Both the position numbers and the translations under genes were made by a program. Below, one piece after another: positions 1 through 45,129 of a stretch of 45,129 bases of DNA. Position 1 is the stretch's first letter, and each line of letters starts with the position of its first letter. The DNA comes from Rhodospirillales bacterium (GTDB lineage Bacteria; Pseudomonadota; Alphaproteobacteria; Rhodospirillales; CAMCUA01): the NCBI GenBank assembly GCA_947470575.1, contig CANITX010000005.1, forward strand, positions 1 through 45,129, written 5' to 3'. The notes beneath the pieces are model-generated. The model had not been told where the DNA came from. It worked only from the letters and a program-made list of their open reading frames with translations, and made no database searches.

Positions 1-61
1 ATACGATCTCCGCCTCGCGCAGCTTGCCGATAACTTCTTCAGGCCCGTGCTTCTTGCCCAT
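1..61 (-). CDS. IS3-family transposase OrfA, N-terminal fragment (cut by window edge)
   Basis: The first 20 residues read MGKKHGPEEVIGKLREAEIV, the classic helix-turn-helix opening of IS3-family OrfA proteins (consensus like PEQIIGKLREAEV). OrfA binds the element's terminal repeats and is normally joined to OrfB by programmed frameshifting to make the full transposase. The ATG at 59-61 is preceded by an AGGAG site at good spacing. Only the start is visible, so integrity of the gene is unknown. Confidence 0.7.
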   Translation of the reverse strand, partial: MGKKHGPEEVIGKLREAEIV

Positions 62-124
62 GTTCCGTCTCCTTCAGGGTCCAGTCTAAGTTAACTTTTG
101 GACCGCTCTAAAGGGGGCAGATCA
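1..124 (-). mobile_element. Terminal part of an IS3-family insertion sequence
   Basis: Read on the minus strand, a TGATCTGCCCCC-type end lies at about 113-124, followed by an untranslated leader, an AGGAG ribosome binding site and a transposase start codon at 61. Ends starting TGATCT/TGACCTGCCCCC are typical of IS3-family elements, and the protein start matches OrfA of that family. The rest of the element lies left of the window, so completeness and target duplication cannot be judged. The outer boundary at 124 is inferred from the terminal motif only. Confidence 0.6.
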
Positions 125-284
125 CCATTCCAGCCCCAATCCGGGACGGAGCGGTGGAATCCAGCCGCTCAACCCACCCCTTTCTGACGACAGGCAACCG
201 TCGAAATTGCTGGCGTGATTACACAGGAATTACACCAGCCACCCTGACGGGCCGGATTTCCCTATCCCTAAGTGCTTGAAAAAA

Positions 285-360
<76 letters not shown>

Positions 361-459
361 CCGGCGACGGAAAAACCGTGAGCCGTGGGGCCTTTCCGAA
401 GGAATGGCCGAGTTCGGGCTTATAGTGAAATTAGGCGGCGCTGTCCAGCGCACCCGGCC

Positions 460-672
460 TCAGGATTCCGCGTCGTCATCGTCGCCGGGAGTCTCGTCGC
501 CGGCCACCCGATAATCGCCCTTCAGCCAGCGCCCGAGATCGAGATCGGCACAGCGGCGCGAACAGAACGGCCGGTGCTGCGCGATGGCCGGCCGGCCACA
601 CATGGGGCAGCGCTTGCCGGTGACGCGCACCACTTTGCCGTCGTCGTCGGGGGGCAGATTGGCGTTATTCAT
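460..672 (-). CDS. yacG: DNA gyrase inhibitor YacG-type zinc protein
   Basis: This 70-residue protein has the YacG zinc site: CPMC near residues 22-25 and FCSRRC near 36-41, followed by the conserved DLGRWL segment and an acidic tail. In E. coli YacG binds GyrB and inhibits gyrase; that role is transferred by family, not shown here. Its ATG overlaps the stop of the RNase E/G gene (ATGA at 669-672), so the two are translationally coupled. Length is normal for the family. Confidence 0.93.
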   Translation of the reverse strand: MNNANLPPDDDGKVVRVTGKRCPMCGRPAIAQHRPFCSRRCADLDLGRWLKGDYRVAGDETPGDDDDAES

Positions 673-2087
673 CGGCGGTGGCTTTCGATGCGGAAACCGT
701 CGAGCCCTAAGGCGGCATCGGTTTCGACCACGATGGCCGCGCCGACCATCGCCTCGGCCTTGGCCCGAGCCGCGGCGGCGGGCCCGACCAACGCCCGGGC
801 GACGGACGGCGCCGCAACGAGACGAGGCGGTAAACCCGGCGAGCGGCGGACGGCCACCAGCACGGCGCGCAACGCAGCGAAGGCCACGGCAAGCGGTGCG
901 CGGGCGCGGCGGGGACCATCAACGGCCGGTGACAGCAGCCGGTCGGCCAGCGGCGCGCGATGACGGTCGCGCACCAGTTCGACCAGGCCCAGGCGGGTGA
1001 AGCCGGCGACCCGCACCGGCACCCTATCGTCCGCCGTCGCCGCTTCGAAGGCCGCAAGCACATCGGCGCCGAGGCGACGGTCGCGCAGGGGCAGCATGTC
1101 GCAGAAGATCATCCCGGCGATATTGCGCAGGCGCAGCTGTTGGGCGATGGCCGTCGCCGCTTCCAAATTCACGGCCAGCGCCAGACGTTCGCGGCCGGTC
1201 GCGCCGCCAGGGCCAGAAGCCTGAGCGGAATTGACGTCGATGGCGGTCAGCGCCGCCGTCGGCTCGATGACGATCTCGCCGCCCGACGGCAGGGGCACGC
1301 GAGGATCGAGGGCCGCATCGATCTGCGCCTCGATCCCCATCGTCTCGAATAGGTCGCCCGGCCCGGCATGCTGCTCCAGGGCGGGGAGGAATTCCGGCGC
1401 CGCTTCCGCGCAGTAAGCACGTAGGCCAGCAAGCATGTCGGGGTCGTCGGTGACCAGCTGCGCGAGGACGCCTTCGACATCGTCGCGCAAGGCCGCGCGG
1501 GCCGCATCCAAGGCGGGCTGCAGGCTGAAAGGCGCACGGGCGGCGACGCGGCGGGCGTCGAGACCGCGCCACTTCCGGCGTAAGCCGTCGAGGTCGCGGC
1601 GCAAGCGGGCGGATTCGACGCCGACGGCGGAGGTGCGCACGATGATCCCCTCCCCCGGCGCGATCAGGTCTTCCAGGGCGGTAGTCAGACGGGCGCGCTC
1701 AACCGCGCCGGCGATGCGCTTCGACAACCAGACGCCATCCTGGCCCGGCGCATAAACCAGGAAGCGGCCTGAGACAGTTAGGTCGCGAGTCAGCTTGACA
1801 CCCTTATCGCCGAGGGCTTCCTGCACGACCTGAACCGCCACCGCATCGCCTTCGGACAGCGTGGCGCCGCCGCCCAGCGGCAAGAATCCGGGGCGGTCGA
1901 GGCCGATATCGACGAAGGCAGCGCCGAGACCGCTGGCCACCTGGGCCACTCGGCCCAGGCAAATATCGCCGCTGCGGCCAGCTTCGCCGTCACGTTCGAC
2001 AACGAGATCAACCAGCCGCTCGCCGTCGCACAGCGCCACCCGGGTCTCGCCGGGACCGACGCCGACGTAGATCCGGTCGACGGCCAT
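669..2087 (-). CDS. rng: Ribonuclease E/G family endoribonuclease (short form)
   Basis: The 472-residue protein starts with an S1-like RNA-binding domain (about residues 1-120, with GDICLGRV and GAAFVDIG), then the RNase E/G catalytic region. The two metal-binding aspartates appear in AIDVNS and IFCDML. The Zn-link CPxC motif of RNase E is absent and there is no long scaffold tail, so this is an RNase G-like cytoplasmic rRNA/mRNA processing enzyme. The ATG at 2087 was chosen over a longer in-frame extension because it begins the conserved MAVDRIYVGVGPG segment and lies 4 bases after the maf stop. It belongs to the maf-rng-yacG block. The exact E versus G subfamily is uncertain. Confidence 0.9.
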   Translation of the reverse strand: MAVDRIYVGVGPGETRVALCDGERLVDLVVERDGEAGRSGDICLGRVAQVASGLGAAFVDIGLDRPGFLPLGGGATLSEGDAVAVQVVQEALGDKGVKLTRDLTVSGRFLVYAPGQDGVWLSKRIAGAVERARLTTALEDLIAPGEGIIVRTSAVGVESARLRRDLDGLRRKWRGLDARRVAARAPFSLQPALDAARAALRDDVEGVLAQLVTDDPDMLAGLRAYCAEAAPEFLPALEQHAGPGDLFETMGIEAQIDAALDPRVPLPSGGEIVIEPTAALTAIDVNSAQASGPGGATGRERLALAVNLEAATAIAQQLRLRNIAGMIFCDMLPLRDRRLGADVLAAFEAATADDRVPVRVAGFTRLGLVELVRDRHRAPLADRLLSPAVDGPRRARAPLAVAFAALRAVLVAVRRSPGLPPRLVAAPSVARALVGPAAAARAKAEAMVGAAIVVETDAALGLDGFRIESHRR

Positions 2088-2091
2088 CGAT

Positions 2092-2721
2092 TCAGCCGTC
2101 CCGCACCGCGCCGAGACCGCGCAGCAGACTGACCGTCTCGTACAGCGGTAGACCAACAACATTGGAATAGGAACCGTTGATCTGGCGAACAAAAGCTTCA
2201 GCCGCGCCCTGGATGGCGTAGCCCCCAGCCTTGCCCTTCCACTCGCCACCGGCAAGATAGGCTTCGACCTCGTTGTCGGTTAGGCGCTTGAACGTGACCT
2301 GGGTCGTCACCCGGCGGCGGCCGATCCGTCCGCCCGGCGCGATCAGGCAAACGCCACTGATCACCCGATGGCGGCGGCCGGAGAGGAATTCGAGGCACCG
2401 CCGGGCTGTCGCCGCATCCTCGGCCTTGGGCAAAACGCGCCGGCCGCAGGCGACGACAGTATCGGCGCCCAGCACAAAGGTATTGGAATGGCCTTCGGCG
2501 ACGGCGCTGGCCTTGGCCTCGGCCAACCGGCCGGCCAATTGGGCCGGCAGCTCATGGCGCCGCGGCGCTTCATCGACATCGGCGGGCAACACCGCTGCCG
2601 GTTCGATGCCGATGCGACGCAACAACTCCAGGCGGCGCGGCGAACCGGAAGCAAGGATGAAATCGGGCAAGGACGTTGAGCGTCCGACTTCAGGCTTGGC
2701 GGGGGGCCCCGCCGCCGTCAT
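2092..2721 (-). CDS. maf: Maf-like nucleoside triphosphate pyrophosphatase (probable dTTP/UTP type)
   Basis: The sequence carries the Maf signature in order: SGSPRRLELL near residue 26, EAKA, GADTVV, PKAED and SGRRHRVISGV. It then has GKAGGYAIQG and GSYSNVVGLPL near the C-terminus, typical of the YhdE branch that hydrolyses dTTP/UTP and modified nucleotides to monophosphates. Length of 209 residues is normal. It sits 44 bases after infA and 4 bases before the RNase E/G gene on the same strand. The start may be internal: the conserved part begins about residue 19 (LPDFILASGSP), so the first residues are variable. Confidence 0.93.
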   Translation of the reverse strand: MTAAGPPAKPEVGRSTSLPDFILASGSPRRLELLRRIGIEPAAVLPADVDEAPRRHELPAQLAGRLAEAKASAVAEGHSNTFVLGADTVVACGRRVLPKAEDAATARRCLEFLSGRRHRVISGVCLIAPGGRIGRRRVTTQVTFKRLTDNEVEAYLAGGEWKGKAGGYAIQGAAEAFVRQINGSYSNVVGLPLYETVSLLRGLGAVRDG

Positions 2722-2765
2722 GTCCGGTCCATCACGTGAAGCGGCCCATCACTTGAACCAGAACG

Positions 2766-2984
2766 TCACTTGAACCGGAACGTGATGCGGCCCTTGGACA
2801 GGTCATAAGGAGTCATCTCGACATTGACCCGGTCGCCGGCCAGCACCCGGATGCGATGCTTGCGCATCTTGCCGGCGGTATGTGCCAGCACTTCGTGCTC
2901 GTTGTCCAGCTTGACCCTGAACATGGCATTGGGCAGCAGTTCCGTCACCGTGCCCTGAAACTCCAGCATTTCTTCTTTCGCCAT
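2766..2984 (-). CDS. infA: Translation initiation factor IF-1
   Basis: The 72-residue protein is a complete IF-1: [11 protein letters not shown] opening, an S1/OB-fold with [20 protein letters not shown], then [14 protein letters not shown] and the end [11 protein letters not shown]-1 binds the A site of the 30S subunit during initiation. It lies between the LMW phosphatase gene (66 bases upstream) and maf, the usual alphaproteobacterial position. Confidence 0.98.
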
Positions 2985-3050
2985 CTAGCCCTCATTCCTG
3001 GTGATGTAAGCGGGACAGAAATTAGTCTCCCCGGCGTCTGGGTCAAGACT

Positions 3051-3512
3051 TTATGCCGGACGGTCGCTGGCGCGCCGGGCCGGAACAGCGGCCGGGAAGC
3101 GCGCCTTGATACGGGCGAATAGCTGATCGCGCACCAGCCGATAGGCGTTGAGCCGGGCCTCCCGGGTGCCTTCAATCACCGAAGGATCGAAGGTATTCCA
3201 GAATTCGAGTTCGACAGCCATGACGCGGGTCATCTCAACAGCACGGTGCTGCGCCTCGGGCGACAGGGTGATGACCATGTCGAAAGATTCGTCCTCCAGA
3301 TCGTCGAATCCCTTCGGCCGATGACGGCCGATATCGATGCCTATTTCGGCCATCACCTGGACGACGAAGGGATCGAGCTCACGCGGCCGCACCCCCACGG
3401 AATCGACGAAGATGCGCGTGCCATGGAGATGCTTGAGCATGCCTTCGGCCATCGGCGAGCGCACTGCGTTCATCGTGCATGCGAACAATACAGCAGAGGG
3501 CAAATCGGCCAT
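3051..3512 (-). CDS. Low-molecular-weight protein tyrosine phosphatase family protein
   Basis: The P-loop is CTMNAVRS near residue 11, matching C-x5-R-S, and a candidate general-acid Asp lies in the C-terminal half (NTFDPS). These are the hallmarks of the LMW-PTP/arsenate reductase fold. The family removes phosphate from phosphotyrosine or reduces arsenate through the same Cys; which applies cannot be told from sequence. The ATG at 3512 is preferred because a GGTGAGG site precedes it. A GTG three codons upstream (3521) overlaps the end of the UPF0262 gene and is possible. It is within the hisD to infA operon. Confidence 0.88.
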   Translation of the reverse strand: MADLPSAVLFACTMNAVRSPMAEGMLKHLHGTRIFVDSVGVRPRELDPFVVQVMAEIGIDIGRHRPKGFDDLEDESFDMVITLSPEAQHRAVEMTRVMAVELEFWNTFDPSVIEGTREARLNAYRLVRDQLFARIKARFPAAVPARRASDRPA

Positions 3513-3517
3513 GCGCC

Positions 3518-4033
3518 TCACCCCCGGATGTGTAGGACGCAGAGCAAGGTGAACAGGCGGCGCGCCGTATCGTCGTCGATGGACGCACGCCCGGCCAGGC
3601 GCTCACGCAGTAGGGACGCCCCTTCGTTGTGCAGACCGCGTCGGCCCATGTCGATGGCCTCGATCTGTGCCGGACGAGCCGATTTGATGGCGGCGTAATA
3701 GCTGTCGCAAATGGTGAAGTAGTCGCGGATCACCGAGCGGAACGGGGTGAGCGACAAGCCGAAGCGGATGAGTTCACGGTCGTCACCGTCACGCACGTCG
3801 AAGATCAGCCGGTTGTCCTCGACAGCAAGGCGCAGAACGTAGGGACCGGGTTGATCGCCGCCGAGATCGAAGCGGTTATCTTCGGCCAGGTCGTAGAGAG
3901 CAACACGCAACTCGTGCTCGACCGCCGGCGAATAACGCGCCGCTGAAGTACGATCGAGAACGACACGGGCGATGCGCCGCGCGTCCGCCGGGCGATCCCC
4001 TGGATGGTCGCCGTCCACCGACGTTGCCGCCAT
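3518..4033 (-). CDS. UPF0262 family protein
   Basis: The protein of about 171 residues matches the alphaproteobacterial UPF0262 family: a segment like VEHELRVALYDLAEDNRF, then GPYVLRLAVEDNRLIFDVRD and a C-terminal part with DMGRRGLHNEGASLLRERL. No biochemical function is established for the family. The ATG at 4033 has a GGAGG site five bases upstream; a longer in-frame reading to 4099 would overlap hisD and is rejected. It is directly between hisD and the LMW phosphatase, as in many relatives. Confidence 0.9.
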   Translation of the reverse strand: MAATSVDGDHPGDRPADARRIARVVLDRTSAARYSPAVEHELRVALYDLAEDNRFDLGGDQPGPYVLRLAVEDNRLIFDVRDGDDRELIRFGLSLTPFRSVIRDYFTICDSYYAAIKSARPAQIEAIDMGRRGLHNEGASLLRERLAGRASIDDDTARRLFTLLCVLHIRG

Positions 4034-4049
4034 GCGTTCCTCCGGGCGG

Positions 4050-5351
4050 TCAGCCCTCCCGCCGGTTAAGCCGGATGGCAAGCGACAAGGCGTGGGCATC
4101 GAGACCTTCGGCGCGAGCCAGCGTTATGGCCGCCGGCCCCACGGCAGCCAGTGCCGCGGCGTCGCAATCGATCATCGAAGTACGCTTGAGGAAGTCGAGC
4201 ACGCCGAGGCCCGAGGAGAACCGGGCGCTGCGCGCCGTCGGCAATACGTGGTTGGGGCCGGCCAGGTAGTCGCCCACCGCTTCAGGCGCAAACCGACCGA
4301 GGAAGATGGCACCAGCATTACGCACGCGCAGAGCCATGGCGCGCGGCGCTTCTACCGCGAGTTCCAGGTGTTCCGGCGCGATGCGGTCGATGAGGGCGAC
4401 GGCTCCGTCGAGACTGGCCAGCAGGATGATCGCGCCATGCTCGGTCCAGCTTTGGCGGGCGATGGCGGCGCGCGGCAGGGCCTTCAGGTGGGACTCGACG
4501 GCGCGTTCGACGGCGTCGGCAAAGACGGCGTCGTCGGTCATCAGGATAGCTTGGGCAGCAGTGTCGTGTTCGGCCTGGGACAGCAGATCGGCAGCGATCC
4601 AGGCGGGATCGTTGGAACCGTCGGCGACGACCAGGATTTCCGAAGGCCCGGCGATCATGTCGATGCCGACAGTGCCGAAGACTCGCCGCTTTGCCGCCGC
4701 GACATAGGCGTTGCCGGGGCCGACGATCTTGTCCACCGGGGCAATGGTTGCCGTACCGTAGGCCAGCGCGCCGACCGCCTGCGCCCCGCCGATACGGTAA
4801 ACCTCGTCGACGCCGGCGATGTGGGCGGCGGCCAGTACCAGCGGATTGAGCCGGCCCTTCAGGGTCGGCACGGTCATCACCAGCCGCGGCACCCCAGCAA
4901 TCTTGGCCGGCAGGGCGTTCATCAGCACCGAGGAGGGATAGGCGGCTGTGCCGCCCGGCACGTACAGGCCAGCGGCGGCTACCGCGGTCCAACGGTAACC
5001 GACACGCAGACCGTCGTCATCGACATGATCGAGGTCGTCGGGCATCTGGCGACGATGGAAGTCGGCGATGCGCCGGGCCGCCATCTTCAGGGCGGCAATG
5101 ACCTGAGGGTCGCAAGCAGTGGCGGCATTGACCAGGTCGTCGGTCGCCACCCGCATGGTTTCCAGGGTCAGATCGAGCCCGTCGAAGCGCCGGGTCAGTT
5201 CGATGACGGCATCGTCGCCACGAGCCCGCACGTCGGCCAGAATATCGGCGACGACACGGTCGACGTCCTCCGAGGCCTCGCGCTTTGCTCCCAGGAAGTC
5301 GCGGAACGCCGCCTCGAAACCCGGATCGCGAACGTCAAGCCGGCACGGCAT
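4050..5351 (-). CDS. hisD: Histidinol dehydrogenase
   Basis: The 433-residue enzyme catalyses the last two steps of histidine synthesis, L-histidinol to L-histidine with two NAD+. Visible motifs include the Rossmann-type [22 protein letters not shown], the zinc ligands in SQAEHD, the APEHLEL Glu-His pair, GPNHVLPT and the C-terminal EGLDAHA histidine. Length equals E. coli HisD. The ATG at 5351 overlaps the end of hisG by 17 bases, indicating tight coupling. An in-frame extension to 5585 is only the hisG region read in another frame. Confidence 0.97.
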
Positions 5352-6033
5352 CGCGGGCCTCACGGAAGCGGCCGAGCCAGAAGTCGATTTCATCGGCGCG
5401 AGTCTTCCAGGCGGCCCGGTTGACGGCGAGGCGGGAGGTGACGCGGGCAATCTGCTCGACCTCGACCAAGCCGTTGGCCTTGAGGGTCGCACCGGTGGAG
5501 ACCAGGTCGACGATGCGCCGGCACAGCCCCATGATCGGCGCCAGTTCCATGGCGCCGTTGAGCTTGATGCATTCGGCATGGACACCGCGGGCGGCGAAGT
5601 GGCGACGCGTCAGGTTCGGGTACTTGGTAGCGACGCGCACGTGGCTCCAGCGTTCCGGATGGTCGGTCGCCAGCAGGTCGGCCGGTTCGGCGACCACCAG
5701 CCGGCAGGCGCCAATGCCCAAATCCTGCGGTGCGTAGATCTCCGGATAATCGAATTCCATCAGTACATCATTGCCGACGACGCCCAGGTGGGCGGCGCCG
5801 AAGGCGACGAAGGTGGCGACGTCGAAACTGCGGACGCGTACGATGTCGATGTTCGGCACGCTGGTTTCGAAGCGCAGCTTGCGTGAGGCGTCATTGGCGA
5901 AATCCGGCTCCGGCTCGATGCCGGCGGCGCGGAGCAACGGCATCACCTCACCGAGGATGCGTCCCTTGGGCAGGGCGATAATCAGCTTGCCGAGATCGGA
6001 CACGTCAGGGCTCCACGTGGGGTCCAGGTTCAA
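5335..6033 (-). CDS. hisG: ATP phosphoribosyltransferase catalytic subunit, short form
   Basis: The enzyme starts histidine synthesis by joining ATP and PRPP. The 232 residues include the conserved opening [11 protein letters not shown], the [10 protein letters not shown] segment, [12 protein letters not shown] and the PRPP loop [14 protein letters not shown]. It lacks the C-terminal regulatory domain of about 80 residues found in the long form. By family knowledge short HisG needs the HisRS-like partner HisZ for activity and feedback control; no hisZ is in this window. It is followed by hisD with overlap and preceded by the cyclase gene at 51 bases. Confidence 0.96.
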
Positions 6034-6084
6034 AGCGGCGCATACATAGACGCTTTTCTCTTGGCATTCCAGGGGCGGTAGCGA

Positions 6085-7167
6085 TCACGCAGATAGCACA
6101 GGCGCGGCGTTCGACGGGGGCTCGAATTGCATCGATAGGGAAAACAGCTCGGTTTCTTCGGCCCGACCACGCAAGGCGGTCCTCCCGACCGAAACCGCCG
6201 TCATCCCGGCAGTAAGCTCGCAGCGCTCCAGCAATTCCCGGGATATCAGGAAGGGCTGCCCCAATTGGCGACAGGCACCGGCGATGCGCGCAGCAGCATT
6301 GACGGTATCGCCGAAATATACGATTTCACGCTTGCGGTCGCCACATTCGCCGGCGGCCACAGGGCCGCCATGCATACCACCGCGCAACTGCGGACGCACG
6401 CCGAAAGTCTTATCGTACCATGGCCCTCTCGCCTCCAGCTGCTGCTGCATCGCGAGCCAGCACCGCAGACAACGGACATCGCGCAGGCCGACCGCTAGCG
6501 GCCATGTCACCACCACCTCGTCACCGATATAACGGTGGACCTCGCCGCCATAGTCGGCGATGACATCATCAAGATCGAAGAAGACCCGGCTGATCAAGGC
6601 ATGGGCACCGTCGTCGCCGAGCCGACGGGCGATCGCCGTGGAATCCACGAGGTCGGCGAACAGGAATATCCTTTCCTCGTGCACCGCCCGGTGATAGCGC
6701 CCGACCATGAAGTTGACCAGGACGCGCGCGCCGACCAGCGTCACGACCTGCAACGCGAACTGAAACGAGAAGAAGACCGCAAACGAATAGCCGACGTCGC
6801 GCAGCAGCGTCGTGGCGTCATAGGGCACCACCGGCTGGCCGAACAGCCCGGCGATGACCGCGCGGCCGGCGAACAGACCGGCGACGATGATGACGCCCGA
6901 TACCAGCGCGCGGATCACAAGACCGACGAGAAAGGACTGGCGGCGCAGCCAGCCGCCGACCGGGCTGGGCACCACGAGCAGTACGAAACCGAACAGGCCG
7001 CCGGCGATCAGCAGGCCGTTGAGGCCGCCCTGGGCGAAGGCCCGCCAGGCCCCGTCGCCCTGCAGCAGGCCGCGGGCCGCGACATAGCCGATACCGGTGC
7101 CGCTGCCGACGAGGGCACTGATCAGCGTCAAACGCAGACGTTCGCGCGTCGCCCTGGTCAGCGCCAT
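6085..7167 (-). CDS. Membrane-bound class III adenylate/guanylate cyclase
   Basis: The 360-residue protein has four predicted membrane helices (about residues 12-32, 47-67, 79-101, 126-146) and a C-terminal class III nucleotidyl cyclase domain (about 163-345). The metal-binding aspartates are D172 in FLFADLVDST and D216 in YIGDEVV. The transition-state pair is N290 and R294 in DTVNAAAR. D287 before TVN fits adenine recognition, so cAMP is the likely product. It has no large periplasmic sensor, so membrane or lipid state may be sensed through the helices. It sits inside the housekeeping run, 33 bases after murA and 51 before hisG, so it may share their transcript. Cyclase chemistry is well supported; the signal is unknown. 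Confidence 0.9.
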   Translation of the reverse strand: MALTRATRERLRLTLISALVGSGTGIGYVAARGLLQGDGAWRAFAQGGLNGLLIAGGLFGFVLLVVPSPVGGWLRRQSFLVGLVIRALVSGVIIVAGLFAGRAVIAGLFGQPVVPYDATTLLRDVGYSFAVFFSFQFALQVVTLVGARVLVNFMVGRYHRAVHEERIFLFADLVDSTAIARRLGDDGAHALISRVFFDLDDVIADYGGEVHRYIGDEVVVTWPLAVGLRDVRCLRCWLAMQQQLEARGPWYDKTFGVRPQLRGGMHGGPVAAGECGDRKREIVYFGDTVNAAARIAGACRQLGQPFLISRELLERCELTAGMTAVSVGRTALRGRAEETELFSLSMQFEPPSNAAPVLSA

Positions 7168-7200
7168 CGCAGGCTCCCCAACATCGCCCCGCGGAGCCGT

Positions 7201-8487
7201 CTAAGCCTTGACCCGGCCGATGTCGGCGCCACAGGCGGCAAGCTTCTCCTCCAACCGTTCGTAGCCGCGGTCGAGATGATAGACCCGATTGACGACGGTT
7301 TCTCCCTCGGCGGCCAGCCCGGCAAGCACCAGGGAGACCGAGGCGCGCAGGTCGGTCGCCATTACCGGCGCGCCGGACAGGCGGGGCACGCCGCGGACGA
7401 TAGCGGACGAGCCGTGAACATTGATATTGGCACCCATGCGGCAAAGCTCGGGGACGTGCATGAAGCGGTTCTCGAAGATCGTTTCGGTGATCATCGAGGC
7501 ACCCTCGGCGACCGCCATCATAGCCATGACCTGGGCCTGCATGTCGGTGGGGAAACCCGGGAAAGGCTCAGTCATGACGTCGACGCCCATCAGCGGTCGG
7601 CCGTCGCGGCGAACGCGCATGCCGCCCGCCACCGCTTCCACCGAGGCGCCGGCAGCGGTTAGCACGTCGCTGACCGCTTCCATCAGTTCCGGCCGGGCGC
7701 CGTCGAGTGTCACATCGCCGCCAGTAATGGCAGCAGCCACTGCATAAGTACCGGTTTCAATGCGGTCGGGCAGTACCGTATAGGCGGCGCCGTGCAGGCG
7801 CGGTACGCCACGGATGCGCAGGGTATCGGTACCGATGCCCTGGATGTCGGCGCCCATCGCCACCAAGCAGTGAGCCAGATCGACGACGTCGGGCTCGCGC
7901 GCAACATTGGCCAGCACGGAATCTCCACGCGCCAGCGTCGCCGCCATCATGGCGTTCTCGGTACCGCCGACGGTGACCATCGGAAAAACGACATGGCCGC
8001 CGGAGAGTCCATTCGGCGCGCTGGCCTGGATGTAGCCTTCCTTCAATTCGATCTCTGCACCCAACTGCGCCAAGGCCTTGAGGTGGAGGTCGACCGGGCG
8101 GGTGCCGATGGCGCAGCCACCGGGCAGCGACACCCGCGCCCGTCCCGTCCGCGCCACCAACGGCCCCAGCACCAGCACGGAGGCGCGCATCTTGCGCACC
8201 AAGTCGTAGGGCGCTGTCGTGTCTCTGAGGTTCTTGGCGGTGAGCGCGAATACCCGGCCGTCGAAGCCGCCGTTGGTGGCCCCGCCATCCATGGCAATGT
8301 CGACGCCGAGTTCGGCCAATAGGTGCGACATGGTGGCAATGTCGACCAGATGCGGCAGGTTCGATAACGTCAGCGTCTCGTCGGTGAGCAGGCTGGCTGC
8401 CATCAGGGGCAGGGCAGCGTTCTTGGCGCCACCGATGGGGATACGGCCATTCAGTGGCCGGCCGCCGCGGACGATGATGCGGTCCAT
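7201..8487 (-). CDS. murA: UDP-N-acetylglucosamine 1-carboxyvinyltransferase
   Basis: MurA makes the first committed step of peptidoglycan synthesis, transfer of enolpyruvate from PEP to UDP-GlcNAc in the cytoplasm. The 428-residue protein has GAKNAALP with the active Lys near residue 22 and the catalytic-loop Cys in [14 protein letters not shown], the fosfomycin target. The ATG at 8487 has a GGGAG site at good spacing and begins the conserved MDRIIVRGG. An in-frame extension reaching 8766 is unlike any MurA and is rejected. It is the first gene of the long leftward run. Confidence 0.97.
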
Positions 8488-8780
8488 CGAATCTCCCGTC
8501 GGGCAGGGGGTGGGACGCGACCGTTGCGGCCCCGGATGGAACCGTTCCGCGCGGACCGGCAGGTTATAGCCCCAGGCTCGAGTCGCCTCAAGGACTGCTG
8601 GAAAGGGGATCACCCGGCCATTGCCGGCGACGGACAAGTCGGCAACACGCGGCACACCCCGGCAAGCGGTGCGACGCGCCGCCCAGTCGATGACATTCAT
8701 GGCAGGCTCTGCCCTTCTCTGGCGACGGGTAGCAGGTCGGGAGAAGATGCACCGAGATTCGGGCAACCCTGCGGCGAGAA
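8488..8780. other. Intergenic region upstream of murA with a short inverted repeat
   Basis: No convincing gene lies here. An in-frame reading continuous with murA (from about 8700) has no family match that I recognise and is probably chance in GC-rich DNA. An inverted repeat GGAACCGTTCC is at 8538-8548, about 50 bases upstream of the murA start; it could be an operator half-site pair but nothing proves it. The region should hold the murA promoter, yet no clear -35/-10 pair was seen. Confidence 0.4.
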
Positions 8781-8966
8781 TCAGGCGGGATCGCGGTCGG
8801 GGGCGGAATCCTGTTCCGACAGCGCATCGCCGATGCGGGCACGAACCTGCTCCTTGCGCCGTTTCAGATTTTCGCGCAAGGCTGCCGCCGAGCGGTCCTG
8901 CCGAGCCGCCTTGCGCCGGGCCACCTTGGCCCGCCGGGTCGCAGATATTTCGTCATCTTCGTCCAT
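8781..8966 (-). CDS. Small charged hypothetical protein
   Basis: This 61-residue reading begins [20 protein letters not shown] and is very rich in Arg, Lys and Ala, predicted to be one long charged helix. Similar short Arg-rich proteins with an ending like [15 protein letters not shown] occur near murA in other alphaproteobacteria, which supports a real gene; no function is known. The longer in-frame extension to 9191 runs over the tRNA-Thr gene and is rejected. The start is uncertain because the only AGG-like site abuts the ATG at 8966. Confidence 0.6.
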
Positions 8967-9092
8967 CCTGCCATGGTGCCGGTGGGTGGCGGTGGATGCA
9001 ACCGTTGCCTCGATCGCCAACGCTGTCGTAGCCGCCGCCCCAGCGCGCTTGCCTGCCTGGGGACCGTATGGCATGTTGCGCCCCGCCCGGTT

Positions 9093-9167
9093 GCCGCCGT
9101 AGCTCAGTGGTAGAGCACACCCTTGGTAAGGGTGGGGTCGAGTGTTCAATTCACTCCGGCGGCACCA
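9093..9167 (+). tRNA. tRNA-Thr (GGT)
   Basis: The plus strand gives a cloverleaf: acceptor GCCGCCG/CGGCGGC, D-arm GCTC/GAGC, anticodon stem ACCC/GGGT with loop TTGGTAA giving anticodon GGT, and T-loop TTCAATT. CCA is encoded at 9165-9167. It stands alone, opposite in strand to its neighbours. Confidence 0.96.
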
Positions 9168-9201
9168 GTCTTTCCCCCGATGCTGGCACAAGCTCGGCAG
9201 C

Positions 9202-9633
9202 TTAGCCTACGGCCTTCACCATATTGAGCCGGTTGCGGCCGTCGGCGCGGGCGTAAGTAACGCCGTCCATCAAAGCACGCACCAGATGGATACCAAGGCC
9301 GCCGACTGGACGGTCTTCGATGCCGATAGCGAAATCCGGTTCGGGCAGCTCGAGAGGGTCGAAGGCGCGACCGCTGTCTTCGAAAATGACGCTGACAACC
9401 TTGCCTAGGTGAACCAGCCGCACCACCGCATTGTGGTAGCCGGGAGGGTCAGGTGGCGGCACGCCGTCGATGCCATGGCGGACCACATTGGTCAGCAGTT
9501 CTTCAAGCACCAAGCAAAGTTGACCAACGAGTTCGGCAGGCAGACCGTGGGCGGAGCAAAAGCCGGTCACTGCTTCGCCCAACGGGCGGATGGCGTCCAG
9601 TTCCGCCCGCAGCTCGATCCGCAGTTCGCCCAT
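9202..9633 (-). CDS. RsbW-like ATP-binding anti-sigma/partner-switch kinase
   Basis: The 143-residue protein is a single HATPase_c_2 domain. The N-box is EELLTNVVRH near residue 45-55, the G1 box EDSGRAFDP, and the G2 box VGGLGIHLVRALMD. This domain family (RsbW/SpoIIAB) phosphorylates a STAS antagonist on serine and sequesters a sigma factor or other target. A STAS protein and a SpoIIE-type phosphatase are encoded nearby (14014-14385 and 10900-13008), which supports a partner-switch role. No sigma factor gene is adjacent. It is divergent from the FecR gene. Confidence 0.88.
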   Translation of the reverse strand: MGELRIELRAELDAIRPLGEAVTGFCSAHGLPAELVGQLCLVLEELLTNVVRHGIDGVPPPDPPGYHNAVVRLVHLGKVVSVIFEDSGRAFDPLELPEPDFAIGIEDRPVGGLGIHLVRALMDGVTYARADGRNRLNMVKAVG

Positions 9634-9670
9634 CGCCCTTCCCGATTCGCTACGCTACCGATACAAACCG

Positions 9671-9708
9671 TACCCCGCCAGGCAGCGGTAGCCAACCGCC
9701 ACGGGGTA
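9671..9708. repeat. Two-tier inverted repeat between divergent genes
   Basis: TACCCCG at 9671-9677 pairs perfectly with CGGGGTA at 9702-9708, and inside it GCGGT (9685-9689) pairs with ACCGC (9695-9699) around a five-base loop. It lies between the divergent RsbW-like and FecR genes, about 38 bases upstream of the former. There is no U-run, so it is more likely a leader structure or protein-binding site than a terminator. Confidence 0.45.
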
Positions 9709-9789
9709 TAGCGGCCAGCAGAGGAAGACAGCGGCGACAGCGGCCGTTACAATGTCAAACGCGACCCTTTCACGCAGTGGGAGAAGGCC

Positions 9790-10251
9790 ATGAGGTACCG
9801 AATCGTCGGCGCGGTCATCGCCGCCCTGATCATCGCAACGCAGCCCCCGGGTCTGGCGGGCGCGGCGGACGCAGACGTCATCGGCCGGATCAAGACGGTG
9901 CAGGGGCAGGCCTTCCTCTTGCGCGGGACAGAACGAACACCGGCCACCATCGGCGGCGCCGTACAGCAGGGCGACGCAGTGGAGACCGGCGCCGACGGGG
10001 CCATCGGCATTACCTTCCGCGACAACTCGGTATTTTCCACAGGCCCCAACAGCCGGGTAGCGGTGGACGAATTCCGCTTCGATTCGCAAAATTTCCAAGG
10101 TTCGTTCCAGTCGCGCGTCAGCAAGGGCACCCTAAGCGTGGTGTCGGGCGACATCGCGCGCGGCTCACCCGAAGCGATGACCATTCGCACGCCGCACACC
10201 ATCCTTGGCGTGCGCGGCACTCGCTTTGCCGTCAGCGTCACGGAAGACTGA
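9790..10251 (+). CDS. FecR-domain periplasmic protein
   Basis: The 153-residue protein has a signal peptide (about residues 1-25, ending near LAGAADA). A FecR domain follows: GRIKTVQGQAFLLRG, then QQGDAVETGADGAIGITFRDNS, FSTGPNSRVAV and TPHTILGVRGTRFAV at the end. It has no N-terminal cytoplasmic anti-sigma helix bundle as in classical FecR, so it is a free periplasmic domain. Function is unknown; such proteins often accompany CHASE2 sensors and OmpA-type lipoproteins, as here. It is two bases from the next gene's start region, so they form an operon. Confidence 0.87.
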   Translation: MRYRIVGAVIAALIIATQPPGLAGAADADVIGRIKTVQGQAFLLRGTERTPATIGGAVQQGDAVETGADGAIGITFRDNSVFSTGPNSRVAVDEFRFDSQNFQGSFQSRVSKGTLSVVSGDIARGSPEAMTIRTPHTILGVRGTRFAVSVTED

Positions 10252-10254
10252 GCC

Positions 10255-10881
10255 ATGCAAGTCATATCGACGTTCGCCGCCGCCGGACGCACCCTCCTGG
10301 CGGTCATGCTGCTCCTGGTCGGCGCCTGCGCGCAAAAGCCGCCGGTTTCCGAAAGCCTGATCGTGGTGCTGCCCGACGAGACCGGCAAGGTCGGCGCCGT
10401 TACGGTCGGCACAGGGGGCAATGCCCGCGTGCTCGACTCCGCCTATGCGACCGGCGCGGCCAACCGCGCGGGCCCACTGACGGCTGCGACGCTCAACCCC
10501 GAGGACGTCGACCGGCGGTTCGGCGCGGCGCTCGCCGCCCGGCCGATCCTACCCCGGCGCTTCACGCTTTATTTCGTGGTCGATTCGGAAACGCTGACCG
10601 AACCGTCGAAACTCGCATTCGACGAGGTTTTCGAGGACATCAAGAAGCGGCCGCATTACGAAATCGAGGTGGTCGGCCATACCGACCGGGTCCAAACCAA
10701 CGACTATAATCAGCGGCTGTCGCAGCAACGAGCCAATCAGGTACGCGGCCTCTTGCTGGCGCGCGGCATCGCGGGCGACGCCATCGTCGCCACTGGGCGT
10801 GGCGAGTTCGACTTGGCCGTGCCCACCGCCGACAACGTTCCCGAGCCGCGCAACCGGCGGGTCGAAATCACGGTCCGATGA
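10255..10881 (+). CDS. OmpA-family lipoprotein
   Basis: The 208-residue protein begins with a lipoprotein signal: hydrophobic helix then the lipobox LVGAC with Cys near residue 25. After a linker region, residues about 100-208 form an OmpA-like peptidoglycan-binding domain with VVGHTDRVQTNDYNQRLSQQR and EPRNRRVEI. It should anchor in a membrane and bind the cell wall. It starts 3 bases after the FecR gene. Its nearness to a CHASE2 sensor gene suggests envelope sensing, which is inference. Confidence 0.9.
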   Translation: MQVISTFAAAGRTLLAVMLLLVGACAQKPPVSESLIVVLPDETGKVGAVTVGTGGNARVLDSAYATGAANRAGPLTAATLNPEDVDRRFGAALAARPILPRRFTLYFVVDSETLTEPSKLAFDEVFEDIKKRPHYEIEVVGHTDRVQTNDYNQRLSQQRANQVRGLLLARGIAGDAIVATGRGEFDLAVPTADNVPEPRNRRVEITVR

Positions 10882-10899
10882 CGCGCCGCGATTCGCTTT

Positions 10900-13008
10900 T
10901 CAACGGCCGAGATAGCGCAGCACCAGCACGGTGATATCGTCGCTGGCCGGGGCGCCGGCCGTGAAGCGGGCGACATCGTCGAGCACGGCACGGGTCACTG
11001 TCGCGGCGTCGCCGTCTGTCGGCACGCCAGCGAGCAGTGCCTCCAGTCGTTCGAAGCCATAGGCTTCGCCGGCAGCGTTTTCCGCCTCAGGAATGCCATC
11101 GGTATAGAGCACCAGGGTCTCGCCAGGGGCCAGCTTCAAGCTTTCCGCCGGATAGGGAAACTCATCGACCGTGCAGAGCGGCGGGCCGCCGATGCTCGCG
11201 ACCCGGCGCGGCGGCTGGCCGGGGCTGAGGATATAGGGCGGATCGTGGCCGGCGTTGGCGAAAGCAATCTCACCCGTACGGGTATCCAACAGTCCGGTGA
11301 AAACGGTGATGAACAGCATCGCCGGATTCTCCAGGGACACCGCGCTGTTGGTATCGGCCAGGATGGCGTCGATCGTGGTCGCGCCGTCCGGGCGCAGAGC
11401 TCGGGCCTTGCCGAGCGCCTTGGCGACGGCCATGAACAAGGCCGCCGGAACGCCTTTTCCCGAGACATCGCCGACCAGGAAGAACAAACGGTCGGCATCG
11501 ACGAAGGCATAGTCGTAGAGGTCGCCGCCCACCTCCCGGGCCGGCTCGATGGCAGCGTGCAAGTCGATCTCCGGGCGGCCGGGAAAGGCCGGGAAGGTGC
11601 GCGGCAGGATGCCCAATTGGATTTCGCGGGCCGCCGCCAGTTCGCCTTCGATGCGTTCCGCCGCAGCGCGTTCACGGGCCAGGTCTTCCTGCAAGTGGCG
11701 ACGCAGCCGCTCGGCAGCGGCCAGCGACAGCACCAACATGGCCGTGAAGATGGCAACGGTAGAGACTGCCGGCCCCGCCGCATCGATCAGCAAGCCATGC
11801 GCCGCGAAGGCATACCAAGCGCCGGCCGCCGGCAAGACCACCGCGACCAGCAGAGGTAAGGGGCTCAGGCGCGGCCGGACCCGAGGCACCACGACGATCA
11901 TGGCGATGCCGGCAAGCAGTAGGACGGCGGATTCAAGCGGCACCGCCCAACGCGGGCGGACCAACATGCTGCCGGCAAGAATGCTTTCCAAGAGCTGGGC
12001 GTGAACCTCGACACCCGGCATGTTGGCCGCGGTCGGGGTAGCGACAAAGTCGTTGATGCCCAGCGCCGTACTGCCGAGCAGCACCAGCATACCGTCCATC
12101 GCGCCGGGGGCCATGCGGCCCTCCAGCAGGTCGGCGGCGGAGACGAAACGTTCCGGCCGGTGCGGACCGTAATGCACCCAGGCCCGGCCGTCGGGATCGG
12201 TCGGTACGAACAGGTCGGCGACAATGATGCCGACCACGCCGCCAGTATCGGCCTCGACGGTGAAGCCTGCCGCCCCTGACGCGACACGCAGCATCTCGAT
12301 GCTCAAGGCCGGATAAAGCGTCCCGTCGACTGCTACGGCCAGCGGCACCCGGCGCACCATACCATCGCGTTCCGGCGGCACGCTGAGTGCTCCGTTGCCG
12401 GCGGCAACCCTGACGATCTCGTCGAGGCTGGCTAGCAGTCCGCCGTAGGACCAGACGAACGGCAGCGGGTCGCCGCCGCGGACCAGCGAAGCCGTACGTG
12501 GCGGCAGGCGTCCCGGCCGGCCAGGCGGCGGCACCGGTAGCGCCGCCATGCCAAGCACGGCCGGAAGGCGGCCCAGGCTGGCCGCGAGGCGGGTATCGTT
12601 GGACGGCAGCCGGGCGATGTGTTCGCGCAACGCCGGATCGACGTCGAGGTCGGCTTCCGATTCCAGAAGACGGTGCGGCGACAAACGATCGGGTTCTGCG
12701 AACAGGATATCGACGCCGAGCGCCAGCGGCCCTCCTTCGGCTATGGCCTCGACCAGACGGGCGGTCAGACTGCGCGGCCAGGGCCATTGGCCGAAGCGGG
12801 CAAGCGACCGTTCATCGATATCGACGATAGCTACCGGCCCCAGGCCGGGCCGCGGCCAGATCGCCTGAAACGTGTCGAACTGCCACAAGCGGACTTGGGG
12901 AAAGGGCGGCGGATCGAACAGGTGCAGTGCCAACAGCACAGCGAGGCAGAGCATGCCGAGCGGCCGGCCTGAGCCGACACGGAACCAAGCAAGCCAGCGA
13001 CCGGTCAT
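10900..13008 (-). CDS. CHASE2 sensor / SpoIIE-type PP2C serine phosphatase
   Basis: The 702-residue membrane protein has a TM helix near residues 15-31, an extracytoplasmic CHASE2 domain (about 33-330, with VAIVDIDERSLARFGQWPWPR and GVDILFAEPD), and three TM helices (about 340-440). A short coiled linker leads to a PP2C_SIG phosphatase domain (about 465-702). Metal-binding aspartates show in EVGGDLYD, GDVSGKG, LYTDGIPEAE and SDDITV. The family (RsbU, SpoIIE) dephosphorylates STAS anti-anti-sigma proteins. It is the last gene of an operon with MBL and STAS genes (27 and 18 base gaps), so the STAS protein is the likely substrate. Confidence 0.93.
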   Translation of the reverse strand: MTGRWLAWFRVGSGRPLGMLCLAVLLALHLFDPPPFPQVRLWQFDTFQAIWPRPGLGPVAIVDIDERSLARFGQWPWPRSLTARLVEAIAEGGPLALGVDILFAEPDRLSPHRLLESEADLDVDPALREHIARLPSNDTRLAASLGRLPAVLGMAALPVPPPGRPGRLPPRTASLVRGGDPLPFVWSYGGLLASLDEIVRVAAGNGALSVPPERDGMVRRVPLAVAVDGTLYPALSIEMLRVASGAAGFTVEADTGGVVGIIVADLFVPTDPDGRAWVHYGPHRPERFVSAADLLEGRMAPGAMDGMLVLLGSTALGINDFVATPTAANMPGVEVHAQLLESILAGSMLVRPRWAVPLESAVLLLAGIAMIVVVPRVRPRLSPLPLLVAVVLPAAGAWYAFAAHGLLIDAAGPAVSTVAIFTAMLVLSLAAAERLRRHLQEDLARERAAAERIEGELAAAREIQLGILPRTFPAFPGRPEIDLHAAIEPAREVGGDLYDYAFVDADRLFFLVGDVSGKGVPAALFMAVAKALGKARALRPDGATTIDAILADTNSAVSLENPAMLFITVFTGLLDTRTGEIAFANAGHDPPYILSPGQPPRRVASIGGPPLCTVDEFPYPAESLKLAPGETLVLYTDGIPEAENAAGEAYGFERLEALLAGVPTDGDAATVTRAVLDDVARFTAGAPASDDITVLVLRYLGR

Positions 13009-13035
13009 CGTCTCCGGCTCAGCGCATTAGCTCGT

Positions 13036-13995
13036 TCACAAGCGGATTTCCATACCGTCATAGGCGGCAAGTACCCGCAGCGGCGAGCTTTCGCGGCTGA
13101 GCTCTTCGAAGCGCACCGTTTCGTCGTGCAGGGTGGCGATGGCGCGATCGTCGGAGTTGGGATCGTGGTGAAACAGGCAAAGCGTCTTCACCCCGGCCCG
13201 GTGGCAGAGTTCGACGGCGACAATATTGCTGGAATGGCCCCAGTCTTGGCGAATGGTCAACGCATCGGCCAGGGAATACATGGTGTCGAAGATAACCACA
13301 TCGGCGCCGCGGAAAAACTCGACGAAGGCTTCCGTATGTTCCGGATTGTCGAGCTTGTGCTCTGAATCGGTGGAATAGACCACCGTCTTGCCGTCCTTTT
13401 CGAAGCGATAGCCGAAGGAATCGCCGGAATGATACTGCGGGATCGAATGGACGGTCATGCCGGCGACCTGCACCGGCATCCCCGGCGTCATGATGTCATA
13501 GACAATAGTCCCGCCGAGCTGATCGTATTCGACCGGAAAGCTGGGCGCCGCATGCTGGCGGCGCAGCGCCGCCTCGATATTGGGGTGGCAGCCGTGAATG
13601 ATCGTGCGGTGTCCGGGTACGTAGGCCGGCACGAAGAACGGGAACCCCATGATGTGGTCCCAGTGCATGTGCGACACGAAGGCATGATAGACAGGGTCCT
13701 TGCGGCGCTTCGGCTTGGCCATCGCGTAATTGCCAAATGCGCGCAAACCCGAGCCCAGGTCGCAAAAGACGAACTCATCGCTGCCGGCATCGATCTCGAC
13801 ACATGGCGAATTACCGCCGAAGGTACTACCGGTGGCGAAGTCCAACTCCAGATCGATAAAGGCGTCCGCATCGGCGTCGGTCTCGAATCTCCGCCCGCTG
13901 GCCTTGAGCAGCGCTTCGCGCAACTTCTCGCGCACGGCCGCTGCACCTAAAGGCGCCGGCAAGGAGCCTCGCGTTCCCCAGAATCTTACCAACAT
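13036..13995 (-). CDS. MBL-fold metallo-hydrolase
   Basis: The 319-residue cytoplasmic protein is a metallo-beta-lactamase fold enzyme. The first metal site is SHMHWDH near residue 108 (HxHxDH), with later ligands in YSTDSEH and the DWGHSS and FHHDP segments. The opening MLVRFWGTRGSLP resembles the PhnP / cyclic-phosphodiesterase branch of the superfamily. Substrate is unknown; RNA, cyclic nucleotide or phosphoester hydrolysis are all possible. It lies between STAS and CHASE2-SpoIIE genes in one operon, so it may be an output or modulator of that switch (inference). Confidence 0.88.
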   Translation of the reverse strand: MLVRFWGTRGSLPAPLGAAAVREKLREALLKASGRRFETDADADAFIDLELDFATGSTFGGNSPCVEIDAGSDEFVFCDLGSGLRAFGNYAMAKPKRRKDPVYHAFVSHMHWDHIMGFPFFVPAYVPGHRTIIHGCHPNIEAALRRQHAAPSFPVEYDQLGGTIVYDIMTPGMPVQVAGMTVHSIPQYHSGDSFGYRFEKDGKTVVYSTDSEHKLDNPEHTEAFVEFFRGADVVIFDTMYSLADALTIRQDWGHSSNIVAVELCHRAGVKTLCLFHHDPNSDDRAIATLHDETVRFEELSRESSPLRVLAAYDGMEIRL

Positions 13996-14013
13996 GACCG
14001 TTTCCTTGCCTGG

Positions 14014-14385
14014 TCAGCCGCCCGCGTCGAAAGCTACCGCCGCATCGGCCGACATCGAGAGTAACGATGCGCGCAAATCGGCGAAGACTGGGATGACAAA
14101 ATTGAAGCGGCTGATTTCAAATATTTCACGCACGACGGGAGTCAGCGCGGCAACCGCGATCTTACCCCCGCCAGCCTTACTTTTCTTAGCGGCGACCATC
14201 AAGGTACGCAACCCCACGCTGCTGACATAATCGACCAGGCCAAAATCCAATGCCACCTTTGCCCCGCCCGGCACGTCGACCAAACCAACCAAGCGGCTCT
14301 GGAAGGCAGCCGATGCGTCCTGGTCCAAACGGCCCACCGCCTTCAACACCGTTACATCGGCCAATCGTCGTTCCTGGATTTCCAC
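14014..14385 (-). CDS. STAS-domain anti-anti-sigma factor-like protein
   Basis: The protein of about 123 residues is a single STAS domain: VTVLKAVGRLDQDAS, VALDFGLVDYVSSVGLRTLM and VVREIFEISRFNFVIPVFAD. The SSxGLR motif holds the serine normally phosphorylated by RsbW/SpoIIAB-type kinases. I chose the GTG at 14385, preceded by GGGGGAA, because the domain begins there; an upstream in-frame reading to 14463 has no homology. It heads the STAS-MBL-phosphatase operon. Its C-terminal residues beyond FADLRASLL are variable. Confidence 0.88.
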   Translation of the reverse strand: MEIQERRLADVTVLKAVGRLDQDASAAFQSRLVGLVDVPGGAKVALDFGLVDYVSSVGLRTLMVAAKKSKAGGGKIAVAALTPVVREIFEISRFNFVIPVFADLRASLLSMSADAAVAFDAGG

Positions 14386-14507
14386 GCTATTCCCCCAAGA
14401 CGCCCGACTGCAAACGAACGAGCCCCCTTGGCCCATTCTCGGGGCGGCAATGCGCGGGCGCAAGTCCCGACACGCCGCCCTCTGCGGAGCGCATGTCCCA
14501 ATGCATT

Positions 14508-15194
14508 CTAATAGAGATTCTCCATCACGCTATTGACCGGGACCAGGGCAACGGAGGCGCTGTTGGGCAGGGTCAGGATATGGGCAACGATGGCGGCAAT
14601 GTCATCAGGCTTGCTCATATCCCCGGGAAGGGTGCCGGTATTGACCATCATCTCGGTATCCACCGGACCCGGACATATGGCGGTGGCCCGTATGCCATGT
14701 TGCCATCCGGTCATGCGCAGCCCGTCGGTCATGGCGCGCGCCGCATGCTTGGTCATGGCATAAAGCATGCTGTTGGCGTTCTTCAGCCTGAGCCCCCCCA
14801 GGGAGACAAGATTGACGATGCGCCCATGGCCGCACTTCCTGAGGTGAGGGAATGCGCGTTGACTGAGCATGAAGGGCGCCTTGACGTTGACCTGAAAGAT
14901 GGCGTCGAAAGCGCGTTCTTCCACGTCTTCGAAGGCGGCGCGGTTGACGATGGCGGCATCGTTCACCACGGCATCGATGCCGCCGAACCGCTTGACCGTC
15001 GCCGACACCCATGAATCTGCCGCAGGTATTGGCTCGTTAGCGTCATACGATGTGACAAACACTCGCCCGGTGTCGGCACGCAAATCGGCGGCAAGGCGAC
15101 TCGGGTCACGGACACCAAGACTTAACCGGTAACCATCCGCATGCAACCGTTGCGCAATGGCGCGGCCGATGCCACGAGTAGCGCCGGATAACAT
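14508..15194 (-). CDS. SDR-family NAD(P)-dependent oxidoreductase (start uncertain)
   Basis: This is a classical short-chain dehydrogenase: cofactor motif GATRGIGRA, NDAA in place of NNAG, the catalytic Ser in NLVSLGG and YAMTK for Tyr-x3-Lys. The substrate is unknown. The first ATG (15194) falls inside the first beta strand, since the reading continues upstream in frame as LPPNDRIVMLSGA. A GGGAGG site at 15230-15235 is well spaced for a start at about 15224, where only ATC and ATA codons occur. Translation may therefore begin at a rare codon, making a protein about ten residues longer. It is a single gene with no obvious partner. Confidence 0.85.
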   Translation of the reverse strand: MLSGATRGIGRAIAQRLHADGYRLSLGVRDPSRLAADLRADTGRVFVTSYDANEPIPAADSWVSATVKRFGGIDAVVNDAAIVNRAAFEDVEERAFDAIFQVNVKAPFMLSQRAFPHLRKCGHGRIVNLVSLGGLRLKNANSMLYAMTKHAARAMTDGLRMTGWQHGIRATAICPGPVDTEMMVNTGTLPGDMSKPDDIAAIVAHILTLPNSASVALVPVNSVMENLY

Positions 15195-15294
15195 AACAAT
15201 GCGATCATTGGGCGGCAGTATGATGACGTCCTCCCGGCTCGTTGCAGCTGGGGAGGATTATAGCCACCAGCCCACCGTTCTTGAATCCCCAGTC

Positions 15295-16809
15295 TTAGCG
15301 CCGAACGATACGCCCTTCCGCAACAGGGGCAACCGCACCCAAGGTTTGGATGTAATTCATGACTGTGGTGGCCATTAGCGTCGCGCCGGATGCATCGATC
15401 AGCACTTTGCCGTTCTTAAACGATCCATAGCCATCGCCCCCGCCAGCCATATAATCGTTGGTCGCCACCCGATAGAGCTTGGCGGGGTCGAGCGGCTGGC
15501 CGCCCACCTTCGCCTCGACCACGCGCTTACCCTTATCCGCCTTGGGATCGAAAACGAAGCTCAGGCCGGAGACCTGCGGAAAGCGGCCAGCGCCGTCCTC
15601 GACCTGCGACACCCCATTCTCCAGCGCCGCCAGCACATCCGATCCCTTCACTTCGAGCAGGACGGTAACATTGCCGAATGGCAATTCGCCCAGGATGTCC
15701 TTGCGGGTCAACTCGCTACCCGCCGGATAGACCTTGTCGCCGCGCAAGCCGCCGCCATTGATGATCGCCACATCGGCATTGACGCCGGCACGCAAGGCAT
15801 CGGCGAATAGATTGCCGAGATTGGTATCGGTGGAGCGCACGCTGCCGCGCCGGGAATCAAGTTCGACCGTGGTCTTGCCAATGACAATGCCAAGTTCCTT
15901 GTCCAGGATCTTCTCATGGCGTTCGACAATGGCCTTGATGCCGGGGTCAGACGCAACCCCAGCAGTCGATATCATCCGCCACTGCGGCACGACGACCAGT
16001 TCCTTCTTATCGCCTTTGGTCACCCATTCGGCGTTGAGATCGATCGCACCCAGGAAATGCGCGTCGTAACCCGATTTATGGATCAACACACCATTCTCAT
16101 AGAACGTGATCGGATCGTGATCGTGGCCCCCGAGAACGAGGTGAATGCCCTTGACCGCTTTGGCCAGATCGCGATCGCCAGCGAGGCTCAAGTGAGTCAT
16201 CGCAACGACGATCTCGGCACCCTGACCCTGCAATGCCTTCACCATGGCCTTGGCGGTTTCGACAGGTGGCGCGAAGGTGATCGACTTGCCCGGCGAGGAC
16301 AGCACCGCCGTTTCCGGCTCCAGCACGCCGAAGAACCCGACCTTAAAACCGCCGACCTCAATGACCCGCGTCGCCTGCAAGCCGCCGGCAGGCTTGCCGT
16401 CGGGCCCTAGAACATTGGCGCCGAGCCACGGGAAGGCCGATTCGGCGAAGCGCTTGGCGGCGATGTCGGGCCCGTAATCGTATTCATGGTTACCGGGAAC
16501 GGCGACGTTGGTGCCAAGAGCGTTGTAGATCTCGATCATCTGCGCGCCCTTGGTCAACGCCGACATTACCGACGGCGAGAGCAAATCACCGCCGAAAGTC
16601 GTCACGCTCAGGGGGTTGGCCGCCCGCTCCGCCTTGAGCAGGGTCATCAACTCGGCCAAGCCGCCTTTACCGCCCTTGGGCGAAATCTCGTAGACGTCAT
16701 TGGTGTGCAAGAATGTAATTTTCGTCGGCGCAGCGATCGCCGCTGCCGCGGAGACAAGAAAATAAAGGACCACCAGACCGTGGGCGGCAGCACGTCTGAT
16801 CCGCATCAT
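15295..16809 (-). CDS. Periplasmic 5'-nucleotidase / UshA-type metallophosphatase
   Basis: The 504-residue protein has a signal peptide (about 1-27), then a calcineurin-like phosphatase domain. Its metal motifs are FLHTND, TFGGDLLSPS, PGNHEYDYG, MTHLSLAGD and GGHDHD. A C-terminal 5'-nucleotidase domain (about 320-490) follows, with NGGGLRGD and GDGYGSF. Such enzymes hydrolyse nucleoside monophosphates or UDP-sugars in the periplasm. It lies leftward, divergent in role from the rightward nucleoside uptake and salvage operon starting at 17822, which it could supply with nucleosides. The start may be the first or second Met of the MM pair. Confidence 0.92.
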   Translation of the reverse strand: MMRIRRAAAHGLVVLYFLVSAAAAIAAPTKITFLHTNDVYEISPKGGKGGLAELMTLLKAERAANPLSVTTFGGDLLSPSVMSALTKGAQMIEIYNALGTNVAVPGNHEYDYGPDIAAKRFAESAFPWLGANVLGPDGKPAGGLQATRVIEVGGFKVGFFGVLEPETAVLSSPGKSITFAPPVETAKAMVKALQGQGAEIVVAMTHLSLAGDRDLAKAVKGIHLVLGGHDHDPITFYENGVLIHKSGYDAHFLGAIDLNAEWVTKGDKKELVVVPQWRMISTAGVASDPGIKAIVERHEKILDKELGIVIGKTTVELDSRRGSVRSTDTNLGNLFADALRAGVNADVAIINGGGLRGDKVYPAGSELTRKDILGELPFGNVTVLLEVKGSDVLAALENGVSQVEDGAGRFPQVSGLSFVFDPKADKGKRVVEAKVGGQPLDPAKLYRVATNDYMAGGGDGYGSFKNGKVLIDASGATLMATTVMNYIQTLGAVAPVAEGRIVRR

Positions 16810-16890
16810 CAGATTGACCCCCTTGTATCGCCCAAAATGGGCATGACGACGATTAGGTGCGCCGCCTGCTTAGGCGCTTCGCTTGCTGAC

Positions 16891-17601
16891 CTATTTCCCC
16901 GACCAGACGCGCAACGCATCCAGCTTCATCGCACGCTGTTGCTCGGGTGTGTTTTTGTAATCATGGTTAAAAGGAGCCGATTCCCACGAACCATAAGAGG
17001 CATTGGCAATGACCAACCACTTGGTCCCCCAACAGGCCTTGTATTGATCGTAGCTTTGTACTGTATCCATCTTGTCGTCGAGCGGATAGCCGAGAGCGGT
17101 TAAGTTCTGGCGCATGGCTGCTTCCTCTTCCACGGTAAGGTTGGACACGTCGAACACGGCCACACCCTTCGATATGGCATATGTGATGAATTCGAGTGAG
17201 CCTGGCACCGCTCGGGACGTTACGCTCTTGACGAAGCTGTTCCATGTCTTCGCGTCGAAGGACTTTCCTTCTTTGACCAGCCACGCCTGATAATCCGAAT
17301 TGTCGAGCACGGTTTCATCGATATCGAGGATAACGGCCGGCGGTTTGCTCTGAAAGTCGCCGGTCTGCTCGGTAGCCGCCGTCCAATTGCGGTCCACGAG
17401 CGCACGATCCAACAGCATTTCCGCGGCCTTAAAGATTGTCACCGAATTGCCCTGGAATTCCGGCGAACCCTGATTCCACAGGACAGCGTTGGTATTGTCG
17501 TTGGGAACGGCACCTTCAAAGGCCGTAGCAGAGGCAACCATGGTCGCGGCAACGACAATGGTCAGCGCTAAGCGCAAGGGTATATTTATGATGGATTTCA
17601 T
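16891..17601 (-). CDS. e(P4)-type HAD acid phosphatase with internal deletion
   Basis: The 236-residue protein has a signal peptide (about 1-27) without a lipobox Cys. A class B/e(P4) acid phosphatase domain follows, with the nucleophile motif ILDIDETVLDNS (D93, D95) and the family's ending, here ASYGSWES and LDALRVWSGK. By comparison with the e(P4) pattern, a block of about 50 residues is missing between GYPLDDK (about 171-177) and YDQYKACWG. That block normally carries the motif III Lys and the GDNxxDF acidic pair. It may therefore be inactive, or have a changed function. The reading frame is open, with no stop. Its neighbours are another nucleotidase and a nucleoside uptake operon. Confidence 0.8.
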   Translation of the reverse strand: MKSIINIPLRLALTIVVAATMVASATAFEGAVPNDNTNAVLWNQGSPEFQGNSVTIFKAAEMLLDRALVDRNWTAATEQTGDFQSKPPAVILDIDETVLDNSDYQAWLVKEGKSFDAKTWNSFVKSVTSRAVPGSLEFITYAISKGVAVFDVSNLTVEEEAAMRQNLTALGYPLDDKMDTVQSYDQYKACWGTKWLVIANASYGSWESAPFNHDYKNTPEQQRAMKLDALRVWSGK

Positions 17602-17744
17602 GCTGCCGACCCCTCAAAGATGAAGACGAGAAGCAAGGTGGTACAAACCGCACCGATCACAATCACGACACAACTATAGTTGGCCGACGCAAATCACGAC
17701 AGAAGATTTATTCGGCTGTCCGCTTTACATGGCCTTGTTCATTG

Positions 17745-17772
17745 TTGAAGATTCGACATAGGCTGTTATAGC
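17745..17772 (+). promoter_or_regulatory. Possible sigma-70-type promoter of the nucleoside operon
   Basis: TTGAAG at 17745-17750 and TATAGC at 17767-17772 are separated by 16 bases and lie about 50 bases before the BMP protein start. A GAGGGGAG ribosome binding site follows at about 17808-17815. This is pattern matching only; no start site is known. Confidence 0.35.
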
Positions 17773-17821
17773 AGCAGCCCAACGCCATCGACCGGCCATC
17801 ACTTAGAGGGGAGCACGTATC

Positions 17822-18829
17822 ATGTCGAAGCGTATGTTTCTGGCAGCAATCATCGTGATCCTCGCAACCCCCGTGACGTCGATGGCCGTGGCAGCCGATA
17901 TCCAACCGGCCATCGTTTATGATTTGGGCGGCAAGTTCGATAAATCCTTCAACGAAGGGGTGTTCGACGGCGCCAGCGCATTCAAAAAGAACACAGGCAT
18001 CGAATACCGCGATTTCGAAATCCAGAACGACTCCCAACGTGAACAGGCACTGCGAAATTTCGCACGGCGCGGTAACGATCCAATATTGGCGGTCGGCTTT
18101 TCACAGGCCGCCGCCGTGGAAAAGGTAGCCAAGGAATTTCCCACTATTCATTTCGCCATCATCGATTCGATGGTCAACCAGCCAAACGTGCAATCTATCG
18201 TCTTCAAGGAACAAGAAGGCTCGTTCGTGGTTGGCGTGTTGGCAAGCATGGCGGCAAAGAGCGGTAAGATCGGCTTCGTCGGTGGCATGGATATTCCGCT
18301 GATCCGTCGCTTTGCCTGCGGCTATATCCAAGGGGCGCGCTACGCCAACGCCAATGTCGAGGTCTTCCAGAATATGACCGGCACGACCGGTGCCGCCTGG
18401 AGCGACCCGGTGAAGGGTGGTGAGTTGGCGAAAAGTCAATTCGACCGGGGCGCTGACGTTGTCTATCACGCCGCCGGTGGCACCGGCATCGGTGTGCTGC
18501 AAGCCGCGGCGGACGCCAATAAGCTCGGCATCGGAGTCGATTCCAACCAGAACCATTTACATCCGGGCAAGGTGTTAACCTCAATGCTAAAGCGTGTTGA
18601 CGTCGCCACCCAACAGACCTTTATGGAAGCGCGGGCCGGTACCTGGAAGCCGGGGCTCAAGGTGTTGGGTCTGAAGGAAAATGGCGTTGGTTGGGCACTC
18701 GACGAAAACAATAAGGCGCTGATCACACCTACCATGAAAGCTGCCGCCGACAAAGCCACCGCCGATATTGCCGCCGGCACAATTCAGGTCCACGACTACA
18801 TGGCTGACAACCATTGCCCCACAAAGTAA
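17822..18829 (+). CDS. BMP-family nucleoside ABC transporter substrate-binding protein
   Basis: The 335-residue periplasmic protein has a signal peptide (about 1-25, ending AVAA). The Bmp/PnrA fold includes IVYDLGGKFDKSFNEGVFDG, the AVGFSQAAAVEKVAKEFP segment, FVGGMDIPLIRRFACGY and GVDSNQNHLHPGKVLTSMLK. PnrA-like proteins bind purine and pyrimidine nucleosides. It opens an operon with ATPase, two permeases and nucleoside-degrading enzymes, which supports nucleoside uptake. No lipobox is seen, so it should be soluble in the periplasm. Confidence 0.95.
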   Translation: MSKRMFLAAIIVILATPVTSMAVAADIQPAIVYDLGGKFDKSFNEGVFDGASAFKKNTGIEYRDFEIQNDSQREQALRNFARRGNDPILAVGFSQAAAVEKVAKEFPTIHFAIIDSMVNQPNVQSIVFKEQEGSFVVGVLASMAAKSGKIGFVGGMDIPLIRRFACGYIQGARYANANVEVFQNMTGTTGAAWSDPVKGGELAKSQFDRGADVVYHAAGGTGIGVLQAAADANKLGIGVDSNQNHLHPGKVLTSMLKRVDVATQQTFMEARAGTWKPGLKVLGLKENGVGWALDENNKALITPTMKAAADKATADIAAGTIQVHDYMADNHCPTK

Positions 18830-18854
18830 CGCCCGGTCGTCTCGGATTGCATCC

Positions 18855-20419
<1,565 letters not shown>

Positions 20420-20423
<4 letters not shown>

Positions 20424-21514
20424 CGCCGGCCGCTGCCAGAGAGTTGCCGCGTTGGGCCACCGCCGGCTTGCTGCCGGTGCTAAACCTGACGGCAGCCTTC
20501 GTCGTTTCCGGGCTGGTCGTTCTGGTCATCGGCGAGGACCCGCTCAAGGTCGTCCGCCTGCTGGTGTGGGGCGCCTTCGGCTTCGAGGAAGCTATCGGCT
20601 ACACCCTCTACTACGCCACCAGCTTCATCTTCACCGGGCTGGCCGTGGCGGTCGCCTTCCATTGCGGGTTGTTCAACATCGGCGGCGAGGGCCAAGCCTA
20701 TATCGGCGGTCTAGGCGTGGCGCTGGTCTGCCTCAACCTAGACGGACTGCCGTTCTGGCTGTTGGCGCCCCTGGCGATTGCCGGCGGTGCGCTGTTCGGC
20801 GCCGCCTGGGCTTACGTGCCGGCCTATCTGCAAGCCTATCGCGGCAGCCATGTGGTCATTACTACCATCATGTTCAACTTCATTGCCTCGGCGACGATGG
20901 TCTATCTGCTGGTCAACGTCATGATCCAGCCGGGACAGATGCAACCGGAAAGCCGAGCCTTCAGCGCCGACGCCCGAATGCCATTCATGCACCAGGCACT
21001 GGCCGGAATCGGCATCGACCTCGCCGCCTCGCCGCTTAACCTGTCCTTCGTCTGGGCGCTGATCTGTTGCCTCCTGTTCTGGCTTTTCATCTGGCACACG
21101 CGCGCCGGCTATGCGCTGCGCGCCGTCGGCGCCAATCCGACGGCGGCGATCTACGCTGGCATCTCGCCTGCCCGTCAGACGATGATCGCCATGCTAATCT
21201 CGGGGGCATTGGCCGGCTGCCTCGGGCTCAACGAACTAATGGGAGTGCAGCACCGGCTGCTGCTGGAATTCACGGGCGGCTACGGCTTTGTCGGCATTGC
21301 CGTCGCGTTGATGGGACGCGGCCATCCGCTGGGCATCGTGCTGGCCGCTATCCTGTTCGGCGCACTTTACCAGGGCGGCGCCGAGCTATCCTTCGAGTTG
21401 CCGAGAATCACGCGCGACATGGTGGTGGTCATCCAAGGCCTGATCATCCTGTTCGCCGGGGCGCTGGAATTCATGTTTCTACCACTGCTCACGCGCTGGC
21501 TGATCAGGGTCTGA
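20420..21514 (+). CDS. Nucleoside ABC transporter permease (YufP-like)
   Basis: The 364-residue protein has about nine to ten membrane helices of the BPD_transp_2 family. Typical parts are GLAVAVAFHCGLFNIGGEGQ, the central TIMFNFIAS and the coupling region GYALRAVGANPTAAIYAGIS. With the next gene it forms the heterodimeric channel of the BMP/nucleoside importer. It starts inside the ATPase stop codon, so the two are coupled. Confidence 0.93.
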
Positions 21515-21523
21515 GGGCTAGGC

Positions 21524-22495
21524 ATGGAAGACGTCACCCTGGTCGTGCTGATCCTCGACTCGACCGTACGGCTGTCGGCACCCTTGGTACTGGCGGCACT
21601 GGCCGGGCTGTTTTCCGAACGCTCGGGCATCATCGACATCGGGCTGGAAGGCAAGATGCTGGGCGCCGCCTTCGCCGCCGCTGCGGCGGCCGCCCAAACC
21701 GGCTCGCCATGGGCCGGCCTTGCCGCCGGTATCGCCGTGTCGGTGGCATTGGCGCTGCTGCACGGCTTCGCCTGCATCACCCATCGCGGCAACCAAGTGG
21801 TATCCGGCGTAGCATTGAACATTTTAGCCACGGGGCTGACCGCTGTGCTGGGCATTTCCTGGTACGCCCGGGGCGGGCGCACACCGCCGCTCGGCGCCGA
21901 CGCCCGCTTTCTGCCGATAACATTGCCCGGCGCCGAGGCGGTGCGCGACGCACCGGTATTGGGCGCGCTCTACTCCGAGCTGCTGAGTGGCCATAGCTTT
22001 CCAGTCTATGTCGCCTGCCTCGCTGTACCGCTGGCCGCCTGGACCCTCTATCGCACCCGCTTTGGACTGCGGCTCAGAGCAGTCGGCGAGAACCCGCTGT
22101 CGGTGGATACCGCCGGCATCTCGGTACCCGGGCTGCGCTACCGGGCGGTGATCTGCGCCGGTATATTGTGCGGCGTCGCCGGAACCTATCTGTCAATAGC
22201 CCAGAGCGCCGGCTTCGTCCGCGAGATGACGGCCGGCAAGGGCTACATCGCACTAGCGGCGCTGATCTTCGGCAAGTGGCGGCCGTTGCCGGCGACAGGC
22301 GCCTGCCTGCTGTTCGGCCTGCTCGACGCGGTAGCCATCCGCTTGCAGGGCACGCCGCTGCCCGGCATTGGCGAGGTGCCGGTACAGTTCATCCAGGCCC
22401 TGCCCTATGTACTGACCGTCATCCTGCTGGCCGGTTTCATCGGTCGGGCAATCCCGCCAAGAGCCATCGGCATCCCATATGTGAAGGAACGCTGA
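21524..22495 (+). CDS. Nucleoside ABC transporter permease (YufQ-like)
   Basis: The 323-residue partner permease begins STVRLSAPLVLAALAGLFSE and carries IDIGLEGKMLG, NQVVSGVALNILATGLT and the coupling loop FGLRLRAVGENPLSVDTAGIS. About eight to nine membrane helices are predicted. It is 9 bases after the first permease and 2 bases before the cytidine deaminase gene, linking uptake directly to salvage. Confidence 0.93.
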   Translation: MEDVTLVVLILDSTVRLSAPLVLAALAGLFSERSGIIDIGLEGKMLGAAFAAAAAAAQTGSPWAGLAAGIAVSVALALLHGFACITHRGNQVVSGVALNILATGLTAVLGISWYARGGRTPPLGADARFLPITLPGAEAVRDAPVLGALYSELLSGHSFPVYVACLAVPLAAWTLYRTRFGLRLRAVGENPLSVDTAGISVPGLRYRAVICAGILCGVAGTYLSIAQSAGFVREMTAGKGYIALAALIFGKWRPLPATGACLLFGLLDAVAIRLQGTPLPGIGEVPVQFIQALPYVLTVILLAGFIGRAIPPRAIGIPYVKER

Positions 22496-22497
22496 GT

Positions 22498-22893
22498 ATG
22501 AGCGACGACTTGCTCGTTGCCGCCCGCCTGGCACTGACGCGCGCCTACGCTCCCTACTCCCGCCATCGGGTCGGCGCGGCGGTACGCGGCCTCAGCGGCG
22601 CCATCTATGCCGGCTGCAACATCGAAAATGCCGCCTATCCTGAAGGCATCTGTGCCGAGGCCGTTGCCATCGCCACCATGATCATGGCCGGCGAGACGCG
22701 GCTGGTCGAGGTTGTGGTAATCGGCGAGACCGATGGCCTGTGTACCCCCTGTGGCGGCTGCCGCCAAAAGCTGCATGAATTCGGTAGAGCGGATGTCCGT
22801 ATCCACGTTGGGGGCCCCGAGGGCACGACGAGCCGAACATTTTCCCTCGACGAATTGCTGCCCCATGCTTTCGGCCCGGACAACCTGCCATGA
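22498..22893 (+). CDS. cdd: Cytidine deaminase
   Basis: The 131-residue cytoplasmic enzyme converts cytidine and deoxycytidine to uridine and deoxyuridine. The substrate motif NIENAAYPEG is followed by the zinc site: C52 with the proton-shuttle E54 in CAE, and C85 and C88 in PCGGC. Length fits the small homotetrameric form. The ATG at 22498 begins just after the permease stop; the stop overlaps the next start (ATGA at 22890-22893). A reading upstream in frame lies inside the permease gene. Confidence 0.95.
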   Translation: MSDDLLVAARLALTRAYAPYSRHRVGAAVRGLSGAIYAGCNIENAAYPEGICAEAVAIATMIMAGETRLVEVVVIGETDGLCTPCGGCRQKLHEFGRADVRIHVGGPEGTTSRTFSLDELLPHAFGPDNLP

Positions 22894-23684
22894 ACAGCGC
22901 CGCCGATGTCATCCGGATGCGTGCCGCCGGCCTGACGCCGCGCATTACCCTGGTGCTAGGCAGCGGGTTGGGCAGCCTGGCCGATGCAGTCGAGGGGGCC
23001 ACCACTATACCTTACGGCGACCTGCCCGGCTTTCCCCAGCCAACGGTCGGCGGACACGCCGGCCGACTGGTGCTCGGCCGGCTCGGCAATCAAGCCGTCG
23101 CCGTCATGCAGGGCCGCAGCCACTACTACGAGCACGGCGAAGCTACGGCGATGAAGGTGCCGCTGACCGCATTGAAAGCCGTTGGCTGCGAGATCCTAAT
23201 CCTGACCAATGCGGCAGGATCGTTGCGCCATGAGGTCGGACCCGGATCGCTGATGTTGATCCACGACCACATCAACCTGACCGGCATCAACCCGCTGGTC
23301 GGCGAACCCGGCGACAACCGCTTCGTCAATATGAGCCCGGCCTACGATGCCGAATTGGCCGACCGTTTCCGCGCAGCCGCGCGGCGCTTGGATATTCCGC
23401 TCGCCGACGGAATCTATATGTGGTTCGTCGGTCCCAGCTTCGAGACGCCGGCCGAAGTCCGCGCCGCGCGCGTGCTTGGCGCCGACGCCGTCGGCATGTC
23501 GACGGTACCCGAGGCCGTGCTCGCCCGATACCTTGACCTACGCGTCGCCGCCGTCTGTAACATCACCAACCTAGCCGCTGGCATGGCCGTCGAGCCGCCA
23601 AGCCATGCCCAAACTCTCGCCAAATCGGCGGTCGGCGCCGCTGCCCTGTCGCGGCTGATCGCCGGCATGCTGGAAGCACTCTGA
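22890..23684 (+). CDS. punA: Purine nucleoside phosphorylase, trimeric class
   Basis: The 264-residue enzyme splits inosine and guanosine (and deoxy forms) into base and (deoxy)ribose-1-phosphate. The phosphate-binding SGLGSLAD is near residue 25, GRSHYYE near 73, VGPSFETPAEVRAARVLGAD and GMSTVPEA near 200, and the purine-contact NITNLAAGM near 230. These mark PNP family 2 (PunA/XapA type). It is in the salvage operon between cdd and the pyrimidine phosphorylase gene. Specificity for xanthosine cannot be excluded. Confidence 0.93.
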   Translation: MNSAADVIRMRAAGLTPRITLVLGSGLGSLADAVEGATTIPYGDLPGFPQPTVGGHAGRLVLGRLGNQAVAVMQGRSHYYEHGEATAMKVPLTALKAVGCEILILTNAAGSLRHEVGPGSLMLIHDHINLTGINPLVGEPGDNRFVNMSPAYDAELADRFRAAARRLDIPLADGIYMWFVGPSFETPAEVRAARVLGADAVGMSTVPEAVLARYLDLRVAAVCNITNLAAGMAVEPPSHAQTLAKSAVGAAALSRLIAGMLEAL

Positions 23685-23685
23685 C

Positions 23686-25053
23686 GTGCTGGCCCAGGAA
23701 GTGATCCGCCGCAAGCGGGATGGCGCGGCGCTGTCAGCGGAGGAAATCTACTTCATAGTGACCGGCATTGCCGATGGCAGCATCGGCGAAGGCCAATGCG
23801 CCGCCTTTGCCATGGCCGTCTTCTTTCGCGGCATGAACCAGGATGAACGCGCCCTATTGGCAACCGCCATGGCCGCAAGCGGCTCCATCCTCGATTGGCG
23901 CAGCTCCGACCTGCCCGGCCCGCTGCTCGACAAACATTCGACTGGCGGCGTCGGCGATACGGTCAGCCTGATGCTAGCGCCGATGGTAGCGGCCTGCGGC
24001 GGCTTCGTACCGATGATCTCCGGCCGTGGGCTCGGCCACACCGGCGGTACTCTGGATAAACTGCAAAGCATCCCCGGCTACGACGCGACGCCCGACGTCG
24101 AATGTTTCCGCCGGACGGTTGCCGAAGCTGGCTGTGCCATCATCGGCCAGACAACCGAACTGGCACCGGCCGACCGCCGGCTTTATGCCGTGCGTGACGT
24201 CACCGGAACGGTCGAATCCTTAGATCTGATCACCGCCTCGATCCTGGCTAAGAAGCTAGCCGCCGGTCTGGACGGCCTGGTCATGGACGTCAAGTCCGGC
24301 TCCGGTGCCTTCTTCGCGGAACGGGCTCAGGCAGAGGAACTGGCCGCCAGCCTCGTCGGCGTCGCCAACCGTGCAGGCCTGAGGACGACGGCCCTGATCA
24401 CCGATATGGATCAGCCGTTAGCTAGCGCTGCCGGCAATGCGCTCGAGGTACTGCTGACCGTCAACTACCTGACCGGGGCGAAGGGCCACGACCGCCTGCA
24501 CGAAGTCGTGCTGGCGCTGGGCGCCGAGATGCTGCTGATCGGTGGCTTGGCGGAAACGGCGGAAACGGCGATGTCACGTCTGCAAGCAGCGCTCGATTCC
24601 GGCGCGGCGGCGGAACGTTTCGCGCGTATGGTCGCCGCCCTCGGCGGGCCAGCCAACCTCATCGAACAGCCCAACGCCCATCTCGCGCACGCCCCGGTGA
24701 CATTGCCGGCGATGGCTCGCGAGCCCGGCATCGTTGTCGGCATGGACACCCGCGCCGTCGGACTGGCGGTAGTCGAACTGGGCGGCGGACGGCGGCGTCC
24801 CGAGGATGCCATCGACCCTGCGGTCGGCCTGAGCGATATTGCCCCCATCGGCGCGACCGTCGGTTCCAATCGGCCGTTGGCCGTCATCCACGCCCGCGAC
24901 GCGGCCGGCGCCGAACGCGCCCTGCAGGCCATCGCCGCCGCCGTCCGAATCGGCGATGCAGCGCCCACACCCCAGCCCGTGATCTTAAAGCACATCGGCG
25001 CCGACGCCGCGTTGGCAAGGTTGCAACGCCAAAGAAAGGGATACGTACGATGA
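23686..25053 (+). CDS. deoA: Thymidine / pyrimidine-nucleoside phosphorylase
   Basis: The 455-residue enzyme cleaves thymidine or uridine with phosphate. Conserved motifs are KHSTGGVGD (about residue 83), SGRGLGHTGGTLDKL, TGTVESLDLITASILAKKLA and MDVKSGSGAFF. The GTG at 23686 comes one base after the PNP stop, which fits the tight operon. The C-terminal domain is present and the length is normal. Its stop overlaps the SDR start at 25050. Confidence 0.93.
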   Translation: MLAQEVIRRKRDGAALSAEEIYFIVTGIADGSIGEGQCAAFAMAVFFRGMNQDERALLATAMAASGSILDWRSSDLPGPLLDKHSTGGVGDTVSLMLAPMVAACGGFVPMISGRGLGHTGGTLDKLQSIPGYDATPDVECFRRTVAEAGCAIIGQTTELAPADRRLYAVRDVTGTVESLDLITASILAKKLAAGLDGLVMDVKSGSGAFFAERAQAEELAASLVGVANRAGLRTTALITDMDQPLASAAGNALEVLLTVNYLTGAKGHDRLHEVVLALGAEMLLIGGLAETAETAMSRLQAALDSGAAAERFARMVAALGGPANLIEQPNAHLAHAPVTLPAMAREPGIVVGMDTRAVGLAVVELGGGRRRPEDAIDPAVGLSDIAPIGATVGSNRPLAVIHARDAAGAERALQAIAAAVRIGDAAPTPQPVILKHIGADAALARLQRQRKGYVR

Positions 25054-25814
25054 GCAAGGCCGCGCCGATGCGCCGCATCTTGGTGACCGGTGCCGCCAGC
25101 GGCATCGGAGCCGCCATCTGCCGCCGTATGGCCGCACCGGGAATGGCGTTATTGATCCACACCCGGCGCAACCGGGAGGGCTGCGAGAATGTCGCTGCCG
25201 AGGCTCGCGCAGCGGGCGCCGAAGTTGCCATAGCATTGGGCGACCTGACCGAGGTGGAAACCGCGGGAAAGCTCGTCGAAGCGGCAATCGCGAAGCTCGG
25301 CGGCCTCGATGTGCTTGTCAGCAATGCCGGCTATGCCTTGGCCAGACAGATCGGCGCCTTCGACATGACAGCGTTCGAGGCAGCGCACCAGACGATCACC
25401 GTCGCCTTCCTCGGCCTGGTGACCGCTGCCCTTCCCCATCTGCAACGGGCGGAGAACGGCCGGGTGGTGGCGATCAGCGCCTTTGGCGCGCATGTGTTCC
25501 GCCCCGACGTGCCGGCCTTTCCGGCTTCGGCCGCAGCGAAGGCGGGACTCGAAGTGCTGGTGCGCGCGCTGGCAGTACAGTTGGCGGCAACGGGGACCAC
25601 CGTCAACGCGGTGGTACCGGGATTCATCGCCAAGGACCCGGGCACCCATTCGTCGTTGACCCCGGAACAATGGGCCGAACAACTCAAACGCGTCCCGATG
25701 GGCCGCCTCGGCCACCCCGACGAAGTGGCCGAGGTCGTCGCCTTCCTAGCATCGAAACCGGCCGCCTACGTCACCGGCCAGACGATCCACGTAAATGGCG
25801 GGCTGGCGATCTGA
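25050..25814 (+). CDS. SDR-family protein with Ser in place of catalytic Tyr
   Basis: The 254-residue protein has the SDR cofactor motif TGAASGIGAA (about 13-22), NAGYA, the Ser region AISAFGA (S143) and the C-terminal VTGQTIHVNGG. Where YxxxK is expected it reads SAAAK: residue 160 is Ser, while Lys 164 is kept. Dehydrogenase chemistry needs the Tyr, so activity may be altered. It is the last gene of the nucleoside operon, starting within the deoA stop, so a role in sugar or base handling is plausible but unproven. Family assignment is firm; function is not. Confidence 0.85.
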   Translation: MSKAAPMRRILVTGAASGIGAAICRRMAAPGMALLIHTRRNREGCENVAAEARAAGAEVAIALGDLTEVETAGKLVEAAIAKLGGLDVLVSNAGYALARQIGAFDMTAFEAAHQTITVAFLGLVTAALPHLQRAENGRVVAISAFGAHVFRPDVPAFPASAAAKAGLEVLVRALAVQLAATGTTVNAVVPGFIAKDPGTHSSLTPEQWAEQLKRVPMGRLGHPDEVAEVVAFLASKPAAYVTGQTIHVNGGLAI

Positions 25815-25822
25815 GGCAGCCG

Positions 25823-26737
25823 TCAGGCGTCCATCATCTCCACACCCCGACCGGGACGCCGCTCGGTGACCCTTTCGAATGGCGTGAAGCGAACGTCGCG
25901 CTGCTTCTCGAAGATCGATTCGCCGGCGCCAAGTCTGCGCGGCAAGGGCAAGCGCACTGGCACGTCAGCCAGGCGCGGCGCAATGGTGGGCTGACCCGCA
26001 ATGATTCGGGCGTCATAGGCTGCCATGTCCGTCGGCGCCTCGACCAACGGCCAAGCATCGGCCGCCATCGCCGTGATGAACAGCAGGCGGCGGTACCTGT
26101 TTGACATGTTGGACGCCGAACCGTGCAGCGTGCGCGCATGATGCACGGTGATGTCGCCGATCTTGCCGTATAGCGGCACCGCGCGCGTGATAAAGCCCGT
26201 GGCTTCGTCCGGATCGGCGACAGCGCCAACGAAGTAACCTTCCTGGTGATGATCGAGTACAGGGCCCTTGTGACTGCCAGGAACGACCATCAATGGCCCA
26301 TTCTCGTCCGTCACGTCGTCGAGCATGATAGCCAACACCAGCAGGTCGTCATTGGTATGCGGGTAGAAGGCCCAGTCCTGGTGCCACTCCACCGGTTCGC
26401 CGCCGCCACCGGGCTTGAGATTCAACTTCAAACCCTTGTGCCGGATATCGGGGCCGAGCAATTGACGCAACACAGCCAGGATACCCGGGTGCTTAAAAAT
26501 GGCGGCGTAAGCTGGGTGCTGGTCTTCCGGACGCTTGAGACGACGCAGGCGCGGGTTCTCGGGCGTATGGCAATCTTCGACGTCGAACACTTTGTCGCTG
26601 GCACGCACGCCGCGCGACTTTTCAATGAAGTCGTCGGTAACTTGCCGCAGCTGACGGACTTCCGCATCCGAAAGAATGCCCGAAGCCTTCACATATCCGT
26701 TGTTCCGATAGTATTGGACCTGTTCTGGGCTCAGCAT
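25823..26737 (-). CDS. Phytanoyl-CoA dioxygenase (PhyH) family protein
   Basis: The 304-residue protein is a non-haem Fe(II)/2-oxoglutarate oxygenase. The iron site is the HxD pair in WHQDW (about residue 119) and the distal His in HHARTLHGS (about 205), with the 2-oxoglutarate Arg region NRYRRLL after it. The substrate is unknown; the family hydroxylates diverse small molecules. Convergent with the salvage operon (8 bases apart). It lies downstream of the VOC and exporter genes, with a gap of about 179 bases that may hold its own promoter. Confidence 0.88.
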   Translation of the reverse strand: MLSPEQVQYYRNNGYVKASGILSDAEVRQLRQVTDDFIEKSRGVRASDKVFDVEDCHTPENPRLRRLKRPEDQHPAYAAIFKHPGILAVLRQLLGPDIRHKGLKLNLKPGGGGEPVEWHQDWAFYPHTNDDLLVLAIMLDDVTDENGPLMVVPGSHKGPVLDHHQEGYFVGAVADPDEATGFITRAVPLYGKIGDITVHHARTLHGSASNMSNRYRRLLFITAMAADAWPLVEAPTDMAAYDARIIAGQPTIAPRLADVPVRLPLPRRLGAGESIFEKQRDVRFTPFERVTERRPGRGVEMMDA

Positions 26738-26916
26738 GGATTATCCCTTATTCAGGAGAAGGCGCGGATTCTGACGTTTTCGTGTCCGGACTTCAATGCG
26801 ATGCGCACGTCTTGCGCCGGGTATTTTGCACAACGCCCCACGCAACAGGGCCGCCGGCCGCGAAATTGATCTCGGCTCCTATTGCTAGGATAAGCCGCCA
26901 GGTCGCCGAAGGAAAA

Positions 26917-27858
26917 TTATGCAGGTGCGTCACCCTCCAACCACGGCGCGCGCCCATCGCCGGCGAGAAAGACGGCGGTAGCGCCGAGGTTCGGCAGCGG
27001 TGTAGCGGCCACTGCTGTAGCCGTGTCGAGCAGTTTTGTAATGCCATGGGCCGCAAGTACGCTGCGCACCGTATCGAGGTCGGCAACTTCTACCGCGAAG
27101 GCAGCCATGAACGGCAGCGTCGGCACTTCGATTCCGGGCAGGATGGCGGCGAGCCCGACCGGTGACAGGACAATGACTCGGCCCCGTTCCAGGTCGAGCG
27201 ACCACCCATCCCAGGACAGCCGGTGCGGCGCGCGGCCGAATAAGCGGGCGTATCGGCCAGCAGCCTCCCTCGCATCGGCGACGCATACGACGATATCGGT
27301 CAGCCGGCGCGCGCCATTGGCATGGGTCATCCAACGCGCCTGCCAGGGCACGTCGGGCGTATGGTGCTGGCAGAATTGGATGCGGCCTTCCTCCATGGTG
27401 CCGGGAGGCACACGGGTCACCGAGAAGCGGGCAATGCGCTTTCCTTCCGGCGTCTCGACGTCGCGCTGCAAACGCACTACCGGAACAGTGGCGAACCCTG
27501 CCGCCGCGATGCGGGCATGATCGGCCTCGGCGTCAGCCGTGCCAAGCGCGATCAAATGCAGGCCGACATAGCGCTTCATCGCGTCTCGCAATTGGTCGGC
27601 GACCGAGCCGCCGGCGAAGGGGCTGAGCAGTTCCAGGTAGCCACGTTCGAACATCGCCAGCCGGTTACCGGTGCCGGCCGGCACGACAGGCTGACCGGGT
27701 CCAAGCGAATGTTGCTGCGCCGTATAGGGCGTCAGGAAGAAGCCGAGGCGCTGCAGCGCCGCCGCACCCTTCTCCATGCCCGGGACGAAGAAGCCGATAT
27801 GATCGAGAACATAATCCCCCCTGGCGGGGATCTGATCTTGGGGATTCATGACCGTCAT
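26917..27858 (-). CDS. VOC-fold (glyoxalase-like domain) protein
   Basis: The 313-residue protein begins DYVLDHIGFFVPGMEKGAAALQRLGF, the first beta-alpha repeat of the vicinal oxygen chelate fold. A second half begins at RRLTDIVVCVADAREAAGRYARLFG. It fits the Glyoxalase_3-like proteins, whose reaction is mostly unknown. A metal site is likely but not certain: His 20 in LDHIG and Glu 76 in YLELLSP are candidate ligands. It starts 11 bases after the end of the permease gene on the same strand, so it is probably in the exporter operon. Confidence 0.8.
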   Translation of the reverse strand: MTVMNPQDQIPARGDYVLDHIGFFVPGMEKGAAALQRLGFFLTPYTAQQHSLGPGQPVVPAGTGNRLAMFERGYLELLSPFAGGSVADQLRDAMKRYVGLHLIALGTADAEADHARIAAAGFATVPVVRLQRDVETPEGKRIARFSVTRVPPGTMEEGRIQFCQHHTPDVPWQARWMTHANGARRLTDIVVCVADAREAAGRYARLFGRAPHRLSWDGWSLDLERGRVIVLSPVGLAAILPGIEVPTLPFMAAFAVEVADLDTVRSVLAAHGITKLLDTATAVAATPLPNLGATAVFLAGDGRAPWLEGDAPA

Positions 27859-27869
27859 TCCTTATCGCC

Positions 27870-28982
27870 TCAGGCCACCCGCCGTCGGAACAGCCACGTC
27901 GCGGCGGAGCCGGTGACCAGTCCGATGATCGCCATCGGCCAAAGGTTAGCAGCAACCAACTCCCATGGCGCATCTTGCAGGAATAGGCCTCGCAAGATGA
28001 CCAGCATGTAGCGCAGCGGATTGATCAAGGTCAGCGCCTGAATTGCTTTAGGCATGTTGGCCACCGGCGTGGCAAAGCCCGACAGGATGACCGCCGGCAT
28101 CAGGAACGCGAAGGCGCCGGTGATCGCCTGTTGCTGGGTGCGGGCCAACGCCGAGACCATTAGGCCGATGCCGATAATCGACAGCAGAAATACCGCCAGC
28201 GCCACGGCCAAAACCGCAACGGAGCCGCGAAACGGTATGCCGAAGACCCAGACGGCGGTACCGGCGATTCCCAGCCCCTCGATATAACCGATGATCAGCG
28301 CCGGCATGGTCTTGCCGATCAGGAGTTCAAGCGGGCGCAATGGTGTCATCAGCAGCTGTTCGAAGGTGCCGAGCTCGCGTTCGCGGGCCACCGACAGCGC
28401 GGCGATCACCGTCGTGATAACCAGGGTCAGAATGGCAACCAGCGCCGGCACGATGAACCAGCGGCTGGACAGATTGGGATTGAACCAAGCCCGCACTACC
28501 AGCCGGGGTGGTTGCAACGACCCGGGCTTAGCCTGAGCTGCGGAGAAAGCCCCGACGATCTCGCCGGCGTAGCCAAGCGCCACCAGCGCCGTATTGGAAT
28601 GCCGCCCGTCGACGATCAGCTGCACGGCCGCCTGTCGTCCAGCTGCTAAGTCGGCGCCGAATGTCGGACCGACATGCAACACGGCCTTGGCCATGGCGGA
28701 ATCGATGACGGGCGCGATCTCGCGTTCGCTTTGCAGGCGCGCGACCGGCGCAAAAGCCGGCGAAGCAGTGAAGGCGGCGACCAGCGCCCGGCTTTCCGTG
28801 CCGCCATCCTGGTTGAGCACGGCCAGCGCTACATCGGACACCTCGAAGGTCGCGGCATAGCTAAAGACCAGAAGCTGCATCACCGGTGGCACGATCAGGA
28901 TCGCCCGGGTCCGTCGGTCCGCCCAGATGGCAATGAACTCGCGCGTCACGACGGCCAAGATGCGGCGCCAGACATCCTTCAT
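27870..28982 (-). CDS. ABC-2 type exporter permease (YbhR-like)
   Basis: The 370-residue protein has one N-terminal TM helix, a large extracytoplasmic domain (about 45-170), and five TM helices at the C-terminal half. The ABC-2 motif RERELGTFEQLLMTPL is about residue 208 and the ending INPLRYMLVILRGLFLQ is typical. The ATG at 28982 overlaps the stop of the preceding permease (ATGA). A longer in-frame reading reaching 29690 is only that permease in another frame. Substrate is unknown. Confidence 0.93.
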   Translation of the reverse strand: MKDVWRRILAVVTREFIAIWADRRTRAILIVPPVMQLLVFSYAATFEVSDVALAVLNQDGGTESRALVAAFTASPAFAPVARLQSEREIAPVIDSAMAKAVLHVGPTFGADLAAGRQAAVQLIVDGRHSNTALVALGYAGEIVGAFSAAQAKPGSLQPPRLVVRAWFNPNLSSRWFIVPALVAILTLVITTVIAALSVARERELGTFEQLLMTPLRPLELLIGKTMPALIIGYIEGLGIAGTAVWVFGIPFRGSVAVLAVALAVFLLSIIGIGLMVSALARTQQQAITGAFAFLMPAVILSGFATPVANMPKAIQALTLINPLRYMLVILRGLFLQDAPWELVAANLWPMAIIGLVTGSAATWLFRRRVA

Positions 28983-30106
28983 TCCAGCCTCCGCCGGGTG
29001 CGCAGCACCGTCAGGCCGAGGAACAACACCGCCATGGCGCCGAGCGCCAACAGATTCGGCCCGATCACCGCCCAGACATCGCCGACTAGAAACAAGGTCT
29101 GTAGGATGGCGACAAAATAGCGGGCCGCGATGGCGTGGGTGATAACCTGTACCCAGCCCGGCATCGAAGCGATGTCGAACAGGAATCCCGACAGCATCAC
29201 CGCCGGTAACATGGTCACCAGCAATGCCGCGATGGAGGCAACGAACTGGTTGCGAGCCACGGTCGAGATCAAGAGTCCGATGCCGAGCATGACCAGCATG
29301 AAGACCGCCGAACAGAGGATCAGCAGCCACACCGAACCGCGGAACGGCACGCCGAAAACTGTGACCGACAGCGTCACCGCCGCCGCCATGCCGCCCATAC
29401 CGAGCAGGAAATAGGGCGCAATTTTGCCGACCAGGAATTCGCCGCGCGTCAGCCGGGTGGTCAGCAGGGCCTCCATGGTGCCGCGCTCCCACTCGCGGGC
29501 GACAACCAGCGCGGTGAGCAGGGCGCCGATCAGGGTCATGACGATGGCGATCAGGCCGGGCACCAAAAAATACCGGCTGTTGACCGCCGGGTTGAACCAG
29601 ACCCGGGCGCGCAGATCGATGGCCACGGCGTCGCGTACGGCGCCGGCGCCCAGGCGTTCGCGGGCAAGCTGGGCGGCCCAGGTGTTCCACACGCCCTGCA
29701 CATAGCCTTCGATGAGGCGGGCCGAGTTGGCATCGGTGCCATCGACGATAAGTTGCACCCGTGCCGCTTGCCCAGTCAGTATCTGGCCAGAGAACGTTTC
29801 GCCGATAACGACGATGCCCTGAACCTGCCGCATGCGCAGTGCCTCTTCCGCCATGCGCCGGTCAACGATCGCGATGGGGGTCAGGTACTTGGATGCAGCC
29901 ATGGCGTGGAAAAAGCCCATGGACTCCGGCGTCGGCCGTTCGACGACCACCGCTACGGGCACGTCGCGCAGGTCAAGAGAGACGCCGAAGCCGAAAAGGA
30001 ACAAAAGTACGGCCGGCAGCACGAAGGCGACGACAATGCTACTGGGATCGCGCAGCATCTGGCGCCATTCCTTGCGGGCGAAGCCGCTGAGCCGGCGCGG
30101 GTTCAT
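28979..30106 (-). CDS. ABC-2 type exporter permease (YbhS-like)
   Basis: The 375-residue protein opens ARKEWRQMLRDPSSIVVAFVLPAVLLFLFGFGVSLD, then a periplasmic domain and five TM helices. The REWERGTMEALLTTRLTRGE motif marks the ABC-2 family. It pairs with the following permease and starts within the ATPase gene's stop region (4-base overlap at 30103-30106). Homologues pair with an HlyD protein and a double ATPase, all present here. Confidence 0.93.
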   Translation of the reverse strand: MNPRRLSGFARKEWRQMLRDPSSIVVAFVLPAVLLFLFGFGVSLDLRDVPVAVVVERPTPESMGFFHAMAASKYLTPIAIVDRRMAEEALRMRQVQGIVVIGETFSGQILTGQAARVQLIVDGTDANSARLIEGYVQGVWNTWAAQLARERLGAGAVRDAVAIDLRARVWFNPAVNSRYFLVPGLIAIVMTLIGALLTALVVAREWERGTMEALLTTRLTRGEFLVGKIAPYFLLGMGGMAAAVTLSVTVFGVPFRGSVWLLILCSAVFMLVMLGIGLLISTVARNQFVASIAALLVTMLPAVMLSGFLFDIASMPGWVQVITHAIAARYFVAILQTLFLVGDVWAVIGPNLLALGAMAVLFLGLTVLRTRRRLE

Positions 30107-31854
30107 GCAGCATGCTCCCGGTCGTAGGTGGCGATCATGGCGACGAAAGCGTCTTCCAGGGTCGCATCGTCGCCATCGGCATGCTGATGCTTGATCGCAT
30201 CGGGATCGCCCAACGCGATCAGGCGACCGCGATAAATGACGCCAAGGCGGTCACAGTACTCGGCCTCGTCCATGAAATGCGAGGTGACCAAGACAGTGAC
30301 GCCGGATTCCGCCATCACGTCGATACGCCGCCAGAATTCCCGCCGGGCGATGGGATCGACGCCCGACGTCGGCTCATCGAGAAACAAGATGCGGGGACGG
30401 TGCAAGATAGCGCAAGCCAGCGACAACCGGCGTTGCAGGCCAAGCGGCAATTGGCCGGAAGGCGTGTCGACATGCGCCACAAGACCGAAGTCGCCGATCG
30501 CCTCGGCGATGCGCCGGGCACCCTCACGTCGGTCGAGGCCGTAGACGCTGGCGTTGAAGGCCAGATTCTGGCGGACGGTGAGGCTGCTCGGCTGAGCAAA
30601 CGCCTGCGCCATATAGCCCAACCGGGCGCGGGCATCGGCGCGCGCCGTCATCATGTCGAAGCCGGCCACCCGCGCCGTTCCTGACGTCGGCGGCAACAGG
30701 CCGCAAAGCATCTTGAAGGTGGTGGATTTACCGGCGCCATTCGGCCCGAGCAAGCCGAATATCTCCCCGGGGCCGACCTGAAAGGTGACGCCGTCGACAG
30801 CCTTGAAGCTGCCAAAGCTTCGGCTCAGGTCACGGGTTTCGATGGCAGGACCGTTAACCGCCACAGAGGCAACGACGGGAGCGGCAGGAGCGGGAACCAT
30901 GCCGTCTCGATGTTCGAGCAGGCGGGCTATGTAGGCGTCCTCGTATCGCGGTGCCATCGGAACGGGAGACGCATCTGTACCGAGGGATTCGGCCGTTGGC
31001 GGCGGCGCACCCTTGGCCGTAACCAGGCGCAGGGACCGTCCTTGAATCCAAGTATCGATGACGCCCGGTGCCTCTGCGGCCCGTCGGGCGATGCGGCGGC
31101 GGTCGCCGTCGCCCATCGCCACGCGGAAGCTGCGGCCCACCAAAGTCCGTACGAAGGCATCCGGCGGACCATCGTCGAGCACCCGTCCGCCATCGAGCAG
31201 CAGCACCCGGTCGCAACGCGCGGCCTCATCCAAATAGGCGGTGCTCCACAGGATGGCGAGACCGCGCCCGGCCAGTCCTTCGACCATCGCCCACAGCTCG
31301 CGCCGAGAAACAGGATCTACGCCGACCCCCGGTTCGTCGAGCAGCAGCACCTTCGGATCGCCAAGAAGCGTGCAGGCAAGACCGAGCTTCTGCTTCATAC
31401 CACCCGACAGCTTGCCGGCCGGCCGGCCGGTGAAGGCGGCAAGGCCGGACAACGCGAGCAATTCGGAGAAGCGGTCGGGGCGAACAGCCGGCGCCACGTC
31501 GCGCAGGTCGGCGTAGAGGGTCAGGTTCTCGCCGACGGTGAGATCCTCATAGAGGCCGAAGCGCTGTGGCATGTAGCCGACGACCGCGCCCAACGCCGCA
31601 CCATCCTGGCTCGGGTCCAGCCCCATCACCGAAACGTGGCCGGCGTCAGGCAACAGCAGGCCGGCGATGACACGAATCAGGGTAGTCTTGCCGGCGCCGT
31701 CCGGACCCGCCAAGCCGGTGATAACCCCCGCCGCCATGGCCCCCGAGACTCCGTCGAGTGCGACGACCGCCCCCGCCGGGCCATGAAACCGCTTGACGAT
31801 GCCGTCAATAACGACGGTCGCTATCGGGATGGCTTCAGCGCCGGCCGGCGTCAT
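30103..31854 (-). CDS. Fused double ATP-binding protein of an ABC-2 exporter (YbhF-like)
   Basis: The 583-residue protein has two ABC domains. The first has Walker A GPDGAGKT (about residue 49), signature LSGGMKQK and Walker B LLLDEPGVGVD. The second has GPNGAGKST (about 370), Walker B LFLDEPTSGVD and switch TSHFMDEAEYCD. The second domain's signature is degenerate (LPLGLQRRL). It should power efflux with the two permeases. Its start overlaps the HlyD gene by 20 bases. Confidence 0.93.
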   Translation of the reverse strand: MTPAGAEAIPIATVVIDGIVKRFHGPAGAVVALDGVSGAMAAGVITGLAGPDGAGKTTLIRVIAGLLLPDAGHVSVMGLDPSQDGAALGAVVGYMPQRFGLYEDLTVGENLTLYADLRDVAPAVRPDRFSELLALSGLAAFTGRPAGKLSGGMKQKLGLACTLLGDPKVLLLDEPGVGVDPVSRRELWAMVEGLAGRGLAILWSTAYLDEAARCDRVLLLDGGRVLDDGPPDAFVRTLVGRSFRVAMGDGDRRRIARRAAEAPGVIDTWIQGRSLRLVTAKGAPPPTAESLGTDASPVPMAPRYEDAYIARLLEHRDGMVPAPAAPVVASVAVNGPAIETRDLSRSFGSFKAVDGVTFQVGPGEIFGLLGPNGAGKSTTFKMLCGLLPPTSGTARVAGFDMMTARADARARLGYMAQAFAQPSSLTVRQNLAFNASVYGLDRREGARRIAEAIGDFGLVAHVDTPSGQLPLGLQRRLSLACAILHRPRILFLDEPTSGVDPIARREFWRRIDVMAESGVTVLVTSHFMDEAEYCDRLGVIYRGRLIALGDPDAIKHQHADGDDATLEDAFVAMIATYDREHAA

Positions 31855-32827
31855 CGGCGATCACGGTCACCGGCATGCCCTGGCGTAAGCCGCTGTCCGG
31901 ATTTGCGACGATCACACGGGCGCGATAAACCAGATCGGTACGCAGTTCCGGCGTCTCGACGGCTTTTGGCGTGAACTCGGCGGTCGGCGAAACGAACCCG
32001 ACAGTGCCGCGATAGACCTTGCCCGGATGGCTGTCGGTGGTGATGCCAACAGCCATCCCCGGGCGTAGCCGGCCGAGATCGGGCTCGCCGACGTAGGTGC
32101 GCACCCACACCGGGTCGGACAGCGCAAGGGAGAACACAACCGAGCCGGCACCGACCACAGCGCCGACCTCGCGGGCGCGGGTCAGCAAGATACCAGCGGA
32201 CGGCGCGACCAGGTTGGTTTCGGTCAGGCGATACCGGGCCAGGGATAGCAACGCCTGCTCCGACGTCAGCAGGGCACGCGTGGCAGCGATATCCTCCTTG
32301 CGCGGACCTTCCTCGATCAGCTTTAGATCGGCCTGGCGCGCTTCGACGGCAGCACGGGCCGACTGCGCCTCGGCACGGGAATCGTCCAAAGTCTGGCGGG
32401 CAGCAAAATCCTGCTGGGCTAGCGTCTGCTTGCGCTGCAGGGTCGCCTCAGCGTTGGCCACGTGGGCGCGCGCCGCATCCAGATCGGCCCGAGCCCGGGC
32501 GATTTCCGGCGGTCGGCTGCCGGCTTCCAACTTGGCGAGCAGCGCTGCCTGGTTCGCCACCCGTGCCTCGGCCACGGCAACCGTATCGGCGTAGGGATCG
32601 GCATCGAGACGTGCAAGCAACTGACCGGCAGCGACGGCCTCGCCCTCGTCCGCCGCCAATTCGACGATCTTGCCTTCGACCACGAAGGCAAGATCGACCT
32701 GACGCACGTCGACGTTGCCATAGAGAGTGAGGAAACCGCCAGGCTGGGTGGTCCTGTGAGCCCACCACCAGCCACCGACACCGACGGCAACGATCAACGC
32801 GATGAGGAAAGGACGCTTGGTTGACAT
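31835..32827 (-). CDS. HlyD-family periplasmic adaptor protein (YbhG-like)
   Basis: The 330-residue protein has an N-terminal TM anchor (about 6-24), then a biotinyl-lipoyl half (VDLAFVVEGKIVELAADEGEAV). A long coiled-coil hairpin (about 80-190, rich in Ala, Glu, Arg) follows, then the second lipoyl half and beta-barrel region (about 200-325). It joins the inner-membrane exporter to an outer-membrane channel. It is the first gene of the operon that runs to 25823. No TolC-type gene is in the window. Confidence 0.93.
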   Translation of the reverse strand: MSTKRPFLIALIVAVGVGGWWWAHRTTQPGGFLTLYGNVDVRQVDLAFVVEGKIVELAADEGEAVAAGQLLARLDADPYADTVAVAEARVANQAALLAKLEAGSRPPEIARARADLDAARAHVANAEATLQRKQTLAQQDFAARQTLDDSRAEAQSARAAVEARQADLKLIEEGPRKEDIAATRALLTSEQALLSLARYRLTETNLVAPSAGILLTRAREVGAVVGAGSVVFSLALSDPVWVRTYVGEPDLGRLRPGMAVGITTDSHPGKVYRGTVGFVSPTAEFTPKAVETPELRTDLVYRARVIVANPDSGLRQGMPVTVIADDAGRR

Positions 32828-33206
32828 GCCGCCAGCTTAACCCCACGCCCGACCGAGCAGAAGCCTACATCGTGGCCTTCTGCCCGTTGTGGCGGGCACG
32901 CGCAGCGGAATTTAGGAAATGCGCCGAAAGTAACGATGCCTATTCTTAGGCGCAGAATTGCAGGATCAAGGACCAGCCGCCTGCCGATCCACCAAGCCAC
33001 AGGGTCAAAGCCGCTAGATGCGACAGTGGGGCACTGTCGTCATTCTCATGGGAGAAAAAGAGATCGAACGGCAGCAATCGATCCTCCATTGTGACGATTT
33101 CAACCGTCAGCTTATTTAGAATGACGCACGCTACCGCCCTGTCCCATTAGCCAAAAGTATAAGATAGTCCGACGACCGCGTGACTAGTCGCACGGAGGAC
33201 ATGCCG
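32828..33206. other. Divergent intergenic region between exporter and secreted protease genes
   Basis: About 380 bases lie between two divergent genes. No credible gene is seen. A perfect hairpin repeat is at 33021-33039, and a GGAGG site at 33194-33198 serves the rightward gene. TATAAG at 33158-33163 could be its -10 element, but no good -35 was found. No regulator gene accompanies the exporter. Confidence 0.5.
33021..33039. repeat. Perfect 8-bp inverted repeat
   Basis: CGACAGTG and CACTGTCG flank a GGG loop. It is in the divergent spacer, about 190 bases from the exporter start and 170 from the protease start. No U-run follows, so an operator is more likely than a terminator; nothing shows which protein would bind. 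Confidence 0.5.
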
Positions 33207-34232
33207 ATGCCCAAAGGAGTCGATACCGTAGCGAGGCGCAACACCGGCAGTATCGTTGCGACTTTGTTCCTGCTATGCGCCCATGTCGCCTGGGCCGAAG
33301 ATATCCGCAAAGCAACCGCATGGGCACCGGGAGTGCCCGCCGAATCCATTGAATGGCGGGTCGGTCCTCCGTCGGACGCCCTCATCCGCTACCTGCGCGA
33401 AGACAACCGCAAGCAGGGATTCCGCCAAGTACCCCGGGCGGCACAGGCCGACCCCGCTTTGGCCGCTGATATCCGCCAAGCCATCGCCACCATGCCTGAG
33501 CCGGTTCGTCGTCTGGTGGCACCCAAGCTGATCGGCGTCTTCACCGTGCGCGACCTCGGCAGTACGGCCTCGGCCGAACACATACAGGGGCCGGACGGTG
33601 GTTGGCACAGGGGCATCGTATCACTGGACGTTGGTGCAATCGATCGGCGGGCAAACACCTGGATATCATGGCGGGAAGGAACCGCCTTCCGTACCGAGCC
33701 CGGCTTCAATATCGTCGGACGCATTGCCGATTTTGCCGACGACGGGCGCATTAACGCGATTCGTTACATTTTACTCCATGAATTCGCCCATATCGCTAGC
33801 ATTGGCGAACCTTATCTGCCGTCTTGGGACCTACCGCCGGCCAAAGGTGAAGAGTGCCGCTTTACTTACGTCTGTCTGTCGTGGACCGACCAAGGCGGGC
33901 GCAGCCGATACGACGATGTCCTGCCCGAACGCCACAGCGTCGCTTACTACCAGCCACCCGAAAAGCGGCTGCCCGCAGCGGCGGCGGAAGGGCTTTATCG
34001 AGGCCTTGGCAGCAGTGACTTCGTTTCCCTCTATGCCGCCACCTCCCCCCACGAGGACTTTGCCGAGGCTTTTGCCAACTACGTCCATGTCCAACTGATG
34101 GGCTTGCCCTACCGTATCGACATCCGGCGTGACGACCGGACGGTGGCAGTGGCCGAGCCATGCTGGTTGGAGGAACGCTGCGCCGTTAAGCGGCGGTTCA
34201 TCGAGGCTCTGCTAGACCTAGCGAAAGGTTGA
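33207..34232 (+). CDS. Secreted zinc-metalloprotease-like protein
   Basis: The 341-residue protein has a signal peptide (about 1-30, ending HVAWA). The HEFAH motif at residues 191-195 (HExxH type) should bind zinc, and EDFAEAFANYVH at 283-294 offers a Glu as third ligand, as in gluzincins. The rest has no family that I recognise. Cysteines at about 217 and 223 and near the C-terminus may form disulphides. The ATG at 33207 is chosen as it lies eight bases after GGAGG; ATG at 33201 is too close to it and GTG at 33180 precedes it. Peptidase activity is inferred from the motif only. Confidence 0.72.
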   Translation: MPKGVDTVARRNTGSIVATLFLLCAHVAWAEDIRKATAWAPGVPAESIEWRVGPPSDALIRYLREDNRKQGFRQVPRAAQADPALAADIRQAIATMPEPVRRLVAPKLIGVFTVRDLGSTASAEHIQGPDGGWHRGIVSLDVGAIDRRANTWISWREGTAFRTEPGFNIVGRIADFADDGRINAIRYILLHEFAHIASIGEPYLPSWDLPPAKGEECRFTYVCLSWTDQGGRSRYDDVLPERHSVAYYQPPEKRLPAAAAEGLYRGLGSSDFVSLYAATSPHEDFAEAFANYVHVQLMGLPYRIDIRRDDRTVAVAEPCWLEERCAVKRRFIEALLDLAKG

Positions 34233-34276
34233 GGCGGCGCTCCGACGGGCAGGCGGCAGGAACATGCCAAGGCTGC

Positions 34277-34438
34277 CTAGTTCAGGAAAGCTGCGACCTG
34301 CCAGGTCACCAGAGATGCGATTAGCAAGGCAAGCGCCAAGTGAACCAACGCCGCAAAGCGACGGGCCTGCCGCGATTTGCGCGGCGGCGTCTTATCTGTA
34401 TCAACGGTCGCCTTCATTCGTGGGTTTGTCGTGGCCAT
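34277..34438 (-). CDS. Possible small single-pass membrane protein
   Basis: A 53-codon reading gives a basic N-terminal half (rich in Lys, Arg) and then one hydrophobic helix, AALVHLALALLIASLV, ending in VAAFLN. The charge pattern fits an inner-membrane protein with the N-terminus inside. No family is recognised and the ribosome binding site is weak (GAAG eight bases upstream). It is convergent with the protease gene. It may be chance. Confidence 0.4.
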   Translation of the reverse strand: MATTNPRMKATVDTDKTPPRKSRQARRFAALVHLALALLIASLVTWQVAAFLN

Positions 34439-34671
34439 TATCGAACTTCAGCCGAGGGAGCCGGCCTCCTGGAAACCACCGGCCTTTGAAAAAGGGCGCA
34501 GCATCGATCCAGGGGCTCGGTCTTAAGTCTATTCATCTATCCGGTTTATCGTTCCATTCCAAGACGTATGAGGCTCCGCTGCCCTAGCGAACGTCAAGAT
34601 GTAACGAGCTTGACCGAGTGATTGCGATCACTGCGCGATACCTATCCGTTAACTAAAAACGGTCCCTTAAG

Positions 34672-34884
34672 ATGAGTAACGTGAGCAGACAGATGAACAC
34701 TACCGCCGAAGATCGTCTCCAGCCAGTTGGTGACCGCACGGATAGCCATGCGGGGATAAGGCCGTCCTCTGCCGAGAAAGACACGCTAGCCGGCCAACGT
34801 GCGCAAGCGGCTATGGCCTGCTATGAGTCCTATATTGCAGAATATCGGGCATGGGCACGCACGCTTCGCCGCCCTACAAGCTGA
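34672..34884 (+). CDS. Possible small hypothetical protein
   Basis: The 70-codon reading begins MSNVSRQMNTTAEDRL, is polar, and ends CYESYIAEYRAWARTLRRPTS. No family is recognised. Only a weak site precedes the ATG. Its composition is less GC-biased than neighbouring genes. Low support; reported because the surrounding stretch holds no other gene. Confidence 0.25.
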   Translation: MSNVSRQMNTTAEDRLQPVGDRTDSHAGIRPSSAEKDTLAGQRAQAAMACYESYIAEYRAWARTLRRPTS

Positions 34885-35349
34885 GTTCTAAGACCCATCC
34901 AGCAGCAGCCATCTGCCAGCACCATGACGGTCCGCAAATATCCCCTGCGGCCCACCCCCGGTTCGAGACAACGACTGATATAGTTGTCCCCGCCATTTCA
35001 GATAACGGGGGATATTCGTCGTCATACCGACGAGCGTTCTTTCAGGATTCATAACCGACTACTTAAGGCCAACCGACCGGCGTGCGATACGATGAAACAG
35101 CATTGGCCAACGCGCGGGGCGAAAAACCCCGTGAACCTTATATTGCTAAACAAGCAGCGTTGGTTAATGCAGCCTACGACGAGTCGGTCGCCAACACGGC
35201 TGCTTCTCGGCATCGGAAGTGGGATGGCTCAGGATCGGGTTTCGTCCCATGCTAGAGTATATTAATCTTCAGGCACGGCGCGCTCCGCCGATGGATGCAA
35301 TCCACGCGGCACGCCACCGTCTGCAGACACCGCAATTAGGGGAATGGCA
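34885..35349. other. Gene-poor stretch with short stem-loops
   Basis: No convincing gene was found in about 465 bases; together with the doubtful small frames the poor zone is 34233-35349. Local GC is lower than elsewhere. Three short hairpins are visible. CCCCG/CGGGG is at about 34988-35010, and CGTCG/CGACG is close after it. A seven-pair stem with loop CGAAAAA is at 35113-35133. None has a terminator U-run. An AGGGG site at 35338-35342 serves the next gene. Confidence 0.4.
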
Positions 35350-36264
35350 ATGCGATTGATCGTCAACGGACAACAAGCTTTCGGAAAGGCCGTTCTCGAA
35401 GCGCTGCTCGAAAGAGGTGGCGATGAAGTGGTCGGCGTTTACTGCGCCCCCGATAAGGAAGGCCGGCGGATCGACCCCCTTAAGGAATTTGCCCTGCAAA
35501 AAGGACTCCCGGTATTCCAGCCCGCCTCCTACAAGGAACCCGCCGTTTGGGACCAAATGCGGTCGCTGAAACCTGATCTGGGTGTCATGGCTTATGTCAC
35601 TATTTTCGTGCCGGAAGAAGCACTTGCCATCCCCCGGCTGGGTACCATCCAATACCATCCGTCGCTACTGCCCCTCCATCGCGGCCCAAGCTCGATCAAC
35701 TGGCCGATCATCATGGGAAAAACACGCACGGGGCTGACCATTTTTTGGCCGGATAACGGCCTCGATGAAGGGCCCATCCTGCTGCAAAAAGAGGTCGATA
35801 TCGGTCCCGATGACACGCTTGGCAGCATCTACTTCAATCACCTGTTTCCGATGGGCGTGCAAGCGATGTTGGAAGGCATCGATCTGGTGCGCGCCGGCAA
35901 GGCCCCCAAAGTCAACCAGGATGATTCCAAGGCAACCTATGAAAGCTGGTGCCGCAAGAAAGACGCCGAGATCGACTGGGCCAAACCGGTCGATCAGGTC
36001 TACAACCTGATTCGCGGAACTAATCCACAGCCGGGCGCCTGGACCAAATACAAAGGCCAAACGTTGGAGATTTACGACAGCGCCAAGGAAGCGGGCACCG
36101 GCACTCCCGGCACCGTCCTCGATATCGGACCGAACGGCGTCATCGTCGCCACCCAAGGCGGAAGTATCCGCATCCAGCGGGTCAAGCCGGACAACGGGGC
36201 CAAGCAGACGGCGGCCGAGTTCGCTGCCGCCAGCGGTCTTGCCAAGGGCGACCGGCTGGGTTGA
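35350..36264 (+). CDS. Formyltransferase-family protein, 10-formyl-THF hydrolase-domain-like
   Basis: The 304-residue protein matches the N-terminal hydrolase/formyltransferase domain of 10-formyltetrahydrofolate dehydrogenase. It has MRLIVNGQQAFGKAVLEALL, the active His in YHPSLLPLHRGPSSINW (about residue 100), FWPDNGLDEGPILLQKE with the active Asp, and a C-terminal FMT-type domain (about 205-290). No dehydrogenase domain follows, so it stands alone. Possible substrates are 10-formyl-THF or a sugar or amino compound to be formylated. The ATG at 35350 is seven bases after AGGGG; ATG at 35344 is also possible. No operon partners. Confidence 0.82.
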   Translation: MRLIVNGQQAFGKAVLEALLERGGDEVVGVYCAPDKEGRRIDPLKEFALQKGLPVFQPASYKEPAVWDQMRSLKPDLGVMAYVTIFVPEEALAIPRLGTIQYHPSLLPLHRGPSSINWPIIMGKTRTGLTIFWPDNGLDEGPILLQKEVDIGPDDTLGSIYFNHLFPMGVQAMLEGIDLVRAGKAPKVNQDDSKATYESWCRKKDAEIDWAKPVDQVYNLIRGTNPQPGAWTKYKGQTLEIYDSAKEAGTGTPGTVLDIGPNGVIVATQGGSIRIQRVKPDNGAKQTAAEFAAASGLAKGDRLG

Positions 36265-36286
36265 ACTGTCGCTCGATTCGGGGCCG

Positions 36287-36715
36287 TCAGCTCTGAATGT
36301 AGCTTTGGAGCTGCTCGGTTTCCGATTCCAACTGTTCCAGCCGGTGCTTGACCATATCGCCGATGCTCACGATGCCAACCAGACGGCCGTCTTCGACCAC
36401 GGGAATGTGGCGAAACCGTCCGGCAGTCATGTCGCGCATGATATCTTCGACATGACTGTGCAACGTGCATGTCATCACCTTACGGGTCATGAGCTTTTCA
36501 ATTGGCATCGCAAGCACGGACGCACCGTGCTGGGGCAAGCCACGCACGATGTCGCGTTCCGACAAAATGCCGACAACCGCCCCGGCTGCATCCGTAATGA
36601 CAAGAGCACCGATACGATGCTCCTTGAGCAAGTTTGCCGCCGCGGCAACCGTGGTCTGCGGCATGGCGGTGACGACAACGCTACCCTTGGTGTGGATGAC
36701 TTTCTGAACTTGCAT
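36287..36715 (-). CDS. CBS-domain pair protein
   Basis: The 142-residue protein holds two CBS motifs: about residues 8-65 (VTAMPQTTVAAAANLLKEHR, GALVITDAAGAVVGILSERD) and about 72-128 (MTCTLHSHVEDIMRDMTAGRFRHIPVV, GRLVGIVSIGDMVK). A short acidic helix follows. Such stand-alone pairs bind adenine nucleotides and regulate partners. The ATG at 36715 has GAGGGA upstream; the in-frame extension to 36937 is rejected. It is a single gene, convergent with the formyltransferase. Confidence 0.9.
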   Translation of the reverse strand: MQVQKVIHTKGSVVVTAMPQTTVAAAANLLKEHRIGALVITDAAGAVVGILSERDIVRGLPQHGASVLAMPIEKLMTRKVMTCTLHSHVEDIMRDMTAGRFRHIPVVEDGRLVGIVSIGDMVKHRLEQLESETEQLQSYIQS

Positions 36716-36986
36716 GATTCCCTCACGGCAGCCTACCCAGCGCTGTGAGCGAACCGGCCTATACCGCCCTTCGCGGTGGCACATGAAAAGTAGAACGGCA
36801 ATCGGCCCGCCGTCCGGCATTCTTATTTCGCACCGGTTATTTACTGGCGACACATCAAGATCGCCGCACTTCCCGTCACGCATCCCCACCGGAGGAAGGG
36901 CGAACTTCGGTTCGCCCGCACAAAAACCATACCACAAATATATGTCAAAGCACTATCCGGAACCCGGGCTCAAGGAACTCGCTTGT

Positions 36987-37571
36987 TCAATCCTTGGCAG
37001 CAAGCCTCGCGGAAGCAGCAACCCGGGTCGCAAAAAATTCCCGCGCTTCCTCCAAATGCATCGGCGGGCAGAACAGGTTTCCCTGAACAAGATCGCATTT
37101 GACGTTGCGCAGGAATTCGCTCTGCGCTTCGGTTTCCACTCCTTCGCCGACGACCTTCAGGCCTAACCTGTGGGCCATGTCGATTACAGCCTGAGTTATC
37201 CTGGCGTCATCGGGGTTGTGTGTAATTTCGCTTAGGAATGCACGATCGATCTTGACCGAGGTGAAAAGCAGACGCTTGAGAAAGTTGAGCGGCGAATAGC
37301 CAGTTCCGAAATCGTCGATGCATAGACGCACACCATTGGCCGATAGCTCCGCCAACATATTGCGTACCCGCACCTCATCCTCCATCAACAGACCTTCCGT
37401 AAATTCCAGTTCCAGGCAACCAGGAGCAAGGCCGCTAAGGTCGAGCGCCTTGTTAACCATGGTCAGAATGCGCCCTTCGCGAAACTGCCGGCTGGAAACA
37501 TTGATGCACAGGCGTAGGCCGTTGGCTCCCTTCTCTTGCCAAGACTTGACCGCACGGCAAGCCGTATCCAT
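36987..37571 (-). CDS. EAL c-di-GMP phosphodiesterase domain, C-terminal fragment of split GGDEF-EAL gene
   Basis: This 194-codon reading is the rest of the EAL domain begun by the gene upstream (37575-39155), in the same frame after an in-frame TGA. It keeps the catalytic residues of c-di-GMP phosphodiesterases: CINVSSRQF, ELEFTE, DDFGTGYS, VKIDRAFL and VGEGVE. The EAL Glu itself is in the upstream part, so this piece alone lacks it. The internal ATG at 37571 has no good ribosome binding site (only GCGAATGAGCG). It is probably not expressed separately unless the stop is read through or is an error. Confidence 0.75.
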   Translation of the reverse strand: MDTACRAVKSWQEKGANGLRLCINVSSRQFREGRILTMVNKALDLSGLAPGCLELEFTEGLLMEDEVRVRNMLAELSANGVRLCIDDFGTGYSPLNFLKRLLFTSVKIDRAFLSEITHNPDDARITQAVIDMAHRLGLKVVGEGVETEAQSEFLRNVKCDLVQGNLFCPPMHLEEAREFFATRVAASARLAAKD

Positions 37572-37574
37572 CGC

Positions 37575-39155
37575 TCATTCGCCGATAGCGCCAATCAACC
37601 CCTTTTCCTCGGCAACCGGGATGAACCGCGCGGGCGGTACCAAACCAAGCTCGGCACTCTCCCAACACAATAAAGCCTCGATCGCAACAGGTTGCCCGGT
37701 CGCCACATCGAAGATCGGTTGATACAATATAGTGAATTCTTGTCGCTCGAGAGCCCGTCGCAGATAGGACTCAAGCCGCATTTGCTCTACAGCCCGAGCG
37801 TTGATTTCGGTCGTGAAGAACCGATAAGCATTTCGCCCCTCACCCTTCGCCCGATAAAGGGCTGCATCGGCATTTTTCAACAGAACATCCGGGGAATCCC
37901 CGTCGTCGGGGAAAACCGTGATGCCGATACTGACCTGGGCAAACATCTCCTGCCCATTGATGTTGTAGGGCACGCGAAACGCTTGCATGAACTTGCTGGC
38001 AACCACGGCGGCACTATTGCTGGATTCGATTTCCTGCAAGACAACCGTGAACTCATCGCCACCAAAGCGGGCAACCGTATCCTCGGCGCGCACGCATTCA
38101 GTCAGCCGCTGAGCCACCTGACGCAACAACTCATCCCCGGCTGCGTGACCCAGCGTGTCGTTGATGTCCTTAAAATTATCAAGGTCGAGGAACAGAACGG
38201 CGGCTGATTCTTCATCGCGCTTGGCCCGGCTGAGGACTTGATTCAACCGGTCGAGAAACAGCGTGCGGTTAGGCAAACCGGTAAGGGAATCGAAATTTGC
38301 CTGACGCAGCAAGCGGCGTTGCGCTTCGCGCAGGTCTTCCTCGGCCCGACGCCGTTCGGCAATTTCCTGGGTCAGTTCGGACGTCCGCTCGTCGACCCGC
38401 TTCTCCAGCATCGTATTAACTTCGTTAAGCGCCTCCTCCACCTGCAGTCGCTCGGCGTGCTCATGCGCGAATTGCTGCTTGCTTTCGGCCAATCGGCGCT
38501 CAGTTTCCAACTGGGCATCGTGTTGATGTCGGATGATGCCTTCAGCCCGCCTTACCACAAGAAGCAGCCCGCCATAGAAGGTGGCAGCCACCGCGGCTAG
38601 TATGGCAACAAGGTAAAGCGCCGACCGCTGGATTTTAGCGATCCCGTCGGTAGCGTCGGCTGTGATTTCGAGAACGCCTGTTACTTTTCCCGCTTTGTCA
38701 AAGCTCGGCCAATAGGTGGAAACCACATGGCGGTTGTAAACGACACCCGAAAATGTCGTCACCTCATGCTTGAAACCTAACGTACTTGCCGTTCGCCCGG
38801 TCAGCGTCCGCTTAAAAGTCGGATCGTCGCCGACCTCCGCGCTGATCTCGTCGGGAACGGTAGAGTACATCACCCGCCCCCGCGGATGGAGAACCTTGAT
38901 CTTAAGGACAGGCAGCCCATCCACCAGCATCGCCAGAGAGGACCCGAAGCTCCGGATATTTGATCCGGTTAGCAACCAATCCAGGCGGGGGCCAAGACCG
39001 TTGGCCAAAGACCTTGCCAAGGAAAGATTCTGCCCCTCGATCAGGTGAACCAGATCGCTGCGAGCATTCCACCAATACAGGTAGGATAGGCCAGAAACAG
39101 TGACGGCGAGGGCAAGCGCGCAAATGATCGAGAAGTGCCGCAACAGCCGAAACAT
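37575..39155 (-). CDS. Membrane GGDEF(-EAL) cyclic-di-GMP protein, ended by in-frame TGA
   Basis: The 526-residue protein has a TM helix (8-28), a periplasmic sensor segment (about 30-178), a second TM helix (180-201), a coiled linker (205-285) and a GGDEF domain. The GGDEF motif is at 365-369, with an RxxD inhibitory site at 356-359, so diguanylate cyclase activity is expected. The beginning of an EAL domain (VAIEALLCW) follows, ending at EEKGLIGAIGE, where relatives have IGEW. The TGA at 37575-37577 replaces TGG for that Trp. ATG at 39155 has GGAAG seven bases upstream. It is either a disabled gene or has a sequencing error. Confidence 0.85.
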   Translation of the reverse strand: MFRLLRHFSIICALALAVTVSGLSYLYWWNARSDLVHLIEGQNLSLARSLANGLGPRLDWLLTGSNIRSFGSSLAMLVDGLPVLKIKVLHPRGRVMYSTVPDEISAEVGDDPTFKRTLTGRTASTLGFKHEVTTFSGVVYNRHVVSTYWPSFDKAGKVTGVLEITADATDGIAKIQRSALYLVAILAAVAATFYGGLLLVVRRAEGIIRHQHDAQLETERRLAESKQQFAHEHAERLQVEEALNEVNTMLEKRVDERTSELTQEIAERRRAEEDLREAQRRLLRQANFDSLTGLPNRTLFLDRLNQVLSRAKRDEESAAVLFLDLDNFKDINDTLGHAAGDELLRQVAQRLTECVRAEDTVARFGGDEFTVVLQEIESSNSAAVVASKFMQAFRVPYNINGQEMFAQVSIGITVFPDDGDSPDVLLKNADAALYRAKGEGRNAYRFFTTEINARAVEQMRLESYLRRALERQEFTILYQPIFDVATGQPVAIEALLCWESAELGLVPPARFIPVAEEKGLIGAIGE

Positions 39156-39421
39156 GCCGTAACTTCCAATGAAGGATGCAACGTCAACCGCCACAGACAT
39201 CCATGGCAACGAATCTTACCATGGCATGCAGCTTGCCCCCGTGCAACCGGGCGACGCCTCCTCCTGATATCGATCTCCCCAAGCCGATATCGGAAAAGGC
39301 TTTTTTGCCAATGCGCCGTCGATTGTCGGCAGGGGCTTTCACCAACGACACCGCCTAAGAGGCTGGGCATCGGGCATCCATTGGCTTAATAGTTGAGGGC
39401 GCATTCAACGGCCATGGGAAA

Positions 39422-39916
39422 ATGGGGATGACCGGACACGTCGACCGCAGCGCATTGGTGGCCCTTCTCGAGAAGCTGGGCAATGATAATGACGAGGATG
39501 TGTTATCGGCTGCGCGACAAGCCCATGCTTTGGTTGCCGCCGCCGGCGCCTCCTGGAGCGAGCTGATGGCCTCCGACCGAATTGCGGTAAATAACTATGC
39601 CCCATCGGACGAGGATCGCGAGACAGACGGTATAGTAGAGGACGACCAGGACAACGGATGGGATGACATCGGAGCCAATATGGTTGAAGGAACAGACCTA
39701 GCGAACCTCGCTGACGCAACGACATCGCCGTCCGGTGCGACTCGTGACCACGCCGACATTCTGCGCCTACTGGACCGGCTGCTGGCGCAGGAAAAAGGCG
39801 ACCCTGAATTCTGTGCCGAGTTGGACGGTTATAAACAAGACATCGCCAACGGCGAATTCGACGATCGCGATCGCAGCTATGTCCGCGACCTTTACGACCG
39901 ATTGCGCAAAGTTTAA
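39422..39916 (+). CDS. Acidic hypothetical protein
   Basis: The 164-residue protein has an N-terminal helical part (ALVALLEKLGNDNDEDVLSAARQAHALVAAAGASWSELM) similar to short regions seen in other alphaproteobacterial hypothetical proteins. A very acidic linker (about 60-90) follows, and then a C-terminal part DILRLLDRLLAQEKGDPEF and FDDRDRSYVRDLYDRLRKV. No signal peptide or TM is seen. No function is known. It starts with ATG at 39422 or 39428. It lies between the two broken signalling genes. Confidence 0.65.
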   Translation: MGMTGHVDRSALVALLEKLGNDNDEDVLSAARQAHALVAAAGASWSELMASDRIAVNNYAPSDEDRETDGIVEDDQDNGWDDIGANMVEGTDLANLADATTSPSGATRDHADILRLLDRLLAQEKGDPEFCAELDGYKQDIANGEFDDRDRSYVRDLYDRLRKV

Positions 39917-40052
39917 GCCCCCTCCTGACCCTTTGATTGCAATGCCTTGGCAAACAGGCTCAACATTTTGGTATGATGGAGACTAGGCGAGCGACCCCAC
40001 CGGCCGGTCAGGGCTCGGGCAGGTGCCTGATGGGCAGTGCAGTGGATGGGCG

Positions 40053-40880
40053 ATGGGCGATTCAGAGAATGTGACCGTTCCTCCCATGGACGGCGTAACA
40101 GACGAAGTGGCCTTGTTGCGCTTGGCCTTGACCGAAGAACGCCGTCGCCGGGAACGCGCTGAGCGGGCTTTAAGCGCCACCGAATCCACAAGCGATGCCG
40201 CAAGGGACCTACGCGACACGACACCTCAACGCCAGAGCGAAGCGCGGTTCAGAACAGCCTTCCAAAACTCCTCCGTCGGAATGGCGCTGAGCGAGTTGGA
40301 TGGTCGTTTTGTTCTCGTGAATCGGGCAATGTGCACGATACTCGGCTATTCCGAGGCCGAACTGCTCGAAATGTCCGGACCCGACATCGTCCACCCGGAT
40401 CATCGCATAGAGCATGTTGAGGCGCACAGGCAGCTGGTGGCTGGCGACATCGATCGTCACGAATCCGAAAAGAGATACCTGCGCAAGGATAACCGGATGA
40501 TATGGGGCATTGGTAATCTCGCCCTGGTTCGCGACGATGAAGGCTTCCCCATAAATATCATTTGCCAACTTCAGGATGTCACCGAGCGCAAGGCGGCCGA
40601 AGACGCCCTGCGGGGAAGCGAGGCCCGACTGCGGGCAATCATCGATCATTCGCCTACGGCCATCTTCTTGCGCGATAGGGATGGCCGCTACTTGTTGGCC
40701 AACTCCGAATACGAGCGACGCAACGGCTTCGCTCCGGGTACGGTTGTCGGCAAGACCGTTCATGAGCTATTCCCCCGCGAACGCGCCGATTACTTCATGA
40801 GCCGTGACCGTTCGATCTTCGAGATGGGGCAATTGACACAGCGGAAGGCCACGTCTCCCTCAACAACGGCGCGACAATGA
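40053..40880 (+). CDS. PAS histidine kinase, N-terminal fragment (frameshifted)
   Basis: The fragment holds a coiled N-terminus, a PAS domain (about residues 60-180, FRTAFQNSSVGMALSELDGRF ending DVTERKAAE), and part of a second PAS (SEARLRAIIDHSPTAIFLRDRDGRY). It then runs into nonsense (KATSPSTTARQ) and stops. In the next frame the expected PAS residues EGHVSLNNGATMTTLILRFPV continue directly from about 40844, so one base is missing near 40842-40844. The ATG at 40053 is a choice; one at 40023 is in frame, and both have weak ribosome sites. Confidence 0.8.
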   Translation: MGDSENVTVPPMDGVTDEVALLRLALTEERRRRERAERALSATESTSDAARDLRDTTPQRQSEARFRTAFQNSSVGMALSELDGRFVLVNRAMCTILGYSEAELLEMSGPDIVHPDHRIEHVEAHRQLVAGDIDRHESEKRYLRKDNRMIWGIGNLALVRDDEGFPINIICQLQDVTERKAAEDALRGSEARLRAIIDHSPTAIFLRDRDGRYLLANSEYERRNGFAPGTVVGKTVHELFPRERADYFMSRDRSIFEMGQLTQRKATSPSTTARQ

Positions 40881-42130
40881 CGACATTAATCTTGCGCTTT
40901 CCGGTTCCCGGGCCGGACGGCAAGATTCATGCCGTTGGAGCAGTCTCCGCCAACATCACCGAACGCAAAATGGTCGAAGTGGCCCTGAAGGCGAGCGAAG
41001 CCCGCCTCAGGGCGGTTATGGACAACTGTCCAGCGGCTGTCTGCATCCGCGATAGGAACGGGCGCGTCATCCTATCCAATCGTGAATTCGACCGGCGGCG
41101 CGGCTTGCCGGCCAACAGTATAATCGGCGCCCATGTTTACGATTTCTGGTCCAAGGAACAGGCCGATACCATCCTGGCCGCGGATCGAGCGGTGATTTCG
41201 GGCGGCCGAATGTCCGCCAGTGAAAAGACCGAAGCCTTCGCCGACGGTTTGACGCGCACAGCACTCATTGTTCGGTTCCCAATTCAACGCGATGACGGTG
41301 AAGTTGAATCGCTCGGCATCATCTCCACTGACATCACGGAAATCCGCGAAGCGGAAGCGAAGCTGCGTCAGCAGCAGACCGAACTAGCCCACATCTACCG
41401 CCTGAACATCATGGGCGAAATGGCCACTGGCTTAGCCCATGAGCTTAACCAGCCGCTGGCGGCCATAATCAGCTACACGCAAGGTTGCGTACACCGCATG
41501 CATACCGGTGCGGACAGTTCCGAAGAACTGATCTCCGCCATGAGCAAAGTTATCGATCAGGCAACACGCGCCGGCGACATCATCAACTGGATGCGCGGCT
41601 TCGTGCGTAAGGGTGGAGATGAGAAATCGCCGACGGATCTCAACGTGCTGCTGAGCGAAGCCGTCGATGTTATCAGCCATGAGATCGGCAAGCAGGAAAT
41701 CCTGCTCGAACTGGACCTCAGCCCCCAGCATCTCATCATCGGGGCCGATCGCACGCAAATCCAACAGGTGGCGCTCAATCTCATCCGAAATGCCATTGAG
41801 GCCATGCACGCCATACCGCCGGCTCAGCGCAAGCTGGTGCTTCGCAGCCGCGCAGGAGGCGATATGGCTAGGGTCACCGTTATCGATAACGGACCAGGCA
41901 TCCCGGAGGCTTACCGAGATCGCCTTTTTGATCCGTTCTTCACCACCAAACAGGATGGTCTGGGCATGGGCCTCTCAATCTGCCGAACGATTATCGAGGA
42001 CCATGGTGGCAAGCTAGCTATAGACCCCACTAGCGGCAGCGGCACTACCTTTCACTTTTCGCTGCCTTTACGTGCCGAAGTCCAACCGCGTTCTCATGCT
42101 CCGCTTCCATCCGACACGACGGCCGAATAA
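40877..42130 (+). CDS. PAS histidine kinase, C-terminal fragment (frameshifted)
   Basis: This 417-codon part begins in the middle of the second PAS domain (TLILRFPVPGPDGKIHAVG) and has a third PAS (ARLRAVMDNCPAAVCIRDRNG). The HisKA box MGEMATGLAHELNQPLAA carries the phospho-His, and an HATPase has N-box NLIRNAIEAM, G1 DNGPGIPEAY and FDPFFTTKQDGLGMGLSI. The HELNQPL form is that of FixL/DctB-type kinases. No ribosome binding site precedes the ATG at 40877, which merely overlaps the upstream stop, supporting a frameshift rather than two genes. No response regulator lies beside it. Confidence 0.85.
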   Translation: MTTLILRFPVPGPDGKIHAVGAVSANITERKMVEVALKASEARLRAVMDNCPAAVCIRDRNGRVILSNREFDRRRGLPANSIIGAHVYDFWSKEQADTILAADRAVISGGRMSASEKTEAFADGLTRTALIVRFPIQRDDGEVESLGIISTDITEIREAEAKLRQQQTELAHIYRLNIMGEMATGLAHELNQPLAAIISYTQGCVHRMHTGADSSEELISAMSKVIDQATRAGDIINWMRGFVRKGGDEKSPTDLNVLLSEAVDVISHEIGKQEILLELDLSPQHLIIGADRTQIQQVALNLIRNAIEAMHAIPPAQRKLVLRSRAGGDMARVTVIDNGPGIPEAYRDRLFDPFFTTKQDGLGMGLSICRTIIEDHGGKLAIDPTSGSGTTFHFSLPLRAEVQPRSHAPLPSDTTAE

Positions 42131-42145
42131 ACACTTATCCCCCTA

Positions 42146-43501
42146 TTACCCCGACTGTGCCCGTTCTTGTCTCTTGCCTGCACCGGGCCCTTCCAACAGC
42201 CCTCCACGCGACAGCAGTTCGTCACGAACATTACGGGGTGGCACGGATTCAACTTTGCCACCCACCTCTAGCGACATGGCCGCAACGATGCCGGCGGCCT
42301 CCCCCATGGCAAAGCATTGTGCCGCAACCCGCAAGGATGCTTGGGCTTCGTGGTCCGCCGAGGCGCACCGACCGGCGACCACCAGATTGCGGGGGCCCGT
42401 CGCCGGCAACAGGGCGCCGAGCGGAATATCGTACCACCCACCGTCGGGCAACCAAACCCAACGGGTGGCCCTATCGGTACCGTGCTCTTCGATGGGCCAA
42501 CTGCAACGGGCGATGGCATCGTCGAAGCGAGCCAGCGACAGCACGTCGGCCGACGTAAGGCGATGACGCCCGACGATCCGGCGGCTTTCGCGGATGCCGA
42601 TCTGGGTGCCGAAGTCGAGAAGATACGCCCCGGCAAAGCCGGGCACATGCCCACGCAATGCGGCTATGTACTCTTGGACCTGCCGGCGTCCAGATCGCTC
42701 CGCGGCGCTGAGTTCAACCGTATCGAGCACATTGGGCGATCGCCCTTCGATGTCGACGCGTGTGATATTCAGGTGAGCGGTGCCATCCCGTCCCGGGAAA
42801 ATGCCGCCGGCTGTCCGGGGCAAGTCGAATCCGGCTCGTACCGCGTTCTCCAATGCCGCATGCAATTCCGGGCGCTTAAGTCGACTTACGGCTGTCGTAT
42901 CGACACCCCCGAGTCGAAACATCGTCGTCGGGAACTGCAAGGAAGCCAAATCCAATTCAAACGACACACCGGCCAAGGCGGCTACATCGCCATCGCCGGA
43001 GCCATCGACAAAGGCCCGAGCACGAACCGCCCAGCGCCCGTCCCGCCCCTGAAAGACGGCAGCGGCAAGACGATCGCCCTCGACCACGACATCGCAAAGC
43101 AGGGCGTGCAGGGCGACTGTCACACCGCAGGCCTCCGCCACATCGTCGGCAACCAGCCGAACCCCGGCCGAATCATAGGGCACGGTTGCCGCCTGCAACC
43201 AACGGACAGGATCCCGCGCCGCGTCGATCGCCTTCAACCGGTCAACAAACTCAGCCGCGAAGCCACCGACCGTCGGAAAATAGTCCTCGCCGTCGACGGT
43301 ATATAACCCGCAAATACTGCCGAGCGTCACGGCACTGAGCGTACCGCCGAGGAAGCCATATCGATCGGCCAGCATGACCGACGCCCCGGATCGCGCTGCG
43401 GCGACAGCGGCGGCAATACCGGCGGCCCCCCCGCCGATAACTAGGACGTCGACTTCGGCTCGCACAGGAGTCGAACGCGCTGGCTCGTGGATCTTATCCA
43501 A
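42146..43501 (-). CDS. FAD-dependent oxidoreductase
   Basis: The 451-residue protein has the dinucleotide motif VLVIGGGAAGIAAAVAAARSG (about residues 19-40) and the PF12831-type features RYGFLGGTLSAVTLG, DGSGDGDVAALAGV and AGRCASADHEAQASLRVAAQCFAMGEAAG near the C-terminus. The family is made of FAD flavoproteins of unknown or varied substrate. It is convergent with the kinase (15 bases between) and divergent from the DegP gene. No partner genes suggest a substrate. Confidence 0.88.
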   Translation of the reverse strand: MDKIHEPARSTPVRAEVDVLVIGGGAAGIAAAVAAARSGASVMLADRYGFLGGTLSAVTLGSICGLYTVDGEDYFPTVGGFAAEFVDRLKAIDAARDPVRWLQAATVPYDSAGVRLVADDVAEACGVTVALHALLCDVVVEGDRLAAAVFQGRDGRWAVRARAFVDGSGDGDVAALAGVSFELDLASLQFPTTMFRLGGVDTTAVSRLKRPELHAALENAVRAGFDLPRTAGGIFPGRDGTAHLNITRVDIEGRSPNVLDTVELSAAERSGRRQVQEYIAALRGHVPGFAGAYLLDFGTQIGIRESRRIVGRHRLTSADVLSLARFDDAIARCSWPIEEHGTDRATRWVWLPDGGWYDIPLGALLPATGPRNLVVAGRCASADHEAQASLRVAAQCFAMGEAAGIVAAMSLEVGGKVESVPPRNVRDELLSRGGLLEGPGAGKRQERAQSG

Positions 43502-43650
43502 AGACTGCTCCCGAAATCACCGCCCCGCCCCGAAGCCCCATTCGGTCCTCACATTACCAAGAATTCATCTTGCGGACAGCCGACGGTAAGGGCAGGCCCT
43601 CTATCTTTGCGTCAACGAGTGTCTTCATTTCTTGGTGACGGAGGTATCAC

Positions 43651-45129
43651 ATGTTCCGCGATGAATCATCTACGCCGACGTATCGTTCTGCCCCGGGACG
43701 GCGGCTTCGAGCCGGCTTTCTTGCAAGCGTTGCCGTCATCGGCCTGGGTATCGGCTTTGTCACGAGCCATATGGTCAGCGCCAGCGGTCCGGTCATTGAT
43801 ACCCCGCTATCGACAGCCAACGCGCCGGCCAGCTTCTCGATCCTGGCGAAAAAGGTATCGCCAGCCGTGGTCAATGTCGCCGCAGAACGTACCGTGGGCG
43901 ACCGCTCCATGGTCACGCGGCGCAACAACCAGATGCCGTTCCCTCCGGGGTCCCCCTTCGACGAATTTTTTCGGCGATTCTTCGATGAGCACGGCCAGAA
44001 CCGTCCGTTCGGACCTGGACAGGGCGATAATAACGACGACGACAACGCTCCGGGTCGGGGACAGCGCGCCCAATCCCTGGGGTCAGGATTCTTCATCGAC
44101 GCCGAAGGTCACGTGGTCACCAACAACCACGTCATTGAGGACTCCGACAAGATCAAGATCATTCTCAACGACGGCAGCACGTATGATGCCACTGTCGTCG
44201 GCCGCGATCCGAAAACCGACTTGGCCCTGCTGAAAGCCAACGTCGGCAAGCCGATCTCCTACGTCACCTTCGGGGATTCCGACAAGGCCGAGGTCGGCGA
44301 CTGGGTGGTGGCCGTCGGCAATCCATTCGGCCTCGGCGGTACGGTGACGGCAGGCATCATCTCCGCCCGCGGCCGTGACATTCAATCCGGCCCCTATGAC
44401 GATTTCCTACAGATCGATGCCTCGATCAACCGGGGCAACTCGGGTGGGCCGCTATTCGATCTCACTGGCCAGGTCATCGGCGTCAACACCGCCATCTATT
44501 CGCCCAATGGCGGCAGCGTCGGCATCGGCTTCGCCATACCTTCCAGCCTGGTCAAACTGGTGGTCGCCGACCTGAAGGACGACGGCAAAGTGAATCGCGG
44601 CTGGCTCGGCGTCAGCATTCAACCCGTGACGCCCGATCTGGCGGAAAGCCTTGCCCTGGACAAGCCACGAGGTGCGCTCATCGCCGAGGTCACGAGCGAC
44701 GGCCCCGCTGCCAAGGCCGGACTGCGCCAGCGCGACGTGATTCTGTCGGTTGGCGATACCGCCATTGACGATGTCCGAGCCCTGGTTCGCCATGTCGCGA
44801 GCCTACCGCAGGGGCGTAAGGTCGACATCACCATCTGGCGCGACAGCGCCAAGCGCACAATAAGCGCGACGATTGGCGCCACCCCGGCGGAACAGGTTGC
44901 CACCGCTTCCGGTAAAGCCGAGGGCAAGTCAGCCCCAGCCGCTCGCCTTGGCCTCACCGTGGCTCCCATGACGGCGGAAACCAAGGCCCGCTTCGGCATC
45001 AAAAATGCCACCGCCGGCGTCATCGTGATCGACGTCAGCGGCGACGGTCCCGCCGCTGAGGCTGGACTCCGCCCTGGCGATGTCATCGTCAAAGCGGGCG
45101 ACAAGACAGTCGAGAGCCCGCAGGCCTTG
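43651..45129 (+). CDS. DegP/HtrA periplasmic serine protease (C-terminus outside window)
   Basis: The visible 493 codons start at ATG 43651, seven bases after GGAGG. An N-terminal membrane signal (about 21-45) precedes a trypsin-like domain with the triad H160 (NNHVIE), D190 (PKTDLALL) and S264 (GNSGGPLF). PDZ1 (about 315-400) follows with RGWLGVSIQPV and DGPAAKAGL, and a second PDZ begins near 435 (LGLTVAPM, GPAAEAGLRPGDVI). An acidic Asn/Asp loop at about 126-132 lies in the LA-loop region. It degrades or refolds damaged envelope proteins. The open frame continues past the window end. Confidence 0.95.
   Translation, partial: MFRDESSTPTYRSAPGRRLRAGFLASVAVIGLGIGFVTSHMVSASGPVIDTPLSTANAPASFSILAKKVSPAVVNVAAERTVGDRSMVTRRNNQMPFPPGSPFDEFFRRFFDEHGQNRPFGPGQGDNNDDDNAPGRGQRAQSLGSGFFIDAEGHVVTNNHVIEDSDKIKIILNDGSTYDATVVGRDPKTDLALLKANVGKPISYVTFGDSDKAEVGDWVVAVGNPFGLGGTVTAGIISARGRDIQSGPYDDFLQIDASINRGNSGGPLFDLTGQVIGVNTAIYSPNGGSVGIGFAIPSSLVKLVVADLKDDGKVNRGWLGVSIQPVTPDLAESLALDKPRGALIAEVTSDGPAAKAGLRQRDVILSVGDTAIDDVRALVRHVASLPQGRKVDITIWRDSAKRTISATIGATPAEQVATASGKAEGKSAPAARLGLTVAPMTAETKARFGIKNATAGVIVIDVSGDGPAAEAGLRPGDVIVKAGDKTVESPQAL

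Follow-up and report, generated by a model that had tools for sequence, protein, structure and literature searches.

An e(P4)-type phosphatase gene without its motif III-IV block, probably in early decay, beside a 5'-nucleotidase and a BMP-type importer in a Rhodospirillales bacterium

The window analysed here is a stretch of 45,129 nucleotides from a Rhodospirillales bacterium (assembly GCA_947470575.1, contig CANITX010000005.1, positions 1 to 45,129). It contains an open reading frame (ORF) for a class C acid phosphatase of the e(P4) type, located at 16891..17601 on the minus strand, which lacks about 49 internal residues. The question raised by this locus is whether the gene is in decay, whether its product is kept for a role other than catalysis, or whether the gap is an error of the assembly. 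A preliminary description of the sequence had left two options, a non-catalytic binder or a protein that recently lost its activity.

Family assignment and extent of the missing block

The ORF encodes 236 amino acids with zero internal stops, in agreement with the open frame described earlier. It was assigned to the family by the PF03767 and TIGR01533 profiles and by alignment to relatives. The PF03767 score was 85.4 bits, which passes the gathering cutoff of 27, with the best stretch covering only profile positions 74-167 of 230. The TIGR01533 profile (e(P4) equivalog) gave 137.7 bits, which is under the curated cutoff of 216.

All parts of the ORF are on the minus strand. A predicted Sec-type signal peptide without a Cys lipobox occupies residues 1-27 (17521..17601), and was read by eye as MKSIINIPLRLALTIVVAATMVASATA. 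The sequence and the alignment place an intact HAD motif I, DIDET, at residues 93-97 (17311..17325). HAD motif II at residues 153-155 (17137..17145) reads SNL, whereas all 22 non-redundant relatives have SNR or TNR; the Ser and Asn are thus retained, and the invariant Arg is changed to Leu. The approximate deletion junction lies at residues 178-190 (17032..17070), where relatives carry about 49 additional residues, including the motif III Lys and the motif IV GDNxxDF. The C-terminal strand with its WGTKWLVIANASYGSWE ending is kept at residues 191-207 (16981..17031) according to alignment to structures and relatives, and the YGSWE within it is intact. The preliminary description was therefore right that the DxDET motif and the C-terminal YGxWE-type ending remain.

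The missing block was measured in an alignment of 46 core relatives from the class and order samples plus L007, which came from the genome contigs (47 in total, 22 non-redundant). The distance from DxDET to YGSW is 110 residues in the window ORF versus 157-161 in the 22 non-redundant intact relatives. This range comes from rows in which both patterns were read properly; three other rows were pattern artefacts, as one matched the YG pattern too early and two carry a motif I variant that the strict pattern did not recognize. Compared with the 22 relatives, 51 well-occupied alignment columns are absent from the ORF, so the earlier statement that some 50 residues with the Lys and GDNxxDF had gone in frame holds. 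Solved class C phosphatases likewise align in two pieces, with chain residues ~149-192 (2i33) or 146-200 (3et4) skipped and the gap at about residue 177 of the ORF.

Among the 22 relatives, 41 columns are invariant, of which 13 fall in the lost block, three are substituted and 25 are kept in the window ORF, meaning that 25 of the 28 invariant residues in the retained part survive. The lost ones include W203, K207, R210, R211, G225-D226-N227, G229-D230-F231 and D233 (L009 numbering), and the invariant column of the motif III Lys is inside the block. The three substitutions, Y151D, R155L (SNR to SNL) and P201A, are additional to the earlier observations. The preliminary description had named displaced motifs as the reading that would speak against it. 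Alignment ruled out a shifted form of motifs III and IV, as no GDNxxDF-like stretch or Lys context aligns anywhere in the ORF.

In the Haemophilus influenzae P4 enzyme, Asp64, Asp181 and the main chain of Asp66 coordinate Mg2+ (PMC3498132), and the alignment places the equivalent of Asp181 in the lost block. Phosphatases of the DDDD kind need both Asp pairs (PMC8475336). With the second Asp pair gone, the known mechanism should not allow catalysis, and the sequence indicates that the product is very probably inactive as a phosphatase. The removed stretch is part of the HAD core; it contains the Lys of motif III as well as the acids of motif IV, which would help to hold Mg2+. Without it, the product would be unable to carry out the aspartyl-phosphate reaction and would probably fold poorly. 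Models predicted from three aligned sequences each reached a mean pLDDT of 55.5 for the window protein and 51.8 for the intact control L007; because both are poor, they neither support nor refute folding. A Foldseek search with the low-confidence window model returned class C phosphatases at best, with a TM of ~0.5.

The locus and its relatives

The gene is flanked by a UshA-like 5'-nucleotidase on one side and by a divergent BMP-type importer on the other. The 5'-nucleotidase-like protein (15295..16809, minus strand) is downstream of e(P4) and intact, with Metallophos and 5_nucleotid_C domain profiles. On the other side, a domain profile identified a divergent BMP/PnrA-like substrate-binding protein (17822..18829, plus strand), which starts an ABC importer locus. 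Its ATPase and two permeases (18768..22495, plus strand) were recognized from their ORFs and from synteny and homology with genomes G001 and G060. Together, the genes at 15295-22495 are likely a nucleotide-scavenging locus.

The presence of e(P4) at this locus differs between genomes. An intact e(P4) occupies the identical place, with the same two neighbours, in G060, a genome from a different order within the class. The sister species of the same genus (G001) has the flanking genes in conserved order at 76-88% identity, but there the 5'-nucleotidase and BMP genes (88% identical to those of the window) are only 241 bp apart with no e(P4) between them. No e(P4) was found elsewhere in the sister genome. 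In G641, from the same order as the window genome, BMP also adjoins the 5'-nucleotidase without e(P4), and a search of the intergenic gap in G001 and G641 for an e(P4) remnant gave nothing convincing above chance. A second e(P4) copy was sought in the window's own genome and none was found. Ancestral presence of e(P4) followed by later losses is the simpler reading because its position is identical in G060; alternatively, the gene may have been gained in the window lineage.

The deletion itself was sought in the 47 core relatives (22 non-redundant) of the class and order samples, and all of them keep the block (0/47 with the deletion). The sharing of the deletion by relatives, which the preliminary description had proposed to look for, was thus not observed, and no conserved e(P4)-like subfamily with the same deletion occurs among the aligned relatives. 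Across the samples taken at class, order and phylum level, the better matches, for which both segments were reported, consist of two pieces flanking the missing block; in the phylum sample, this pattern rests on those two-segment matches. The viral scan produced one relative, in which the block is present.

Other elements were also observed in the window. A tRNA-Phe gene is located at 285-360 (minus strand) and a tRNA-Thr gene at 9093-9167 (plus strand). Positions 1-124 form the end of an element that is present in many copies: the window genome (G000) has 25 matches, mostly at contig ends. The sister genome has 19 matches, all at 100% identity, versus a genome DNA identity of ~80% along the locus. 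From position 61, the minus strand reads MGKKHGPEEVIGKLREAEIV, which may come from a transposase of the IS3 family, judging by its resemblance to that family. Genes often decay in genomes with many mobile-element-like copies such as these, and a recent mobile-element expansion would fit gene decay in the genus. The identical repeats of the two genomes may also come from contigs shared between bins.

Early decay and its alternatives

A periplasmic e(P4)/class C phosphatase gene that lost catalysis through the in-frame deletion of about 49 codons, and that is now in early decay, is the probable explanation of this locus. Decay is favoured because the deletion is private among the aligned relatives, the locus of the sister species is without the gene and motif II is further altered. 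For the same reasons, recent loss of activity is the better fitting of the two options in the preliminary description. The adjacent UshA-like 5'-nucleotidase would still dephosphorylate nucleotides for the BMP-type importer, whose substrates would be nucleosides. Through this redundancy, the e(P4) copy would become dispensable, its job probably being covered by the neighbouring enzyme, and the sister species lacks it.

The evidence on age and selection is mixed. In a tree of 23 sequences, the terminal branch of the window ORF is 0.76 versus a median of 0.22, and its retention of conserved residues is the second poorest of the 23. However, L039, in which the block is intact, has a longer branch and poorer retention than the window ORF. 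The window e(P4) has the lowest codon score and the lowest GC3 of the 16 window genes, but this signal is weak because the intact e(P4) of G060 is likewise the lowest in GC3 among the five genes compared there. Against decay, the frame has stayed open throughout, the difference in length is divisible by three, and 25 of the 28 invariant residues in the retained part survive. Neutral drift should bring in stops past about 0.1 substitutions per site, so decay must be recent. With this composition, a neutral gene would have a probability of 0.24 of staying free of stops after 0.05 substitutions per site and of 0.06 after 0.1, suggesting a recent loss or else some constraint that maintains the frame. 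G641, with the neighbours but no e(P4), also leaves a gain at the site as an alternative to loss. The literature on dead HAD enzymes yielded only unrelated pseudophosphatases.

The alternative that the product is retained in the periplasm without catalytic function, binding nucleotides or a partner, for instance to feed the BMP importer, is considerably less likely than early decay. The open frame, the signal peptide, motif I and most conserved residues are retained, the gene stands beside the importer and the 5'-nucleotidase, and stop-free survival would be improbable if the loss were old. In contrast, the deletion form occurs in no aligned relative, the sister species manages without an e(P4) gene, and the deletion took core fold elements beyond the catalytic side chains alone. 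The binder of the preliminary description has no positive support, as no conserved group with the deletion turned up, but the open frame and intact signal peptide leave some room for it. Its narrower form, a cut-down HAD-fold protein kept specifically as a nucleotide-binding or partner protein for the BMP importer, is more doubtful still.

An assembly error hiding an intact gene is improbable: although the draft is a single record in 277 contigs with 91.7% completeness, the join preserves the frame exactly, which chance alone would do one time in three, Y151D, R155L and P201A lie outside it and would not be caused by an assembly skip, and a repeat-driven collapse was rejected since the ORF, as far as it is present in the assembly, has no direct repeats.

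Early decay would make this a small but clear case in which a nucleotide-scavenging locus sheds an accessory phosphatase, with e(P4) intact in one lineage, gutted in the window genome and absent in its sister. Most likely, it is an ordinary enzyme gene caught during loss. Annotation based on motif I alone would mistake the ORF for a working acid phosphatase. Should the product turn out to be retained, its HAD fold would be unusually reduced.

Comparison with known systems

The window protein was compared with the e(P4)/class C phosphatases (PF03767, TIGR01533; PDB 3ocu, 3et4, 3pct and 2i33). It shares with them the signal peptide, the WxQxSxE N-terminal region, DxDET, the Ser-Asn of motif II and the C-terminal YGxWE. 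It differs in the loss of the motif III Lys and GDNxxDF, in SNL for SNR, in being about 49 residues shorter and in having no lipobox Cys.

Plant vegetative storage proteins are class C-like DDDD relatives that were not remarkably active on the physiological substrates assayed (PMC3498132). VSP1 retains all four Asp residues and Mg2+ binding, whereas in the window protein the second Asp pair is missing.

The nearest likeness to the deletion is an e(P4) remnant without annotation on the Salmonella plasmid NZ_CP024167 (L101:1504-1803), the only example encountered on a plasmid. Of the L101 stretch that was searched, the first half is also present in CP053580 at 99.6% identity. As in the window ORF, an in-frame loss has removed the block that separates motif II (VSNR) from the C-terminal strand. 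Unlike the window ORF, it has also lost the N-terminal half including motif I, and it is a clear remnant from an unrelated lineage. The Salmonella remnant shows that the motif III-IV block can be lost in decay and that such losses recur.
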